A DNA stretch of 64,000 nucleotides from Candidatus Limicola stercorigallinarum (GTDB lineage: Bacteria > Actinomycetota > Coriobacteriia > Coriobacteriales > Coriobacteriaceae), in the NCBI GenBank assembly GCA_018711625.1, contig DVID01000041.1:1-64000 (forward strand), read 5' to 3'. Positions 1 through 64,000 of the stretch are shown here, piece by piece. The position numbers and the translations under genes were made by a program. Positions within the stretch are counted from its first letter, which is position 1; every line of letters begins with the position of its first letter. The notes beneath the pieces are model-generated. The model searched no databases, was not told the origin of the DNA, and saw only the letters and a list, made by a program, of their open reading frames with translations.

Positions 1-86
1 GATGCCACTCGCCGCTCCTCCCTCATGCAGGACGATGGACGGTAAGCCGAGACGGGCTGGGGGCAAGAGCGGGCCAGTCCCGACGT

Positions 87-215
87 TCAGGCTGAGGCAA
101 TGCGCAGCCTTGAGCAGCTGCGACGGATGGCGCGCTTGGCCGATGCCGGGATGACACCGTCGTAGGTCATGATGGTACCATCAACGTCAAGGAAGATGAT
201 CCTTCTAGCAGGCAC
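87..215 (-). pseudogene. Remnant of a HAD-family (Cof-type) phosphatase, N-terminal piece only
   Basis: From a GTG at 215 the frame reads VPARRIIFLDVDGTIMTYDG, which carries the HAD motif I signature DxDGT expected at the very N-terminus of Cof-type sugar phosphatases. About 15 residues later the match stops: after IPASAKRAIRR the frame becomes Ser/Arg-rich and ends at 87. An intact Cof-type protein has about 270 residues, so only some 30 family-like residues remain. Bases 1-86 on the same strand show no continuation that I can recognise. I read it as a decayed gene. The intact HAD gene at 31610-32428 has the same opening layout, so this could be a relic of a paralogue. A frameshift with the rest of the gene outside the window is the alternative. 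Confidence 0.6.
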
Positions 216-404
216 AGGGATACCCCTCTCAAGGATTGGGCGTGATTCGGCGGCACCCGAACTCGATCTGGCGCGCGGCCGTAGGGCCACTCTAGGTAAA
301 GCAGACCGCCGCGAGCACATGCGCCAAACACCCTGCATCATACGGCATCAGACGAGATTGGCAACGCGCTAGATACGCGCTTTTTCGCCCCACAGACCCC
401 GCGA

Positions 405-555
405 TGGACAAAAATCTGAGAAGTCGGCGATTTTGCCCGCCTTCCGCCGTTTATGCATAACGCTATCCTGGGGTTTCTCCGCCCGGTGCTCCGCGGTGGA
501 GCGATCGCACCGCCAAAACCCAGGAATCATCGCCGACTTCTCGGTTTTTTGTCCA
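405..555. repeat. Nested inverted-repeat element A (about 150 bp)
   Basis: The outer arms 405-430 and 530-555 pair over 26 bases with two mismatches, starting TGGACAAAAA and including GAGAAGTCGGCGAT. Inside lie a second stem (467-476 with 515-524, CCTGGGGTTT against AAAACCCAGG) and a small GC hairpin at 488-502. The whole folds as one long cruciform or RNA rod. It has no coding capacity. Its ends and length resemble the element at 52546-52698, which suggests a dispersed non-autonomous family. Confidence 0.75.
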
Positions 556-692
556 CCTTGAGACGGGTCGCCTGGAAAACTGTAGGTACAAGCCCGGTTT
601 GTTGATTTCTCAATGTATAAAACAGCTAAGAATCGTTAAATTATTGTATACGTTGGTTTGACCTGCCCGCCGGCGGCCGTCGGTACAGAATG

Positions 693-740
693 GACCTCCC
701 GCACCTTGGGTTGCGGCAGCAACCCAAGGTGCGGGAGGTC
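693..740. repeat. Perfect 22-bp hairpin (element F)
   Basis: Bases 693-714 and 719-740 are exact reverse complements (arm begins GACCTCCCGCACC), separated by the tetraloop GGCA. No T-run follows on either strand, so it does not look like a simple intrinsic terminator. It lies in the gene-free stretch downstream of the Bax-inhibitor-like gene. Confidence 0.85.
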
Positions 741-821
741 GGAGCGTCGAGCATGTTAAGGGTTCCGATACCGTGCGCACGCACACAATCGCAACGTTGT
801 TGTAAGTAATCGGCAAGCCAT

Positions 822-853
822 AAAAAAGCGGGCGCCCCGCAAGGAACGCCCGC
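822..853 (-). terminator. Intrinsic terminator of the Bax-inhibitor-like gene
   Basis: On the minus strand the stem GCGGGCG/CGCCCGC (828-853) is followed directly by six T residues (822-827). It sits 23 bases after the stop codon at 876. Confidence 0.85.
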
Positions 854-875
854 TCATAATGATCAAAACCAGTCG

Positions 876-1565
876 CTACTCCCTGTTACCAAAGATGGCA
901 AGCAGGCGCAGGAACACGTTGATGATGTCCAGGTACAAATCAACCGCCGACCACAGAGCATTGGTGACCGTGGGCTCAATCGTTTGCGAGCGGTACACGT
1001 CGTAGCCGATGAATCCGCAGAACAGCAAAATCACCGCCACGTCGGTGATGGGTTGGCGCACGCCCATGAGCATGAGCACGATCTCGATTACCACAACCGC
1101 CAAAAGGCCGGTGAACAGAACACCCTGAATCTTGGCGAAAAACTGCGGGAACAAGAAGCCCGCAACGCCAAACACCACCACAATGCCCGCCGTTGCCGTG
1201 AACGCAAGCGAGAGGCTCTCGAGCGAGTAGGCCGTGAGTACAAACGAGACGGCAAAGCCAAAGGAAAGCGCAAAGAGTGCGTAGCCCACAACAGCGATGG
1301 GCAGGTTCTCCTTGGCACGGGCGACGTTCATGAGCACGATGCCCACAATGCTCGCCACAATAGTTGCCACCGAATAGGTGAGCGCGTTGTTGCCCACAAA
1401 AATCTGGAAATCGGCAGTCGCGGTAATGTGCGAGCTAGCCGCCATCACCACAAAGGAAAGCAGCACGATGCCGGTAAGCACCACGTTGTAGAGCCGGCGC
1501 GAAATAAGGCGCGGCACCGATTGGCCCGTAGAAATGGGGCCCTCGAACCGTTCGAGCTCGTTCAT
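876..1565 (-). CDS. Bax inhibitor-1 / YccA family membrane protein
   Basis: A 229-residue integral membrane protein with about seven hydrophobic segments. It resembles the BI-1/YccA/YbhL (TMEM BI-1-containing) family, whose animal members are calcium-leak channels; bacterial members are linked to membrane protease control, but the substrate is unknown. Family-like features are the cytoplasmic N-terminus, regular short loops and the late stretch GFIGYDVYRSQTI followed by a helix containing DLYLDIINVFLRLL. The ATG at 1565 is chosen because AGGAG lies six bases upstream; the frame stays open further upstream but without family sequence. It is monocistronic, with a strong terminator behind it, and about 220 bases separate it from the MFS gene. 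Family call is good; function is open. Confidence 0.85.
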   Translation of the reverse strand: MNELERFEGPISTGQSVPRLISRRLYNVVLTGIVLLSFVVMAASSHITATADFQIFVGNNALTYSVATIVASIVGIVLMNVARAKENLPIAVVGYALFALSFGFAVSFVLTAYSLESLSLAFTATAGIVVVFGVAGFLFPQFFAKIQGVLFTGLLAVVVIEIVLMLMGVRQPITDVAVILLFCGFIGYDVYRSQTIEPTVTNALWSAVDLYLDIINVFLRLLAIFGNRE

Positions 1566-1783
1566 AGAGGCTCCTATCGTTGGGGGCGCGAACAGAGCAG
1601 CCGCACCCGAATGTCGTTGGAGGCATCTTACCCGAATACGCGCGTATGCAACGGAAGTTAAGGGTGTCTTTAGACTTGGGCGCGCATTGGTGAAGATAGA
1701 GGGGGCCGCATAACGGTAGCTGAAAGCCGCCAAGCTGGTTCAAATCCAAGGCCAACTTGTACGCCCCGCACGCGCCCGACAGC

Positions 1784-3139
1784 TTACTCGGAAGTACGCG
1801 ATTCAGCTTCTTCCCTGCTCAGGGCTGCGATACGCTTCCAGCGCACCACTAGGATGATGGCGGGCATCACAAGAACCGTGGCGCTTGCCACAAGCAGAGC
1901 CCCCTGCACGCCCATGGTCGCTGCCAGCCAAGGCGCCGCCACAAGCGGCAACACACCTGCAATGTTAAAGCCAAAGTTCATGATGGAGCTCACGCGGCCC
2001 ACCACCGCAAGAGGCGCATGGCGCTGCATAAGGGTGTTTTGCAGCGGGGTGAACGCGCCAAACGCACAGCCCAGCAAAAGCTGCCCTGCCATAGCGACCC
2101 CTACCAGTGGCGTCCCCACATACAGCAGGCAGCCAATACCCTCGATAATCTGGATGATGAGAAGCGTCCGGATGTTCATCAGGCGCCCGGGCAGGCGCAT
2201 GATCACAAGCGCTCCCAGCACGGCACCCGCCCCTGCGGCTGCAGAAAGCCAGCCCATCCATGATGCGCCCACTTTGAGCACGTCACGGTAAAAAAGCGAC
2301 TCGATGGGATCAAAAGCTCCATACCCCAAGAAACACAGGAAGCCAACCCAAAAGAGCAGCGTAAGCGCCATTGAGCCCGTAACCGCACGAATGCCCTCGC
2401 GAATACCGATCGCACGAGAAGCGGGCTCGGCGGTCTCACCACCAGCTGCAAGCGAAGCGCCCGCTGCTCCACCCCCGGCACCACGCGTGCCAGCCCCCGC
2501 AGGCACATCCCCGCGCGCAACCGCGCCGTCATCATGCGGCGAGCGCAACGGACGAAAACCCAAACCGGGCACCAGCGCCACCACGGCGCAGACGAGCGTA
2601 AATACAAAAACAGCGTTGGTTGGAGCCACGGCAGCGATAGCACCACCCACCAGCGGCCCCACCACAACACCAATGTTCGAGGCAGCCGAGATGGCACCGT
2701 TGATGCGCTTAAGCTCGCGCGGATCACCGCTCAGATGCGCCGGATACGAGCGCGCGATCACATCGGTGAGGCCAATCATAAAGCCTAGAATCGCCGCACC
2801 CAGAATGATGTGGAAAGCCGTCTCCTTCGTGGTAAGGAAGTAGATGGAAGCCACAATCACGCCCGCAACTGCCAGCACAAAATGTCGGCGCGGACCCCAC
2901 AAATCGAGCAGCGAGCCGCCCACAAACGACCCCACAATAAGGCAGGCATTCATAAACACGACGGCAAGCGCATTACCCAGCGCGTCGGACCCCAAAACGT
3001 AGGTGAGCGTCCCCAGCACGCCAATAAAGTAACTAGCCTGGATGCCTACGTACACAAGAAAGCGCATGGCGATAAGCCGGTACGCCTGGGGAGAAAGCGG
3101 GTGCTGCCGCGTTGCGCGGCGAGAACGATGAGGTGACAT
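1784..3139 (-). CDS. Major facilitator superfamily permease
   Basis: A 451-residue 12-helix MFS protein. The basic N-terminus is followed by six hydrophobic helices (residues about 25-190), a long cytoplasmic loop (199-242), then six more helices. The loop 2-3 motif appears as GGSLLDLWGPRRH near residue 75, and the helix 4-5 region contains RINGAISAASNIGVVVGPLVGG. This pattern is common in drug-efflux and enterobactin-exporter-like MFS members; substrate cannot be told. The central loop is unusually rich in Ala and Gly. The ATG at 3139 has AAAGGA upstream. It lies downstream of the Moco genes on the same strand but is separated by a hairpin (3288-3310), so a link to molybdenum is not supported. 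Confidence 0.85.
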   Translation of the reverse strand: MSPHRSRRATRQHPLSPQAYRLIAMRFLVYVGIQASYFIGVLGTLTYVLGSDALGNALAVVFMNACLIVGSFVGGSLLDLWGPRRHFVLAVAGVIVASIYFLTTKETAFHIILGAAILGFMIGLTDVIARSYPAHLSGDPRELKRINGAISAASNIGVVVGPLVGGAIAAVAPTNAVFVFTLVCAVVALVPGLGFRPLRSPHDDGAVARGDVPAGAGTRGAGGGAAGASLAAGGETAEPASRAIGIREGIRAVTGSMALTLLFWVGFLCFLGYGAFDPIESLFYRDVLKVGASWMGWLSAAAGAGAVLGALVIMRLPGRLMNIRTLLIIQIIEGIGCLLYVGTPLVGVAMAGQLLLGCAFGAFTPLQNTLMQRHAPLAVVGRVSSIMNFGFNIAGVLPLVAAPWLAATMGVQGALLVASATVLVMPAIILVVRWKRIAALSREEAESRTSE

Positions 3140-3287
3140 GGCGGTCCTTTCGAAAATACGCAAACGGAGTCAAGTGGCTGCACGCAGCATGCCGCACACC
3201 CAGCTCGTGGGTGCAGGCAACACCGGCAGTATCAATGACATCCGATTTCGTACGGCATCGTATTCCGCCATGCACCTTTCTTCTCGT

Positions 3288-3310
3288 GGTGGCCCTCACG
3301 TAGGGCCACC
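3288..3310 (-). terminator. Hairpin after moaC-mobB, possible weak terminator
   Basis: A perfect nine-base stem (GGTGGCCCT/AGGGCCACC, loop CACGT) lies 23 bases beyond the stop of the MoaC-MobB gene. No T-run follows on the minus strand, so termination may be partial. Confidence 0.45.
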
Positions 3311-3332
3311 TTAGCACAAGCTATTACTGCCG

Positions 3333-4709
3333 TCACACCTGGCCAGAGCGCACACGGCTGAGGTGGTCCAGCACGGCATCGGCAACGGCGCGCGCGTCGT
3401 TGATGTCGATGGTTCGCGTGCCGTGCGGCACCTGGCGGGCCACCACATCATTCCCCGCAAGCGCAATGGTGCGCTCGTCCACCAGTTCCGCCGAGCTCTT
3501 GCCACGCATGCGGTCTACGCCCGAGCGCGCCACCACAATGTTGGGCAGGCCTGCGGCCTTGTATCCCTCAACAATCACCACGTCAACGTCGGTGTAGCGG
3601 GCGAGCATCTCCTCCACCGGGAGTTCCTGGGTGGTGTCGGCGTACTCCGCGTACCGATCTGCGGAAATGAGCCCCACATGGCGACTGCCCGCCTGAGCAT
3701 GACGCCACGAATCCTTACCGGGGACGTCGATGTCAAAACCAGCGTGGCCATGGTGCTTGAGCGAACCCACACGCAAGCCGCGCGCCGTGAGGATGGAGAT
3801 AACCTTCTCCACAAGCGTCGTCTTGCCTGAGTTTTGGTAGCCGATGAAGGCAATAGCCGGCGCAGCCGGGGGTTTGGGCGCAGCGGACGTGGGCTCAAGT
3901 TTAGCTATGGCATCGGTGAGCACGGGGGTGAGGTCGGTGAGCACCGCATCGAGCGCGTTCAAGGTCTCTGCAGGAGTAGGACCGGAGCCGGCGGCTGCCG
4001 CGGATGTCTCGGAGGCTGTAGATGCATCGGGGGACGCAGATTGGTCAGTGCTTGCAGCTCCCGCAGTGACCTCTGCGGGCGCCGCACAGGCAACCGATGC
4101 TGTAGCCGCGGCGTCTTCGGCGCCATCGCTGGCGCTGGTGCCGCTTGCCACGCTGCCACGCTCCCACAGGCCGCTTCTGCCGCCCTCTTTGCGCAGAAGC
4201 CGCACGTCCACGATCTCCATGCCGCGATCAACGGCCTTGCACATGTCGTAGATGGTGAGGCAGGCCACGCTTGCCGCCGTAAGCGCCTCCATCTCAATGC
4301 CTGTCACACCTGTAACACCGCAGGTACACGTTACGTGAAAGCCCACGCGGCCGTCCGCGCGCGGCGGTTCCCACCCTGCCGGGGCCGTAGTGCCCACGGC
4401 AGCGATAGGCGCAATCTCCACTTTGCTCTTGGTAATCATGAGCGGATGGCACATGGGAATGAGCTCGCTCGTGCGCTTGGAAGCCATAATGCCAGCCACG
4501 CGTGCGCAGGCAAGGACATCGCCCTTTTTGGCGCGATCTTCGAGCACCATCGCCTGCGTCTCGGGATGCATGAGGATGGTTCCCTCGGCAATGGCGAGGC
4601 GGCGTGTCTCGGCCTTCTCAGACACGTCGACCATGCGCACATCGCCCTGTTCGTCAACATGGGTAAGCGAGTCGCGGTAGGCGTCGCGCTTTCCTTGCGT
4701 GTTTGCCAT
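3333..4709 (-). CDS. MoaC-MobB fusion: cyclic pyranopterin monophosphate synthase joined to Mo-guanine dinucleotide GTPase domain
   Basis: 458 residues with two enzymes. Residues 1-185 are MoaC, which with MoaA turns GTP into cyclic pyranopterin monophosphate: ILMHPETQ, the RVAGIMASKRTSELIPMCHP stretch and VTGIEMEALTAASVACLTIYD are all present. Residues 186-284 are a low-complexity Ala/Ser/Thr linker. Residues 285-458 are MobB, a P-loop protein acting late in dinucleotide cofactor assembly: Walker A GYQNSGKTT (290-298), SLKHHGHAGFDID and VVIVEGYK. MoaC is usually a separate protein of about 160 residues. ATG at 4709; the gene starts six bases after the moaA stop, so the two are one operon. 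The same polypeptide thus covers the first and last parts of the pathway. Confidence 0.9.
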   Translation of the reverse strand: MANTQGKRDAYRDSLTHVDEQGDVRMVDVSEKAETRRLAIAEGTILMHPETQAMVLEDRAKKGDVLACARVAGIMASKRTSELIPMCHPLMITKSKVEIAPIAAVGTTAPAGWEPPRADGRVGFHVTCTCGVTGVTGIEMEALTAASVACLTIYDMCKAVDRGMEIVDVRLLRKEGGRSGLWERGSVASGTSASDGAEDAAATASVACAAPAEVTAGAASTDQSASPDASTASETSAAAAGSGPTPAETLNALDAVLTDLTPVLTDAIAKLEPTSAAPKPPAAPAIAFIGYQNSGKTTLVEKVISILTARGLRVGSLKHHGHAGFDIDVPGKDSWRHAQAGSRHVGLISADRYAEYADTTQELPVEEMLARYTDVDVVIVEGYKAAGLPNIVVARSGVDRMRGKSSAELVDERTIALAGNDVVARQVPHGTRTIDINDARAVADAVLDHLSRVRSGQV

Positions 4710-4714
4710 ATCAA

Positions 4715-5857
4715 TCAGCCTCCAATTTGCGACATGTAGCGCTCAGTGCCCTCGATTGCCTCATGCTCTTTGGGTTTGTGGGCCACTGCCTCCCGCCAGA
4801 TGGCTCGCACCTGGTCATCATTGCCCGCACGTAGGGCATCGCGCAGCGAATACTCCGCGTCCGAGAAGAGACAGGGGCGAATAGCACCATCGGCTGTGAG
4901 GCGCATGCGGTTGCACGAGCTGCAGAAATGGTTGGACATGGCCGAGATGAACCCCACGGTGCCCGCCGCACCGGAGAAGCGCCAGTAACGCGCGGGGCCA
5001 GCACCCGAGGGTACCCCCGCGTCCTCAACGGGCTCAAGCGCACCAATGCCCGCCGCACGCCCCGCTGCTGAGATACGCTCACGCAGCTCGGCGGAGGGTA
5101 CCGTGTCACTCGCGTCCCATGCGGAAGCATCAACGCCGCCCGGGCAATGTGGGTCGAGCGCCGGGCCGCTTGAGGCCGCGGCAACCCCGGCAGCGGCGCC
5201 AGCAAACACCCGCCCGGCAACCTCATCCTGCGAGATGTCGTGCGCCCGCGTGGTGCCCGTACGCTCGTCGCCAATGGGCATGTACTCAATAAAGCGCACG
5301 TGCAGCGGCTTTTCTGCCGAGAGCCGCGCCAAGCCAAACACATCTTGCTCAAGCCGGCGCACCACCACACAGTTCACCTTTACCGGGTCAAACCCCCAGG
5401 TAAGCGCCGCATCAATACCCTGAAGCGTTTGCTCAAGCCGGCCCAAGCGCGTCACCTCGGTAAATTGTGCGGGGTCGAGCGTATCGAGCGAGATGTTCAC
5501 CCGGTCCAAGCCCGCATCCTTAAGTTCGGGCGCCAAGCGAGGCAACAGCGCTCCGTTGGTGGTGAGGGAGATGTCCTCAATCTGCGGAATGGCGCGAATC
5601 TCGCGAATGAGCGGAATGATGCGGTGCGAAACCAGCGGCTCGCCACCTGTCAGACGAACGCGGCGCACGCCCTCGGCGGCTACGATGCGCACAAACCGGG
5701 CAATCTCTTCCGCAGAAAGGAGCTCGCCGTGTTTGCGCGGCGGCACGCCTTCCGCCGGCATGCAGTATACGCAGCGGAAATTGCACTTATCCGTAACCGC
5801 GATGCGCACGTAGCTAATGCCGCGCCCAAACTCGTCGTGTAGTTCGTGGATGGACAT
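4715..5857 (-). CDS. moaA: GTP 3',8-cyclase MoaA (radical SAM)
   Basis: 380 residues. It catalyses the first step of molybdenum cofactor synthesis, radical conversion of GTP to 3',8-cyclo-7,8-dihydro-GTP. The radical SAM cluster motif is DKCNFRCVYCMP with Cys25, Cys29 and Cys32. The second 4Fe-4S site lies near residue 310 (NHFCSSCNRMRLTADG, then RPCLFS). The C-terminus ends in Gly-Gly, as in the family. Between residues 218 and 255 there is an Ala/Gly/Ser-rich insertion absent from typical MoaA. The ATG at 5857 is preferred over an upstream in-frame start because AGGGGGA lies just upstream and family homology begins there. First gene of the moaA-moaC/mobB operon; moaD, moaE and moeA are not in the window. 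Confidence 0.93.
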   Translation of the reverse strand: MSIHELHDEFGRGISYVRIAVTDKCNFRCVYCMPAEGVPPRKHGELLSAEEIARFVRIVAAEGVRRVRLTGGEPLVSHRIIPLIREIRAIPQIEDISLTTNGALLPRLAPELKDAGLDRVNISLDTLDPAQFTEVTRLGRLEQTLQGIDAALTWGFDPVKVNCVVVRRLEQDVFGLARLSAEKPLHVRFIEYMPIGDERTGTTRAHDISQDEVAGRVFAGAAAGVAAASSGPALDPHCPGGVDASAWDASDTVPSAELRERISAAGRAAGIGALEPVEDAGVPSGAGPARYWRFSGAAGTVGFISAMSNHFCSSCNRMRLTADGAIRPCLFSDAEYSLRDALRAGNDDQVRAIWREAVAHKPKEHEAIEGTERYMSQIGG

Positions 5858-5972
5858 GCGTCCCCCTGCCAGCCGTCCTATTGTTCTCACATGAGGATAA
5901 CACGGTAGCAGGCTGCGAGTTGGAGATGGTCACGGAGCGTGCGGCACCGGTTCCGGCCCCGGCCCCGCCCAT

Positions 5973-6030
5973 CGATGCACTACTTTTCGGTCAAGAAACG
6001 GCCCACTTCTGACCGAAAAATAGTGCATCG
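5973..6030. repeat. Inverted-repeat element B (58 bp)
   Basis: Arms 5973-5993 and 6010-6030 pair over 21 bases with one mismatch (outer end CGATGCACTA, inner end TTTTCGGTCA); the loop is 16 bases. It lies between the end of the ABC exporter operon and moaA. No T-run follows on the minus strand. Confidence 0.8.
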
Positions 6031-6091
6031 GCGGATAACAGGGGCGAAACGGAGCGAAGAACAGCACCCGCACACCGCATGCACGCCCCGG

Positions 6092-8095
6092 CTAGTCGAG
6101 CTCCTTGAGGCCCTGGCAGAGGCTCCAATACTCCCCGTGCAGCGCATAGAGCTCCTCGTGGGTGCCACGCTCGATGATGCTGCCGTGGTCGAGCACCATG
6201 ATGGCATCGGCGTTACGCACGGTGGAGAGCCGGTGCGCGATCATAAACGTGGTACGACCGTTCATGAGGGAGTCCATGCCGCGCTCAATCAAGGCCTCGG
6301 TGCGCGTGTCGATGGACGAGGTGGCCTCATCTAAGATGAGCACGGGCGGGTCGGCCACGGCGGCGCGCGCGATGGCCAGCAGCTGCCGCTGCCCCTGGGA
6401 GAGGTTGGCGCCGTCCGAGGTCACCATGGTGTCGTATCCCTCGGGCAAGCGGCTGATGAAGCTATCGGCGTTGGCGATCTTGGCCGCGGCGCGCACCTCC
6501 TCGTCGGTGGCGTCGAGCTTGCCGAAGCGGATGTTATCCGCAATGGTGCCCGTGAAGAGGTGGGTATCTTGCAGCACGATGCCGAGTGAGCTTCTGAGCG
6601 ACGCCTTCTCGATGTTTCGCACGTTGATGCCGTCGTAGGTGATCTCGCCCTCGTCGATGTCGTAGAAGCGGTTGATGAGGTTTGTGATGGTGGTCTTTCC
6701 GGCGCCGGTGGAGCCCACAAAGGCGATCTTCTGGCCCGGCTTGGCGAAGATGTTGAGCTTGTGGAGCACCTCGTGCCCCGGCTCGTACCCAAAGCTCACC
6801 TCGTGGAAGCGCACATCGCCGCGGAGCGGCACGAGCCCGGTCACCAGCTCGGTGCCATCAACACCACGAGCCGTGGTCTGCGCCACCGCGCCCGCCTCCT
6901 CCGCGGCAAGCGCGGAGGAGCTTCCAGTGCCATCCGCAGCAGCGCCGCCCACGCCATCCGCAGCAGAGGCACCAGCAGCCCGCCCGGGCACGTCCCCATT
7001 AGCCGCCACGGGCACCAGCGCGCCCCACGCGCCCAGGCCGTATCCCTCGGGCAGCTGCCACGCCCAGGTATCCTTGCCCGTCTTCACCAGGCGCACGCGA
7101 CCTTCGTCCTCCTCGGGCGCCTCATGCAGGGCGTCAAACACGCGCTCGGCACCAGCAAGCGCCGAGAGCAGGAAGTTCGACTGCTGGGTGAACTGGTTGA
7201 TGGGCAGCGCGGTCTGACGCACAAACACCAGGTAGCTGGCGAGCGCACCCACATCGGTGAGCCCCGTGATGGCCATGAAGCCACCAAGCACCGCCACCAC
7301 CGCGTAGTTGACGTAGCTGATCGACACCACGGCCGGGATCATCGAGGCGGCAAAGGTCTGCGCACCGGTGCCCGCCACACGCAGGCGCTCGTTCTTCTCG
7401 CGGAACGTCGCCACGTTCTTGGACTCGTGGTTGAACACCTTCACGACCTTCTGGCCGGTCACCATCTCCTCGATGTAGCCGTCGAGCTCGGCGAGCACGT
7501 TTTGCTGGCGCTGGAAATACCCGCGGCTCCGCTTGGTGGAATAGCGGATGTAGGCAAACATCGCCGCGTACCCCACCACCACCAGCAAACTGAGCTGCCA
7601 GTTGAGCACGAAGATCATCACGAGCGTGCCCACGATCTGGATGGCGCTCTGGATGACCAGGGCGAAGCTGTTGTTCATGGCCTCGGCCACGGTATCCACG
7701 TCGTTGGTGAAGTAGCTCATGATGTCACCACGGCTGCGCGCATCAAAGTAACGCAGCGGCAGCGCCTGGATATGCTGGAACAGGTCGCGCCGGATATCTA
7801 CGAGCACCTTCTGCGCCGCGTGCACCATGAGCTGCGTATAACCCACCGCCGCGAGCACGCCCGAGGCGTAGATGACCGCCGTTAAGACGACGTAGCCCAC
7901 GAAGGTATCGAAGCTCCCCGCCGCGAGCGCGTCCACCACAGGGCGGATCATGTAGGTGCCCACGAGGTTGGCGATGGCAGACATGGACACCAGCACTGCT
8001 ACGGCCAAAAACAGCAGCTTGTGCCTGCCCATGTACGCCATGAGCTCGCGCAGCGTGCCCAGAAGGTTCTTGGGCTTGTTCCCTGGAGCGGGCAT
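6092..8095 (-). CDS. ABC exporter half-transporter, second subunit, canonical ATP site
   Basis: 667 residues: six-helix exporter transmembrane domain (about 20-310), then an ATPase domain (about 425-667). The ATPase has Walker A GSTGAGKTT, signature LSQGQRQ, Walker B LILDEATSSID and the switch His in IAHRLST. The catalytic Glu is present. Residues 335-425 hold an insertion whose middle (363-412) is nearly pure Ala/Gly/Ser/Asp. The start ATG overlaps the stop of the upstream exporter gene (TGATG), so the two are translationally coupled and probably form one heterodimer. The family exports drugs, lipids or peptides; the MarR gene at the head of the operon favours a toxic compound. Confidence 0.9.
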   Translation of the reverse strand: MPAPGNKPKNLLGTLRELMAYMGRHKLLFLAVAVLVSMSAIANLVGTYMIRPVVDALAAGSFDTFVGYVVLTAVIYASGVLAAVGYTQLMVHAAQKVLVDIRRDLFQHIQALPLRYFDARSRGDIMSYFTNDVDTVAEAMNNSFALVIQSAIQIVGTLVMIFVLNWQLSLLVVVGYAAMFAYIRYSTKRSRGYFQRQQNVLAELDGYIEEMVTGQKVVKVFNHESKNVATFREKNERLRVAGTGAQTFAASMIPAVVSISYVNYAVVAVLGGFMAITGLTDVGALASYLVFVRQTALPINQFTQQSNFLLSALAGAERVFDALHEAPEEDEGRVRLVKTGKDTWAWQLPEGYGLGAWGALVPVAANGDVPGRAAGASAADGVGGAAADGTGSSSALAAEEAGAVAQTTARGVDGTELVTGLVPLRGDVRFHEVSFGYEPGHEVLHKLNIFAKPGQKIAFVGSTGAGKTTITNLINRFYDIDEGEITYDGINVRNIEKASLRSSLGIVLQDTHLFTGTIADNIRFGKLDATDEEVRAAAKIANADSFISRLPEGYDTMVTSDGANLSQGQRQLLAIARAAVADPPVLILDEATSSIDTRTEALIERGMDSLMNGRTTFMIAHRLSTVRNADAIMVLDHGSIIERGTHEELYALHGEYWSLCQGLKELD

Positions 8096-9918
8096 CAGCA
8101 CGCACCCCCTTCCACGGCCACGGCAACGCCGGCAACCACACCAGCGGCAGCCCCTGTCTTGCACGGCGCGGCGGCCACCTCGGACTCCCCCGCCTCGAGC
8201 TGCTTCATCTGCGAGTGGTAGATCTCCTGATAGATGGCGTCGTGCGCCAAGAGCTCCGCATGCGTGCCCTGGGCGTGCACCCGTCCGTCATCGAGCACCA
8301 CGATGAGGTCGGCGTTCATGACCGAGCTCACACGCTGCGCGATGACGATCTTCGTCACGCCCTTGAGCGCGTCGAGCGCGGCGCGGATGTCGGCCTCGGT
8401 CGCCATGTCGACAGCCGAGGTGGAGTCGTCGAAGATGAGCACGCGCGGGTGCTTGAGCAGGGCGCGCGCGATGCACAGGCGCTGCTTCTGACCGCCGGAG
8501 ACGTTCACACCGCCCTGGCCAAGGTCGTAGTCGAGCCCGCCCGGGAGCCGGTCCAAAAACTCGTCCACCCGCGCCTGGCGGCACGCCTCCAAGAGCTCCT
8601 CCGTGGTGGCGTGGGCGTTGCCCCACAGCAGGTTCTCACGCACCGTGCCCGAGAAGAGCACATTCTTCTGCAGCACGATGGCCACCGCGTCGCGCAGCCT
8701 CTCCAGATTGTAGGCACGCACATCGTGCCCGCCCACCAGCACCTCGCCTGCACTGGCATCGTAGAGACGTGGGATGAGCTGCACCAGCGTGGTTTTGCCC
8801 GAACCGGTGCCGCCCAGGATGCCCACCGTGGCACCGGCGGGGATGGCGAGGTCGATGTGCTCCAGCACATTTTTATGCGCGCCGGCGCGGTACTTGAACG
8901 ACACGTCACGAAACTCCACGGAGCCGTCGGGGACGGATTCCAACGCATGCTCGGGCGAGCGGAGGTCAACCGGCTCGTCCAGCACCTCCGAGATGCGGTG
9001 CACGCTCGCCAGCGAACGCGTGAGCAGCAAAAACACGTTCGAAATCATGATGAGCGAGTTCATGACCTGCATCACGTAGGAGAGGAAACCGGTGAGCTCG
9101 CCCACCGCAAGGGCGCCGCCCAGGATCATGTTGCCGCCGAACCACATGATGAGCGTGGTCACCGTGTACATGGATACGTAGAGCACGGGCATGTTGAGCA
9201 CGGCGAAGCGGAAGGTGTGCTCGCTCGTGCCGGCAAGCTCCTCGTTCACGGCGCGGAACTGCTCGCATTCGTAATCGCCGCGCACGTAGGCCTTCACGGC
9301 GCGCACGGCGGTGAGCATCTCCTGCACCACGTCGTTCAAGCGGTCGACCGTGGATTGCAGCACGCCATAAAGCGGCCCCACATGGCGGACGATGAGCGCG
9401 AGCGCCACCGCCATGACGGGCACGACCGCCACGAACACGAGCGCCAGCGTGGAGTTGAGGTAGAACGCCAGGCCGAAGCCGATGACGAGCATCACCGGGC
9501 CGCGCACCATCGGGCGGAAGCCCGCGTTCACGGCGTTCTGGATCACGGTGACATCGGTGGTCATGCGGGTGACGAGCGAGCTCGTCTCAAAGCGGTCGAG
9601 GTTGGCGAAGGAGTAGTCCTGCACCTTCTCGTACTCGGCGGCACGCAGGTGCGCGCCTAACCCGTACGAGGCACGCGCCGCGAAGCTCGCGTACATGAGC
9701 CCTGTTATAAGGGAGAGCAGAGCGCAAATGCCCATGTAGATGCCCTGCTGGATGATGTAGGGAACGTTTCGTTGGGCCACACCCACGTCGATGATGTCGG
9801 CCATGAGGATGGGGATGACCATCTCGAAGGCACTCTCGACCACCACGAGCAACATGCCGATGATGGCATCCTTGCGATACTGGCCCAGATACCCCACGAT
9901 GCGTCTGAGCTCATGCAT
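8095..9918 (-). CDS. ABC exporter half-transporter, first subunit, degenerate ATP site
   Basis: 607 residues with an exporter transmembrane domain (about 10-300) and an ATPase domain (about 345-580): Walker A GGTGSGKTT, signature VSGGQKQRL, Walker B VLIFDDSTSAVD. The residue after the Walker B Asp is Asp where active subunits have Glu, and the switch region reads IAQRVSS with Gln for His. Both changes mark the non-hydrolytic half of heterodimeric exporters such as BmrCD, LmrCD and TM287/288. The partner at 6092-8095 keeps Glu and His. ATG at 9918 has GGAGG upstream and overlaps the MarR stop by eight bases, so the order is marR-abc-abc in one operon. Confidence 0.9.
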   Translation of the reverse strand: MHELRRIVGYLGQYRKDAIIGMLLVVVESAFEMVIPILMADIIDVGVAQRNVPYIIQQGIYMGICALLSLITGLMYASFAARASYGLGAHLRAAEYEKVQDYSFANLDRFETSSLVTRMTTDVTVIQNAVNAGFRPMVRGPVMLVIGFGLAFYLNSTLALVFVAVVPVMAVALALIVRHVGPLYGVLQSTVDRLNDVVQEMLTAVRAVKAYVRGDYECEQFRAVNEELAGTSEHTFRFAVLNMPVLYVSMYTVTTLIMWFGGNMILGGALAVGELTGFLSYVMQVMNSLIMISNVFLLLTRSLASVHRISEVLDEPVDLRSPEHALESVPDGSVEFRDVSFKYRAGAHKNVLEHIDLAIPAGATVGILGGTGSGKTTLVQLIPRLYDASAGEVLVGGHDVRAYNLERLRDAVAIVLQKNVLFSGTVRENLLWGNAHATTEELLEACRQARVDEFLDRLPGGLDYDLGQGGVNVSGGQKQRLCIARALLKHPRVLIFDDSTSAVDMATEADIRAALDALKGVTKIVIAQRVSSVMNADLIVVLDDGRVHAQGTHAELLAHDAIYQEIYHSQMKQLEAGESEVAAAPCKTGAAAGVVAGVAVAVEGGAC

Positions 9919-10543
9919 CGCGCCTCGCCTCCTTAGCGGCCGTAAGCCGTTTGCTGTACGCGCGCAGGTTGGCGTGGGCGCGCGTAAGGTAGTTGGCAAA
10001 CGCAGCGCGCTCCTTTGCCGAGAAGCCCTCGAGCATGGCCTGCGCCTCTTCGCAGCACGCGGCATCCCACGACTGCGCCACGCGGGCGCCCTCGGGCGTG
10101 AGGCGCACCACCTTGGCACGGCGGTCGCTGGCGTCCTGCTCAAAGGTGACGAAGCCCTTGCGCTCAAGCGCGTCGAGCGCACGCGACACGCCCGCGGGGT
10201 CGAGCTCGAAGTAGTTCGCGAGCTCCCGCTGAGAGCACGCGCCAAAACGGTGCAGGTAGGACAGGAGCTTGGGCTGGCCCGTGCCCAGGCCGATGGACGC
10301 CATGAAGGGGTGCATGAGCGCACGCTGCGCATGGGCGGCTCGGAAAAGCAGACTACGGTAGTCGGTAAGATCGAGGTCCATGGCGGAGGGGTCACCGAGC
10401 GCAGGCGAGGGCACGGTGCCCGCAAGGCCCGCGGGTGTGCCGGAGTCCACGGGGGCAGCCGGACTCGCGGGCACGGCGGAGCCCGGTGCGCCCGAATCGA
10501 CCGACCTTAAGGGGGTGGTTGGGGTAGCAGGCGTATCTTCCAT
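9911..10543 (-). CDS. MarR-family transcriptional regulator
   Basis: 210 residues. Residues about 56-200 form a MarR winged helix: CSQRELANYFELDPAGVSRA is the recognition helix region and DRRAKVVRLTPEG is the wing. MarR proteins are dimeric repressors released by small ligands. The first 54 residues are Pro/Ala/Ser/Gly-rich low complexity, not part of the family fold. An internal ATG at 10381 would remove this tail, but neither start has a strong ribosome binding site, so the true N-terminus is uncertain. A 31-bp palindrome lies immediately upstream (10559-10589). The gene overlaps the first exporter gene, so it most likely represses its own operon. Confidence 0.88.
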   Translation of the reverse strand: MEDTPATPTTPLRSVDSGAPGSAVPASPAAPVDSGTPAGLAGTVPSPALGDPSAMDLDLTDYRSLLFRAAHAQRALMHPFMASIGLGTGQPKLLSYLHRFGACSQRELANYFELDPAGVSRALDALERKGFVTFEQDASDRRAKVVRLTPEGARVAQSWDAACCEEAQAMLEGFSAKERAAFANYLTRAHANLRAYSKRLTAAKEARRDA

Positions 10544-10558
10544 GACATCAGCTCACTA

Positions 10559-10618
10559 ACACATGACAAGTCAACTGTTGACATGTCATGTGATAGTGCC
10601 GCATCGATACCATGTCAA
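10559..10618 (-). promoter_or_regulatory. Promoter and MarR operator of the exporter operon
   Basis: On the minus strand there is a -35 TTGACA (10613-10618), 17 bases, then TATCAC near 10590-10595. Just downstream lies a 31-bp palindrome at 10559-10589 with outer arms ACATGACA/TGTCATGT and inner arms GTCAAC/GTTGAC; only three positions break symmetry. It overlaps the expected transcription start, 16 bases before the marR ATG, the layout for autorepression. Confidence 0.7.
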
Positions 10619-10734
10619 GGCACGAGACGCAAATGAAACAATGCGCGGCCCCATGACGCACGCTCATGTTGTTCACGCAGACGCGCGGCGTGCGCACGCA
10701 TGGCGCCTCATCGTGCTCGGGGCGCCTCCTTACA

Positions 10735-12303
10735 TCACAGAGGCCAATACCTCATACGCGGGCTGTTTTTCGCTCCCCCATCTGCGCAGATAAGCCCCTC
10801 ATCCAGTAGACGCCGCAATGCCTTGAGGATGGTTGGACGAGACTTGCCCGTCTCCTGAACGAGCTCCCGTGTGCTTGCCGACCCTTGCTTGCGCACCGCT
10901 TCGAGCACCGCGCGGTCTGTGGGACCCAAATAGGTGGAGATGTCGTACGGACCTCGCCGCTCCACGCGGCTCCGTCCACTTGCTACATAGGGGTTAGCAA
11001 TGCTACGCGTCTCCACACCAGCATGGCTTCGCAAACCGTTCGCTCCAAACAAGGTAAGCGAAAAAGTCGCAATCGAATTGCGGGGAAGCGGCTCGGGCAA
11101 GCCCGCATTCGCACAGTCTGCAACAATCGCCCGGTAGCCGCTACCGCGATTCTCCGCCACATAACCCACATCGACACGCGGCGTGTTCTCCAAAAGCGAC
11201 GCCAAACGCTGGTTGCGGCACGATCCAATACCGCCCGCATCGAGCGCTTCAAGCGTGACCACACCATAGAGACCACCCGGGTTGGTGACCTCCAGCCGGT
11301 CGGGATACAAATCAACCTGCACCGCCGACCCAAGCGCCTCGGCCGAATAATCTCGATGCATTACGGCGTTAACCAGAGCCTCGCGCAGCGCTTCATGTGG
11401 ATACTCTGGGATATCCTGCCGGTACGCCCCCTCAATGCGCGCGGCTGTTCGCATGTTCCGCTCAATCGCGAGCATAGCGTCTTCAACCATATGGGGAATC
11501 GGGCCAACGCAGGTGCAGGAGTCAATAAACCGGCGCCCATCCGCAGATGCAATGCCCTTTTGTGGCGTGGGATAGCTTGCAAACGCGATGACCAGCCGCG
11601 GGAAGAACTCCTGCGGATAGCTTCCCAACGCCAGCAACCCCGCAAGCGAAAGCCGATCCTCGCCCAGCTCGTTACGGACCAGCACGCGCAATCGACGGAG
11701 CGCATCCTCGTCGCTCAGCTGGGCGAAGTTGCGCGGATGGATTCGACGTTCGCGTCGTAGCAACCCCGCCACCAAATCTGGATCCAGGTCCTCTTGCTTT
11801 GCGTCTTCGACAATCCGCTCGTCGTAATGCGGCTGCTCATGTTCATCCCAAAGCCGATCGACCTCGTACGACGAGAGACGCCGATCACCATCGCCCGTTC
11901 GAATGTACGAACCACCATACCTGCCGCTCGCCGTGATGTAGCAGGGCTTGTCCTTGGGACGCAGCTCTTCCACCTGAACAACCACCACGGGAGCACCCTC
12001 AAACAACACGATATCGATCATGGGCCGCACCGGAGGAGTCAGCGACTCGTCGCACAGCCGCGCGAGGGCATCCTGGATACGTTTAGGGTCGAATCCGCCC
12101 ACAGGCCTGAGCCCTGCCTCCTCGTCTAGACCCAGCAAGAGCAGGCCACCCGACCCATTGGCAAAACCAGAAAGTGTACGCGCCAAGTCTTTAGGCAGGC
12201 CGCCACGGCACGCCTTGACCTCACACCATTGCGTATCGGTCTGCGCCGCGCGCAGCCGCGCAACCTGTCCACGCAGCATCTGTTCGGTGACCACCGTGTT
12301 CAT
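10735..12303 (-). CDS. AlbA/Schlafen-type putative DNA-binding regulator with GHKL-like and winged-helix domains
   Basis: 522 residues of the RecG-like regulator family (COG2865 type). Residues about 20-135 are the AlbA_2 (Schlafen-like) domain: EVKACRGGLPKDLARTLSGF and ANGSGGLLLLGLDE. Residues about 300-400 look like the degenerate GHKL ATPase module (REALVNAVMHRDYS, then LEVTNPGGLYG). Residues about 455-520 form a winged helix (LVQETGKSRPTILKALRRL). Function is not firmly known; members are found as transcriptional regulators and in some defence loci. The ATG at 12303 has GAGGTG upstream. It has its own promoter overlapped by an inverted repeat, suggesting autoregulation. No defence partner genes are adjacent. 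Confidence 0.82.
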   Translation of the reverse strand: MNTVVTEQMLRGQVARLRAAQTDTQWCEVKACRGGLPKDLARTLSGFANGSGGLLLLGLDEEAGLRPVGGFDPKRIQDALARLCDESLTPPVRPMIDIVLFEGAPVVVVQVEELRPKDKPCYITASGRYGGSYIRTGDGDRRLSSYEVDRLWDEHEQPHYDERIVEDAKQEDLDPDLVAGLLRRERRIHPRNFAQLSDEDALRRLRVLVRNELGEDRLSLAGLLALGSYPQEFFPRLVIAFASYPTPQKGIASADGRRFIDSCTCVGPIPHMVEDAMLAIERNMRTAARIEGAYRQDIPEYPHEALREALVNAVMHRDYSAEALGSAVQVDLYPDRLEVTNPGGLYGVVTLEALDAGGIGSCRNQRLASLLENTPRVDVGYVAENRGSGYRAIVADCANAGLPEPLPRNSIATFSLTLFGANGLRSHAGVETRSIANPYVASGRSRVERRGPYDISTYLGPTDRAVLEAVRKQGSASTRELVQETGKSRPTILKALRRLLDEGLICADGGAKNSPRMRYWPL

Positions 12304-12325
12304 GACATCACCTCATACAACATGT

Positions 12326-12363
12326 CTTTACTAGATAATGTACTAGTAAAGCTCGGTGGTCAA
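12326..12363 (-). promoter_or_regulatory. Promoter with inverted-repeat operator upstream of the AlbA-type gene
   Basis: Minus strand: -35 TTGACC (12358-12363), 17-base spacer, -10 CATTAT (12335-12340). A nine-base inverted repeat CTTTACTAG/CTAGTAAAG spans 12326-12351 and covers the -10 box, so a bound protein would block the promoter. The encoded winged-helix protein is the obvious candidate. Confidence 0.6.
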
Positions 12364-12374
12364 GTAAATGCGAA

Positions 12375-12404
12375 CGCCGGCAGGCTCTTTGAAACCTGCC
12401 GGCG
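12375..12404 (-). terminator. Hairpin terminator after ligA
   Basis: Ten-base GC-rich stem CGCCGGCAGG/CCTGCCGGCG with a ten-base loop, 61 bases after the ligA stop and before the next promoter. The following T content is weak (GTTCGCATTT). Confidence 0.6.
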
Positions 12405-12465
12405 CCTGTTCTGCATAAACACCCTGTTGTAGGCTATCTCAGAATCTCCCTGTTTGGCGTGCGCC

Positions 12466-14727
<2,262 letters not shown>

Positions 14728-14832
14728 CTATCGGTAGCTCTGTATAGGGTACCATCCGCCCCAAAACGGGCAAGCCGCCGCCTCACCTCTGTTCTGCCCG
14801 CTGCCATTCCACCACGGAGACAGTCGGCGCGC

Positions 14833-14872
14833 ACAACAAAACCCCGCGGAGGCTAAAGCCTTCCACGGGGTT
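14833..14872 (-). terminator. Terminator of the rnf operon
   Basis: Minus-strand stem AACCCCGTGGAAGGC/GCCTCCGCGGGGTT with loop TTTA (14840-14872), followed by TTTTGTTGT. It lies 49 bases after the stop of the 59-residue protein, so that small gene is inside the rnf transcript. Confidence 0.85.
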
Positions 14873-14920
14873 AAGCGCATGTAGTTGAGGTGCTAGCAAA
14901 GCTACAGCAACAAGGCAGCG

Positions 14921-15100
14921 CTAGGCAGCGGCCTCCTCGGCGGGAGCATCCTCTGCAGCAGCCTCAGCAGCGGCTTCGGCAGCCTTCTTGTCGAGCCAGT
15001 TGGCACGGCGATCAAGGCGCGAAACCGCAGCCAGCACAATAGCCGGCACGAGTGCTACCAGCACAACCAACAGGAGGGGAGCAAACACATATACAAACAT
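14921..15100 (-). CDS. 59-residue membrane protein at the end of the rnf operon (unknown family)
   Basis: A small gene with ATG at 15100 and TAG at 14921. The protein has one strong transmembrane segment at residues 2-26 (MFVYVFAPLL... to ...VLAAVS), a short basic patch (RLDRRANWLDKK, 28-39) and an Ala/Glu-rich C-terminus of about 20 residues, probably helical. AAGGGGTG is well placed upstream; the gene starts 11 bases after the rnfA stop and ends before the operon terminator, so it is very likely translated with Rnf. RnfB, which also begins with one membrane helix, normally follows rnfA, but this protein has no Cys at all and cannot carry iron-sulfur clusters. It could be an assembly or stabilising subunit; function unknown. 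Confidence 0.75.
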   Translation of the reverse strand: MFVYVFAPLLLVVLVALVPAIVLAAVSRLDRRANWLDKKAAEAAAEAAAEDAPAEEAAA

Positions 15101-15111
15101 CGCGACACCCC

Positions 15112-15708
15112 TTACACAAAGAGCCCGCCCGCGATACCGGCAACGCCCGTAAAGGCAAGCGCCACCAGCGAGGCGGTAATGAGCGAGATGGGCAGGCCAC
15201 GGAGCACACCGGGAACCAGGCGCTCTTCAATGCGGTCGCGCAGGAAGGCAAAGGCCACAATAGCAATGAATGCACCCATGCCGGCACCAAGAGCAGATGC
15301 GCAGGCTACACCCCACGTGGTGGTGGCAGCCACGGCAGCGCCAGAGAGCGGCACGGCAAGCAGGCTCGCGTTAACAGCTACAACCGTGCTCGTCATATAT
15401 GCGCGGTCACGCGCGGCGCGGTCGCCACCGCGGGCAAGCACAGCACCCATAATGTAGGCGATCGCAACAGCAACCATCACATAGCCCAAAGGCGCAAGAT
15501 AGTCGATGCCCCACGCCTGGAAGAGCACGGTGTAAAGCGGCCAGCCAATAACACCCGCAACAAAGATGGCAACCCAGAGCATGCCACCAAAACGGAACGA
15601 ATCCTGCGGGCGCTCAGCCACCAAAATGGCAGAGACCATGCCCACAAGCTGCACGAACACCAAGTTCTGGTCGAACGCGGCAGTGAACAGGGCGTTCAGA
15701 AACTCCAT
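15112..15708 (-). CDS. rnfA: Rnf complex subunit RnfA
   Basis: 198-residue integral membrane subunit of the Rnf ferredoxin:NAD+ oxidoreductase, homologous to RnfE and NqrE/NqrD. About six helices are visible, opening with LFTAAFDQNLVFVQLVGM and containing YMTSTVVAVNASLLAVPLSG. RnfA and RnfE together form the membrane core with the intramembrane iron-sulfur site. The ATG at 15708 shares its A with the stop codon of rnfE (TAATG), so translation is coupled. Located fifth in the order C-D-G-E-A. Confidence 0.92.
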   Translation of the reverse strand: MEFLNALFTAAFDQNLVFVQLVGMVSAILVAERPQDSFRFGGMLWVAIFVAGVIGWPLYTVLFQAWGIDYLAPLGYVMVAVAIAYIMGAVLARGGDRAARDRAYMTSTVVAVNASLLAVPLSGAAVAATTTWGVACASALGAGMGAFIAIVAFAFLRDRIEERLVPGVLRGLPISLITASLVALAFTGVAGIAGGLFV

Positions 15709-16352
15709 TACTGCTCACCTCCGTTGGCAGCAGCGCTCTTGCGCGCCGCATCAACAATCGAATTGATGAACGTCGCCACCAGCGCCAGCACCAGCAGCGA
15801 GCCGGCGGGCGTGCCAAAGATGGCAATCGGCGAGGCGGCAAGCTCGGTCATGGTGAGACCAAAGATCGCACCGGTGGAGAACATGCCGTTGATGAGGCCC
15901 ACAAACGCAAGCGTGGCCAGCGTGCACACCGCACCAAACAGGCCGGTGCCCAGCATGGAGCCCGCAGGCTTGGCCGCATAGCCATCGTCAACCACGAAGG
16001 CCATCGCAAGCGCGTTCACTGCGGCAACAGAAAGGTAGATACCCATGTTCTCAAAGAGCAACGGGTCGATCACGCGCAGGGCAAAGCCAGCAAGGGTGGC
16101 CACCGTCACGCTCACGAGCAGAAGCACGGGGATACGTGCAAACTTGCCCGTGATGTGGCGCAGCGGACGCGCCAAAAGCGCCATAGCAAAGATGCAGACT
16201 GCGCTCACCGCGCCAATAGCCACACCGTTCTCAAGCGATGTCGCGACCGCAAGGCCCGGCAACGAACCCGCAACCACCACAAACGAAGGGGTGCGTACGA
16301 GTTCCTGCAAGCGCGCCGTCTGGTCATTCAGCACAGATTCATGCAATGCCAT
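15708..16352 (-). CDS. rnfE: Rnf complex subunit RnfE
   Basis: 214 residues, six-helix membrane subunit paired with RnfA in the Rnf complex. The N-terminus MALHESVLNDQTARLQELV precedes the first helix. The inverted repeat topology of the RnfA/RnfE family shows in two three-helix halves separated by a loop near residue 115. The ATG at 16352 is chosen because GGGAGG lies upstream; the frame stays open further upstream but reads through rnfG. It starts two bases after the rnfG stop and overlaps the rnfA start by one base. Confidence 0.92.
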   Translation of the reverse strand: MALHESVLNDQTARLQELVRTPSFVVVAGSLPGLAVATSLENGVAIGAVSAVCIFAMALLARPLRHITGKFARIPVLLLVSVTVATLAGFALRVIDPLLFENMGIYLSVAAVNALAMAFVVDDGYAAKPAGSMLGTGLFGAVCTLATLAFVGLINGMFSTGAIFGLTMTELAASPIAIFGTPAGSLLVLALVATFINSIVDAARKSAAANGGEQ

Positions 16353-16353
16353 C

Positions 16354-16977
16354 TTAGTTACCTCCCAGCGCAGCATAGGCCTCGAAGGCGATGTTGAGGT
16401 CGGCGATGACCGCGTTCGAGGTGAAGGTAGCGCCCGAAACGCCGTCCACATGGGTCTCGCCCGAACCGGCCTCATCAACCGTGAGCGTACCCGTGGCAGC
16501 CAAGCCAGCGAACGTGCCAAAGAAGTCCTCGGTAAGGGCATTCGTACCAATGCCGTCGGTCTCGTCCTCGGCAACAACCTGGATGCCAGCAACCGTGCCA
16601 TCGGATGCGATGCCAATCATGAGCTCAACGTCACCGTGATAGCCCGTGGCCGAAACGTCAAACACGTAATCGCCCGCGTTGGTCTTATACGCCGAGTTAA
16701 GGCCATCGATGGCAGGAGCCGTCAGCTTCTCAAACGAGGTTGCCTCGGGGAACAGCAGCGCACGCTGGCTGCCACCCTTGGCCTCGTCCAGGCGCGCGTC
16801 AGCATCGGCGAAGGCCGTGGTTGCCTGGGCGCCATAGTAGTGGACACCCGCCGTCACGCCACCGCACACGCACGCAGCGATGAGCACGGCAACAAAGGTG
16901 TACAGCGAGCCGTTGCGATGCCGTACAACCCAAGAAAGCTTCTTGGGGGTAGCAGAAGTCTCGTTAGACGAGGGCAT
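16354..16977 (-). CDS. rnfG: Rnf complex flavoprotein subunit RnfG
   Basis: 207 residues: short cytoplasmic N-terminus, one membrane helix (about 28-50), then an extracytoplasmic FMN-binding domain. FMN is expected to be covalently bound to the Thr of the S-G-A-T motif, here SGATFTS near residue 186. The long linker between helix and FMN domain contains TGYHGDVELMIGIASDGTV, as in the NqrC/RnfG family. Start ATG at 16977 has GGGAGG eight bases upstream; it overlaps the end of rnfD by 14 bases. A GTG nine bases further upstream lies inside the ribosome binding site and is not favoured. Confidence 0.92.
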   Translation of the reverse strand: MPSSNETSATPKKLSWVVRHRNGSLYTFVAVLIAACVCGGVTAGVHYYGAQATTAFADADARLDEAKGGSQRALLFPEATSFEKLTAPAIDGLNSAYKTNAGDYVFDVSATGYHGDVELMIGIASDGTVAGIQVVAEDETDGIGTNALTEDFFGTFAGLAATGTLTVDEAGSGETHVDGVSGATFTSNAVIADLNIAFEAYAALGGN

Positions 16978-17896
16978 TCTTGACACCTCCCACCGGCTGG
17001 GACCGCGTGTAGCGGTCGATCAGGGGAACAAACATGTTCATGAACAGGATGGAGAACGCCACGCCTTCGGGGGCGGAGGCGAACAGACGCACAAGCGCCG
17101 TAATGAGGCCGCAGCCCACGCCAAAGATGATCTTGCCCTTGGGCGTCATGGGCGTGGTGGTGTAATCGGTGGCCATGAAGAACGCGCCAAGCGCAAGACC
17201 GCCCGAGAGCAGCTCGAAGACCACGTCCTGGCCGCCAAGCGCCGTGATAACAGCGACGGTGCCAATGAACGGCAGGGTAGCCCACGCGTCAACAACTTTC
17301 ACAGCAAGCAGGAAGATGTAGCCGATGAGCAGCGTGAGAATGCAGGTCTCGCCCAGGGCACCCGCGTGGTTGCCCAAGAACAGGTCGAGATAGCTGTAGG
17401 GCATGGAGCCCTGCGCAGCCATAGCCAGCGGCGTAGCGCCCGTGATGGCGTCGAGCGACTTGCCCACCACGTCGGGATAGGACGAGAGCGCCGAGGGCAG
17501 CGCCACCATGATGAACACACGGCCCGCAACCGCAGGATTGGCGATGTTGCAGCCAATGCCACCAAAGAGCATCTTCACCACAACGATGGAAAACGCCGTG
17601 CCAAGCACAGCAACCCAGAACGGGCAGTTTGCCGGCAGGGTGAACGCGAGAAGCATCGCAGTGACCACGCAAGAGAGGTCGCCCGCGGTGGACTCACGCT
17701 TCATGATGATGCAGCACAGATGCTCGCACACCAGCGCCGTGGCAATGCAAACGAGCACAAGCAGCGGAGCGGCGAGGCCATAAAGCACGGTCGCCGCGAT
17801 GAGGGTGGGCACAAGTGCCAAGCACACGGCACCCATGACCTTGAACGTCGTCGAGCTCCCGTGGAAATGAGGGGAGGCTTCGTTGATGAGGTTCAT
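16964..17896 (-). CDS. rnfD: Rnf complex subunit RnfD
   Basis: 310-residue membrane subunit, relative of NqrB, with a covalently bound FMN. The flavin attachment motif is TGATPL near residue 153 (LDAITGATPLAMAAQ). About ten helices are visible, and the early stretch CEHLCCIIMKRESTAGDLSC matches the loop region of the family. RnfD is thought to take part in coupling electron flow to ion transport. It begins six bases downstream of rnfC and its 3' end overlaps rnfG. Confidence 0.92.
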   Translation of the reverse strand: MNLINEASPHFHGSSTTFKVMGAVCLALVPTLIAATVLYGLAAPLLVLVCIATALVCEHLCCIIMKRESTAGDLSCVVTAMLLAFTLPANCPFWVAVLGTAFSIVVVKMLFGGIGCNIANPAVAGRVFIMVALPSALSSYPDVVGKSLDAITGATPLAMAAQGSMPYSYLDLFLGNHAGALGETCILTLLIGYIFLLAVKVVDAWATLPFIGTVAVITALGGQDVVFELLSGGLALGAFFMATDYTTTPMTPKGKIIFGVGCGLITALVRLFASAPEGVAFSILFMNMFVPLIDRYTRSQPVGGVKNALV

Positions 17897-17902
17897 GCTA
17901 AA

Positions 17903-19240
17903 TCACGCCTCCTTCGCGGGTTGGGTACGACGGGCAACATCGTTGCGGTAGAAGCCCTTGCCCTCGCGGATGGACGCGGTGATGCGACGATGCGCCGGGC
18001 AGATGAAGGCGCACGAACCGCACTCCATGCAGTTCATGACCGCAAACTCGTCCAGGCGCACCACGTCGTGGGCACGCGAGGCGGCGTCGAGCTGGAACGG
18101 CATGAGGCCCAGCGGGCAGGCACGCACGCAGCGGCCGCAGCGGATGCACGGCGTCTCATCCGGGAGGATGGCAGCGCTATCCAAGCAAAGGATGGCGTTG
18201 TTGGCCTTCAGAATGGGGCAGTCGATGTTGGTGATGGTGCGACCCATCATGGGGCCACCCATGATGATCTTGCGCGGCTCCTTGATAAGGCCGCCGGTGG
18301 TCTCCACCACATCGTGCACGCTCATACCAATAGGAATACGGTAGTTGCCGGGGTTCTTCACGCAGTCGCCGGCAATGGTCACCGTCTTGCGCACCAGCGG
18401 CACGCCATAGCGGAAGTACTCCTCAATACGCGAAACGGTGGTGACGTTGAGCACCAAGCAGCCAGCATCCACCGGCAGACCGCCCGCCGGAACAGCGCGG
18501 CCCGTCGTGCTCTGGATGAGCACCTTCTCGCCACCCATGGGGTACTTCGTGGGCACCATGAGCACCTCAACGAGGTCGCCCACGCCCTTCTCCTCAATCA
18601 CCTTGCGCAGCTCTTCAACTGCCTCGGGCTTGTTGTCCTCAACGCCAATCACGGCAGCCGGAATCTCCAGCGCGCGAGCAATGCGGACAACGCCGTCCAC
18701 CACGCGCTCGGAATGCTCAATCATCTGGCGATAGTCGCTCGTGATGAACGGCTCGCACTCCATGCCGTTGACTACAACAAAGTCAAACTTCTTGCCCGGC
18801 GGGCACTTCATCTTGAACCACGACGGGAACGAAGCGCCGCCCAAGCCCACCACACCGGACGCGCGGACGCAGGCGATGAACTCGTCCTTCGTCTCGTACG
18901 TGGGCTTCACAATAGCCGGATCCTGCTCCATCTTGCCATCCGAAGCAATCTCCACCACCGGCGCCGTCTGGCCGGTAGGAAGCGTTTCGGTAGCAACGGA
19001 GGTCACCGTGCCCGAGATACTTGCGTGCGTAGGTGCGCAAAGGCCCTCGCCGTCACCGATGAGCGTGCCGACGTAAACATGGTCGCCCACGTTCACCACC
19101 GGCTTGCCCGGAGCTCCAATGTGCATGTTCAGCGGGATGCGAACCTGCTTAGGGGGCTCGATCGACGTGACAGGACAATCTCGGGTGTCCTTACACTGGG
19201 GCGGATGCACACCGCCCAACGTCTTGTGCAGAGAGAACAT
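17903..19240 (-). CDS. rnfC: Rnf complex NADH-binding iron-sulfur subunit RnfC
   Basis: 445 residues, the NAD(H)/FMN-handling peripheral subunit. The N-terminus has the typical GGVHPPQCKDTRD entry. GLGGASFPSWFKM (near 135) is part of the nucleotide/FMN site shared with NuoF, and two 4Fe-4S motifs follow at the C-terminal end: CIRCGRCVRACP and CMECGSCAFICP. The ATG at 19240 is preceded by AAGGGGAT. First gene of the operon C-D-G-E-A, with a good promoter at 19322-19350. RnfB, which normally passes electrons between ferredoxin and RnfC, is not encoded in this cluster. Confidence 0.94.
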   Translation of the reverse strand: MFSLHKTLGGVHPPQCKDTRDCPVTSIEPPKQVRIPLNMHIGAPGKPVVNVGDHVYVGTLIGDGEGLCAPTHASISGTVTSVATETLPTGQTAPVVEIASDGKMEQDPAIVKPTYETKDEFIACVRASGVVGLGGASFPSWFKMKCPPGKKFDFVVVNGMECEPFITSDYRQMIEHSERVVDGVVRIARALEIPAAVIGVEDNKPEAVEELRKVIEEKGVGDLVEVLMVPTKYPMGGEKVLIQSTTGRAVPAGGLPVDAGCLVLNVTTVSRIEEYFRYGVPLVRKTVTIAGDCVKNPGNYRIPIGMSVHDVVETTGGLIKEPRKIIMGGPMMGRTITNIDCPILKANNAILCLDSAAILPDETPCIRCGRCVRACPLGLMPFQLDAASRAHDVVRLDEFAVMNCMECGSCAFICPAHRRITASIREGKGFYRNDVARRTQPAKEA

Positions 19241-19321
19241 AGATCCCCTTCCCTCTTCCCCTTCAGCTGTCCCGCTCACGGCAGAACAGCCCAGCACAAT
19301 GTCGAAATATGCCAGTCTTAA

Positions 19322-19350
19322 ATTTTAACGGCTTTGCTTCACAATTTGAA
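19322..19350 (-). promoter_or_regulatory. Promoter of the rnf operon
   Basis: Minus strand: -35 TTCAAA (19345-19350), 17-base spacer, -10 TAAAAT (19322-19327), about 80 bases before the rnfC ATG. This is one of the best sigma70-type promoters in the window. Confidence 0.7.
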
Positions 19351-19395
19351 CATGTTTTTCATAACGCCCGGGGTGAAGCGTTGGAGAGATCGGGA

Positions 19396-19433
19396 AAACA
19401 CTCCGTTGCGGCTAGATTGCAGCCTGGCCGCAA
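19396..19433 (-). terminator. Probable terminator after dCMP deaminase
   Basis: Seven-base stem TTGCGGC/GCCGCAA (19406-19433), then CGGAGTGTTTT on the minus strand. It lies just after the stop codon at 19446; T-run is short. Confidence 0.45.
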
Positions 19434-19445
19434 CCTGGTTATAGC

Positions 19446-19931
19446 CTAGTTGCCACCCATATCCTGGCTTAGCGAAACCTGGCGGTAGGTAATGCCGCAG
19501 CGGTCGAAAATGCTCTTAGAAATAAGGTTGTCTTCGGTGTCGCGGTATTTATCGTCCAGGTACACCACCTCGCCAATACCCGCCTGCACGAGCGTCTTGG
19601 CGCATTCGTGGCATGGGAAGAGCGTGACGTACACGGTGGCGCCCGTCATATCTTTGAGCGAGCCGCGATAGTTGAGAATGGCATTTGCCTCGGCATGAAT
19701 GACATAGCTGTGCTTGTCGAGCAAGGGATCGTCCACGGTATCCCAGGGGAACTCGTCGTCGTTAAGCGTGGAGGGCGTGCCGTTGTAACCCACCGAGAGA
19801 ATGCGGTGATTGGTGTCGGCGATGCAGGCACCCACCTGCGTGTTAGGGTCTTTGCTGCGCAGGCTCGCCGCTTGGGCAACGCGCATAAAAAACTCGTCCC
19901 AGCTGATAACGTCCTGGCGCTTACCTGGCAT
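19446..19931 (-). CDS. Deoxycytidylate (dCMP) deaminase, ComEB type
   Basis: 161 residues. Zinc-dependent deaminase converting dCMP to dUMP for thymidylate synthesis. The zinc/catalytic motifs are HAEANAI (His and Glu) and PCHECAK (two Cys), in the order expected for the dCMP deaminase group; SKDPNTQVGACI is the family N-terminal signature. ATG at 19931 has AAAGGAG upstream. It lies between the HtrA gene and the rnf promoter. In Firmicutes the same family is called ComEB, although the role is nucleotide metabolism. Confidence 0.92.
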   Translation of the reverse strand: MPGKRQDVISWDEFFMRVAQAASLRSKDPNTQVGACIADTNHRILSVGYNGTPSTLNDDEFPWDTVDDPLLDKHSYVIHAEANAILNYRGSLKDMTGATVYVTLFPCHECAKTLVQAGIGEVVYLDDKYRDTEDNLISKSIFDRCGITYRQVSLSQDMGGN

Positions 19932-20098
19932 GGGGTCTCCTTTCCCACATCACCGCTGTACGGCACATGTTGCTGCAAGCATGCCGCAACCGTATGCAAC
20001 ATGCAAGGTATACCCACTCGCGGGCACGGCCCGAACCGTATATTTGGCAACACAGGTGGCTGCGCCTCCGCATACACGGCGCTGCACAACGCTCCTCA

Positions 20099-20137
20099 GC
20101 AAAAAACGAGCTCGGCACCCACGCGGGCACCGAGCTC
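20099..20137 (-). terminator. Intrinsic terminator after the HtrA gene
   Basis: Minus strand stem GAGCTCGG/CCGAGCTC (20108-20137) with a GC-rich inner part, followed by GTTTTTTG. Located 27 bases after the stop. Confidence 0.88.
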
Positions 20138-20163
20138 AATCATTATCCTATGTAAGGCGTAGC

Positions 20164-21567
20164 CTAGCCTATGCTGTTGCCACCAAGCCCATAGCCCTGG
20201 CCGCCCAGCAGCTCCTCAAGGTACTGACGCAGCTCCTCAGAGCTCAAGCCCGATCCGTTGCCGCTCGAGCTGTCCTGCTCCTCCGGCGCGTCGGCGTCAG
20301 AGCCCAGCGTCACCTTGATCTCTTGCTCTTGGCCGTCGCGCACCACGGTAAGCGTCACCTCATCGCCCACACTGTGCTCGCGCAGCGCAATAATCAGGCC
20401 GTCTGCCGAGGTGACCGGCGTGCCGTCCACCGCAGTCACGATATCGTTTGCCTTGAGGCCCGCGGCCTCGGCGGCAGAACCCTCGTTCACCGAGACGATG
20501 AAGGCGCCCTCGCTCACCGACAGGTTGTTCTGGCGGGCATTGTAGGCGTTCACCGACGACACGGACACGCCCAAGTAGGGATGCTCGGGGGTCTTACCAT
20601 CAATGATCTGGTTGGCAATGTCGATGGCGTAGTTCACCGGGATTGCAAAGCCCACGCCCGAGCTGGAACCCGAGTAGCTCTCGATGATGGAGTTGATGCC
20701 GATAAGCTCGCCCTTGTCGTTCACGAGCGCGCCACCGGAGTTGCCGGGGTTGATAGCGGCATCGGTCTGAATCATGTTGGCGTAGATGGTGGTGCCATTG
20801 GACGACTGCATAGCGGTCGAGCGGTAAAGTGCACTCACGATGCCTGTGGAGACAGACTGCTCGTTGCCAAAGGGGCTGCCGATAGCCATAACCCACTCGC
20901 CTACCGAAATATCATCGGAGTCGCCAATCTCAATCGGGGTGAGGTCGATAGAGCTCGCATCGGTCAGCTTGATGACGGCAAGGTCGCTCGACTCGTCGGC
21001 ACCCACAATCTCGGCCACGTAGCTTGCATCGCCCACGTTGACCGAAATGCCCGTTGCGCCCTCCACCACGTGGTAGTTGGTGAGGATGTGACCGTCGGTA
21101 TCCAGGATAACGCCCGAACCAATGCCGCCACCCTGCGCCGTCTCGGTGCTGATGGATACCACCGAAGGCAGCGCCTTGGCAGATACCGCCTCGGCAAGCG
21201 TGGTGTCTTCAGGATCAATCTCGATGGTCTGGGTGGGCTGAGTCGCCTGGACATCGGTATCGGTGATGCGGAAGGCACCTGCCATCACCAGGGCAATCAC
21301 CAAGACGGCGCCCACGGCAAAGCCTGCGAAGGCACACAGAAACACCGGCAAAAGCTTGGTTTTGGTCTTCACCACCGTGCGTGTTTCGGTTGCCGTCGAA
21401 GGTACAAAGGGCATCTGGCTGGTGGTCGTGGTGCCTGCACCAGCTGCGTGCTGTTCCTCAGTCGAGGCCGGCTGCGGCGTACTTTCAATCTCTACCCTAG
21501 GCAAGCTCGAATTCATATTGTCGTTGTCGCCCATCCCCTCGGGGCGACGCGGAAGGTTGTCACTCAT
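20164..21567 (-). CDS. HtrA/DegP-type membrane-anchored serine protease with PDZ domain
   Basis: 467 residues: low-complexity cytoplasmic N-terminus (1-70), one membrane helix (72-97), a trypsin-like domain, one PDZ domain (about 335-430) and a Ser/Gly-rich tail. The catalytic triad reads His166 (TNYHVVEG), Asp195 (ESSDLAVIKL) and Ser277 (NPGNSGGALV). Such proteases degrade or refold damaged exported proteins at the outer face of the membrane and are often stress-induced. ATG at 21567 has AAAGGGGAG directly upstream; the ORF is open further upstream but without family sequence. Single-gene unit with its own terminator. Confidence 0.93.
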   Translation of the reverse strand: MSDNLPRRPEGMGDNDNMNSSLPRVEIESTPQPASTEEQHAAGAGTTTTSQMPFVPSTATETRTVVKTKTKLLPVFLCAFAGFAVGAVLVIALVMAGAFRITDTDVQATQPTQTIEIDPEDTTLAEAVSAKALPSVVSISTETAQGGGIGSGVILDTDGHILTNYHVVEGATGISVNVGDASYVAEIVGADESSDLAVIKLTDASSIDLTPIEIGDSDDISVGEWVMAIGSPFGNEQSVSTGIVSALYRSTAMQSSNGTTIYANMIQTDAAINPGNSGGALVNDKGELIGINSIIESYSGSSSGVGFAIPVNYAIDIANQIIDGKTPEHPYLGVSVSSVNAYNARQNNLSVSEGAFIVSVNEGSAAEAAGLKANDIVTAVDGTPVTSADGLIIALREHSVGDEVTLTVVRDGQEQEIKVTLGSDADAPEEQDSSSGNGSGLSSEELRQYLEELLGGQGYGLGGNSIG

Positions 21568-21750
21568 GGGAATCTCCCCTTTCAGCTTCATACATACCTG
21601 TTGTGGTTCAGCTTCGTTGTACCCCAAGGTACACCTCAACGACACCCTCACCTATCGACCTTCAGCGGAGTTTAAGTAAATCGACGCTTGGCCATAAGCA
21701 ATTGGGCACGAGACGCGCAACCGCGCGTCGGGCGGCGGCATATGGCGCGC

Positions 21751-21819
21751 GCCTGGCGGCCGCATGGGGTGCCCACCCACCGTGCCGCGCGCGACGCCCG
21801 CCGGCCGCACGCGGTGCCC
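21751..21819. repeat. Imperfect direct repeat in a GC-rich intergenic stretch
   Basis: Copies at 21751-21774 and 21796-21819 match at 20 of 24 positions (both contain GGCCGCA and end GGTGCCC), 45 bases apart. They sit in the 308-base gap between the HtrA gene and the GlnR-like gene; apart from the hairpin at 21834-21859 I see nothing else in this gap. Confidence 0.5.
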
Positions 21820-21833
21820 CGGCACAACACCAA

Positions 21834-21859
21834 ACGAGGCGAGCTCCTGCCCGCCTCGT
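21834..21859 (-). terminator. Hairpin after the GlnR-like gene
   Basis: Eight-base stem ACGAGGCG/CGCCTCGT with a ten-base loop, 17 bases after the stop; followed by TTGGTGTTGT, so only moderately T-rich. Confidence 0.55.
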
Positions 21860-21875
21860 CATCTTTGTTCTCACG

Positions 21876-22544
21876 TTAATCCTTAAAGAGATAACCCACG
21901 CCGCGTACCGTGGTGATATGCGCCGCAATCTGCGGGCCCACCTTGGAGCGAATACGACGGATGTGCACATCAACCGTACGCGTACCACCGCAATACTCAA
22001 AGCCCCACACCCGGTGCAGCAGCACCTCGCGCGAGTACGCGCGGTTAGGGTGAGTCGCCAAAAACGAAAGAAGCGAATACTCCATCAGCGTAAGGTCAAC
22101 GGGCTCATCATCCAAATACACCTGATACGTAGCCAGGTTGATAGTGAGGTTATCGATGTGCAAAACGTCATCAACCGCAAACGACTCTTCATCGCCCACC
22201 AAACGCCGCACGCGCACCTCAAGCTCGGTAGTAGATGCCGTGGGACAAATAAAGTCGCAGCGTGCATGCGCCGGCAAGCGCAAGCCCGAAAGCGCCTCGT
22301 CATCCACAATGAGCAGCATTGGGATGCCACCGCGGTCGTCGAGCCATTTGCTTATCTGCTCAATGCGGTCGTTGCGCACGCCATCGGCGTCCAGCAGCAG
22401 CATGTTGAAGTCATGGGCAGCCGTGGGTGAGTCCGGCGTGGCAACATCAACCGTCACGCCCATTGTCTTTGTGAGGGACCGGGCGAACTCATGAAAACGC
22501 GTTGTGCGCGCCATGAACAGAATACTCGCTTGAGAATCAGACAT
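21876..22544 (-). CDS. GlnR-like orphan OmpR-family regulator
   Basis: 222 residues. The C-terminal half (about 125-222) is an OmpR winged helix: LTLMEYSLLSFLATHPNRAY, LLHRVWGF, then GGTRTVDVHIRRIRSKVG and a final VRGVGYLF. This resembles the actinobacterial nitrogen regulator GlnR very closely. The N-terminal receiver is atypical: it keeps one Asp (Asp52, LLLDADG) but lacks the N-terminal acidic pair and shows no clear conserved Lys, so phosphorylation is doubtful, as for GlnR. No histidine kinase is adjacent. The next gene upstream on the same strand is glutamine synthetase, which supports a role in nitrogen control. Start ATG at 22544 with GGGAGG upstream. Confidence 0.82.
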   Translation of the reverse strand: MSDSQASILFMARTTRFHEFARSLTKTMGVTVDVATPDSPTAAHDFNMLLLDADGVRNDRIEQISKWLDDRGGIPMLLIVDDEALSGLRLPAHARCDFICPTASTTELEVRVRRLVGDEESFAVDDVLHIDNLTINLATYQVYLDDEPVDLTLMEYSLLSFLATHPNRAYSREVLLHRVWGFEYCGGTRTVDVHIRRIRSKVGPQIAAHITTVRGVGYLFKD

Positions 22545-22640
22545 GCCACACCTCCCTCAATCGGCACGGTGATGCTCTACATACTATCGCATGTAGCTTA
22601 TGGGATGCGCAGAAAACCCACGTTAAGATGCGCAAAATGT

Positions 22641-23981
22641 TTAAGAATTGGCAAGATAGTGCCTAAGCTCCCAGTCGGTGACAGCAGACGAATACTTCTC
22701 CCACTCGCTCCGCTTTTTGCTAAGGAAGAACGAGTGGATGTGATCGCCCAGCACCTCCCGCATAAAGCTCGACTCCTCAAAAATGTCGAGCGCCTCATCG
22801 AGGCTGCGGGGCAGCATGGTGTAGCCGGCCTCCTCCAGCGCACGTGGGCCGCGGGACAGCAGGTCGCCCGTGGTCTCGGACGGTAGGGTGAGCCCGCGCT
22901 CAATGCCGTCTAGGCCGGCTGCGAGCGTGACCGCATTCACCAGGTACGGGTTTGCCATGGGATCGGGCGAACGCAGCTCGATGCGCGTAGAAAGCTGCTT
23001 GCCCGGCTTGTAGATGGGCACGCGGATCATGGCCGCACGGTTGCGCAGACCCCAAGTGGCCGCCTTAGGCGTGGGACCCTCATCGCCCAAAAGGCGCTTG
23101 TACGAATTCACCGTGGGGTTGGTGATGGCGGAGATTTCGGACGCATGAGCCAGAATGCCTGCCATGTAGCTCTTCGCAATAGGTGACAGGTGATATGTTG
23201 GGTCGTTCTCGCCCCAGAACACGTTGTTGCCCTCATGGTCGAAAAGCGACTGGTGGAGCATCATGGCGCTTGCCGCCTCGCCCGCGATGGGTTTAGGCAT
23301 AAACGAAGCATGGATACCCGCCTCATACGCTTCGAGCCGAATTACGTGCTTGGCGGTGATGATGGCATCGGAGGCGGTGAGCGCCTCGGAATGGCGCAAC
23401 GACACACCGTGCTGCGAGCGACCCGACGAATGGAAGGTGTACTCCACCGGAATGCTCATCTTCTCAAGCATGAGCACGGTCTCGCGGCGCAGGTCGCGCG
23501 CCGAATCGTCCGGGGTGAGGTCGAAGTAGCCCACCTCGTCCATGGGGACGGGGGTGTGGTCGTCGGGGAAATAGTAGTACTCCAGCTCGGCACCCACGTT
23601 CATAAGGAAGCCGCGCTCCTCGGCACGGTAGAACATGCGGCGCAGGCACTCGCGCGGGTCACCCTCGAAGGGTTTGCGGTCCGGCGTGCAGATGTTGCAG
23701 AACACACGCGCGGCGCCATCGCGCTTGGGGCGCCAGGGGAGCACTTGGAAGGTGGTGGGGTCGGGGAAGGCGAGCATGTCCGCCTCGTCCGCTGGCGTGA
23801 ATCCCTCGATGGCGGAGCCGTCAAAGCCAATGCCCTCTTCGAAGGCGACCTCGAGGTCTTCGGGGGCGATGGCGAAGCTCTTGAGCCTGCCGAGCACGTC
23901 GCAGAACCATAGGCGGATAAATCGGATGCCGCGCTCCTCGACGGTGCGCAGCACGAAATCGATATGCTGTTGCTGGTCCAT
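22641..23981 (-). CDS. glnA: Glutamine synthetase type I (GlnA)
   Basis: 446 residues; ATP-dependent condensation of ammonia with glutamate. Motifs include FDGSAIEGF (beta-grasp), the metal-binding GAELEYYYF, the ATP-region stretch beginning KPIAGEAAS, and NRAAMIRVP with RIELRSPDP for glutamate binding. The length fits the GSI-alpha group of Gram-positive bacteria and archaea, about 25 residues shorter than the adenylylated GSI-beta enzymes, so control is more likely by feedback or by a regulator than by adenylylation. ATG at 23981 has GGGAGG upstream. It is followed 97 bases later by the GlnR-like regulator. Confidence 0.95.
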   Translation of the reverse strand: MDQQQHIDFVLRTVEERGIRFIRLWFCDVLGRLKSFAIAPEDLEVAFEEGIGFDGSAIEGFTPADEADMLAFPDPTTFQVLPWRPKRDGAARVFCNICTPDRKPFEGDPRECLRRMFYRAEERGFLMNVGAELEYYYFPDDHTPVPMDEVGYFDLTPDDSARDLRRETVLMLEKMSIPVEYTFHSSGRSQHGVSLRHSEALTASDAIITAKHVIRLEAYEAGIHASFMPKPIAGEAASAMMLHQSLFDHEGNNVFWGENDPTYHLSPIAKSYMAGILAHASEISAITNPTVNSYKRLLGDEGPTPKAATWGLRNRAAMIRVPIYKPGKQLSTRIELRSPDPMANPYLVNAVTLAAGLDGIERGLTLPSETTGDLLSRGPRALEEAGYTMLPRSLDEALDIFEESSFMREVLGDHIHSFFLSKKRSEWEKYSSAVTDWELRHYLANS

Positions 23982-24142
23982 ACGCGATACCTCCCACCAT
24001 GCGCGCTCACCATCGAAGGCGCACTCCTTCTCAGCTTTCCCACTTTCGCACAGGATTGTTTCCGCGTGGTTTCTAACGCGTGTACCTCCAGCGAGGGGAT
24101 AAAGCGGGGCAAAGCGAGCGGTACAAACCGGTGGCACGAAAG

Positions 24143-24352
24143 CTAGCGAGCAGGAGGCTCCTTCACCCCACGCCCTAGATCGTGCGCCACCTTGTCCACG
24201 CCCTTGGCAGCAGGGCACGAACCGCGGTGCGCATGAGAGCAGGTGCCACCCTGCGAGCAGTCAGCGCATGTCCCCCGCCGTCGTACACGCACGCAAACCG
24301 CTACAAACGCCACGGCAATTACCGCCAAAATAACCACGTCAACCGCACCCAT
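24143..24352 (-). CDS. FeoB-associated Cys-rich membrane protein
   Basis: 69 residues: a single membrane helix (about 3-24) followed by a Cys-rich cytoplasmic segment (CADCSQGGTCSHAHRGSCPA). This is the layout of the small Cys-rich proteins encoded after feoB in many anaerobes, thought to assist ferrous iron uptake in the way FeoC does, although no activity is proven. ATG at 24352 has GGAGGTG five bases upstream. It follows feoB after a 115-base gap that contains a hairpin, so it may be expressed at a lower level than feoB. Confidence 0.8.
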   Translation of the reverse strand: MGAVDVVILAVIAVAFVAVCVRVRRRGTCADCSQGGTCSHAHRGSCPAAKGVDKVAHDLGRGVKEPPAR

Positions 24353-24405
24353 GGTGCACCTCCTTGCATATACCGGCAACACGTGCCCTCATCATACTCT
24401 GCGAA

Positions 24406-24432
24406 GCCGGCGCCCCTCTGCGGGACGCCGGC
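24406..24432 (-). terminator. GC-rich hairpin between feoB and the Cys-rich gene
   Basis: Stem GCCGGCG/CGCCGGC, loop of 13 bases, about 35 bases after the feoB stop. No T-run follows, so it is more likely an mRNA-stabilising or partial attenuating structure than a full terminator. Confidence 0.4.
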
Positions 24433-24467
24433 CACGAAGGGAGAGCAAAGGTAAGCTCGCGCAGCGC

Positions 24468-26702
24468 CTACGCTGCCACCGCAGACGCAGCACCGGGCTC
24501 GACATCGTCCTTCCAAGCCCAGTGTGGCATAGGACGGAACAGCTGGAAGAGCATGAGCGCCGCCGCGATTACCGCGACCACCGTCCAGACGCTGAACACG
24601 CCCTGGCTTGCCAGGTAGAACTGGTTGATCATGAGGCCAACCACCCAAGCGAAACCACACTCGTAGCCCAGGGCGATCGCCGTCCACTTGGCGGAGTTCA
24701 TCTGGGCGCGAATGGTTCCCATGGCAGCGAAGCACGGTGCGCAGAGCAGGTTGAAGGCGCCGAAGGCCACGATGGCGCCCACGCTGGGGAACATGCCGGC
24801 AAAGGCCGCCCAGAGCTCGGGGTTGGTCTCGGCACCATCGGCGATGTGCAAAATGGAGGCCGCAGTGGCAAGCACGTTCTCCTTGGCCACAAGCCCCGTG
24901 ATAGACATAGCCGTTGCCTGCCAGGAATCAAAGCCGAGCGGTGCGAAGATGAAAGCGATGGCGCCGCCCAGGTAGGCCAGCAGTGAGTAGTCGGTGAACT
25001 CCTCCATACCGCCCGTGATGTCGGGCAGGTAGCCAAAGGCACCCTCAAAGAAACCGAAGCTCTGCAAGAACCACACCACGATGGTCGAGGCGAAGATGAT
25101 CGTGAAGGCCTTCTTGATGTAGGCAAACACGCGCTCCCAAATGTGCAGCCACCAGCTCTTGAGCGACGGCAGATGATAGCTTGGAAGCTCCATGACAAAG
25201 GGTGTGGGACGGCCGGCGAAAAGCTTGGTCTTCTTAAGCATCACGCCCGAGACAATCACCGCAATCACACCCAGGAAGTAGAAAAGCGGAGCAATCCAGC
25301 TGGCCTCGGCATCTCCCACGAGGGCGCCCATAAGCAAAGCGATGATGGGAAGCTTTGCTCCGCACGGGATGAACGTGGTGGTCATGACCGTCATACGACG
25401 ATCTTTCTCGTTCTCGATGGTCTTGGTGGCAAGCACGCCCGGCACGCCGCAGCCCGTGGAGACGAGCATGGGGATGAAGCTCTTGCCCGAAAGGCCAAAG
25501 CGGCGGAACACGCGATCCATCACAAAGGCAACGCGCGCCATGTAGCCGCAGTCCTCCAAGAAGGAGAGCAGCACGAAGAGCACGAACATCTGCGGAATAA
25601 AGCCCAGCACGGCACCCACGCCGGCCACGATGCCATCAAGCACCAGGCTCGAGACGAGCGGGCTTGCACCCACGGCGGTAAGCGCGCCCTCAATCATGCC
25701 CGGGATGGACTGGAACTGCATGCCAAAGAGCTCAAACCCCTCACCAAAGAGGTTGTCGTTCACCCAGTCGGTACCAGCCGTGCCAAAGGCATCCGCCGAG
25801 GTGGCGATGGAGTAGACGGCAAACATGATGATGAAAAAGAGCGGCAAGCCCAGGATGCGATTGGTGACCACACGGTCAATCTTCTCGGAGATGGACATAC
25901 GCTCGGGGCTGCGCTTCACGCACTCATCCATGATGTGGGCGATCACCGCGTAGCGTTCGCCGGTGATGATGGACTCCGCGTCGTCCTCGCAGTCCTGCTC
26001 GCAGTTCGAAACGAGCTGCTCAACCTTGGTTGCAGCATCTTTGGTGAGATTGATACTGCGCAGCGCCTCCTGATCGCGCTCAAAAAGCTTCACAGCCCAG
26101 TAGCGGCGTTCCGCCTTGGGCACCGAACCCGGCAGCAGGCGCTCAACCTTCTCAAGCACGTCTTCGATTGCCGAGTCAAAGCGCTTGCCCACAACCTCGC
26201 CCTTACGTGCCGCCGCGTCCTTGGCTTGAGCGATGAGCTCGTCCATGCCGGTGTTGCGCAGTGCCGAGATCATAACAACGGGCGCACCCAGACTCCGAGA
26301 GAGGCCGCGGGTATCAATCTTGTCGCCACCTTTTTCAACCAGGTCCGCCATGTTGAGTGCCACCACCACGGGCACGCCGCACTCGAGCACCTGGAGCGTA
26401 AGGTACAGATTGCGCTCCAAGTTGGTGGCGTCCACCACGTTCACCACCACATCGGGCTCGCCGCCCATAAGATAGTCGCGGCTCACGCGCTCCTCGGGGC
26501 TATAGGGAGAAAGCGAGTAGATGCCCGGCAGGTCAGTCACGGTAACGTGCTTGTCGCGGGAGAGCCGAGCCTCCTTCTTTTCGACCGTCACGCCCGGCCA
26601 GTTGCCCACGTAGCCGTTTTGGCCGGTGAGGAGATTAAAAAGTGTCGTCTTGCCGCAGTTGGGGTTACCCACCAGCGCGACATGAAGTTGCGAAGCTGCC
26701 AT
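24468..26702 (-). CDS. feoB: Ferrous iron transporter FeoB
   Basis: 744 residues. The N-terminal GTPase domain shows G1 GNPNCGKTT, G2 region NWPGVTVEKKEA, G3 DLPGIYSL and G4 NMAD. The C-terminal part (about 275-720) holds the polytopic Fe(II) permease with the FeoB gate repeats (VSTGCGVPG and the later NLLCAPCFAAMGT, each with a conserved Cys). The ATG at 26702 is chosen because family homology starts there; the ribosome binding site (AGAAAGAAG) is weak. Upstream lie two feoA genes, but a terminator-like structure and a separate promoter with a palindrome stand between, so feoB can be regulated on its own. Confidence 0.95.
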   Translation of the reverse strand: MAASQLHVALVGNPNCGKTTLFNLLTGQNGYVGNWPGVTVEKKEARLSRDKHVTVTDLPGIYSLSPYSPEERVSRDYLMGGEPDVVVNVVDATNLERNLYLTLQVLECGVPVVVALNMADLVEKGGDKIDTRGLSRSLGAPVVMISALRNTGMDELIAQAKDAAARKGEVVGKRFDSAIEDVLEKVERLLPGSVPKAERRYWAVKLFERDQEALRSINLTKDAATKVEQLVSNCEQDCEDDAESIITGERYAVIAHIMDECVKRSPERMSISEKIDRVVTNRILGLPLFFIIMFAVYSIATSADAFGTAGTDWVNDNLFGEGFELFGMQFQSIPGMIEGALTAVGASPLVSSLVLDGIVAGVGAVLGFIPQMFVLFVLLSFLEDCGYMARVAFVMDRVFRRFGLSGKSFIPMLVSTGCGVPGVLATKTIENEKDRRMTVMTTTFIPCGAKLPIIALLMGALVGDAEASWIAPLFYFLGVIAVIVSGVMLKKTKLFAGRPTPFVMELPSYHLPSLKSWWLHIWERVFAYIKKAFTIIFASTIVVWFLQSFGFFEGAFGYLPDITGGMEEFTDYSLLAYLGGAIAFIFAPLGFDSWQATAMSITGLVAKENVLATAASILHIADGAETNPELWAAFAGMFPSVGAIVAFGAFNLLCAPCFAAMGTIRAQMNSAKWTAIALGYECGFAWVVGLMINQFYLASQGVFSVWTVVAVIAAALMLFQLFRPMPHWAWKDDVEPGAASAVAA

Positions 26703-26760
26703 ATGGTTCTTCTTTCTGTAGGCTTTGAGATGGTTCCTGAGTGCGCTATCGCAAAGTTTG

Positions 26761-26823
26761 CCGCGTCTCACAAATGTTGCTGACGCGGTATCATATGTTA
26801 GATAACGCTAACTCTGCCGCCAA
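26761..26823 (-). promoter_or_regulatory. Candidate feoB promoter with palindromic operator and leader hairpin
   Basis: Minus strand: -35 TTGGCG (26818-26823), 17 bases, -10 TAACAT (26795-26800). The spacer and -10 are covered by the palindrome GTTAGCGTTATCTAAC (26797-26812), whose arms resemble the half-sites of DtxR/IdeR-type iron repressors (TTAG..CTAA). Downstream the leader holds a seven-base stem CCGCGTC/GACGCGG (26761-26788). Confidence 0.5.
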
Positions 26824-26861
26824 AAAAATAAGCGTGTGCACGATGCTGCCGCTCAGCACAC
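26822..26861 (-). terminator. Terminator-like structure at the end of the first feoA
   Basis: Stem GTGTGC/GCACAC (26834-26861) enclosing a smaller TGCTG/CAGCA hairpin, then GCTTA and seven T residues (26822-26828). The hairpin begins inside the last codons of the gene. Confidence 0.55.
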
Positions 26862-27074
26862 CTCCACAATCGCGGCCTCCTCCTTGCGGATGGAAAGCTC
26901 GTAGCCGCGAACCGTGATCTGAACCGGATCGCCCAGCGGCGCGACCTTGACCACCGTGAACGTGGTGCCCTTGATGAGCCCCAAGTCCATGAGGTGACGG
27001 CGCAGCGCGCCTTCGCCGTGCAGCTTGACGATGGTGGCACTATCCCCCACCGGCACGTCTCCCAACGTTTTCAT
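26853..27074 (-). CDS. feoA: FeoA domain protein
   Basis: 73 residues, an SH3-like beta-barrel of the FeoA family, needed together with FeoB for Fe(II) uptake. LHGEGALRRHLMDLGLIKGTTF and the final GYELSIRKEEAAIVEV match the family. ATG at 27074 has AAAGGGGG upstream. It is the second of two adjacent feoA genes; the pair probably arose by old duplication, since the two proteins differ at most positions. Confidence 0.92.
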   Translation of the reverse strand: MKTLGDVPVGDSATIVKLHGEGALRRHLMDLGLIKGTTFTVVKVAPLGDPVQITVRGYELSIRKEEAAIVEVC

Positions 27075-27130
27075 GTTGCCCCCTTTCTCTGCGCACGAAG
27101 GCCGTGCAAGAACTTCCCGCTCTACCCGAC

Positions 27131-27370
27131 CTACACCGTCATGACGCGGCCTGCAACCTTGCTATCCAGGCCCAGGCGCGCCCCCTTGATGGTCACGATG
27201 ATGTTCGCAGGGTTCGCCGCAACCACATGGACCTGCGAGCCCTCAACAAAACCAAGGCTCTCCAGATGGCGCTTCACATCGCCACCTCCACGCACCGAGC
27301 GTACCGTTCGTGTGTCGCCCACGCGAACCATCGTGAGCGGCATGGCAGGTACGTGCGGACCCTCTGCCAT
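27131..27370 (-). CDS. feoA: FeoA domain protein, second copy
   Basis: 79 residues with the FeoA pattern: MVRVGDTRTVRSVRGGGDVKR, HLESLGFVEGSQV and the closing GARLGLDSKVAGRVMTV. The start at 27370 is preferred because GGGGAGG lies seven bases upstream; an in-frame ATG at 27397 lacks a ribosome binding site. It is the first gene of the feo cluster. The gap of 56 bases to the next feoA has no terminator, so the two should be co-transcribed. Confidence 0.9.
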   Translation of the reverse strand: MAEGPHVPAMPLTMVRVGDTRTVRSVRGGGDVKRHLESLGFVEGSQVHVVAANPANIIVTIKGARLGLDSKVAGRVMTV

Positions 27371-27449
27371 GGCAATAACCTCCCCATCGTTCCCCATAGA
27401 TGCAAACGCCCACCCCGCAACCGCAGCACGCGCGTTTGTTCACCACAGT

Positions 27450-27478
27450 AAACTACCACTGAGCGAGTCCGGTGTGAA
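27450..27478 (-). promoter_or_regulatory. Candidate promoter of the feo cluster
   Basis: Minus strand: -35 TTCACA (27473-27478), 17 bases, -10 TAGTTT (27450-27455), about 80 bases before the first feoA start. No clear iron-box palindrome overlaps it. Confidence 0.45.
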
Positions 27479-27564
27479 GAGAAAATTAGCCATAGGCAAC
27501 AAAAAGTTTGCAGTATCGTACTTTTAGACGAGGAAAACGTCCTGATGCTCCGATGTCCTGACCC

Positions 27565-27608
27565 AAAAAACGGAGCGAGCCTCCACCCCGGACGCGGGAT
27601 GGAGGCTC
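27565..27608 (-). terminator. Intrinsic terminator after manA
   Basis: Minus strand stem beginning GAGCCTCCATCCCG and closing GGGGTGGAGGCTC (27577-27608), then GCTCCG and six T residues (27565-27570). Confidence 0.88.
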
Positions 27609-27666
27609 GTACATGCTTTGCTCATGCGACTGGAACATACGCGTAGAAGCGTCCGCTCAAGCACCC

Positions 27667-28596
27667 TTATAGGTGCGAAGTCACCACCGTCATGGTGCCA
27701 TCAAGCTCAAGCTTGTCGCAAGCGGAAAGTGCCAGCAGGTGTGCACCCTTGGCAACCGGCTCGCCGTTCAGCGTGCCCTCGCCCTCAACCACGCTCACGC
27801 AGGTGAAGTCGTGCGGCGTGGACACGGTAAGCGGGCCTGCCGCACGAATGAGCTCGACGGTGTAGCAGCTGTTGGACTCAAGCTCTGCAACCGGCTCGTC
27901 GCCCAGCTCAACTGCACCCGTGGTGGGCGGCACCTGGTCGAAGTCGATCACGTCGAGCGCCTGAGCCATGTGCAGCGGGCGCAGCGTTCCATCGTCCTGC
28001 TTGCGGTCGTAGTCGTACACGCGGTAGGTCACATCCGAGGACTGCTGCGACTCCAGAATCACGGTGCCTCCCTTGATGGCGTGCACGGTTCCGGGGTCAA
28101 TCTGGAAAAAGTCGCCGGCCTTGATGGGAATCTCGTTCAGAAGGTCGCTCCAGCGGCCCTCCTCGACCATCTGAGCAAACTCCTCGCGGGAATGAGCGCG
28201 CTGCCCCACGATGATGCTGCCAGGCTCCTCGGCAGAGAGCACATACCAGCACTCGCGCTTGCCAAGCGAACCGTTCTCGTGTTCGGCGGCATAGGCATCG
28301 TCAGGATGCACCTGAATGGAGAGGTCGTCTTTGGCGTCGATGATCTTCACCAGCAGCGGGAAGCGGTCACCCTCGGCACCGCCAAAAAGCTCGCGGTGCT
28401 CGGCCCACAGCCACGAGAGCGTGTGCCCAGCGTACTCGCCGGAGGTGATCACACAGTCACCGTTGGGATGCGCCGAGATAGCCCAGCACTCGCCCACAGG
28501 ACCATCGGGGATGTGATAGCCAAACTCGGTCTCGAGCTTGCGGCCGCCCCAGATCTTCTCTTTGAAGACGGGCTCAAGCGTGATGATGGATTCCAT
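27667..28596 (-). CDS. manA: Mannose-6-phosphate isomerase, class I
   Basis: 309 residues of the short bacterial type I phosphomannose isomerase family (as in Bacillus ManA/Pmi), interconverting mannose-6-phosphate and fructose-6-phosphate with zinc. Zinc ligands lie in DLSIQVHPDDAYA (Gln and His) and DPGTVHAIKGGTV (His), with KRECWYVL carrying the conserved Glu. ATG at 28596 has GGAAAGGG upstream. Single-gene unit ended by a strong terminator. The HPr gene is the next gene upstream, which places two carbohydrate uptake functions side by side. Confidence 0.93.
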   Translation of the reverse strand: MESIITLEPVFKEKIWGGRKLETEFGYHIPDGPVGECWAISAHPNGDCVITSGEYAGHTLSWLWAEHRELFGGAEGDRFPLLVKIIDAKDDLSIQVHPDDAYAAEHENGSLGKRECWYVLSAEEPGSIIVGQRAHSREEFAQMVEEGRWSDLLNEIPIKAGDFFQIDPGTVHAIKGGTVILESQQSSDVTYRVYDYDRKQDDGTLRPLHMAQALDVIDFDQVPPTTGAVELGDEPVAELESNSCYTVELIRAAGPLTVSTPHDFTCVSVVEGEGTLNGEPVAKGAHLLALSACDKLELDGTMTVVTSHL

Positions 28597-28816
28597 GGCA
28601 ACCCTTTCCAAACTATATCGACGCAAAGGCGGGCGCCCGTGACGCCCGCCCATAGCATACCGCAACACCTGGCGGCTTAAACCTCTACGTAGAGGGTCAT
28701 GAACTTGCAGTGCCTCAGCGCCTCAGGCAATACCAGGTTCGCGTTGTTGACGCCCTTTCAGTGCCTCCCGTGCCGTCGGTACGGGGCACAGCCCAAACAG
28801 CACGGATGCTAGCCCA

Positions 28817-29077
28817 CTACAGCTCGCGTTCCATAAGTGCATGCAGCTCCTCCGCCACACGCGTGCTGTCCGGACCATCCACCTGCACCTCAAGCGTGTC
28901 GCCGCAGTAGGCGTTAAGGCCCATAAGCCCCAGCATGTCATTGGCCATGGCGCAGCTGGCACCCTTGGCCACCGTTATGGCGTTATTCGCATGGTCCATC
29001 GCAAACCGACACACCGTGGTCACCGGGCGCGCATGCAACCCAGCGGCTCCCTGGATCACATGAGTAAATGAAACCAT
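28817..29077 (-). CDS. ptsH: HPr-family phosphocarrier with Asp at the Ser46 position
   Basis: 86 residues. HPr carries phosphate from enzyme I to the sugar-specific PTS proteins. The active His is His15 in GLHARPV. The regulatory region, usually K-S-I-M-G in Gram-positive HPr, here reads N-D-M-L-G (residues 46-50), so Asp47 stands where HPr kinase phosphorylates Ser46. The protein should transfer phosphate but cannot be controlled in the usual way; the Asp may imitate the phosphorylated state. ATG at 29077 has GGGGGAG nine bases upstream. The gene is alone; enzyme I is not in the window. A second, regular HPr may exist elsewhere. Confidence 0.85.
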   Translation of the reverse strand: MVSFTHVIQGAAGLHARPVTTVCRFAMDHANNAITVAKGASCAMANDMLGLMGLNAYCGDTLEVQVDGPDSTRVAEELHALMEREL

Positions 29078-29184
29078 AACCACCAACTCCCCCACCATGC
29101 TGCGGCACCTTCTCCACCGCCGTACGCAATGCCAACACGCTAGCACGTTCAAAGAGCACCCTGCAACATCGCGTTCACGGCATG

Positions 29185-29219
29185 AAAAAAGCGCGCCCGC
29201 CTCCAAGGGCAAGCGCGCC
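29185..29219 (-). terminator. Intrinsic terminator after aspS
   Basis: GC-rich stem GCGCGC...GCGCGC (29191-29219) followed on the minus strand by six T residues (29185-29190), nine bases after the stop codon. Confidence 0.9.
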
Positions 29220-29227
29220 TGTCCAGC

Positions 29228-31024
29228 TTACAGCAAGCGGAGGGAAACCTCTTTGAGCTGCGCCATCGAGACTTCGCTCGGCGCTGCGCTCATGAGGTCC
29301 GAGCCCGAGCTCGTCTTGGGGAAGGCCATGACGTCGCGGATGGAGTCGCAGCCGGCGAGCAGCATGCACACGCGGTCGAGACCAAGCGCGAAACCGCCCA
29401 TCGGGGGCGCACCAAACTCCAGAGCATCCATGAGGAAGCCAAACTGCGCGCGGGCGCGCTCCTCGGTGAAGCCCATGAACTCGAGCATCTTAAGCTGCAA
29501 CGCGGCATCGTGGATACGCATGCCGCCGCCGCCCGCCTCAAAGCCGTCCATCACAAAGTCGTAGGTGCAGCTGCCCATGGCAAGCGGGTTGGTCTCAAGC
29601 AGGTCAAGCTCATCCAGGTTGGGCTGCGTGAAGGGCTGGTGCTCGGCCTCGTAGCGCTTCGCGTCGTCATCCCAGTGGAAGAGCGGGAAGTTCACCACCC
29701 ACAGGAAGTCGTGTCCCTCGCGCGGCACGTCGAGGGCATCGGCCATGTGCGAACGCATGCCACCCAGAATCTCGTCGGAAGCAAGGCGCGGGCCAGCAGC
29801 AAACATCACCAGGTCGCCAGGCTCAACCTCGCAGCGGCGACGCAGCTCGGCCATCTCCTCGTCGGAGAAGAACTTCACGATAGGCGAGTTCATAGAGCCA
29901 TCCTCGCGGAAGGCGATCCACGCCAGGCCCTTGGCCCCAAAGCTCTCGGCTACCTTCGCGAGCTTGTCAATCTGCGCACGCGGCCAGGTGCCAGCGCCCT
30001 TGGCGTTGAGCGCCTTGACCACATGGCCCTCGGTGTTGGCGGCACCCGCGAACACCTTGAAGGCAGAATTCTTGAACACATCGGTAAGGTCAACCAGATG
30101 CATGCCATAGCGCGTGTCGGGCTTGTCCGAACCATAGGTGTCCATAGCGTCCCAGTAGGACATACGGCGCAGAGGCGTGGGCATGTCAACGCCCATGGCG
30201 GCAAACGCGTCTTTGAGCACGTCTTCGAGCGCGCCCATCACGTCGTCCTGGTCAACAAAGCTCATCTCGATGTCCACCTGCGTGAACTCGGGCTGGCGGT
30301 CGGCACGCAGGTCTTCGTCGCGGAAGCACTTCGCAACCTGGTAGTAGCGCTCCACGCCGCCCACCATAAGCAGCTGCTTCAGCAGCTGCGGCGACTGGGG
30401 CAGCGCATAGAAGCTGCCCGGCTGCAGGCGGCTCGGCACAATAAAGTCGCGCGCACCCTCGGGCGTGGACTTAAAGAGCGACGGCGTCTCCACCTCAGTG
30501 AAGGCACGGTTGTGCAGGGCGCTGCGGATGGCGAAAGTGAAGTCAGAGCGCATCTTGAGGCGATCGAGCATCTCGGGGCGGCGCAGATCGAGATAACGGT
30601 AGCGCAGGCGCGTATCCTCGGCCGTCTCGATGCCGTCCTCGATGGGGAACGGCGGGGTCTTGGAGCGGTTGAGCACCTCAACGCGATCGGCAAGCACCTC
30701 GATCTCGCCCGTGGAGAGACGGGGGTTCACCGTCTCGGGATCGCGCGCGATCACCACGCCATGTACGAGAATGGGCCACTCGGGACGCATGGTCTCGGCG
30801 GTGTGGAACGCGTCGCCGGCTGCGTGCTCGGGGTCAAAGGTGCACTGAGTCATACCCGTGCGGTCACGTAGGTCGCAGAAGATAAGACCACCATGGTCGC
30901 GACGGCGCCACACCCAGCCGGTAAGCGTAACCTCTTCGCCGATGTTCTCGGCGCGAAGCTCACCAGCGGTGTGCGTATGCAGGGAGTGAACATGTTCGGG
31001 GTTGGTGGCAAGAGTATCAGCCAC
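29228..31024 (-). CDS. aspS: Aspartyl-tRNA synthetase
   Basis: 598 residues, bacterial-type class IIb synthetase. N-terminal OB-fold anticodon domain (LTGWVWRRRDHGGLIFCDLRDRTG), class II motif 2 (CFRDEDLRADRQPEFTQVD), the bacterial GAD insertion (about 300-430) and motif 3 (GFALGLDRV). The start is a GTG at 31024: AAGGAGG lies five bases upstream and the family N-terminus begins there, while the longer frame adds no homologous residues. It ends with a strong terminator. HisRS is 4.5 kb away rather than adjacent. Confidence 0.96.
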   Translation of the reverse strand: MADTLATNPEHVHSLHTHTAGELRAENIGEEVTLTGWVWRRRDHGGLIFCDLRDRTGMTQCTFDPEHAAGDAFHTAETMRPEWPILVHGVVIARDPETVNPRLSTGEIEVLADRVEVLNRSKTPPFPIEDGIETAEDTRLRYRYLDLRRPEMLDRLKMRSDFTFAIRSALHNRAFTEVETPSLFKSTPEGARDFIVPSRLQPGSFYALPQSPQLLKQLLMVGGVERYYQVAKCFRDEDLRADRQPEFTQVDIEMSFVDQDDVMGALEDVLKDAFAAMGVDMPTPLRRMSYWDAMDTYGSDKPDTRYGMHLVDLTDVFKNSAFKVFAGAANTEGHVVKALNAKGAGTWPRAQIDKLAKVAESFGAKGLAWIAFREDGSMNSPIVKFFSDEEMAELRRRCEVEPGDLVMFAAGPRLASDEILGGMRSHMADALDVPREGHDFLWVVNFPLFHWDDDAKRYEAEHQPFTQPNLDELDLLETNPLAMGSCTYDFVMDGFEAGGGGMRIHDAALQLKMLEFMGFTEERARAQFGFLMDALEFGAPPMGGFALGLDRVCMLLAGCDSIRDVMAFPKTSSGSDLMSAAPSEVSMAQLKEVSLRLL

Positions 31025-31609
31025 GGTATCCTCCTTCAATCTGTGCCGCCCCGTGCCGGAGCGGGCGGCGTACGTACAGATTGCTGAGCCTGCGTAGACC
31101 GCGCAGCCCAGCATCACGGCGCACCGCATGAGGCGATGACGCCGATGCAGCGCGTCACGGCCTTGCCGCGACGCACGCGATGCTAGATGGTACCATCCAC
31201 CCCGCGCATCGCGGCCACAAGCTACAATCTCCCGCCATTTTTAACATGCGACGATGTGCAAGCCGGACGGCAATGCTTACGAGCACGGATCGATCGACAG
31301 CAGGACGGCAACTCGCTGGCGAGATACATTTTTTTGAAATTGCGGCGGAAATAAGACAGTTAGTTCAGATATGAACGATTCGGGCTATGGGCATTACGCC
31401 GCTCAATCTGCGATTTTGCATAATGCGAGGCTACCTTATGCCAAGACTCCGCATTCGTCGCAGTTTCCAACGGTTTCTGCATTGCATCTGCTTACAAGTA
31501 GGCACTGCATTGTTTTAGCGCAGAGTACCGTCGTTCATATCTGAACTAACTGCCTAAATTAAACGCTTTGCGAAGAAAAAAACCCATCTGCCGCGTCGCG
31601 GCAGCGCTT
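31025..31609. other. Intergenic stretch upstream of aspS with element C
   Basis: 585 bases between aspS and the HAD gene. The part next to aspS (31025-31200) should hold its promoter and leader; the perfect 12-base palindrome GATGGTACCATC occurs near 31186. This recalls the T-box core TGGTACC but lacks the following CGCGG, so I do not call a T-box. From 31320 the stretch is AT-rich and holds the 196-bp element C. No gene is supported. Confidence 0.5.
31357..31552. repeat. Element C: 196 bp with perfect 22-bp terminal inverted repeats
   Basis: Bases 31357-31378 (beginning CAGTTAGTTCAGATATGAAC) and 31531-31552 are exact reverse complements. The 152 bases between them are AT-richer than the genome around them and contain no ORF or transposase fragment; one inner hairpin (GCATAA..TTATGC) is seen. 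Flanks ATAAGA and CCTAAA show no target duplication. The form is that of a miniature inverted-repeat element, but it could also be a structured RNA. Confidence 0.75.
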
Positions 31610-32428
31610 TTAAGCCTCAAACGGCCACTCCCCCGCTGCAAGCTCCTCAATGGCGGCGGCAACCGCCTCGTCCTCGCACCGGCCAATATGCCAGCGCGCC
31701 GCGGCGGCCGCCTCGGGCGTGGCGTTGGCCACGGCGACGGCATGGTCAACCACCTCAAACATGGTGAGGTCGTTGCCCGCGTCACCAAAGACCACCACCT
31801 CATCAAGCCCAATATGCAAGTGGTCGCACAAGCGTCGAACAGCCGAACCCTTATTCCAACCAGCCGGCATGATGTTGAGATACCCCGGAAGCGGAATATC
31901 AAAATCCAGCTCCGGCACCGCACGCAACAGGCGCACACAAAGCTCCTCAGTGGTGAGGGCATCGCCACCCATGAACACGTTCGCCTTGACAACCTGCCCC
32001 GAAGGCAACGCATCCACCTCGTCGCAAGCAGCGGCATAGGACGGCATGCGCTCGGCCAAGTCGGCCCGTTCGCCGGCAACCAGGAGCGGGTGGGCCCCAT
32101 CAAAGCAGATGAGGCCAGCCCGCGGGATGTTAGCAAGCGCGGCAAGGGTCGCCTCGAGCGCGGTGCACTCCAGCGGCTGCACACAAATGCGCACGCCGTC
32201 GTGGTACACCTCGAGCCCGTTTGTGGCAATTGCCGTGGAATAGCAGGCGATATCATTGGCAAAGAACGGCGCGATCTGAGCAAAGCCGCGCCCACTCGCA
32301 GGGCCAATCACAATGCCAGCCTCGCGCGCCGCATGAAACGCCGCGCGCGTGCGGGGCGACACCTGCGCCTGGCCCGCCGGCAAAATGGTGCTGTCGATAT
32401 CGCTCAAAATGAGCTTTACCCGAGGCAT
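31610..32428 (-). CDS. HAD-superfamily phosphatase, Cof/YidA type
   Basis: 272 residues. Motif I is SDIDSTILP near residue 9 (DxDxT with Ser in place of Gly), motif II region VIGPASGRG, motif III Lys in KGSAVRRL and motif IV FGDAGNDLTMFE. The C2-type cap lies between residues 80 and 185. Members dephosphorylate sugar phosphates, flavin nucleotides or related metabolites; the substrate cannot be told here. ATG at 32428 has GGGGAGGAG upstream. It follows PEP carboxylase after 28 bases on the same strand and is probably co-transcribed. Confidence 0.88.
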   Translation of the reverse strand: MPRVKLILSDIDSTILPAGQAQVSPRTRAAFHAAREAGIVIGPASGRGFAQIAPFFANDIACYSTAIATNGLEVYHDGVRICVQPLECTALEATLAALANIPRAGLICFDGAHPLLVAGERADLAERMPSYAAACDEVDALPSGQVVKANVFMGGDALTTEELCVRLLRAVPELDFDIPLPGYLNIMPAGWNKGSAVRRLCDHLHIGLDEVVVFGDAGNDLTMFEVVDHAVAVANATPEAAAAARWHIGRCEDEAVAAAIEELAAGEWPFEA

Positions 32429-32456
32429 ATTGCTCCTCCCCTTACGCCGTCAGACA

Positions 32457-35291
32457 TTACCCGGTGTTCTGGAGACCAGCCGACACACCTGTTACCGTAG
32501 AAAGAATGAGTGCGAGATAGGCCGCCTTGGCCTCGGCCGAGAGCTCGTCCTGCTGGGCACGCACCACACGCAGTGCGCGCACCTGTGCAAGCGAGAGTGC
32601 ATCCACATAGGGGTTGCGCACGCGCACGGCGCGGCCAAGCACGCGACGGTGCTCAAGCGGCCAGGCGTCCTGAACAATCGCAAGCACCCACGAGCGCGTG
32701 AGCTGCATCTCGCGGTACACGTCCTCGGCAAGGTCGGCGCGGTCGCCCAGCGCCAGGTACATCTTGGCGATGCGGCCATCGGTCTTGGCGATCGACATCT
32801 CGATGTTGTCGATAAACGTGCTGAACAGCGGCCACTCGCGATACGCCTGACGCAGCAGCTCCACATCGCCCAGCGCCTCGCACGCGCTGCCCAGGCCATA
32901 CCACGCAGCCAAATTGATGCGCGCCTGCGACCACGAGAACACCCACGGAATAGTACGCAGATCGTCGAGCGACTGTGCACCCAAACCGCGTTTGGCAGGA
33001 CGCGAGCCAATGGGCAGCAGGCCCACCTCGGTGAGCGGCGTCACTGTCGAGAACCACGGGGCAAAATCGGTCGTATTGAGCAAGTGCAGGTAGCGATCGT
33101 GCGAAACGGCATTCAGGCGCTCAGCCATCTCTGCAAACCGCTCGGTAGACTCGGTGTTACGACGCTCCACCGAAGGCGCCGAGTTGAGCAACGTAGCCGC
33201 AGCAACGCTCTCCACGTGACGCATAGCAAGCGCGGGGTTGCCGTAACGGGCAAAGATAATCTCGCCCTGCTCGGTCACCTTAAAGAAGCAGCGCACCGAT
33301 CCCGCCGGCTGCGCAAGCACGGCACGGTTGGCGGGGCCACCGCCGCGGCCCACGGCGCCACCGCGGCCATGCATGAGCACCAGGTCGATGTCGTGAGCAT
33401 CGGCCCAGCGCGCAATGCGCTCTTGCGCCGAATGCAACGCCAGCGTGGCGGTGGTGGGACCGGCGTCCTTCGAGGAGTCCGAGTAACCCAGCATCACCTC
33501 AAGCTTGCGGCCTGTTTGGGCAAGGCGGCGCTTGACCGCCGGCAGCTCGATCATCTGGTCGAGCACGTCAATGCAGCCCTCAAGGTCTTCCAGCTGCTCA
33601 AAGAGCGGAATCACATCGAGCGCAGGCACATCCTCGGCATGCGCAAAGGCCAGGCTTGCCAGCTCGTAAACGTCAGCCACGTGCTGAGCGCTCTTGGTAA
33701 ACGAGATGATGTAGCGACGCGCCATCTTCTCGCCATAGCGCTTCTGAATGGAGCCGATGGCGCGGAAGGTATCGAGCACCTCGCGGGTCATAGGGGCAAG
33801 GTCACCGTGAATGCCGTGCTCGCGGATGTCGGCAAGGGCACGCGAGTGCACCACCGAATGCTGACGGAACTCCATCTCCACCATGTGGAAACCGAACGAC
33901 TCCACCTGCCAGATGAGCGTCTGCACCGGGCCATACGCAGCGCGCACGGCACCAGCCTGGGCAAGCGAGCGCTGCACAACGCGCAGATCGGCCAGCAAGT
34001 CGTCGGCCGAGCGATACATGGTATCGGCGTTGCGACGCTTCGTGGCGTCCAGGCGCGCAGCCATCACCAGCATCACAGCGCGATGCGGCTCGCCGCCCGA
34101 CGTCTCGCGGGCACGGGTGGTGAGAATCTCGCTCATCTCCACCTGATGGTTCCACAGGTTGAGCAGCTCCGGCGACGGTTTGGTGTGCTCGGACTCCAAG
34201 GTGAGATTGCGCCCCACGCGACGGCACTTATCGGCCAGCTTCTCGACCATATGCGTGGCGAACTTGGCCGCCACCTGGCGCGAAACCTTAGCCGTAACAT
34301 TGGGATTGCCGTCGCGGTCAGAGCCGATCCAGCTACCGGGATGAAAAAACGCCGGGCATACGGGCTCCACGCTACCAGCCAGATCGCCCATAACCCAGTC
34401 GTCAAAACGGCGGTAGACCATGGGCACCATGTCAAAGAGGGTGTTGTCGAAGATATCGATGATGGTGTCGGCCTCTTCAAGCGGCGTAGGCTTTTTGGCC
34501 GCCGTAGGCGAGGTGCGCACCAGGGCGTCGATCTCCTGCAGCATGTGGCGCTCGTTTTCCACCAGCGCCGACCCGCCCAGATGCGGATGCTCGTCCAGAA
34601 GCTGAGCGATGCGGCGGATTTTGCCCTCAACCGCTTTGCGCCGCGCCTCGGTGGGATGCGCGGTGAACACCGGGTGGAACTCGAGCTTACGCAGCAGGGC
34701 GTTGGCCTCCTCGGGGCCAACCTCTTGAAGCAGCTGGTGGTAGGCCACGGTGAGCTCGTTGGTAGGGTCTACCGTAGCGTTCATGGGCACCGCGCACTCG
34801 CGCTCGCGGAGCGTTTGCACGCGGTAGTTTTCTTCAGTGAGATTGGCCAGGTGGAAGAATGACGTGAAGGCACGAACCACAACCTGCGCCTGGTCGATGC
34901 TCAGGGAGTCGATAAGCTCTACGGCATGCCTAAACGCTGCGGCACCCGGCTCGGAACCCAGCGGCACGCCCTCAACGTCGGTGGGCTCACCCGCCGCCTC
35001 TTTGCCCGGGTCACCCTCGTTAGCATGGATGACGCTGTTGAGCAGCTGATCGAAAATGGCGCAGATTGCCGAATCGTACTCCTTGAGCACGCGGCGCTCA
35101 AGGCGCAGAAAGAGCGCCAGGTTATCGCGCAGCGGCTCCGGGATATCAATCTCGGTGATGGCCTCGATAGCGCTATCGGTATCGGCGGCACCCAGGTGAC
35201 GGTCGAGCGGTGCGGCGGGAACCACAGCGCTCGCCGGAAGGTTACCAACCGTAGCGGCCGCGTTCGACATAGTCTCAGTGGATGTGGACAC
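32457..35291 (-). CDS. ppc: Phosphoenolpyruvate carboxylase
   Basis: 944 residues; carboxylates PEP with bicarbonate to oxaloacetate, replenishing C4 acids. The catalytic His lies in FHPVFTAHPTEARRK, with GSDRDGNPNVT, the bicarbonate-site stretch MLGYSDSSKDAG, the HGRGGAVGRGGG loop and QARINLAAWYGLG. The C-terminus is QNTG, matching the conserved NTG end. The start GTG at 35291 has GGAGAG upstream; a downstream ATG at 35255 has no good site. About 40-60 N-terminal residues are Ala-rich and variable. In a fermenter with two pyruvate kinases next door it competes for PEP. Confidence 0.95.
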   Translation of the reverse strand: MSTSTETMSNAAATVGNLPASAVVPAAPLDRHLGAADTDSAIEAITEIDIPEPLRDNLALFLRLERRVLKEYDSAICAIFDQLLNSVIHANEGDPGKEAAGEPTDVEGVPLGSEPGAAAFRHAVELIDSLSIDQAQVVVRAFTSFFHLANLTEENYRVQTLRERECAVPMNATVDPTNELTVAYHQLLQEVGPEEANALLRKLEFHPVFTAHPTEARRKAVEGKIRRIAQLLDEHPHLGGSALVENERHMLQEIDALVRTSPTAAKKPTPLEEADTIIDIFDNTLFDMVPMVYRRFDDWVMGDLAGSVEPVCPAFFHPGSWIGSDRDGNPNVTAKVSRQVAAKFATHMVEKLADKCRRVGRNLTLESEHTKPSPELLNLWNHQVEMSEILTTRARETSGGEPHRAVMLVMAARLDATKRRNADTMYRSADDLLADLRVVQRSLAQAGAVRAAYGPVQTLIWQVESFGFHMVEMEFRQHSVVHSRALADIREHGIHGDLAPMTREVLDTFRAIGSIQKRYGEKMARRYIISFTKSAQHVADVYELASLAFAHAEDVPALDVIPLFEQLEDLEGCIDVLDQMIELPAVKRRLAQTGRKLEVMLGYSDSSKDAGPTTATLALHSAQERIARWADAHDIDLVLMHGRGGAVGRGGGPANRAVLAQPAGSVRCFFKVTEQGEIIFARYGNPALAMRHVESVAAATLLNSAPSVERRNTESTERFAEMAERLNAVSHDRYLHLLNTTDFAPWFSTVTPLTEVGLLPIGSRPAKRGLGAQSLDDLRTIPWVFSWSQARINLAAWYGLGSACEALGDVELLRQAYREWPLFSTFIDNIEMSIAKTDGRIAKMYLALGDRADLAEDVYREMQLTRSWVLAIVQDAWPLEHRRVLGRAVRVRNPYVDALSLAQVRALRVVRAQQDELSAEAKAAYLALILSTVTGVSAGLQNTG

Positions 35292-35464
35292 GCTGTCTCT
35301 CCTATCGTTGTAGGTGCGCAAACCATTATCACAACACATAGCCGCCGCACGCTGTGCAGATCCCGCGCGGCCAGCGGTTGCCATTATACGCAGATGCCGC
35401 GACAAGTTGTGTGCGCTTTATCAAAGTAAAGCAGTTTTCGCAATAATAACTGGGTATGCGGGGC

Positions 35465-35497
35465 AAAAAAATCGGCCGGTGGACTATACCACCGGCC
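35465..35497 (-). terminator. Intrinsic terminator after hisS
   Basis: Perfect nine-base stem GGCCGGTGG/CCACCGGCC (35474-35497), then GA and seven T residues on the minus strand. Confidence 0.9.
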
Positions 35498-35589
35498 CTA
35501 GCAAGTTTCTACTGAGCGGATGGAGCGACAAGCGGGCGGCAAAACGGCTCGCAGAAGCCGCGATGCAACCGCATGCGCGCAGCGCCGCG

Positions 35590-36903
35590 CTACAGGCGAT
35601 CCTTCACCGCTTGTGCCATCTCGTCCCATGCCACGAGCTCTTCCTCGTGCGTGCGCATGTTGCGAATGCGCACTTTGCCCTCGGCAAGCTCGTCTCCACC
35701 CAGCACGACCACCAGGCACGCACCAAGCTTGTCTGCCTGCTTGAACTGGCTCTTGAGCGAACGCCCCTGGTAATCGGCCTCGGTGCGTACGCCAGCGCCG
35801 CGCAGCACCTGTGTGGCGCTGAACACCTTATCGCGCAGCTCGGCTCCCGCGTTTGCCACATAAACCACCGGCTCGGCGTCGCCACCCAAGGTCACGCCCT
35901 GCGCTTCGAGGGCAAGCTGGATGCGCTCAAAGCCCACAGCAAAGCCCACGCCGGGCGTGGGCTTACCGCCCTCAAGCTCCACCAAGCCGTCGTAACGGCC
36001 ACCGCCGCCAATAGACCCCACGCCGGCACCGGGCGCCTCCACCTCAAACACGGTGCGGGTGTAGTAATCCAGGCCACGCACGAGCGTCGGATCTTCCACA
36101 TAGGCCACGCCGGCCTCATCAAGGTAGCGCTTTACCTGCTCATAGTGGGTGCGGCACTCATCGCACAGGTTGTCGGGCGCAAGCGGGGCGTCGCGCATGA
36201 CCTCACGGCAGTGATCGTTTTTGCAGTCGAAGGCGCGCAGCGGGTTGAGCTCGGCGCGCTCGCGACATTCATCGCACATCTCGTCGGCATGGTCCAAGAT
36301 GAAGGCACGCACCTTGTCGCGATAGGCAGGGCGACACGCCGGATCGCCCATGGAGTTGATGAGCAGGCGCAGCTTGGAAAGGTCAAAGCCCAGGCGGCGG
36401 TAGAACTCCATGAGCATGATGATGCACTCCGCGTCGGCCGCCGGATCGGGCGCGCCCAGCCACTCGATGCCTACCTGGTGGAACTGGCGCAGGCGACCCT
36501 TCTGGGGGCGCTCACCGCGAAACATCGTCTCGGCGTAGTACACCTTCACGGGGCTTGCGCCCTGCGGCACGAGGTTGTTCTCCACCACAGCACGCACCAC
36601 GCCCGCTGTGCCCTCCGGGCGCAGGGCAAGGCGCTGCTTGGCCTTGAGCTTGGCGTCGGTGCCCTCGCTCAGAGCGCGCTCAAGGTTGGCGCCCGAAAAC
36701 ACGCGGAACATCTCCTTGCGCACCACGTCCGTGGACTGGCCGATGCCGTGCACAAACACGTCCACCTGCTCGATGGCGGGCGTCTCGATAGGTTCAAAAC
36801 CGTAGACGCCAAACACCTCCGCCGCAACCTCTTGCATCTGCTGCCACGCGCGCATATCGCGTCCGATCAGGTCTTTGGTGCCCTCGGCTTTCTGTGCCTG
36901 CAT
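35590..36903 (-). CDS. hisS: Histidyl-tRNA synthetase
   Basis: 437 residues, class II synthetase. Motif 2 is FRGERPQKGRLRQFHQVGIE, the histidine-binding motifs are RGLDYYTRTVFE and GGGGRYDGL, and the anticodon-binding domain occupies the last 95 residues. A Cys-rich insertion (MCDECRERAELNPLRAFDCK, later LCDECRTHYEQ) near residue 205-260 matches the variant found in many Gram-positive HisRS proteins. ATG at 36903 has AGAAAGG upstream. A perfect TATAAT -10 box precedes it at 36969-36974. Confidence 0.96.
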   Translation of the reverse strand: MQAQKAEGTKDLIGRDMRAWQQMQEVAAEVFGVYGFEPIETPAIEQVDVFVHGIGQSTDVVRKEMFRVFSGANLERALSEGTDAKLKAKQRLALRPEGTAGVVRAVVENNLVPQGASPVKVYYAETMFRGERPQKGRLRQFHQVGIEWLGAPDPAADAECIIMLMEFYRRLGFDLSKLRLLINSMGDPACRPAYRDKVRAFILDHADEMCDECRERAELNPLRAFDCKNDHCREVMRDAPLAPDNLCDECRTHYEQVKRYLDEAGVAYVEDPTLVRGLDYYTRTVFEVEAPGAGVGSIGGGGRYDGLVELEGGKPTPGVGFAVGFERIQLALEAQGVTLGGDAEPVVYVANAGAELRDKVFSATQVLRGAGVRTEADYQGRSLKSQFKQADKLGACLVVVLGGDELAEGKVRIRNMRTHEEELVAWDEMAQAVKDRL

Positions 36904-36968
36904 GCTTGTGCCTTTCTGACGCATCGGCGCCGGAAGGTGGGCGCCGCCATAGTTCTCGAATGCGTCCC

Positions 36969-36974
36969 ATTATA
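36969..36974 (-). promoter_or_regulatory. -10 box of the hisS promoter
   Basis: TATAAT on the minus strand, about 65 bases before the hisS ATG; the -35 (TTCGCC, 17 bases upstream) is weak. The 302-base divergent gap 36904-37206 also holds a possible ltaA promoter on the plus strand (TTGCCC 37140-37145, TATCAT 37165-37170, spacer 19), and a GGCGCC hairpin in the hisS leader. Confidence 0.55.
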
Positions 36975-37206
36975 CCGAGCACGCGCACAGGGGCGAACGA
37001 GGGTTGCTGCAGACATCTTTTGTAACGAGCGCGCGGGCAGCCTGGACGCGGGCCCGAGCGAGAAACCCCAGGGTGCCGCCAGGCACGCTCAGGTGCTCCG
37101 CGCCGCTCGCGTTCGCGTAAGCACTGTGGCGCTCGCACATTGCCCGCTCCCTGCCCTCGCGCGGTATCATCATCACATCTCATCCCCAGCATTTCCGGAG
37201 GCATCC

Positions 37207-38289
37207 ATGCATCAGTTTCGTAACGATTACAGCGAGGGCGCGGCGCCCGCAATCCTCGAGGCGCTTGTGCGCACCAATGCCGAGCAGTGCCTGGGCTATG
37301 GCGCCGACAAGCATTGCGCGCACGCCGCCGAGCTCATCCGCGCAGAAATAGGACAGCCCGATGCCGTGGTGACCTTTGTCCCGGGAGGCACGCCGGCCAA
37401 CATTCTTGCCATCACCAGCCTTACTGAAGCCTACGAAGGCCCCCTCTGCGCAGCCGATGCGCACCCCACCATTCACGAAACCGGTGCTATCGAGGCCCAG
37501 GGGCGCCGCCTGCTTGCCACGCACGACCCGCTGGGCGCCCTCACGCCGGAAGGTATGGAACCCCTTTGGGAGGCCGCCCGCGCCAATGGAGCTGCAACTA
37601 CGCAGCCCGGCATGCTCTACTTCTCGCACACAAGCGAGCTGGGCTATGTGTATAGCCGCGCCGAGTTCAACGCGCTCTGCGATTGGGCGGAGGAGCGTGA
37701 CCTGGCGGTGTATGTGGATGGTGCACGCATGGCAAGCGGCATCATGGCAAATGGTGCCGACCTTTCCATTCAGGAGATTGCCGCGCGTGCCGACATCTTT
37801 ACCCTGGGTGGCACCAAAAACGGCATGCTCTTTGGCGAGGCCCTTGTGGTGAGCCCGCGCACCGCGCGTGGTCGGCGCGCCATCGAGCGCCTGCCCTATC
37901 TCACCAAGCGCGCCGGCCAGCTCACAGCAAAGGGTCGCGTGATGGGTGTAATGTATGAGGCCGCCTTTGACCCCACCAGCGCCGACGAAACGGGCGCAAC
38001 GCTTTACTGGCAGCTCGCACGCCAAGCCAACGAGCGCGCGGCCGAGCTTGCCCGCGGTTTAGTCGCAGCGGGCTTTGAGCCGTATCTCTCCACCACAGGC
38101 AACCAGCAGTTTTTCTGGATGACGCCCGAAGAAGGCCGCGCCTTCAACGAAGCTTGTGGTGCCGAGCTGCAGGTGCAGCCCGATCCCACGGGCGCCGGGC
38201 GCATCGTGGCACGCTTTGTTACCAGCTGGGCTACCCAGCCAGAGCATGTGGAGGAACTTCTGGCGTACGCCGCAACCCTGCACGCCTAG
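37207..38289 (+). CDS. ltaA: Low-specificity threonine aldolase (beta-eliminating lyase family)
   Basis: 360 residues of the PLP-dependent fold-type I aldolase family that splits threonine or allo-threonine into glycine and acetaldehyde. N-terminus FRNDYSEGAAPAILEAL, cofactor-stacking region with DAHPTIHETGA, LYVDGAR-like YVDGARMASG, and the PLP Lys in FTLGGTKNGMLFG. ATG at 37207 has GGAGG five bases upstream. This is the only protein gene on the plus strand in the window; it is divergent from hisS and convergent with pyk. Related beta-eliminating lyases share the fold, so the exact substrate is inferred. Confidence 0.9.
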   Translation: MHQFRNDYSEGAAPAILEALVRTNAEQCLGYGADKHCAHAAELIRAEIGQPDAVVTFVPGGTPANILAITSLTEAYEGPLCAADAHPTIHETGAIEAQGRRLLATHDPLGALTPEGMEPLWEAARANGAATTQPGMLYFSHTSELGYVYSRAEFNALCDWAEERDLAVYVDGARMASGIMANGADLSIQEIAARADIFTLGGTKNGMLFGEALVVSPRTARGRRAIERLPYLTKRAGQLTAKGRVMGVMYEAAFDPTSADETGATLYWQLARQANERAAELARGLVAAGFEPYLSTTGNQQFFWMTPEEGRAFNEACGAELQVQPDPTGAGRIVARFVTSWATQPEHVEELLAYAATLHA

Positions 38290-38373
38290 GCCCCGCACGT
38301 GCAAGCTGCCCCCGCGGCGAGAGGGCACCGCCACCGCCCGCGCCTTCTCCCGAGCACGTCCCCTTCACGTATG

Positions 38374-38406
38374 AAAAAAGGCGCCGGAGCCAATAGCCCC
38401 GGCGCC
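38374..38406 (-). terminator. Terminator after the first pyruvate kinase
   Basis: Stem GGCGCCGG/CCGGCGCC (38380-38406), then six T residues on the minus strand. It stands between two convergent genes; on the plus strand no T-run follows, so it serves mainly pyk. Confidence 0.85.
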
Positions 38407-38416
38407 AGCGCGTGCG

Positions 38417-39874
38417 TTACACCTGCGCCACGTACACCACGTTGGTAGAAACCTGGCTATCGGGCAGCACCACCGAGGTGCCGGGGTCGCCGCCCGTGAT
38501 CACCACGATGTCACCGTCCTTCACTATGCCCGATTCCTCCGCCTCGGCAACGGCGTTATGTACGATATAGGAGATATCGCGCACGTTGCGTCCGCCCAAG
38601 CGCGGCTCAACGCCCCAGTACACCGTCATCTTGCGCACCGCCCAGTCGTTGGGCGTCACCGCCTGAATGGGCAGCACGGGCCTGAAGTTCGACACCAAGC
38701 GCGCCGAACGACCGGTGGATGTAGGCGTAAGGATGGCCTTAGCGTTCACATTGAAGGCGGTCGTCACGGCGGCAAGGCCCACCGCGCCGTTGATCACGTT
38801 CACGCCTGGGTCGATGGAATCAAAATCAAACGGCTTGTGCTCCGGCATGGTGGCCTCAGCGATGAGGGCGATATCCGCCATCATCTTCACCGCCTCCACC
38901 GGGTACTTACCAGCCGCCGTCTCGCCCGAGAGCATCGTGGCGTCGGTGCCGTCGGAAATGGCGTTCGAAACGTCCGTGACCTCGGCGCGCGTGGGGCGTG
39001 GGTTGCGAATCATGGAGTCGAGCATCTGCGTAGCCGTGATGACCGGCTTGCAGGCCGCGTTGCACTTCTGGATGATCTCTTTCTGGATGACGGGGCACAC
39101 CTCGGGCGCCACCTCAACACCCAGGTCGCCGCGCGCAACCATGATGCCATCGGCAACCTTCAGGATCTCGTCGAAGTTATAGACGGCAAGCGCGCACTCA
39201 ATCTTGGGGAAGACGCCAATGTGCGTGCCGCGATTCTCGTCCAAGAGCTTGCGGATCTCGCGCACGCCTTCGGCATCGCGGATGAACGACGCCGCCACAA
39301 AGTCGATGCCCTCATCAATGCCAAAAAGGATGTCGGAGCGGTCCTGCTCGGTAAGCGTAGGCAGCGAAAGGTGCGCGTTGGGCACGTTCACGCCCTTGCG
39401 TTCGCCCAGCTCACCGCCGTTTTGCACGCGGCACACCATATCCTGGCCGTCGATTTCCTCAACGGTAAGGCCGATGAGGCCGTCATCGATCAAAATCGTG
39501 CTGCCCGCATGCACCTCGCGCGGCAGCTCCAGGTGATCCAGATAGAAATGTTCAGAAGTTCCCAGACGCTCCTCCGAGGTCTCCGCCGCGGTAACCACCA
39601 CACGCGCGTCCTCCTCAAGCGTCACCTTGGCGTGACCCTCAAGCAGGCCCGTGCGAATCTCGGGACCCTTGGTGTCGAGCAAAATGCCCAGCGGCTGCCC
39701 CAACTCGCGCGCCACCTTCTTCACGCGCTCCATGCGCACATGGTGCTCTTCGTGGCTGCCGTGCGAGAAATTGAAGCGCGCGACGTTCATACCCGCGAGA
39801 ATCATCTGGCGCAGCGTCTCCTCATCGTCGCAAGCGGGACCCATTGTGCAGACGATCTTGGTGCGTTTATTCAT
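38417..39874 (-). CDS. pyk: Pyruvate kinase (downstream copy)
   Basis: 485 residues; converts PEP and ADP to pyruvate and ATP. N-terminus RTKIVCTMGPACDDEETL, the metal/PEP residues in NFSHGSHEEH, DTKGPEIRTG, IECALAVYNFDEIL, the signature MVARGDLGVE and TATQMLDSM. The C-terminal effector domain is present (about 355-485), without the extra PEP-utilising domain of Bacillus enzymes. ATG at 39874 has GAGGAGG upstream. The next gene upstream is a second pyruvate kinase of the same length and design; the proteins agree over most of their length and diverge mainly in the C-terminal third. Confidence 0.96.
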   Translation of the reverse strand: MNKRTKIVCTMGPACDDEETLRQMILAGMNVARFNFSHGSHEEHHVRMERVKKVARELGQPLGILLDTKGPEIRTGLLEGHAKVTLEEDARVVVTAAETSEERLGTSEHFYLDHLELPREVHAGSTILIDDGLIGLTVEEIDGQDMVCRVQNGGELGERKGVNVPNAHLSLPTLTEQDRSDILFGIDEGIDFVAASFIRDAEGVREIRKLLDENRGTHIGVFPKIECALAVYNFDEILKVADGIMVARGDLGVEVAPEVCPVIQKEIIQKCNAACKPVITATQMLDSMIRNPRPTRAEVTDVSNAISDGTDATMLSGETAAGKYPVEAVKMMADIALIAEATMPEHKPFDFDSIDPGVNVINGAVGLAAVTTAFNVNAKAILTPTSTGRSARLVSNFRPVLPIQAVTPNDWAVRKMTVYWGVEPRLGGRNVRDISYIVHNAVAEAEESGIVKDGDIVVITGGDPGTSVVLPDSQVSTNVVYVAQV

Positions 39875-39962
39875 GGTTACCTCCTCATTGGGCGGAATTG
39901 CGGCGCAAGCACCGCACATGATCAACCAAGCCGCTCAAAGGCGGCTTGGACCAGGAAGTTGC

Positions 39963-41453
39963 TTAGTAGGTTGGGCGCGCGACCTTGCCCTCGGGACGTA
40001 CCTCAGACACAAAGACGACGTTTGTGGAGTACAGGCCATCGGGCAAAAGCACCGAGGTGCGCGGGTCACCCACGGTGATGACGGCGATATCCCCCTCTTT
40101 GATAACGCCCGTGCGCTCAGCCACCGCCACTGCGTTCTCGACCGTGGGGGTAACCCACTTGCTCGAGAAGTCATCGAGCACCGGGTCGACGCCCCAGTAC
40201 ACCGTCATGCGGCGCTGTGCCCAGTCGTTGTGGGTAACGGCCTGAATGGGCAACGAGGGGCGGAAGTTCGACACCAGGCGCGCCGAGCGGCCCGACGAGG
40301 TAGGCGTGAGGATGGCGCGGGCACCCACGCTGTAGGCGGTGGTCACAGCCGCCAGGCCCACGGCGTTGTTGATGACGTTGGCGCCCTTCTCGTCGGTATG
40401 GATGTCGAGGCGCGCGTGCTCGGGCATGATGGCCTCGGCAATGAGGGCCACGTTGGCCATCATCTGCACGGCACGCAGCGGGTACTTGCCGGCAGCCGTC
40501 TCGCCCGAGAGCATCGTGGCGTCGGTGCCGTCGGTGATGGCATTCGCCACGTCTGTGACCTCGGCGCGCGTGGGACGCGGGTTGCGGATCATGGAGTCGA
40601 GCATCTGCGTCGCGGTGATGACCGGCTTATACGCGGCATTGCACTTCTGAATGATCTCTTTCTGGATGGTGGGGCACACCTCGGGCGCCACCTCAACACC
40701 CAAGTCGCCACGAGCAATCATGATGCCGTCGGATACCGCGAGGATGTTATCGAAGTGATAAACGGCCGTGGCGCACTCAATCTTGGGGAAGATGCACACG
40801 TGCTCGCCACCGTTTTCGTCACAGAGTTGGCGAATCTCCAGCACGCCTTCGGGGTCACGAATGAAGGAGGCCGCAATAAAGTCGATGCCCTCTTCAAGCC
40901 CAAAGAGGATGTCGGCGCGGTCTTGCTCAGTGATGGCGGGCAGCGAAAGGTGCGCGTTGGGCACGTTCACACCCTTCTTCTCGCCCAGCTCGCCGCCGTT
41001 TTGCACGGTGCAGTGAATATCCTGGCCGTCGACGGAATCGACCGTAAGACCAATAAGGCCGTCGTCGATAAGAATCGTGCCGCCCACATGCACCTCGCGC
41101 GGCAGCTCCAGGTGGTCGAGGTAGAAGCGCTCGGAGGTGCCCAGACGCTCCTCCGAGGTCTCGGCAGCCGTGACGATAACCTTGGCGCCAGGCTCGAGCG
41201 TCACCTTGGCATGGCCCTCAAGAAAGCCCGTGCGGATCTCGGGGCCCTTGGTGTCGAGCAAGATTCCCACGGGGATGCCCAGCTCGTGCGAGACGCGCTT
41301 CACGCGCTCCATGCGCACGTGGTGCTCCTCATGGCTTCCGTGGGAAAAATTGAAGCGGGCGACGTTCATGCCCGCAAGGATCATCTGGCGCAGCGTCTCT
41401 TCGTCATCACAGGCCGGACCCATGGTGCATACGATCTTGGTTCGTTTGCTCAT
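39963..41453 (-). CDS. pyk: Pyruvate kinase (upstream copy)
   Basis: 496 residues, tandem paralogue of the gene 88 bases downstream. All active-site motifs are intact: RTKIVCTMGPACDDEETL, NFSHGSHEEHH, DTKGPEIRTGF, IECATAVYHFDNIL, MIARGDLGVEVAPE and TATQMLDSM. Differences cluster in the C-terminal effector domain, for example residues around VDPVLDDFSSKWV, so the two may answer to different allosteric effectors. ATG at 41453 has AAAGGAG upstream. No terminator is seen between the copies, so both may be on one transcript. The position next to the GalNAc genes links sugar uptake to PEP use. Confidence 0.96.
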   Translation of the reverse strand: MSKRTKIVCTMGPACDDEETLRQMILAGMNVARFNFSHGSHEEHHVRMERVKRVSHELGIPVGILLDTKGPEIRTGFLEGHAKVTLEPGAKVIVTAAETSEERLGTSERFYLDHLELPREVHVGGTILIDDGLIGLTVDSVDGQDIHCTVQNGGELGEKKGVNVPNAHLSLPAITEQDRADILFGLEEGIDFIAASFIRDPEGVLEIRQLCDENGGEHVCIFPKIECATAVYHFDNILAVSDGIMIARGDLGVEVAPEVCPTIQKEIIQKCNAAYKPVITATQMLDSMIRNPRPTRAEVTDVANAITDGTDATMLSGETAAGKYPLRAVQMMANVALIAEAIMPEHARLDIHTDEKGANVINNAVGLAAVTTAYSVGARAILTPTSSGRSARLVSNFRPSLPIQAVTHNDWAQRRMTVYWGVDPVLDDFSSKWVTPTVENAVAVAERTGVIKEGDIAVITVGDPRTSVLLPDGLYSTNVVFVSEVRPEGKVARPTY

Positions 41454-41678
41454 ACGATCTCCTTTGTGCGCGTACGTACATCGTGTCTAGGATACGGGAT
41501 TCTTTATTAATACCGCTTCAGTAGGTCAGACGCACAAAATACCCCGGCAGGCGGCATGGGTTTTGTATCTCTGAACAGGAATATGACGTGTTCTTTACCC
41601 TGATGCGTGCTAACTCAGCGCCGTGCAAGCGCTATCAAGAACGGGATACTGACCCTTGTTAAACCGCGTCGCTCAGAG

Positions 41679-42656
41679 CTATGCAAGCCCTTCAAGAAAG
41701 TGGATTGCACGCACCGGCCAGCCTTCGGCATCAGTGTCGCGTCCATCGCCAAAACCATGGCCAGCCGTCTCGGCAACCTCCACGCGATGCGGCACGCCAT
41801 GTTCTTCAAGCGCTCGAGCAAACTCTACGGAATTCTTCACCGGCACCGATGCATCGCGCGCGCCAAAGAGGAGGTACGTGGGTGGATAGCTCGCGTTCAC
41901 ATGCGCTGGAACATCGTAGGGTGCGTAGGTTTCCTCCGTTGCATCCGGACCAAACATAATGTCGGCGATATAAGCAGGACCGCAGCGCCATGGCGAAAGG
42001 GACGGATAGATGGAAAAGATTGCACGCGGAGCTGGGATGCCGAAGCGTTCATAACCCACGGACGCCACGCCCCACTCACTCACCAAGCTTCCACCTGCGG
42101 AAAAGCCACACACCACATACGATGTGCCCTCAAGTCCAAGCTGCTCTTTGCGTGCAAGCGCCGCTCGATAGGTTGCCGCTACGTCCTCGAGCGGCTTGGG
42201 CATCACATGCTCCATACCAACACGGTAATTCGGAATCACTACGTCGTAGCCAAGCGCGTTCAGACGCGCAGCGACCGGAATGGACTCAATCATGGTGCAC
42301 ACGCACTTGTAGGCACCACCCGCGCACGCAATGATAAAGGGGGCACCAGGCACCTTACGCTTGGGATCAGCCGGGAAAAACCAAAAGCGAACATCGGCCT
42401 TCTCCGGGTCATCCGTGCATGCCGCCTTGTCATACACCGGATACCACACCGGACCGGCCTCGGCGAGCTCGAGCAAACGGTCAAGACCACAAAGTATCGA
42501 CTCTTCATTAAAGACAGAATGCTCCGCAAGCTCCCCAAAGGTCCAATCCTCTGCCGGACGGTCGGCAATGATGGAACGGTACATGAGATAGCCCGCAAAG
42601 GGCCTGAGTCCCTCAACCGTTGATGTCGTATCGTCGCGGGTAACGCGGTGTACCAT
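41679..42656 (-). CDS. Alpha/beta hydrolase (esterase-like)
   Basis: 325 residues. The second half has an alpha/beta hydrolase fold of the esterase/acetyl-hydrolase (abhydrolase-3-like) type: oxyanion region FIIACAGGAYKCV, nucleophile Ser in VCGFSAGGSLV, Asp in LLFGARDASVPV and His in TAGHGFG. The oxyanion motif is AGGAY where HGGG is usual. The first 85 residues are not recognisable. ATG at 42656 has AGGGAAGG upstream. It lies between the aldolase gene and the pyruvate kinases, after a terminator, so a link to GalNAc use, such as sugar deacetylation, is only possible. Confidence 0.8.
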   Translation of the reverse strand: MVHRVTRDDTTSTVEGLRPFAGYLMYRSIIADRPAEDWTFGELAEHSVFNEESILCGLDRLLELAEAGPVWYPVYDKAACTDDPEKADVRFWFFPADPKRKVPGAPFIIACAGGAYKCVCTMIESIPVAARLNALGYDVVIPNYRVGMEHVMPKPLEDVAATYRAALARKEQLGLEGTSYVVCGFSAGGSLVSEWGVASVGYERFGIPAPRAIFSIYPSLSPWRCGPAYIADIMFGPDATEETYAPYDVPAHVNASYPPTYLLFGARDASVPVKNSVEFARALEEHGVPHRVEVAETAGHGFGDGRDTDAEGWPVRAIHFLEGLA

Positions 42657-42683
42657 GAGACGTCCTTCCCTCACAATTCCCCT

Positions 42684-42750
42684 AAAACAAAACGCCCGGC
42701 GCAGGGGCAGCGCGCGAATTTGACGCTCGCTACCAACCCACACCGGGCGT
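42684..42750 (-). terminator. Terminator after the aldolase gene
   Basis: Eight-base stem ACGCCCGG/CCGGGCGT (42692-42750) with a long structured loop, followed on the minus strand by TTTGTTTTA. It closes the GalNAc cluster. Confidence 0.7.
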
Positions 42751-42774
42751 ACTCCACATGTGCTCAAGCCTGCG

Positions 42775-43626
42775 TTACGCGCGGCCCACCGAGCCCAGGT
42801 TCTCCATGCGAATCTTCACGATGTTCGTGATCTCGGCCATACCCAACTTGGCAGGCTTCTTGGGATCGAAGCAGCCCGGGTTCTCAGCCATGTAGCCCAT
42901 GAAGCCCTTGGTGTAGGCCTGGCGAAGCTCGGTTGCATAGTTAACCTTGCAGATGCCGTTCTTCACAGCCTCGGCCACCTGCTCATCGGGCACGCCGGAG
43001 GTGCCGTGCAGCACGAGCGGCACATCCACAGCGGCGCGGATAGCCTTCACAACATCCTGCTCGATGTGCGGGGTCTCGGTGTACACGCCGTGCGCGGTGC
43101 CCACGCCAATGGCAAGCGAGGTGCAGCCGGTGCGCTCAACAAACTCGCGCGCCTCCTCCGGATCGGTGTAGGGGTTCTCGCCCTCCACGGCCGGGCCGTC
43201 ATCCTCTTTGCCGCCAACCTTACCAAGCTCGGCCTCCACGGGCACACCCATAGCAGCGCCCACGCGTGCCACGCTCGCCGTAAGGGCGATGTTGTCCTCG
43301 AAGCTCTCGTGGCTGCCGTCAATCATGACGGAGGTGTAGCCCACACGCAGTGCCTGCATGCAGCGGTCAAAACCGTCGCCATGATCGAGATGGAGCGCCA
43401 CCGGCACGCTTGCACGCTCGGCTGCAGCCTTCACCATGCCATAGAAGTAATCGAGACCGGCCGACTTCACCGTGCCCGGGGTGGTCTGCATGATAACGGG
43501 AGACTTGGTCTCCTCGGCGGCTGCGAGCACCGCCATAACAAACTCGAGATTCTCGATGTTGAACGCACCGACGGCATAGTGATTCTTCTGCGCGTCGAGC
43601 AGCATCTCCTTAGTGGTTACAAGCAT
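42775..43626 (-). CDS. Class II aldolase, probably tagatose-1,6-bisphosphate aldolase
   Basis: 283 residues, zinc-dependent class II FBP/TBP aldolase (GatY/KbaY/FbaA family). Zinc ligands and catalytic residues are seen in ALHLDHGDGF (His-x-Asp-His), VEAELGKVGG, GVGTAHGVY (His) and LVLHGTSGVP (His). The reaction splits a ketose-1,6-bisphosphate into dihydroxyacetone phosphate and glyceraldehyde-3-phosphate. Sequence alone does not separate fructose- from tagatose-bisphosphate use; the position after nagA and a LacC-like kinase favours tagatose. Fructose-bisphosphate aldolase for glycolysis is the alternative. ATG at 43626 follows a GAGGAG site. Last gene of the cluster. Confidence 0.88.
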   Translation of the reverse strand: MLVTTKEMLLDAQKNHYAVGAFNIENLEFVMAVLAAAEETKSPVIMQTTPGTVKSAGLDYFYGMVKAAAERASVPVALHLDHGDGFDRCMQALRVGYTSVMIDGSHESFEDNIALTASVARVGAAMGVPVEAELGKVGGKEDDGPAVEGENPYTDPEEAREFVERTGCTSLAIGVGTAHGVYTETPHIEQDVVKAIRAAVDVPLVLHGTSGVPDEQVAEAVKNGICKVNYATELRQAYTKGFMGYMAENPGCFDPKKPAKLGMAEITNIVKIRMENLGSVGRA

Positions 43627-43797
43627 TGCGTCTCCTCTCGTCTCTCCGCATCATGCGGTAATCGTTTGCATTCATTCTAGGCTATGCACACCATGCCAAC
43701 TGGCCCAAAATGAGGGTACCAGCAGCGCAACTGTGCAGCGTCGGCCGTGCGATGGCCCCGTTTTCTCAGCCTGGGTCGCTCCGCTGCGGCGCAGCTC

Positions 43798-44733
43798 CTA
43801 CAACTGCGTCACGGTAATGCCGTTATACACCTCGTCCCAGTGCTCCATGGTTAGATGCCCTGTCTGCGGATCCATCGCATTGAGCTTGCCGCAGGTGTTT
43901 CCGCAGCGCAGCACCGTCTCGTCATCGGCACCCTGGGCGATGGCGTGCGCGAAGCCCGCCACCGTGGAGTCGCCGGAGCCCGTGGCATTGACCGCCTCAA
44001 TGGCAGGCGTGGTCACGCGGTAGCGGCGTCCCTCGTGGAACGCCACGGCACCAGCAGCACCCATGGTCACAACCACCCAAGGAATACCCTGGAAGCGTGC
44101 GTCGGCCGCCACCGCATCACCCAGCTCATCGGCCTGCTCGGTTGTGAACGCAGTGCCCAGAAGCGCGTTGATCTCGGTAAGGTTGGGCTTAATAAGCGTC
44201 GGCTTAGCGGCCGCCTCCAGCGCTGCGTCAAGCGCCACACCCGAGGTGTCAAGAAGCACCGGCTTACCCGCGGCTACGGCCGCAGCGACCATCTGGGCAT
44301 AGCAGGTAGCCGGCACGCCCTTGGGCAAGCTGCCCGAAATGGTGATGCAGGAGGCCCCTGCCAAAAGGTCCTCGTAGTTTGCCAAAAAGGCCTCAAGCTC
44401 CTCGGCCGAAACCGTGGGGCCGCTCTCCAGAAGCTCAGTCTGGTTGCCGTCGTGCAGAAGGGCAATGCAGGTGCGCGACTCGCCCGCAATGGGCGTGAAA
44501 CGGTGCGGGATGTGATCTTCGTCCATGAGGTTCCCCAGGTATGCGCCGGCGTGGCCACCCAGAAGGCCCGTAGCGAGAACGTCGTCGCCGAGCTGCACCA
44601 GCACGCGGCTCACGTTCAGCCCCTTACCGCCAGCGGTTTTGTGCGGGGTCACACGGTTCACGTCGTCGATGACGAGATGATCCACCTCATAGCGCGTATC
44701 AATCGACGGATTCATAGTGACGGTCAGAATCAT
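43798..44733 (-). CDS. PfkB-family sugar kinase, probably tagatose-6-phosphate kinase
   Basis: 311 residues of the LacC/FruK branch of the PfkB kinases: opening TVTMNPSIDTRYEVD, GGKGLNVSRVL, the first family signature, and the anion-hole/catalytic motif NATGSGDSTVAGF near residue 248. Such enzymes phosphorylate tagatose-6-phosphate or fructose-1-phosphate. The genome position, between nagA and a class II aldolase in a GalNAc operon, favours tagatose-6-phosphate. ATG at 44733 has GAGGAGG upstream. It is separated from nagA by 120 bases that contain a stable hairpin. Confidence 0.87.
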   Translation of the reverse strand: MILTVTMNPSIDTRYEVDHLVIDDVNRVTPHKTAGGKGLNVSRVLVQLGDDVLATGLLGGHAGAYLGNLMDEDHIPHRFTPIAGESRTCIALLHDGNQTELLESGPTVSAEELEAFLANYEDLLAGASCITISGSLPKGVPATCYAQMVAAAVAAGKPVLLDTSGVALDAALEAAAKPTLIKPNLTEINALLGTAFTTEQADELGDAVAADARFQGIPWVVVTMGAAGAVAFHEGRRYRVTTPAIEAVNATGSGDSTVAGFAHAIAQGADDETVLRCGNTCGKLNAMDPQTGHLTMEHWDEVYNGITVTQL

Positions 44734-44789
44734 GGGGCCTCCTCGTTGCACCTAAACGCACGCCTGAAATCAAATCTCCGAGCTGTGCA

Positions 44790-44822
44790 GCGGGACAAGA
44801 ACGCCATTTGTTCTTGCCCCGC
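44790..44822 (-). terminator. Stable hairpin between nagA and the kinase gene
   Basis: Thirteen-base stem (GCGGGACAAGAAC/GTTCTTGCCCCGC, one mismatch) with a seven-base loop, 32 bases after the nagA stop. No T-run follows on the minus strand, so I read it as an mRNA processing or attenuation element. Confidence 0.5.
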
Positions 44823-44853
44823 GCACCATAACGTATCTAAACCGTAACCTGCC

Positions 44854-46026
44854 TTATGCCTCTACGAGGGCGCCGCCCACATAGGTGGCAGCAAGCGTCA
44901 TGTCAGCGCTGAAGATGGTGAGGTCCGCCTTGCGGCCCGGTTTGATGGCGCCGAAGCGGTCATCAACGTTAACCGAGCGCGCCGCAATTTCAGACGCCAT
45001 ACGAATGGCCTGCTCAGCAGTAACAATCTGCCAATCAACCATGTTCTTCACGCCGCGCGCAAGCGTAAGCACCGAGCCGGCGATGCTGCCCGTGGTGCCA
45101 TCCTCTTTCTTGATGTAGCAGAGGTTGTCCTTCATCACCACCGGCATACCGCCCGAGACATACTCACCCTCGGGCATGCCGCCGCAGATAAGGCAGTCGG
45201 TGATGAGCACAGTGTGCTGCCAGCCCTTGGCGTCCACCAGCGCCTTGATGGCGGCGGGAACCACATGCTTGCCGTCGCAAATGACCTCGGCATAGGTGCT
45301 GGGAGTCACCATGGCGGTTCCTGTCACGCCGGGGTCGCGATGATGCAAGCCGCGCTGACCGTTATAGGTGTGCACAAAGCACGACGCACCAGCGTTCACT
45401 GCGGCAAGCGCCTCATCATAGGTGGCGTCGGAGTGGCCAATCGCAGTGACCACACCTTCGGCATCGAGCGCAGAGATGTACTCAAACGCACCAGGCTTCT
45501 CGGCGGCAAGGGCGCTCTTTACAATGCGGCCACCTGCCTTCTCCTGCCAGCCGTGGAACACGTCCACGTCGGGCTCGATGAGAAAATCGGGGTTTTGGGC
45601 GCCCACATGGGCTGTGGTGAAGAACGGGCCCTCCAAGAAGATGCCCGCAATACGGGCGCCCATAAAGTCATCCCCACGATGCTCATCGGCCTCGGCGATG
45701 GCGGCACACGCACGTCCGATGTCATCAATCGACTCGGTGAACGTGGTGGGAACCCACGCGGTGGTGCCTGCCTGCGCGAGCGCGATGCTCGAATCATCAA
45801 TTGCCGCCGGATCGCAGTCGGTGGTTGCATGGTTGTGGAAGCCGTGAATGTGCGTATCCACCAAACCAGGACCCACGATGCATCCGGTGTAGTCCTTAAC
45901 CTCAACGCCCTCGGGCGCCTCGGCACTCCAGCTGCCAAAGACATCGTCTACTACGGTAAGGTAACCACCCTGCATAGTGGCGCCGGGCAGCACAAACTTA
46001 TCAGCCTTGATAGCAAACGTGCTCAT
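44854..46026 (-). CDS. nagA: N-acetylglucosamine/N-acetylgalactosamine-6-phosphate deacetylase
   Basis: 390 residues of the NagA/AgaA amidohydrolase family. Metal-site residues: DTHIHGFHNH near residue 59, Glu in IFLEGPFF, His in AIGHSDA, His in CFVHTYNG, and the catalytic Asp in LITDCLICGG. It removes acetate from the 6-phosphate of the N-acetyl sugar brought in by the PTS. NagA and AgaA cannot be separated by motif; agaS and the tagatose-type kinase around it favour GalNAc-6-phosphate. ATG at 46026 has GAGGAGG upstream. A repeat element (46104-46205) lies between this gene and agaS. Confidence 0.92.
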   Translation of the reverse strand: MSTFAIKADKFVLPGATMQGGYLTVVDDVFGSWSAEAPEGVEVKDYTGCIVGPGLVDTHIHGFHNHATTDCDPAAIDDSSIALAQAGTTAWVPTTFTESIDDIGRACAAIAEADEHRGDDFMGARIAGIFLEGPFFTTAHVGAQNPDFLIEPDVDVFHGWQEKAGGRIVKSALAAEKPGAFEYISALDAEGVVTAIGHSDATYDEALAAVNAGASCFVHTYNGQRGLHHRDPGVTGTAMVTPSTYAEVICDGKHVVPAAIKALVDAKGWQHTVLITDCLICGGMPEGEYVSGGMPVVMKDNLCYIKKEDGTTGSIAGSVLTLARGVKNMVDWQIVTAEQAIRMASEIAARSVNVDDRFGAIKPGRKADLTIFSADMTLAATYVGGALVEA

Positions 46027-46103
46027 ACGAGCCTCCTCATGAAACAGGAGTTGAATAAAGGGTCGAGAATTACGAACGTCATCCCGACCGAGTAGACGGC
46101 ATA

Positions 46104-46205
46104 CGGGTTTTCCAGGTGCCCGAGGTTGCCCCGAAAGAGGAGCGATGCGTACTTAGGTACGCGAGCGACGGCTTGAGGGGCAAGATCGGGTGCCTGGGAA
46201 AGCCG
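46104..46205. repeat. Nested inverted-repeat element E (102 bp)
   Basis: Outer arms 46104-46132 and 46177-46205 pair over 29 positions with several mismatches (for example CCAGG, CCCGA and TTGCCCC on the left arm against their complements). An inner six-base stem GCGTAC/GTACGC with loop TTAG lies at 46147-46162. It begins 11 bases after the agaS stop, inside the GalNAc cluster. Confidence 0.8.
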
Positions 46206-46215
46206 CTTAGGTTCG

Positions 46216-47382
46216 TTAGCCTTCGAAAGGATGGATAGTAACACCCTTCACCACGCGGTTCACGGTGCCGGTGGGGCTCGGCGTGTCGGGCGTGTTGCCC
46301 ACGCGCACCGAGTTCAAAAGCGACACAGTCTGAGCGACCATGACAAACGGGAGCGCAAGGTAGCCCTCGGGAAGCGCCTCGCCGCCCGCGAAGGTGAAAG
46401 ACTCGCCTGCAAAGGCAGGAGCAATGTCTTGCTGCACGGCGATGGTCTTCTGCGCAATCTCGTCACCGGCAATCTCGTTCAGAATGTCGAGGTCGTACTG
46501 ACGGGTGTAGGGATCGTTGTTCATGAACACAAAGACGAGCGTCTTGTCGTCCACGAAGCTCTTCGGCCCGTGGCGATATCCCATGCAGCTGTCCCACGAA
46601 GTGGCAACAAGGCCATGGGCAAGCTCGAGAATCTTGAGCTGAGCCTCTTGAGCAAGACCCACAAAGGCACCCGAGCCGAGGTACGTCACGCGGTTGAAGT
46701 CGCCCGCCAGGAAGTCTGCAACCTCAGACTCGCGCGCCACAACGGCACGGCCCATCTCGGCGGCCTGCTTGACCCAGCTGAGCTTCTGCTCGTCAGAGGC
46801 GGTGTCAAAGATAAGGATGGAGAGCAGCTCCATGCACGAATAGCTGCCCGTCATGGCAAAGCCCTTGTCGTTGGCGCGCGGAATGAGCAGGGTGAGCGCA
46901 TTGGGGTCATCGGCGCTCTCAACAGCCAGACGACCCTCGGGGGCGCAGGTGATGTTCAAGAACTTGATGTTCTTCACAACCTTGCGAGCCACCTCTACCG
47001 CAGCGAGACTCTCGGGGCTGTTGCCCGAACGCGCGAACGAAACGAGCAGCGTCGGGTCGTCGGCACGCAGGAAGTCCAACGGAGCGGAAACGATATCGGT
47101 CGTGGCGATGGGCTTGAAATCATACACATCGGTATCGCCCACACGACGCAGATACGGAGCCACCGTGTCACCCACATAGTCAGAGGTGCCGGCACCGGTG
47201 AACACCACCGAAAGGCGACCCTCGCCCATAGCACGGGCAGAAGCGAGGAGCTCCTCGATCGCCTGCTTGTTGTCGGTATAGATCTGATAGGTGTCCTCCC
47301 AGAGCTCAGGCTGTTGCTTGATCTCGGCCGTGGTGATGTCGGCACCGAGTGCCTTCAGCTCCTCAACGTCTTTCTCAAACAT
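46216..47382 (-). CDS. agaS: AgaS: galactosamine-6-phosphate deaminase/isomerase
   Basis: 388 residues with two SIS sugar-isomerase domains: VVFTGAGTSDYVGD near residue 60 and SFARSGNSPESLAAVE near 115, and a second domain with DSCMGYRHGPKSFV near 295. AgaS converts galactosamine-6-phosphate into tagatose-6-phosphate plus ammonia. This enzyme is what marks the cluster as GalNAc/galactosamine rather than GlcNAc (which would use NagB). ATG at 47382 has AAAGGG upstream. It follows the GntR regulator gene by 109 bases. Confidence 0.9.
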   Translation of the reverse strand: MFEKDVEELKALGADITTAEIKQQPELWEDTYQIYTDNKQAIEELLASARAMGEGRLSVVFTGAGTSDYVGDTVAPYLRRVGDTDVYDFKPIATTDIVSAPLDFLRADDPTLLVSFARSGNSPESLAAVEVARKVVKNIKFLNITCAPEGRLAVESADDPNALTLLIPRANDKGFAMTGSYSCMELLSILIFDTASDEQKLSWVKQAAEMGRAVVARESEVADFLAGDFNRVTYLGSGAFVGLAQEAQLKILELAHGLVATSWDSCMGYRHGPKSFVDDKTLVFVFMNNDPYTRQYDLDILNEIAGDEIAQKTIAVQQDIAPAFAGESFTFAGGEALPEGYLALPFVMVAQTVSLLNSVRVGNTPDTPSPTGTVNRVVKGVTIHPFEG

Positions 47383-47491
47383 GGGCGAATCCCTTTCTTT
47401 GTATCTCATGCCCGCCGGGTGCTCGGCGAGGCTCCCTGCGCGTCTTGTGACGCAATCCATCAAACGGCCGCACAAGGCGGCCGATCAATAG

Positions 47492-48220
47492 CTATATCCG
47501 TTGATGGAAGACCTTGTACTTAAACTGGTCCCCACGGGCAACCGACAAGGTGTACTCCACAATCTCATTGCCGATGTTGTAGGTGGTACGTACCAAATCA
47601 AGCACCGGCGCATTCTCGCCAATGCTCAAAAGATGCGCATCTGCCGGGCGGGCAATGCTTGCGAAAAACTCCTCCTCGGCAACGCGAATCTTCTCGTGAT
47701 AATCGTTCTCGATAATCTCGTAGAGCGATTTACTCTCCAGCAGCGGGCGCTTGAGCGACATGAACTTGCGCACGGGCAAGTACGTACGCTCCACCATGAG
47801 GGGCATACCATCGGCCGAGCGCAGGCGCTTAAGCTTGAAGATGCGGTCGCCAATCTTGGTACCCATGTGCTCGGCGAGGTTTTTATCGGCCTCTATCTCG
47901 GCAAACTCCAAGATAGTGGTCTCGGGCACACGGCCAAGCTCGCACATCTGCTCGGTGAAGCTATAGGTCTGCATGAGGTTGGTGGTCTGCGCCGAGCGGT
48001 CGGCAACAAAGGTGCCGCGCCCATGCTGGCGCACCACCAAGCCCAGACGCTCAAGCTCTTGCAAGGCGAGACGCACCGTCGTGCGCGAGAGCCCATAGCG
48101 CTCGGAAAGCTCGCGCTCAGAAGGCATAAGGTCGCCCGGACGATATTCGTGCTCAATCTTTTCGGTGAGGATATCGACCAGCTGGTCGTACAACGGCTGC
48201 TTACGCACTCCGTATGCCAT
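47492..48220 (-). CDS. GntR-family (HutC subfamily) regulator of the GalNAc cluster
   Basis: 242 residues. Winged helix at 10-75 (LYDQLVDILTEKIEHEYRPG, LSERYGLSRTTVRLALQEL, VVRQHGRGTFVAD) followed by a UTRA ligand domain (about 90-235). The subfamily includes DasR, NagR and AgaR-like sensors of amino sugar phosphates. ATG at 48220 has AAGGAGG eight bases upstream. It lies between the PTS genes and agaS, in the same direction, so it probably controls the cluster by sensing an amino sugar phosphate. A strong hairpin (48329-48360) separates it from the PTS genes. Confidence 0.88.
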   Translation of the reverse strand: MAYGVRKQPLYDQLVDILTEKIEHEYRPGDLMPSERELSERYGLSRTTVRLALQELERLGLVVRQHGRGTFVADRSAQTTNLMQTYSFTEQMCELGRVPETTILEFAEIEADKNLAEHMGTKIGDRIFKLKRLRSADGMPLMVERTYLPVRKFMSLKRPLLESKSLYEIIENDYHEKIRVAEEEFFASIARPADAHLLSIGENAPVLDLVRTTYNIGNEIVEYTLSVARGDQFKYKVFHQRI

Positions 48221-48328
48221 GGCGCCCGCCTCCTTACCCATATTCGAAACGACGGTGACATGCAGGGTGGGCTCGTTTGTCCGTTGTAGCAACTTGGCAG
48301 CGCAACGAACCCAGCTTGAATGTCACAA

Positions 48329-48360
48329 GGCCGCGTCCCCGCCATGCGGGAGACGCGGCC
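48329..48360 (-). terminator. Strong hairpin between PTS IID and the GntR gene
   Basis: Thirteen-base GC stem (GGCCGCGTCTCCC to its complement) with a tight loop, then TTGTGACATTC on the minus strand. The hairpin is very stable but the T-run is poor; partial termination would give lower expression of the enzyme genes than of the transporter. Confidence 0.6.
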
Positions 48361-48424
48361 TAAAATCAGGTCTCACACGATGGGGCGCACGACCGCGTGG
48401 CGCACGCCCCACCTGCAACCGGCA

Positions 48425-49528
48425 TTACCAAAGGCCGGTGTACCAAGACATGAACGGGAACCACTCGCCCAGCGGAAGCGCTCCCACGATGCCGATGATG
48501 AGGAGCAGGATGATGCCCTTGATCGGCGTGAAGTTCTTCTTCGCGAAGAGGAAGTAAAGGAGCATAACCATCGCGAGCGGGACGAGCTTCGGCAGCACGG
48601 AGTCAAGCGTGGAGGCCACGGAGTAGGAAACCGGGGACTCGGTGACAGTGCCGTAGGTGACGGAGCTCATGCCGTTGCCCAGGTCGACGATGCCGGTCTC
48701 AACTGCGTTGCCATCGGCGTCAGCAGCAGTGAGCGGATTGCCATCCATATCGGTGACGCCCATGGCGCCTGCATCGGCGGTCTCGGTGTCGATGGCGAGG
48801 TCGGCGAAGTTCTCGGCCTCCTCGTTGGACACAACGATCGTCTGAGCAGAAAGGCCACGCGTGGTGCCGTTGGGGATGGTGAGGTTGATCTGGGTGGTGC
48901 CCATGGTCACAGTGAGGGCGCCCACGACGAACACGCCGAGGATGGAGGCTGCACGAGTGAAGGCCTGCATGTTAGCGGTCAGTGCGTCGATAGCGGCGGT
49001 ACCCACACGATAGGACCAGTTCATGAGGCCGAAGCGCAGAGCGAACTGGCACACGTTGAAGATGAGCAGGAAGATGATCGGGGCAGCAAGGTTGCCGTCG
49101 ATAGCCATGTTGGAGGTGATGCCGGCCGTGATGGGCACGAGCGTCAACCAGAACAGGGCGTCGCCGATGCCGCCGAGCGGCGAAGCCGCAGAGATGCGGA
49201 CGGCGCGGATGGTCTGGGTATCAACCTTGTTCTGCTCGAGAGCAAGGACGATGCCCATAACGAAGGTCACCAGGAAGGGGTGCGTGTTGATGAAGTCCAG
49301 GTTGTGGTACATCGACGCAGCAAGGTCCTTCTTGTTGGTGTGGACCTTCTCAAGGCCGGGGATCATAGCGAAAAGCCAACCACCGGACTGCATGGTCTCG
49401 TAGTTGAACGAAGACTGGAGCCAGCACGAACGCAGGGCCATGCGGTTGAGGGTCTTCTGATCAACATTCGGAGCTGGGGTAAGATCCTCATACTGCGCGG
49501 GGACCTCGAACTCAGTCTTAGATGCCAT
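48425..49528 (-). CDS. PTS system mannose-family IID component with acidic insertion
   Basis: 367 residues. IID pairs with IIC to form the sugar channel of mannose-family PTS. Family sequence: TLNRMALRSCWLQSSFNYE near residue 27, HPFLVTFVMGIVLALE, ISAASPLGGIGDALFWLTL, and a C-terminal membrane helix pair (315-360). Between about 225 and 300 there is a hydrophilic acidic stretch, rich in Asp, Glu and Ala, much longer than the corresponding loop in ManZ-like proteins of about 280 residues. It should lie on one side of the membrane between helices. ATG at 49528 has GGAGGTG upstream; the gene overlaps IIC by 11 bases. Confidence 0.9.
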   Translation of the reverse strand: MASKTEFEVPAQYEDLTPAPNVDQKTLNRMALRSCWLQSSFNYETMQSGGWLFAMIPGLEKVHTNKKDLAASMYHNLDFINTHPFLVTFVMGIVLALEQNKVDTQTIRAVRISAASPLGGIGDALFWLTLVPITAGITSNMAIDGNLAAPIIFLLIFNVCQFALRFGLMNWSYRVGTAAIDALTANMQAFTRAASILGVFVVGALTVTMGTTQINLTIPNGTTRGLSAQTIVVSNEEAENFADLAIDTETADAGAMGVTDMDGNPLTAADADGNAVETGIVDLGNGMSSVTYGTVTESPVSYSVASTLDSVLPKLVPLAMVMLLYFLFAKKNFTPIKGIILLLIIGIVGALPLGEWFPFMSWYTGLW

Positions 49529-50318
49529 CGGAGAAGTCACCTCCGTCAGAAACAGCGCCCTTGAGCTCGGTCTGCTGCTGGAAGTCCCAGAACGCAATGC
49601 CGAAGCCGATAAGGGTCAGGATGAGCAGGGCCGGGCCAGAGATGGCCGGGGTGTTGCTCGCGATAAGGGCAAGGCCGAAGCCCATGAAGAAGAAGCCCCA
49701 CATATCGCGATTCATCATGATCTTGAGCAGGATGGCGAAGCCAACGAACTTCATCATGTTGCCCGCAGCGGAGAGGCCGGTGTTGAGCCACTCGGGGATG
49801 GCGTCCACAACCTGCTGGCCCACAGCCTGGCCGGCGACGAAGAACATGGTGACGATGACGGCGAAGATGCAGCCAAGGATGATCTCGGAGATGATCGTCC
49901 ACTTGGTGATGCCCTTGGTGTCGGCATTCTCAGCGCAGCCACGGAAGAACTCAAGCAACGGGGCGCGGACCGTGAAGAACAGGGTCACACCATACTGGCC
50001 GAGCATCGCGAACGGGATCGCCAGAGCCACAGCGGCGTTGGGGTCCACGTTGTCGAGCGTGCAGGCGAAGACGGCGGCCATGATGCCACCGATAACCGCG
50101 TTAGGCGGCTGAGCGCCACCGATGGGCATGTTACCAATGGTCATGAGCTGATAGGTGCCGCCAACTACCAAACCGGTGTTGAGGTCACCGAGGATAGCAC
50201 CGATGACTGCACCAGTTACGATAGGCTGGTACAGGGACTCCAGGAAGTCGAACTGGTCGATAGCCGCGATAAACGTGACGATGAAGACGAGAACGATCTG
50301 GACAATATTGACGTCCAT
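49518..50318 (-). CDS. PTS system mannose-family IIC component
   Basis: 266 residues, polytopic membrane subunit forming the sugar translocation path with IID. Family marks: repeated hydrophobic segments, YQPIVTGAVIGAILGDLNTGLVVGGTYQL near residue 30-58, and PPNAVIGGIMAAVFA. ATG at 50318 has AAAGGAGG upstream. The order IIB-IIC-IID matches the aga operons for GalNAc/galactosamine, and the neighbours agaS and nagA support this substrate. Confidence 0.92.
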   Translation of the reverse strand: MDVNIVQIVLVFIVTFIAAIDQFDFLESLYQPIVTGAVIGAILGDLNTGLVVGGTYQLMTIGNMPIGGAQPPNAVIGGIMAAVFACTLDNVDPNAAVALAIPFAMLGQYGVTLFFTVRAPLLEFFRGCAENADTKGITKWTIISEIILGCIFAVIVTMFFVAGQAVGQQVVDAIPEWLNTGLSAAGNMMKFVGFAILLKIMMNRDMWGFFFMGFGLALIASNTPAISGPALLILTLIGFGIAFWDFQQQTELKGAVSDGGDFSDGI

Positions 50319-50400
50319 CTGATGCTCCTCCTTTCACAAACTAATGCGGGATACTCCGCGTAGGTACCTGCCGGTATTACCCGGCACTCCGAGGCGCCGC

Positions 50401-50883
50401 TTAGCTGAAAAGCTTTGCGGTGTCCTCCACCGGCGTGCTCGGAACACGCCTAATCTCAAGCTCCACCCCCCTATCCTGAAGCTCGCGGAATGCGGCGACA
50501 TCGGCGTCGTCAACCGCCACAGACGTGGCGACCTGCCGCTTTCCCTCCGACATGTGCATGTTGCCGATGTTGACCTTCTTTATAGGCACTCCGCCCTTGA
50601 CGAGCGTCAGCACGTCCTGCGGAGTTTCGGCCACGATGAAGATCTTCTGCTTGGGCGACGCCTTGCCAATGATGTCAATGGTGTGCTGCAGCGAGAAGAA
50701 ACGCGTGGCAACGCCCGCGGGCGCCGCCATCTTCATGAGGTTCTGACGCATGGTGTTGTTGGCAACCTCATCGTTGGCAACGAGGATGAGGTTCGCGCCG
50801 ATCGTGGAGTTCCACTGGGTGGCAACCTGACCATGAATGAGACGGTTGTCGATACGGGTGAGAAGAATGTTGGGCTCTGCCAT
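50401..50883 (-). CDS. PTS system mannose-family IIB component
   Basis: 160 residues, cytoplasmic phosphotransferase subunit. The phosphorylated His is His17 in RIDNRLIHGQVATQW, the family signature. It takes phosphate from IIA and passes it to the sugar in the IIC/IID channel. ATG at 50883 has AAAGGA upstream. An 82-base gap with the hairpin TGCCGG/CCGGCA (near 50370-50387) separates it from IIC, and a terminator-like hairpin lies upstream, between it and yajC. Confidence 0.93.
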   Translation of the reverse strand: MAEPNILLTRIDNRLIHGQVATQWNSTIGANLILVANDEVANNTMRQNLMKMAAPAGVATRFFSLQHTIDIIGKASPKQKIFIVAETPQDVLTLVKGGVPIKKVNIGNMHMSEGKRQVATSVAVDDADVAAFRELQDRGVELEIRRVPSTPVEDTAKLFS

Positions 50884-50921
50884 GTCCGCTTCCTTTCGTT
50901 CTAACCGATCCTACTTACCGC

Positions 50922-50949
50922 AAAAGGCGCTTCCGAGTCTTGGCGCCTT
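50922..50949 (-). terminator. Terminator-like hairpin between yajC and IIB
   Basis: Seven-base stem AAGGCGC/GCGCCTT with a 12-base loop and four T residues at its foot on the minus strand. It lies inside the PTS operon and may reduce IIB-IIC-IID expression relative to IIA. Confidence 0.5.
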
Positions 50950-51010
50950 GTTTGGTACCACGTACCTTGGATGTTGCGCTCAAGCCCCTCTGGGCATGGC
51001 GCGCAACACA

Positions 51011-51295
51011 TTACGAGGCGATCTCTTGCACGGCGTAACGAGAAACATCCAGCACGGCACCAGAACGCACTTTGACCTGCACGCGATCACCTGCGACCGA
51101 CTGCACCACGCCAAAGATGCCGCCGCCGAACATAACCTCCTGGCCGGGCGCAAGCTCTTTATGGAGCTCTTCGAAGTACTTGCGCTTCTTGCGCATGTTC
51201 ATCTGCGTCCAAATGGTGTAGATGACGCCCATGATCACCATGAACGCCAAAAGCACGATAGAGGAGGCGAGGATATTGGCGCCGAGGTCTCCCAT
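51011..51295 (-). CDS. YajC-family membrane protein inside the PTS operon
   Basis: 94 residues: one N-terminal membrane helix (about 8-30), a basic stretch (MNMRKKRKYFEEL) and a small beta-rich domain (PGQEVMFGGGIFGVVQSVAGD). This is the YajC fold, normally an accessory subunit of the SecDF-YajC translocase encoded next to secD. Here no sec genes are near; the ATG at 51295 overlaps the IIA stop (TAATG). A yajC-like gene beside a mannose-family PTS is also known from the streptococcal glycosaminoglycan locus, which suggests a PTS-linked variant. The general translocase gene should exist elsewhere in the genome. Confidence 0.85.
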   Translation of the reverse strand: MGDLGANILASSIVLLAFMVIMGVIYTIWTQMNMRKKRKYFEELHKELAPGQEVMFGGGIFGVVQSVAGDRVQVKVRSGAVLDVSRYAVQEIAS

Positions 51296-51735
51296 TAGAT
51301 GCCGTCCTCGTCGAGCTCATCGTCTGCCGAAGCAGCCATCGCTGCAACAGACTGATGAGTAACGCCCATCTGACCCACGGTAACCGCCTGCTCGGCAAGC
51401 TCAGAGAGGCTCGAGCCGGCGCCACGGGTGAGCAGAAGCTCAATAAGCATCGGAAGATTGGTGCCAGTGATAACCTCAACGTTGTCCACGTCGTTAGCGA
51501 TCATCATGGCCTGGTTGAACGGCGTGCCGCCCAGAAGGTCTACAAACACGAGCACGCCCTCGCACTCGGCGCGCATTGCCGTGATGGCCTGACGAAGCTC
51601 GTCGCCATAGGTCGCAGCCTGCGACCCCTCAAACGGCACAATCTGGAATGCGGGCTGATCGCCTGCCACCATGTCAATTGCACTCGCCAAACCGTTAGAG
51701 AACTGTCCGTGTCCTGTGAGGATGAAACCAACCAT
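51295..51735 (-). CDS. PTS system mannose-family IIA component
   Basis: 146 residues. The phospho-accepting His is His9 in FILTGHGQFSNGLASAI; the second family stretch is VDLLGGTPFNQA. It accepts phosphate from HPr and gives it to IIB. ATG at 51735 has GGAAAGGGG upstream; the open frame extends upstream but without homology. First gene of the PTS/GalNAc transcript, with a promoter at 51982-52010 and a leader of about 240 bases. The last 12 residues are acidic. Confidence 0.9.
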   Translation of the reverse strand: MVGFILTGHGQFSNGLASAIDMVAGDQPAFQIVPFEGSQAATYGDELRQAITAMRAECEGVLVFVDLLGGTPFNQAMMIANDVDNVEVITGTNLPMLIELLLTRGAGSSLSELAEQAVTVGQMGVTHQSVAAMAASADDELDEDGI

Positions 51736-51981
51736 CCCATGCCCCTTTCCGTTGGGCCCTCTCGTGAAGATGCGCCTACCGCGTGATCGCATGTCATGTC
51801 GCATCGTTTCGTGGCGCAACTCGTACGAAGGTGTAGCCTTCTTTCGGGTAACTGGTAGTAACCACATAACGAGTAATTGCCATGATAGCATCCTTGTCCA
51901 TCCTGCCGCGCAGCTACCACTTATCGACGAGCAGAAACCGTTTACAGCTCAATTTCAACCGTTCATCAGTATTTTCGCAGG

Positions 51982-52010
51982 TAGATAGCCTATATTCTCA
52001 ACGGGTTCAA
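51982..52010 (-). promoter_or_regulatory. Candidate promoter of the PTS/GalNAc operon
   Basis: Minus strand: -35 TTGAAC (52005-52010), 17 bases, -10 TATCTA (51982-51987). The 615-base gap 51736-52350 contains this promoter, the repeat sites at 52081-52190 and the tRNA promoter; no further gene is supported in it. Confidence 0.55.
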
Positions 52011-52080
52011 TAAACACACAGGGTGTTGCTCAGAAAAATATACCAATTTGCCGCTTTCAGTTTTACGTGATTGACCTGCG

Positions 52081-52190
52081 ATAACTTATGAAAAGTTATG
52101 TAGATATTCTTAACTTGTATCAACTGGAATGAACAAGTTGGTCCTGTAATCCAATACCACTATAGTCTTAAACCACTTTCGGCGAGTGGT
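52081..52190. promoter_or_regulatory. Cluster of short inverted repeats upstream of the PTS operon
   Basis: ATAACTT/AAGTTAT forms a 19-base inverted repeat at 52081-52099. Further on, ACCACT occurs at 52156-52161 and 52172-52177, and AGTGGT at 52185-52190; the last two form an inverted repeat with a seven-base spacer. The AGTGGT/ACCACT hexamers recall half-sites of the GntR/DasR group, although in the opposite arrangement. They lie 70-190 bases upstream of the promoter. Confidence 0.4.
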
Positions 52191-52284
52191 AGTATTTCGT
52201 CTGCAAACGGTAGCTCTGTGCCGCTTATCCGAAGCGCTACTCGCCCGAAATGCAACCACAGTATTAGATTTTTGTGCCGCTATC

Positions 52285-52313
52285 TTGCATACAAAGCTAT
52301 TTCCACGTATCAT
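52285..52313 (+). promoter_or_regulatory. Promoter of the tRNA-Thr gene
   Basis: -35 TTGCAT (52285-52290), 17-base spacer, -10 TATCAT (52308-52313), 37 bases before the mature tRNA start. Confidence 0.65.
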
Positions 52314-52350
52314 TAGCGCTCGGCAGCACGAGAGTGCTAGCCCATGGTTT

Positions 52351-52426
52351 GCCAGCATAGCTCAGTTGGTAGAGCACCGCTCTCGTAAAGCGGGGGTCAT
52401 CGGTTCGAGTCCGATTGCTGGCTCCA
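52351..52426 (+). tRNA. tRNA-Thr (anticodon CGT)
   Basis: 76 bases including an encoded CCA. The acceptor stem is GCCAGCA/TGCTGGC. The D arm (AGCTCAGTTGGTAGAGC) and the T arm (GGTTCGAGTCC within its stem) are regular. The anticodon stem CCGCT/AGCGG encloses the loop CTCGTAA, giving anticodon CGT, which reads ACG. Promoter and terminator flank it, so it is a single-gene unit. Confidence 0.95.
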
Positions 52427-52438
52427 GTTGCAACGTAA

Positions 52439-52463
52439 CGCCTCCCTTCTGGGAGGCGTTTTT
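52439..52463 (+). terminator. Terminator of the tRNA-Thr gene
   Basis: Perfect stem CGCCTCCC/GGGAGGCG with loop TTCT, followed by five T residues, 12 bases after the tRNA. Confidence 0.92.
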
Positions 52464-52545
52464 CGTTCTGCGAAACCCTGCACCCGTAACATCTAGCCCA
52501 TTGCATCGCGTTCTCAGTCTTCAACGGGTCCGCTTTCACCGGCCC

Positions 52546-52698
52546 AGCCAAAAACTCTTCGATTTGTTGCAGTTTGAGGTCGACCCGCAAAATACACGGC
52601 TAAAGCGCAACACCGTGACCTGCGCTTTTGTTTCACGCAGGAGCCGGTCTACTCGGAGGATGTACCCTAAACTGCAACAAATCGAAATGTTTTTGTCC
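52546..52698. repeat. Inverted-repeat element D (about 153 bp)
   Basis: The cores of the arms, 52561-52575 and 52669-52683, are exact reverse complements (GATTTGTTGCAGTTT); pairing continues outward with mismatches to about 52546 and 52698. Read inward from the right end it starts GGACAAAAAC, the same end sequence as element A at 406-554, and the lengths are nearly equal. The inner 90 bases contain a GCGCTTTT..AAAGCGC-type stem. No ORF in it is supported. Confidence 0.75.
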
Positions 52699-52768
52699 CA
52701 GACTGCCGGGCCCGATGGGCACGCTTCGTCGATACGCCACGAAACCACTCAGAGACCTCAACACGTTG

Positions 52769-52808
52769 AAAAGCGCGGCGGGACGAAGCGCATCTGCTCC
52801 ATCCCGCC
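52769..52808 (-). terminator. Terminator after the YhcH-family gene
   Basis: Stem GGCGGGA/TCCCGCC (52777-52808) followed on the minus strand by GCGCTTTT. The whole gap 52427-52867 otherwise holds the tRNA terminator and element D. Confidence 0.6.
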
Positions 52809-52867
52809 GGACAATAAACAAAGATCAAGCTAGCCTAGCGCTTGACCACATATTCGGTTTTGGTGGC

Positions 52868-53341
52868 TTAGCCCTGGTAATACTCGTCCAGGATGAGCTT
52901 GAAGCAAATCTTCTTTACCGAGCTCGGACCATCCTCGCCATAAACAAGGGTGGGCATATGCGGCTCATTTACCATAAAGATTGCGAACTTACCCTCAGCA
53001 AGGTCGCCGTCAATGCTTCCTGCAGCATCCACCAGCTCAAAATCGTCCGCCTCGTTGAACGGCTCAACAAGCGTCTGCGCGCCCGTCGCCACCTTAAAGG
53101 CCTCGCGTCCCTCAAGATCGATCTGCAGATCCATGTAGCGGTGATGTGTCTCGAAATGGGCATCGGCAGCCGCGCGGGTCGTGGCTTCCATGACATTTGC
53201 GAACACATTCTCACCTTCGATAGGGTTTGAGCCCACCGGAAGTGTGGCCGGATCATGTTCAGCAAGCCAATCGATGAGCACGTCGAGGCTGCGGAACATC
53301 CCGCGATACCTACCCAGGTCCTCAAGCGCACCGTAAATCAT
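52868..53341 (-). CDS. YhcH/YjgK/YiaL family cupin protein
   Basis: 157 residues, single cupin-like beta-sandwich. Family sequence: HFETHHRYMDLQIDLEGRE near residue 70 (metal-binding His/Glu region), then GKFAIFMVNEPHMPTL and the closing KKICFKLILDEYY. The family includes YhcH of sialic acid operons and the beta subunit annotated in evolved beta-galactosidase; the reaction is usually unproven, with anomerase activity suggested for some. ATG at 53341 has GAGGGG upstream. Single gene here; its presence fits use of host glycans, but no sialic acid genes adjoin it. Confidence 0.87.
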   Translation of the reverse strand: MIYGALEDLGRYRGMFRSLDVLIDWLAEHDPATLPVGSNPIEGENVFANVMEATTRAAADAHFETHHRYMDLQIDLEGREAFKVATGAQTLVEPFNEADDFELVDAAGSIDGDLAEGKFAIFMVNEPHMPTLVYGEDGPSSVKKICFKLILDEYYQG

Positions 53342-53458
53342 AGCTAACCCCTCTCTCAATGCCTCATGTCACATCAAGATGACAGCATCGTCGCCAGCAA
53401 GGCTTTTATGCCCTACTCCTTGCCCACATATCCCTCAAGAATCCAACCGAAGCTGCAC

Positions 53459-54769
53459 CTAAGCAAAAACACCCAAAAGCGTGAGCTTGGCATTCACAAA
53501 GAGCGTGTTGGCATAATCAGTCCACGCAGCGCTTGCATCGTTGAGTGCAGAAGAATAGTCCTGGTAGGCAACGTAGTAGGCGGTTATGGCCTGATTGTAG
53601 GTAGCGCCATCCGCCGTGATCGTCTGACCCGAGAACGCCTGGGCATAGGCGTTGTCCTCGGAAGCCCAAGTGCCCGTCTCGGCATCCCAAGCATCGCCCG
53701 CAAGCGCAATGATGTAATCGGCATACTCTTTGGTCACGGCCTCAGCGTTGCCATCTGCGGGCTCGCTGGGCATCTCGGGCGCCGAAACATCTGCCTCGGG
53801 AACCACCTGGTTACGCAGTTTGATGATGAGCGCGTTCTCGCGTACAATCTCGCGCGCCTGGTCCTCGGTCACGCCATACTGCTCCGAGATGGTCTCGAAG
53901 TCAGACGTTCCCAGATGCTCCTCGGCATACGAGGTCATCTCGTCGTCGGAAACCTCAATGCCGCGCGACTCCGCATCTGCGAGCAGAATCTGATTGCGCA
54001 CGTAGGTGAGCGTGTTGGAGGCCGAAGGCGCCGGATAGGTGCCGTCGTCGTTTTGCACCGTCTCCAAGCTGTACTGGCTCTCGATAGCCTCGCGCGCCGT
54101 TACCTGCACGGTTTTGCCGTTATAGGTGTAGCTCGCTACCGGAGTATCAAGCTGGCCTTCGGTAAGGGTGGCCGAGGTGAGGCCCGTCGCCGCGCCAAAG
54201 CTGCCGGAACCTACCACGTAGCCCGCAATCGCTGCGACAATAACCGCCACTACCACGATCACCGCCACCAGTGCAGGCTTCATCCCTTGCTGGGATGCGC
54301 TCTTGTGCGGCTCGTCCGAGGCCTCCTCCTGCGAGGCTGCCCCGTCAGCCTTATCAGGCTTGGGGGCGGCAGAACGTGCCGGAGCTTTCTGAACGGGAGC
54401 CTCCGTGGAAGTGTCACCCTCCACGTCTTCGGCCGAATCTTCCACCGCCGAAGCATCCATGGAACCAGCGGCGTCAGCATCGCTGGCCGAACCATCCGCC
54501 TTCGCGCTATCGTCCGCAGCCTCAGACTCAACGCTCGCAGGCACATCATCGTCGTCAGCACCAAAGGGCGTGAGCGGCTTCTCGTCGTCGGGCACATCAT
54601 CCTCGCCCCGCGCACGACGCCCCTCCTCGGCAATATCCTCTGCCGAGGTACCAGCTACCAGGTTGATAGTGGCTACATGCTCCTCACCAGGAGCGTCACC
54701 GCTTTCGATAATCTCAATGCCATCGATGAGCTCGTGTCCCTGCTCATCTTTCTTTTGAATCATGCCCAT
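53459..54769 (-). CDS. Membrane-anchored SurA-like (PpiC/SurA N-domain) protein
   Basis: 436 residues. Residues 1-165 are a cytoplasmic, strongly acidic low-complexity region (Asp, Glu, Ala, Ser); one membrane helix follows at about 167-190; the outside part (195-436) resembles the SurA/PrsA N-terminal chaperone region: VTAREAIESQYSLETVQ, NTLTYVRNQILLADAESRGIEVSDDEM, and VTEDQAREIVRENALIIKLRNQV. No PPIase domain is visible, so chaperone activity alone is suggested. ATG at 54769 has AAGGGAG upstream. The acidic cytoplasmic tail is unlike standard PrsA proteins, which are lipoproteins. Family confidence is moderate. Confidence 0.7.
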   Translation of the reverse strand: MGMIQKKDEQGHELIDGIEIIESGDAPGEEHVATINLVAGTSAEDIAEEGRRARGEDDVPDDEKPLTPFGADDDDVPASVESEAADDSAKADGSASDADAAGSMDASAVEDSAEDVEGDTSTEAPVQKAPARSAAPKPDKADGAASQEEASDEPHKSASQQGMKPALVAVIVVVAVIVAAIAGYVVGSGSFGAATGLTSATLTEGQLDTPVASYTYNGKTVQVTAREAIESQYSLETVQNDDGTYPAPSASNTLTYVRNQILLADAESRGIEVSDDEMTSYAEEHLGTSDFETISEQYGVTEDQAREIVRENALIIKLRNQVVPEADVSAPEMPSEPADGNAEAVTKEYADYIIALAGDAWDAETGTWASEDNAYAQAFSGQTITADGATYNQAITAYYVAYQDYSSALNDASAAWTDYANTLFVNAKLTLLGVFA

Positions 54770-54875
54770 GGGGGCTCCCTTCTTTTGCCGCGGCCAGCCT
54801 GCTCGCTTAGCAGTCCGGCGCAGACAAGCTTATATGCAGGACAAACGCAACATCGGCACAGCGAAAACAAGCCGC

Positions 54876-55961
54876 TTATCCCAGGTGTGCAATCACAGCA
54901 TCGGTATAGGCACGCGTACCCACCGCACCTGCCGTGTCTCCGGTAAGGGCACGGCGCACGTCGGCCGTCACCTGCGTTCCCTCAGAAAGCGTAGCCGCCA
55001 CAGCGCTACGGATGGCACCGGCTGCGTCCCGCTCGCCCAGATGCTCGAGCATCATGGCGGCAGAGAGGATTTCGGCCGTGGGGTTGGCCAGGTCTTTACC
55101 TGCGATATCGGGGGCCGAACCGTGCGTTGCCTCAAACACCGCACACGTGTCGCCGATGTTTGCCCCAGGCGCCATACCAAGGCCGCCCACCAAGCCGGCG
55201 CAGAGGTCACTCACAATATCGCCGTACAGGTTGGGCAGCACGAGCACATCGAAATCGCGCGGATCAATCACCAACCCCATGCAGGTGGCGTCAACAATCT
55301 TGTCCTCAAAGGCAATATCAGGGTACGCAGCGGCAACCTCGCGCGCCACGCGCAAAAAGAGCCCGTCGGTCTCCTTCATGATGTTTGCCTTGTGCACCGC
55401 CGTCACCTTGTGCCGGCGCGCACGGCGCGCATACTCAAAGGCGTAGGTCACCACGCGGCGCGACCCCTCCTCAGAGATAGGTTTGATGGAGATGGCCGAA
55501 CCCTCGCGGAAGGTACGACCCTGTGCGCGCTCAACCAGCTGCGAAAGCTCTGCCACCTCGGCGCTGCCCGGCGCAAACTCAATCCCCGCATACAGGTCCT
55601 CGGTGTTCTCGCGCACAATGGTGAGGTCAACATTTTCGTAGCGCGACGAGGTGCCCGGCAGCGACACGCACGGGCGCACGCAGGCATAGAGGTCAAACGT
55701 CTGTCGCAACGAAACATTTACGCTGCGAAAACCCGTACCAACCGGCGTGGTGACGGGCCCCTTGATGGCAACCCCCACCGCACGCACCGCATCGAGCACG
55801 TGCTCGGGCAGCGGCGTGCCATAGGTGTCCATCACGGCCGCACCCGCGTCCACCACCTGCCAGGCAATATCCACGCCCGCGGCTGCCACCACACGGCGCA
55901 TGGCGTCGGTGATCTCGGGGCCAATGCCATCGCCGGGAATGAGCACAACGTCATGCGCCAT
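54876..55961 (-). CDS. icd: NAD-type isocitrate dehydrogenase (IDH/IPMDH family)
   Basis: 361 residues of the beta-decarboxylating dehydrogenase family. Opening VVLIPGDGIGPEI, substrate Arg residues in LRQTFDLYACVRPC, VRENTEDLYAGIE, Lys/Asp in VTAVHKANIM and the metal Asp residues in LPNLYGDIVSDL. VRENTEDLYAG is typical of short NAD-dependent isocitrate dehydrogenases rather than isopropylmalate dehydrogenases; homoisocitrate or tartrate activity is the alternative. ATG at 55961 has GAGGAG upstream. It starts four bases after the stop of the HEAT-like gene, so the three genes 57150-54876 form one operon. Confidence 0.85.
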   Translation of the reverse strand: MAHDVVLIPGDGIGPEITDAMRRVVAAAGVDIAWQVVDAGAAVMDTYGTPLPEHVLDAVRAVGVAIKGPVTTPVGTGFRSVNVSLRQTFDLYACVRPCVSLPGTSSRYENVDLTIVRENTEDLYAGIEFAPGSAEVAELSQLVERAQGRTFREGSAISIKPISEEGSRRVVTYAFEYARRARRHKVTAVHKANIMKETDGLFLRVAREVAAAYPDIAFEDKIVDATCMGLVIDPRDFDVLVLPNLYGDIVSDLCAGLVGGLGMAPGANIGDTCAVFEATHGSAPDIAGKDLANPTAEILSAAMMLEHLGERDAAGAIRSAVAATLSEGTQVTADVRRALTGDTAGAVGTRAYTDAVIAHLG

Positions 55962-55965
55962 AGCA

Positions 55966-56658
55966 TTACTCCTCGTCGTCGGTATCGCTCGTAGAGACAG
56001 TGCGCGCACGGCGCTTGGGTGCGTCGAGCTTGAACCGCTTCACCAGGTACTCGTAAATCTCGCGCGAACGCGCCTTGAGGTAGGAGCCCTTGCCGTTCTC
56101 AGCGTCGAACGCAAGGCGCCCCGCCAGCTCTTCGGCCACCTCGCCGGCAATCTTGCCCTGCGCGAACTCGTGCAGCACGCCGAGCATGTCGCGGTATTCC
56201 AAATCACCGTGATAGCACTGGATGGCCTCGTCCAAAATGGGCCAGACCTTCTTAGAGCGGTTGCGGTCGGTGCTGCCCCACAGGCAAAGCAGCCGGAAGG
56301 CCGAAAGACGAAGCGTGGAAGAAAGCTCATCAAAGAGTGCCGCCTCGGCACCCTCGAAGGCCTCGCCTACCGCCTTGGCATCAAGCGGCACCAGTAGCGA
56401 GAGCGCATCGAGCGCCTCCCAGCGCGTCTGTGCCTCGGGACGATAGAGGGCATCCACCAACTCGGGCACAAAGCCAACAACCCGCTCGGGATCGCGCTCC
56501 GCCACGAACATCACCACGCGGGCGGCAAACTGCCGGCGGCGACGGCTTGCGCTTGCAAGGTCTTCTACCAGCTCGGCCAGCGCATCCGGATTGGTTTCAA
56601 TGCGGGCCAGCTCCTGCACTTCTTCTTGAGCAAGCTCGCGCTCCTTGGAATCAGCCAT
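55966..56658 (-). CDS. Helical-repeat (HEAT-like) protein of unknown function
   Basis: 230 residues, predicted all helical, with repeating 35-40 residue units: ARIETNPDALAELVEDLASA, FAARVVMFVAERDPERVVGF, RWEALDALSLLVPLDAKAVG, LRLSAFRLLCLWGSTDRNR, and a later unit around EYRDMLGVLHEFAQGKIAGE. This is a HEAT/ARM-type scaffold for protein binding. The C-terminal 20 residues are basic, then acidic and Ser/Thr-rich. No enzymatic motif is visible. ATG at 56658 follows GAAGAGG. It lies between a membrane protein gene and isocitrate dehydrogenase with gaps of six and four bases, so it may be a partner of one of them. Family unknown to me beyond the fold. Confidence 0.7.
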   Translation of the reverse strand: MADSKERELAQEEVQELARIETNPDALAELVEDLASASRRRRQFAARVVMFVAERDPERVVGFVPELVDALYRPEAQTRWEALDALSLLVPLDAKAVGEAFEGAEAALFDELSSTLRLSAFRLLCLWGSTDRNRSKKVWPILDEAIQCYHGDLEYRDMLGVLHEFAQGKIAGEVAEELAGRLAFDAENGKGSYLKARSREIYEYLVKRFKLDAPKRRARTVSTSDTDDEE

Positions 56659-56664
56659 ATGCCT

Positions 56665-57150
56665 CTACCTCTTCTTTCGTTGTTTTGCCGGCCTGCGGGG
56701 GCGCTGCGTGCCGCCCGCAGCTGCAGAAGAATGACCAGATGCCGAGGCATCCGTATCTGTGGTAACCGAGATAACATCGGGCGCCGACGCACCTTCGCGG
56801 CGACGGCGACGACGCGCCTCGCCCACACCGCCCTTGGTGGTGTCGCGATGCGCGCGGTTGATATTGAAGAACCGGTCGATAAACGCCCACGGTCCCACCG
56901 ACTCGCCAAATCCCATCTTAAGACCGGTGATGCCACCCGCCATGAGGCCCACGGGGACCGCATAGAGAAGCGGCAGCGCCCCGAGCATCGCCGTGACAAG
57001 CATGCACACCGCGATGACGGCAACGTTAAGCCCCCAGTACTCGCGCGTGGTCACCGTGCGCTCGCCCACCGTGTTGCCCACGCTAAAGCCCACGTACACG
57101 CAGAACACAAATAGGACCACAAACGAGATGATGAATGCCGGATCGGTCAT
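56665..57150 (-). CDS. Membrane protein of unknown function with basic tail
   Basis: 161 residues. Three hydrophobic segments (about 6-26, 41-62, 64-82) are followed by GFGESVGPWAFIDRFFNIN and a long cytoplasmic tail rich in Arg, Ala, Ser and Thr, with ARRRRRREG near residue 112 and a very basic end (RPRRPAKQRKKR). No known family is recognised. ATG at 57150 has GAGGAG upstream. It begins six bases after the dehydrogenase gene stop and is followed closely by the HEAT-like gene, so the four genes from 58281 to 54876 can be one transcript. The basic tail could bind nucleic acid or the membrane surface. Confidence 0.7.
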   Translation of the reverse strand: MTDPAFIISFVVLFVFCVYVGFSVGNTVGERTVTTREYWGLNVAVIAVCMLVTAMLGALPLLYAVPVGLMAGGITGLKMGFGESVGPWAFIDRFFNINRAHRDTTKGGVGEARRRRRREGASAPDVISVTTDTDASASGHSSAAAGGTQRPRRPAKQRKKR

Positions 57151-57156
57151 ATGCGT

Positions 57157-58281
57157 TTACTCCTCGTGCGCGCAACCGCAGGTGCAGTCCTCACCCTCGT
57201 GGTGATGCCCCTCACCATGGCAGCACTCATGCTCGCCATGCCCGTGACCGTGGCCCTCGCCGTGGCAGCATTCGTGATCGCCATCGTGATGGTGGCCGCA
57301 GCCACACTCATGGTCGCCGTGGCCATGGTCGTGCCCGCAGTCGCACCCATCATCGTGCTCCTCGGTCACGCGCGACCAGTCCAAACCAGCCGCCACTGCT
57401 TCGGCCTCCTCCTGATACAGCAGGGTGATGGCCTGCGTACCCAAACGGCCACCACCGATAACGTCGAGCATGTCGTAGAGCGAAAACGCCGTGTCGGCAC
57501 CCGGGAGCGCAATCTCGCGCTCCTCTGCCTCCTGCAGCGCCAGGCTCAGGTCCTTTACAAAATGCTGCACCATAAAGCCCGGCTTCCAGTCGCCATCGAG
57601 CGCCTTGGGAGCAAGCGTCTCCATAGCACCCGAAGCGCCCGTGCCGCTCATGATCATGGAGCGCACGTCGGCGAGGTCGAGCCCCTCCTGCTGGGCAAAC
57701 GAGAGCGCGTCCGCCATGCCAACCATGCTCGATGCCAGAGCAACCTGATTGGCAAGCTTGGCCGCCTGGCCCTTGCCCGCGCCGCCAAAGCAGCAAATGC
57801 GGCTCGTGAACGTCTCGAGAATGGCGCGCACCGGCTCGATGTCACGCTCGGTTGCGCCCACAATGGCCGTGAGCGTGCCCGCGCAGGCACCCGCCTCGCC
57901 ACCCGTGACCGGGCAGTCGAATGCCATGCGGTCGGATACCTGAGCCGCACCGGCAATATCGCGCGCCAGCGACGGAGCGCTCGTGGTGAGGTCGATGAGC
58001 ACCGCGCCCGGCTTGGACGCCGTAAGCAGACCGTCTCCCGCCAGATAGAGCTCCTCGACCTCCTCCGGGAAGCCCACCATGGTAAACACCACATCGGCAT
58101 CGCGCACGGCCTCGGCCGGAGAGGCGGCCCACACGGCACCGCGCGCCACCAGGTCATCTGCCTTGCTCTTGGTGCGGTTGTACACGGTCAGCGGATAACC
58201 GGCGTCAAGGATATGCCCCGCAATGGGCGCACCCATGATGCCCGTACCAATGAATGCGATCTTCTCTTTGCGCTCTGCCAT
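57157..58281 (-). CDS. 3-hydroxyisobutyrate dehydrogenase-family enzyme with His/Cys-rich C-terminal tail
   Basis: 374 residues. Residues 1-306 are a complete beta-hydroxyacid dehydrogenase: dinucleotide-binding FIGTGIMGAPIAGHI, DCPVTGGEAGA (substrate motif), catalytic Lys in GQAAKLANQVA (normally GxxxKxxNN) and DLSLALQEA. Such enzymes oxidise 3-hydroxyisobutyrate, tartronate semialdehyde or related acids. Residues 307-374 are a tail containing 19 His and 11 Cys among 68, with ECCHGEGH twice and several CGHDHGHG-like runs. This resembles metal-storage or metallochaperone tails (HypB, UreE) and should bind Ni, Zn or Co. I know of no standard member with it. ATG at 58281 has AAAGGA upstream. 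Confidence 0.88.
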   Translation of the reverse strand: MAERKEKIAFIGTGIMGAPIAGHILDAGYPLTVYNRTKSKADDLVARGAVWAASPAEAVRDADVVFTMVGFPEEVEELYLAGDGLLTASKPGAVLIDLTTSAPSLARDIAGAAQVSDRMAFDCPVTGGEAGACAGTLTAIVGATERDIEPVRAILETFTSRICCFGGAGKGQAAKLANQVALASSMVGMADALSFAQQEGLDLADVRSMIMSGTGASGAMETLAPKALDGDWKPGFMVQHFVKDLSLALQEAEEREIALPGADTAFSLYDMLDVIGGGRLGTQAITLLYQEEAEAVAAGLDWSRVTEEHDDGCDCGHDHGHGDHECGCGHHHDGDHECCHGEGHGHGHGEHECCHGEGHHHEGEDCTCGCAHEE

Positions 58282-58346
58282 GGCGTTTTCCTTTCATGCA
58301 TAACGGCCCGGGGTCTCCGAGCCGCTGTATTGTTTGTTTCTCGCGT

Positions 58347-59303
58347 CTATTCTGCCCCGCGCACGCGCTTGGCTATGCGGTCGGTGAGCGAAATCTTCTC
58401 GGCGCGGTCGCGTCCCCAGAAAATCACCGCAACCATGCCCGGCCCCACATGTGCACCGATGGTCGGCCCCACCGATCCGCGAATGATGGTGGCGTCGCCT
58501 GCGCCACCCTCGCGGCGCACCGCTGCTTCGAGCCAATCGGCATCCTTCTCGGCATCCGAGGAAACGATGGTGATGGGAAGCCCCTGGTCGGGAAGGTAGT
58601 TTTCTTTGAACGACTTCACCAGCGACTTGAGCGCCTTTTTGCGCCCACGGCTCACCCCGGTAAGCGAAAGCGAGCCGGCAAGGTCAAACGAGAGATTGGC
58701 CTTGACGTCGAGCTTGCTCGAAAGCTGTGCCGCCGCAGGAGGAATGCGCCCGCCCGCCGCAAGTGAATCGAGGCTGTCGAGCGTGAAGTAGCCGTGCACG
58801 CAGGTCTTAGCCTCGTTGGCCCACGCCACCAGCTCCTCGGCCGAAAGGCCCGCCGAGCGCTGACGCACCGCCTCCAAAGCAAGCAGCTCGCCGCACGCGC
58901 ACGGCAGCGCGTTATCCACCACGTAGAGCTCAAAGTTGGGATAGGAGGCGCGCACCTGCTCGGCCGCCTGGCAGGCAAAGTCGTAGCTGGCGGAAAGCGC
59001 CGAGGTGAAGCAGAGGTACACCGTGGGCGTTCCCTCTTCGGCGCACTCGGTGAAAAACTCCAGGTAGCGGCCGAGCGAAATGGCCGAGGTGGACGCGTGC
59101 GAACCCGCGCGAATCTTGTCGTAGAACTGCTTGGGCGTAATGGATGTCCAAATGTCATCGGTATGCTCAACACCGTCGAGCATGTAGGGGAAACCCAGGA
59201 TGTCGACGTCGAGTGTCGCGGCAATCTCGGGTGTCAAGTCGGCGCAGGTATCAACCACAATGCGATAGCGCGAAGCGTGTCCGGCAGATGCTGGTGCTGT
59301 CAT
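58347..59303 (-). CDS. DegV family fatty-acid-binding protein
   Basis: 318 residues. DegV/FakB proteins bind a fatty acid and present it to the FakA kinase for phospholipid synthesis. Family marks: IVVDTCADLTPEIAATLDVDI near the start, SHASTSAISLGRYLEFF (the lipid carboxyl-binding Ser/Thr region), YLCFTSALSASYDFA, and a C-terminal GPTIGAHVGPGMVAVIFWG. ATG at 59303 has AAAGG upstream. It lies just after the HPF terminator. FakA is not in the window, so the lipid role is from the family alone. Confidence 0.9.
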   Translation of the reverse strand: MTAPASAGHASRYRIVVDTCADLTPEIAATLDVDILGFPYMLDGVEHTDDIWTSITPKQFYDKIRAGSHASTSAISLGRYLEFFTECAEEGTPTVYLCFTSALSASYDFACQAAEQVRASYPNFELYVVDNALPCACGELLALEAVRQRSAGLSAEELVAWANEAKTCVHGYFTLDSLDSLAAGGRIPPAAAQLSSKLDVKANLSFDLAGSLSLTGVSRGRKKALKSLVKSFKENYLPDQGLPITIVSSDAEKDADWLEAAVRREGGAGDATIIRGSVGPTIGAHVGPGMVAVIFWGRDRAEKISLTDRIAKRVRGAE

Positions 59304-59320
59304 CGAGATGCCTTTCATGA

Positions 59321-59357
59321 ACAAAACGGGCGGCCACCCATGCGGATGGCCGCCCGT
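59321..59357 (-). terminator. Terminator after the HPF gene
   Basis: Eleven-base stem ACGGGCGGCCA/TGGCCGCCCGT (59326-59357) followed by TTTTGTT on the minus strand. It lies only 18 bases upstream of the DegV start, so DegV must use readthrough or a promoter overlapping this structure. Confidence 0.8.
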
Positions 59358-59384
59358 CTACCCACATGCAATAGGGGTATTATT

Positions 59385-59969
59385 TTACTCGTCAAGCGTC
59401 TCAATCTTGGGCTTGATGATGCCATATCCACCATTCTTACGGTGATACACCACATTGATGAGGCCTGTGGTGGCGTTCTCAAACACATAGAAGTCGTGGC
59501 CCAGCAAATCCGTTTGAATGAGCGCCTGCTCCTCGGTCATCGGCGTGATGTCGATAACCTTCTCGCGCACCAGCAGGTCGTCTTCTTCCTCGGGGATGAG
59601 AAGGTCCGCCAGGTCTTCCACGTGCTCCACCGGAGCAACCTCTGCCGCAGAGGCTCCCTGCTGACGGTTGTCGATGACCTTGGTCTTGAACTTGCGCAGC
59701 TGACGCGTGACCTTATCGGCCGCGGAGTCAATGGCAGCATACATGTCCACGCCATGCTCGGCCACGCGAATCACCGAACCACGAGCGCGCACCGTAACCT
59801 CAACAATTGCCGGCTGAGGATTGGCGGGGTTCTTCTCATAGCGCAGCACAACGTCGGCCGTCATGGGGTCGATATCAAAGACCTTGAGCGCCGAGGCGAT
59901 CTTCTCATCAACGCGAGCACGCAGTGCATCAGTTACCGTGGTCTTACGTCCCGATACCGTGATTTCCAT
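59385..59969 (-). CDS. hpf: Ribosome hibernation promoting factor, long form
   Basis: 194 residues. The N-terminal S30AE domain (1-105) opens MEITVSGRKTTVTDALRARV and binds the decoding region of idle ribosomes. The C-terminal dimerisation domain (about 135-194) contains MTEEQALIQTDLLGHDFYVF, NATTGLINVVYHRKNGGYG and the final IIKP. Long HPF joins 70S ribosomes into 100S dimers. ATG at 59969 has TTGGAG upstream; the open frame extends upstream without homology. Single-gene unit. Confidence 0.94.
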   Translation of the reverse strand: MEITVSGRKTTVTDALRARVDEKIASALKVFDIDPMTADVVLRYEKNPANPQPAIVEVTVRARGSVIRVAEHGVDMYAAIDSAADKVTRQLRKFKTKVIDNRQQGASAAEVAPVEHVEDLADLLIPEEEDDLLVREKVIDITPMTEEQALIQTDLLGHDFYVFENATTGLINVVYHRKNGGYGIIKPKIETLDE

Positions 59970-60155
59970 ACGTGGCTCCAATCTATCCGGGGACCTTACG
60001 TATGGTAGTTGTACCCACTCAAACGATTGCTTGAGCACAAATGTTTGTTGGTCCCGTTGGCGGATAGAGTCCGCACGACCACCGAAGAGTGGGTGTTGCG
60101 TCGCGAACAATAGGTTAGGGCGGTGCCGGGACGAAAGCCCGCGGTCAACGCCCGT

Positions 60156-61169
60156 TTAGGCCTCGTCGTCCCACGTGCTCATATCGCCCGCCGAAGCAAC
60201 GCCGCCCTCATCGGGAATCTGATCATCTGCGGAGGAGTTGCCGTCCGCATCACCATCGGTGGCGTCCTCGTCCTCATCGCTCAGAAGGTCATCTTCGGAC
60301 GCGCTCACATCCACACCTTGAACGGTCATGTCCTCCAAGCTGCTGGGCAGAGCGCCATACCACATGGTGTGCAGCGCACCAAGCACGCCATCTCCTGCCA
60401 TCTCGGCAAGCTCCGCTTCCACCGCATCGGCCAAATCGAGCGCGCCCGACGCAACCGCAACGCCCCAATCGGTAACCTCGCTGATGACACCGCAAAACGT
60501 GCAATCGCCATGCGCGCGCATCAAATACGCGCCAGCCGTGGCATCGCAGGCGATGTAGTCAACATCCCCCGCCGCAAGGGCGTCCACGCACTCGTTCACA
60601 TTGTTGAAGGTCTGCACCTGGGCGTTCGGGAACAGCCGATCGATGGCCTCGCGGGAGGCAGAACCCTCCTGCACGCCCAAAACAGCCTGCTCAAGGTCGG
60701 AGGCACTCACCGAGGCGGATGCATCCGCACCGCCGAACACTGCGGTGGCATTTTGCAGATAGGAGCCCACCACCGAGTAGTCGTCTGAGTCGGCATCCGT
60801 CTTGGCACCCAGGTAGATATCCGCCTCGCCCGCATCCAGCACGGTACCAGGAGCACCGGCCGAAACCACCGCGAGTTTGAGACCCAAGCGCTCGGCCAGA
60901 GCTTGCGCCACATCGATGGCGTACCCCTGGAGGGTGCCGTCTGTGGCCTCCATCGCCTGCGGCGCATCGGCGGTATCAAGTGCCACTGTGAGCGTTCCCG
61001 CCTGCACCAAGAGGCTGTCATCAATAGCCTGACGCGGGGTGCGTGCCGACGTAGCCGCCTCGTCGAGCGTGGGCGTAAAAAGCGAGCAGCCGCCCAGCCC
61101 CAGCGCCATTACGCCGGCGCAGGCATACGTCACAACGCGAAGCATACACTTGGGTGCCTTGCAAAACAT
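60156..61169 (-). CDS. Extracellular solute-binding lipoprotein (family 3) with acidic tail
   Basis: 337 residues. A lipoprotein signal ends at Cys28 (LGLGGC). The mature part is an amino-acid-type solute-binding protein: LTVALDTADAPQAMEATDG, LQGYAIDVAQALAERLGLKL, then YVIACDATAGAYL-like DYIACDATAGAYLMRA. No permease or ATPase gene is adjacent. The C-terminal 45 residues are strongly acidic (DLLSDEDEDATDGDADG and on), which is unusual for the family. Start ATG at 61169 has GAGGTG upstream. The ligand is unknown; it could work with a transporter elsewhere or as a sensor. Confidence 0.82.
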   Translation of the reverse strand: MFCKAPKCMLRVVTYACAGVMALGLGGCSLFTPTLDEAATSARTPRQAIDDSLLVQAGTLTVALDTADAPQAMEATDGTLQGYAIDVAQALAERLGLKLAVVSAGAPGTVLDAGEADIYLGAKTDADSDDYSVVGSYLQNATAVFGGADASASVSASDLEQAVLGVQEGSASREAIDRLFPNAQVQTFNNVNECVDALAAGDVDYIACDATAGAYLMRAHGDCTFCGVISEVTDWGVAVASGALDLADAVEAELAEMAGDGVLGALHTMWYGALPSSLEDMTVQGVDVSASEDDLLSDEDEDATDGDADGNSSADDQIPDEGGVASAGDMSTWDDEA

Positions 61170-61590
61170 CTTTGACCACCTCACCGCCCTGGCTTGTACA
61201 CGCCTCGCCGGGCATATCAGACCGCCGCGCACGACGGATGATGTGCGATAATCCCCCCAGCTGACCTGGTCTTTGACCCCACACCTGCGCACTGGGACGT
61301 TTGCTCTTGCCGCCGCAGCGGCTTCACGACTTGCCCGCTCGCCCGCGGGGCGGAATTGCCCTCAAGTAAACGGGCGGTGCGACTTACCTCTAGGACGCGC
61401 CATGATCGCGCACGCGCGCACGCGCACGCTTACGTGGATCCCTTTGGCCGCGTCTGCCATGGACTAGGGCGCGCTGCGCCGGCAACCACAGCCTGGGGGG
61501 ACGCGGGAAAGTATAGCAGTTCACAGCAGGTATGCGCGACGCATACCGTAGCAAATACGTTTGAAACGTTGCGACATCGGGGGCATGCGC
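61170..61590. other. Long leader region upstream of the solute-binding lipoprotein
   Basis: 421 bases. On the minus strand a -10-like TATACT stands at 61510-61515. The palindrome GGTATGCG/CGCATACC (61529-61547) covers the expected -35 position and could be an operator. The following 340 bases up to the lipoprotein gene are GC-rich with several possible stems around 61330-61385, but I recognise no known riboswitch or T-box. No gene is supported. Confidence 0.45.
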
Positions 61591-62370
61591 TCACCAAGCC
61601 CGGGCGAGAGCCAACATGTCCACGTGCGCAGCACCCGCCTCGTCTAGAACGCGAGCGGCGGCACGCAATGTGGCGCCTGTGGTAAGCACATCGTCTATGA
61701 GGAGAATACGCTTGCCCTGCACCTCTTCCACCACGCTGTAGGCTCCCAGCGCTGCCTGCAAACGCCCCGTGCGCCCGAGAGCACGTTGATCGGCCGCGCC
61801 CCGTTTGATCAGGGCATCGAGCACGGGAACACCTGACGTGGCACTCGCAGCTCGCGCGATGGCCTCCATGTGGTCAAAGCCGCGCCGCCGATAGGCAGCA
61901 GACGTTGCCGGGACAAACACAATCGCCTCGGCATTGGAAAGGAGACCGCCATAGCGTTCGGGCGCCGCTCGCTCGGCATGCTCCGCCGCGTCAATCATGA
62001 GGTCGGCGAGCATTGGTGCCAGCCGGCGCTCACCCGCATCTTTGTAAGCGCGGATAACGCGCGGCAAGGGGTCTTCAAAAAGAGCCGCGACGCACACGCG
62101 CTGCTGGGCAGCCGGAGGAAGCTGTCCTGGACCGCCTTCATGAACGTTGTCCCCGTGCGCCTGGCCTCCATCGGTGCGGGCGCACTCTGTACAAACCACA
62201 TCGCCATACGGGGCGCCGCAGCGCAAGCAGGCATGGCGTGGATCAATGGGCGTCATGCGCTCGAGACACGCCGCACACAAAAGCGCCCCTGGACGCTCAC
62301 ATCCCGCACACCGCGTGGGCGCGATAGCTTCAAGCGCAAACGTGGCCAACCGCGCCGCAGGACTTTGCAT
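61591..62370 (-). CDS. ComF-family phosphoribosyltransferase-like protein
   Basis: 259 residues. The N-terminal zinc finger has CAGC and CAAC pairs, then CLRCG and CTECA; the C-terminal phosphoribosyltransferase domain carries the PRPP loop ILLIDDVLTTGATL and FVPATSAAYRRRGFDH. ComF (ComFC) is needed for natural transformation in several bacteria, acting on single-stranded DNA inside the cell. The ATG at 62370 is preferred because GGGGGAG lies just before it and family homology starts soon after; an ATG at 62415 lies against the terminator of the upstream gene. Single gene; no comFA helicase adjoins it. Confidence 0.88.
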   Translation of the reverse strand: MQSPAARLATFALEAIAPTRCAGCERPGALLCAACLERMTPIDPRHACLRCGAPYGDVVCTECARTDGGQAHGDNVHEGGPGQLPPAAQQRVCVAALFEDPLPRVIRAYKDAGERRLAPMLADLMIDAAEHAERAAPERYGGLLSNAEAIVFVPATSAAYRRRGFDHMEAIARAASATSGVPVLDALIKRGAADQRALGRTGRLQAALGAYSVVEEVQGKRILLIDDVLTTGATLRAAARVLDEAGAAHVDMLALARAW

Positions 62371-62419
62371 CCGCTCCCCCTGGCCGGCTGTTCCACCTAT
62401 CTCACTTCGTTGCATACGC

Positions 62420-62452
62420 AAAACCCTCCCCCGGACAATGCGGAGGAGGGTT
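62420..62452 (-). terminator. Terminator after the RicT-family gene
   Basis: Stem AACCCTCC/GGAGGGTT (62422-62452) with four T residues partly in the stem, then GCG. It lies 68 bases after the stop codon. Confidence 0.6.
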
Positions 62453-62519
62453 GTGGCTTCTTATACCGCACAGCGGCGGGTCTCATACCACCACCGTAGC
62501 TGCGCAGGCAGCGTAGCTA

Positions 62520-64000
62520 CTACTCGGATGCCCCATCGTTTTGGCGCGGTGTGTTCGCGCCACCTTCGCCCGTACGCGGCTTCCGCGACCGACGACGACG
62601 CTTGCGCTTGGCAGACGTCGCCTCCGCGCTCTCAGCGGCCTCCGCGCGCTGTGCCCGTCCCGGACGAGCGTCGCGCTCGGTGCGCGCGCCTTGTCCCTCG
62701 CGTGCCACACGCTCGCGATGCTCCGAGCGCGCGCGTCCGCCCTCGGCATGCGGCTTGCCACCACCATCGCCTGGGCGCCGACGCGTTACCTGGATATCTC
62801 CCGATGCAACCTGATCGGCAACCGAGGGCACAGAGGGCTTTTGCGACGGTGCAGCAATATGCTTGCGACGGCGCGGCTTGCCCGAGGGTGACTCCGTCGA
62901 AGCACCCTTGGCGCCTGCCGCGTTGCCGCGCGTAAGTTCCTTTGCTGCAGCAGCGCGGAACGCGTCCTCCCGCTCCTCGCTACTCAGATGGCGACGCCGA
63001 CGGCGCGCGGGCTGAGCCGAGTCCTTCTCAGAGCGACGCGACGCCGGACGCTCGGGCGCCGCATCCGCAGCGACCGTGCGTTTGCGGCGCTTACGGCCAC
63101 TCGTAGCCGGCGCTTCCGCTTCTGCAGCAGGGACAGCTCCGGAGCGCTTGGCACCAGAGGCTTTCTGCACACGCCCTCCCGCTTCGCCCGAGCGCTGCTC
63201 CTGGCTCCGTCGCTTACGCGGCGTGGGTCCAGAAACCATCAGGCGGTCGGCCTGGTCAAGGCCATCGCCCACATCAACACCGTTCTCGCGATCGAGCTCC
63301 ATAAGTGCAAGCGCGATATCGGGCGACTCGATGCGCTCGAGCACCGAACGCGATACGCAGTCGGGACGGCAAGCGCAACCCTGCTCGGAGCTCTTTTTCT
63401 TGGCTGCCTCGGAGCATGTCATGTCCGAAAGGCTCACGCGAAAAACCTTGCCGCTCTCAAGCCGAAGCACCAGCTGCTCGCGCGGGGTGTCGTATTCTTG
63501 GATGCGCGCCTTGCCAAGCGGCGTGTCGATAACAGCCTTTTTCTTAGGCGCGCGTCCTTTGAAGTCTTTATAGGCCTCAAACTCATAGCGCAAGCAGCAC
63601 ATAAGGCGGCCGCATACACCTGAGATTTTGGCGGAGTTGAGCGGAAGATCCTGCTCCTTGGCCATACGAATCGACACCGGCTCAAACTGGCCGCCAAAGC
63701 GCGTGCAGCAGAGCTCCTGCCCGCAGTGGGCAAAACCGCCCACCAGACGCGTCTCGTCTCGAACGCCAATCTGGCGCATGTCTACGCGCGTGTGGAGGCA
63801 GGAGGAGAGGTCTTTCACCAGCTGGCGGAAATCTACGCGCTCCTCGGCAGCGAAGTAGAAGATTGCCTTCTCGCCACCAAAGAGGTACTCAACGCCCACC
63901 GGCTTCATTTCGAGCTCGTTGGACTTCACCAGGCGGCGAAAATCCGCCATGGCGGCCTCGCCCTTACGCGCCAGTTCGTCGGCACGGTCGAGGTCGTGGT
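62520..64000 (-). CDS. PSP1 / RicT (YaaT) family protein, N-terminus cut by the window end
   Basis: At least 493 residues are seen; the frame runs through 64000. An ATG at 63950 lies inside the family sequence and is not the start. PSP1 domain marks: VEYLFGGEKAIFYFAAEERVD, LHTRVDMRQIGVRDETRLVGG, the Cys pairs GQELCC and CGRLMCC, and VSIRMAKEQDLPLNSAKISG. In Bacillus RicT joins RicA and RicF in an Fe-S complex controlling RNase Y processing; the Cys pairs here support cluster binding. Beyond about 200 residues of PSP1 core the protein continues for some 250 residues of Arg/Lys/Ala/Ser-rich sequence with many RKRR-type runs, an RNA-binding-like disordered tail absent from standard RicT of about 275 residues. 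Confidence 0.85.
   Translation of the reverse strand, partial: HDLDRADELARKGEAAMADFRRLVKSNELEMKPVGVEYLFGGEKAIFYFAAEERVDFRQLVKDLSSCLHTRVDMRQIGVRDETRLVGGFAHCGQELCCTRFGGQFEPVSIRMAKEQDLPLNSAKISGVCGRLMCCLRYEFEAYKDFKGRAPKKKAVIDTPLGKARIQEYDTPREQLVLRLESGKVFRVSLSDMTCSEAAKKKSSEQGCACRPDCVSRSVLERIESPDIALALMELDRENGVDVGDGLDQADRLMVSGPTPRKRRSQEQRSGEAGGRVQKASGAKRSGAVPAAEAEAPATSGRKRRKRTVAADAAPERPASRRSEKDSAQPARRRRRHLSSEEREDAFRAAAAKELTRGNAAGAKGASTESPSGKPRRRKHIAAPSQKPSVPSVADQVASGDIQVTRRRPGDGGGKPHAEGGRARSEHRERVAREGQGARTERDARPGRAQRAEAAESAEATSAKRKRRRRSRKPRTGEGGANTPRQNDGASE

Follow-up and report, generated by a model that had tools for sequence, protein, structure and literature searches.

A His/Cys-rich C-terminal tail conserved on an NADP-type beta-hydroxyacid dehydrogenase of Coriobacteriaceae and Atopobiaceae is a candidate metal buffer

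The question raised by this locus is what a tail crowded with histidine and cysteine does at the end of a complete dehydrogenase. The gene (57157-58281, minus strand) is a complete open reading frame that runs from ATG to stop and encodes 374 amino acids, in a source genome of 1.96 Mb in 49 contigs. The window referred to below is the whole stretch of DNA that was analysed, 64,000 nucleotides in length. The parts of the gene are:

57364..58281, minus strand: dehydrogenase core, residues 1-306, beta-hydroxyacid dehydrogenase (Pfam, motifs, AlphaFold, Foldseek)
core residues 7-164, minus strand: NAD_binding_2 (Pfam)
core residues 169-286, minus strand: NAD_binding_11 (Pfam)
Lys175, Lys243-Asp244, PVTGG loop and Arg36, minus strand: core motif residues (alignment and structure match)
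57160..57363, minus strand: His/Cys-rich tail, residues 307-374, EEHDDGCDCGHDHGHGDHECGCGHHHDGDHECCHGEGHGHGHGEHECCHGEGHHHEGEDCTCGCAHEE
57157..57159, minus strand: dehydrogenase stop codon (ORF reading)

The core scores above the Pfam curated cut-offs for both of its domains (NAD_binding_2, 156.2 bits against 21; NAD_binding_11, 93.5 against 30). K175, P124-V125-x-G127-G128 and K243-D244 are invariant in an alignment of 41 sequences of relatives, Lys175 aligns with the catalytic lysine K170 of the Pyrobaculum enzyme, which is mutated (K170M) in PDB 3w6z, and by sequence comparison the catalytic residues are intact. The AlphaFold model of the core has a pLDDT of mostly 94-98, and Foldseek matched the model to 3w6z (E 9e-31, TMt 0.89) with the Rossmann plus all-helical fold. 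Arg36, in a YNRT motif, is invariant among the relatives, which we take to point to NADP(H) as the cofactor. Our confident prediction is that the core has the NADP-dependent L-serine 3-dehydrogenase/3-HIBADH fold. The protein reaches no NCBIfam equivalog cut-off; the nearest NCBIfam is tartronate semialdehyde reductase, the TIGR01505 score is 209 bits against a cut-off of 340.75, and the 3-hydroxyisobutyrate dehydrogenase equivalog TIGR01692 gives 177.9 bits against 291.6. The assignment to the 3-hydroxyisobutyrate dehydrogenase family in the first-pass annotation thus holds at the superfamily level, through NAD_binding_2 and NAD_binding_11, and fails as a statement of activity: because the equivalog cut-offs are missed, that name describes a family and not a reaction.

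The tail differs from the core in almost every respect of composition. Its 68 residues comprise 19 His, 11 Cys, 20 Asp/Glu, 16 Gly, 1 Thr and 1 Ala, with no Lys or Arg; exactly two copies of the unit ECCHGEGH are present (at residues 337 and 352), and two of CxCGH (313 and 326). Our recount agrees exactly with the His and Cys numbers and the repeat reported earlier. The core has only 2 His and 4 Cys in 306 residues, and at that rate the probability of at least 30 His/Cys in 68 residues is about 5e-33. Searched as DNA, the pattern CxCGHxH has 2 matches in the window, both within the tail, against 0.03 expected; in the source genome it has one further match, on the other strand, and the reversed control gave 2. 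A search of the source genome with the tail as query matched no gene besides the dehydrogenase, a PDB search with the tail alone returned no match, and no tandem-repeat DNA array was found at a score of at least 30. AlphaFold gives residues 312-374 a pLDDT below 50, from which the tail is predicted to be intrinsically disordered, and in the model it follows directly on the catalytic unit's C-terminal helix.

The distribution of the tail was examined across Coriobacteriales, where the enzyme is present in 161 of 299 genomes (E of at most 1e-40); the nearest relatives in the sample were Enorma phocaeensis An718 and Collinsella sp. An2. C-termini were read for 146 orthologues of the two main families, 67 from Coriobacteriaceae and 79 from Atopobiaceae, and a His/Cys tail was defined as one having at least 5 His and at least 4 Cys. 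Such a tail was found in 65 of the 67 Coriobacteriaceae species sampled (one of the others is weak and one has none) and in 55 of the 79 Atopobiaceae species (with 7 His-only, 2 weak and 15 without). The tailed groups include Collinsella, Enorma, Olsenella and relatives, and the tailed orthologues sit in the same gene neighbourhood as the dehydrogenase at 57157-58281. In deeper lineages short His-only tails occur in two orthologues (L122 and L123) and no tail in two others (L121 and L124), and the tail is absent from all seven of the homologues sampled outside Coriobacteriales. On the core tree the tail state changes at least about 7-11 times, mostly by losses within Atopobiaceae from a tailed ancestor; since the enzyme persists in several of these lineages after the tail has gone, the tail must be dispensable somewhere. 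Species differ widely in the length and arrangement of the tail, full tails keep 4-14 Cys, and the His/Cys composition is kept over both families, a combination that fits a store of ligands and not a folded site. The largest tail seen (L240, genome G224) carries 40 His and 9 Cys over a length of roughly 100 residues. A metagenome-assembled genome from rumen has two copies of the dehydrogenase locus on a single contig (CADCPM010000056.1), in opposite orientation (L068 and L069) and each 57% identical to the query; this is either a duplication or an assembly error.

A frameshift or assembly artefact, raised earlier as a possible explanation of the repeat region, was ruled out: two relatives of the same genus and nearly all Coriobacteriaceae carry the tail, and its changes are mostly synonymous. 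The latter point comes from simple pN/pS counts on protein-level alignments of 26 close-relative pairs, 24 of them with any change and not all independent, in which the pooled ratio was 0.084 for the core and 0.124 for the whole tail. Within the tail, the same 26 pairs gave 0.055 at His/Cys codons against 0.197 at the other codons, and 8 of the 26 had at least two synonymous and no amino-acid changes at the His/Cys sites. Because pN/pS is lower at the His/Cys codons, these residues are seen to be kept while the spacers between them drift, and this low ratio is the strongest evidence that selection acts on the ligands rather than on the bulk of the tail. Taken at the level of sequence, the tail is an authentic and ancient feature maintained by selection, and the proposal that a complete dehydrogenase bears a His/Cys tail of metal-ligand type stands on the same evidence: the feature is genuine, conserved, selected and of the SlyD type.

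The gene neighbourhood was also compared between genomes. The relevant genes in the window are:

54876..56009, minus strand: isocitrate/isopropylmalate dehydrogenase-family protein (Iso_dh; Pfam/NCBIfam), a neighbour in most Coriobacteriaceae; its true start is probably the ATG near 55961
55966..56658, minus strand: downstream protein 2, 230 aa, unmatched in Pfam and NCBIfam
56665..57150, minus strand: downstream protein 1, 161 aa, with an Arg-rich C-terminus and two hydrophobic stretches, unmatched in Pfam
58347..59309, minus strand: DegV-family protein, just upstream of the dehydrogenase and its most widely conserved neighbour
59385..60110, minus strand: long ribosome hibernation factor (HPF/YfiA family), a conserved neighbour

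The order ComF, binding protein, HPF, DegV, dehydrogenase, (membrane protein), unknown, (Iso_dh), unknown is kept in both families with any tail state. A single transcript for the dehydrogenase and the two downstream genes, as the first-pass annotation had it, is plausible because the downstream genes lie on the same strand only 6-7 nt apart. The further suggestion of a special link between the tail and these two proteins did not survive the comparison. Many tailed Olsenella-type genomes of the Atopobiaceae have no downstream protein 1 (the membrane protein), and its association with the tail was rejected as a rule; downstream protein 2 keeps its place close to the dehydrogenase whether or not a tail is present. 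In one orthologue (L146, genome G060) a single reading frame runs from the tail on into the membrane protein, with GAG where the sister L141 (G104) has the stop TAG, and this fusion is either natural or a sequencing error. No metal gene is among the conserved close neighbours, which include DegV, HPF and ComF, and no metal riboswitch was found within the window. Two structured RNA matches were recorded in the window: a raiA RNA, an orphan structured RNA (RF03072, 151.9 bits; 61252-61501, minus strand), lying between the ComF-like and binding-protein genes upstream of the HPF gene, and an aspS RNA motif (RF02930, 83.7 bits; 31032-31112, minus strand).

The most economical reading, to which we give a probability of about 0.5, is that the tail makes the dehydrogenase an enzyme-borne cytosolic buffer or reservoir for ions of the Zn/Ni/Co type, with metal binding deduced from the ligand content. 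An NADP-type beta-hydroxyacid dehydrogenase of Coriobacteriaceae and Atopobiaceae would have gained a disordered C-terminal metal-ligand tail working like that of SlyD, in which the CxC, CC and HxH clusters and acidic residues would serve as ligands. Each subunit could then hold several soft or borderline divalent ions, presumably Zn, Ni and Co and perhaps Cu(I) or Cd, and the enzyme would double as a metal buffer to the supposed benefit of the cell. Points against this reading are that the conserved close neighbours include no metal gene, that the window holds no metal riboswitch match, that several Atopobiaceae lineages do without the tail, and that full tails are scarcer in species having the CbiM Ni/Co importer. 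Bound metal might also alter the activity of the enzyme, by analogy with the effect of nickel on the SlyD isomerase.

Regulation of the enzyme ranks next after buffering, as a tentative possibility: the tail would sense metal or the oxidation of its CC/CxC clusters and switch the dehydrogenase on or off, with buffering secondary. The direct attachment of the tail to the catalytic unit's C-terminal helix and the retention of Cys in all full tails agree with this, and the isomerase of SlyD is reversibly inhibited by nickel (PMC7055735), but a precise switch would hardly be expected to differ so greatly in length and arrangement from species to species, or to be His-only or missing in lineages whose core is conserved. 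We think it unlikely that the tail is instead a metallothionein-like sink protecting against toxic metals (Cd, Cu, Zn, Bi). It does combine CxC and CC clusters with His, and the other recurrent CxCGHxH protein in the relatives is an ArsP_2-type 10TM heavy-metal exporter; however, no exporter lies beside the dehydrogenase gene, and the presence of ArsP_2 does not track the tail (27 of 41 fully tailed Atopobiaceae against 16 of 24 without a full tail, p 1.0). The exporter homologue, which has a long His/Cys-rich loop (CGCGHDH...), was seen in several Collinsella (L272, L273, L274 and L277) and was the only other such recurrent protein among the matches inspected. Least probable of all is a low-complexity tail with no metal function, arising from repeat slippage or acting as a solubility or stability tag. 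Low complexity, repeated units, variable length and several losses would suit it, but the synonymous change at His/Cys codons and the composition shared by Coriobacteriaceae and Atopobiaceae argue for selection on the ligands.

A link to nickel maturation had been implied by the first-pass annotation. In its specific form, with the tail supplying or storing nickel for the maturation of [NiFe]-hydrogenase in place of missing SlyD and HypB tails, we regard it as improbable, a little more so than the toxic-metal sink. In its favour, the SlyD-like FKBP of the source genome is a separate gene without a tail, the SlyD-like FKBPs read as full frames in seven genomes of Coriobacteriaceae/Atopobiaceae (this genome included) have no such tail, and none of five HypBs read, again including that of the source genome, has a His/Cys tail. 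In addition, some 13 kb upstream of the dehydrogenase, outside the window, are hypA, hypB and tatA/tatC, with hypA-hypB on the same strand, and hypB is 12-23 kb from the dehydrogenase in several other Coriobacteriaceae. The Hyp genes do not adjoin the dehydrogenase, however, and co-occurrence runs against the idea. Single families were tested in 65 Atopobiaceae, 41 fully tailed and 24 without a full tail. HypB was found in 17 of 41 against 14 of 24 (Fisher p 0.21), LarA in 9 against 13 (p 0.014), opposite to the prediction from a nickel role, and the CbiM Ni/Co importer in 4 against 17 (Fisher p 6e-7, one of four families tried), again opposite to that prediction. HypB above the cut-off is lacking in 24 of the 41 tailed species, and both HypB and LarA in 19, so the tail occurs in species that have neither. 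With kinship-aware independent pairs none of the HypB, LarA, CbiM and ArsP_2 associations was significant, the informative independent pairs for CbiM numbering no more than about 3 against 0.3. The HypB and LarA counts in Atopobiaceae thus do not show the occurrence with nickel enzymes or maturases that marks a nickel maturation factor, and from these gene counts a dedicated nickel-chaperone or maturation role is not supported. Given the relatedness of the species, the rarity of full tails where CbiM is present is only suggestive, a lead; it ill suits a simple nickel-supply role. CbiM is likewise present in G066, the one genome of Coriobacteriaceae without a tail.

Returning to the metal buffer, a speculative extension is that Coriobacteriaceae and Atopobiaceae may carry their reservoir tail on an NADP-dependent dehydrogenase instead of on SlyD or HypB, tying buffering to a redox enzyme, and may tend to shed the full Cys/His tail when CbiM is present. 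If the tail binds metal in cells, abundant human and animal gut bacteria possess an apparently undescribed enzyme-borne metal buffer. The same orthologue occurs in nature with a full tail, with a His-only tail and with the tail lost, a series in which the purpose of the tail can be tested by comparison and deletion. As a practical warning, the dehydrogenase should, by analogy with SlyD, bind Ni-NTA resin by itself.

Among known systems, the closest solved core is the NADP-dependent L-serine 3-dehydrogenase of Pyrobaculum calidifontis (3w6u, 3w6z, 3ws7, 5xvh), at 39% identity and a TM of about 0.9 by target length, although that enzyme is a 306-residue chain from a thermophilic archaeon and has no His/Cys tail. 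GarR/tartronate semialdehyde reductase and 3-HIBADH (1vpd, 3obb, 2i9p) share the family, fold and motifs, but they too are tail-less, and the dehydrogenase misses their equivalog cut-offs. No paper in the literature searched joins this dehydrogenase family with His-rich metal binding, in keeping with the earlier statement that such tails were not known on it; the kind of tail is already known, and its carrier and clade appear undescribed in the searchable literature. Low-complexity His-rich clusters of Ni/Zn ligands occur also in HypB (N-terminus), UreE (C-terminus), Hpn and Hpn-like, which differ in being a GTPase, a urease chaperone or small independent proteins linked to nickel enzymes, and in clusters that are mostly His where the dehydrogenase tail joins His with many Cys. 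Metallothionein is likewise a small stand-alone Cys-rich protein, whereas this tail is fused to a 306-residue enzyme. The nearest likeness is to SlyD, which binds up to 7 Ni, or in H. pylori Ni or Zn, and whose tail matters for hydrogenase maturation (PMC7055735). By composition and AlphaFold the dehydrogenase tail is, like that of SlyD, a predicted disordered C-terminal extension on an enzyme, rich in His, Cys, Asp/Glu and Gly; the E. coli K-12 SlyD tail has 15 His and 6 Cys in 50 residues against 19 and 11 in 68. The carriers differ, an FKBP in one case and a Rossmann dehydrogenase in the other (FKBP_C has no match in the dehydrogenase, which is thus not a SlyD metallochaperone by domain), and the dehydrogenase tail has more Cys and no HypB association. 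SlyD units such as CCGGHGHDHG nevertheless recur almost letter for letter in the tails of Olsenella-type orthologues, and, the sequence being of low complexity, convergence would be as likely an origin of the two tails as common descent.
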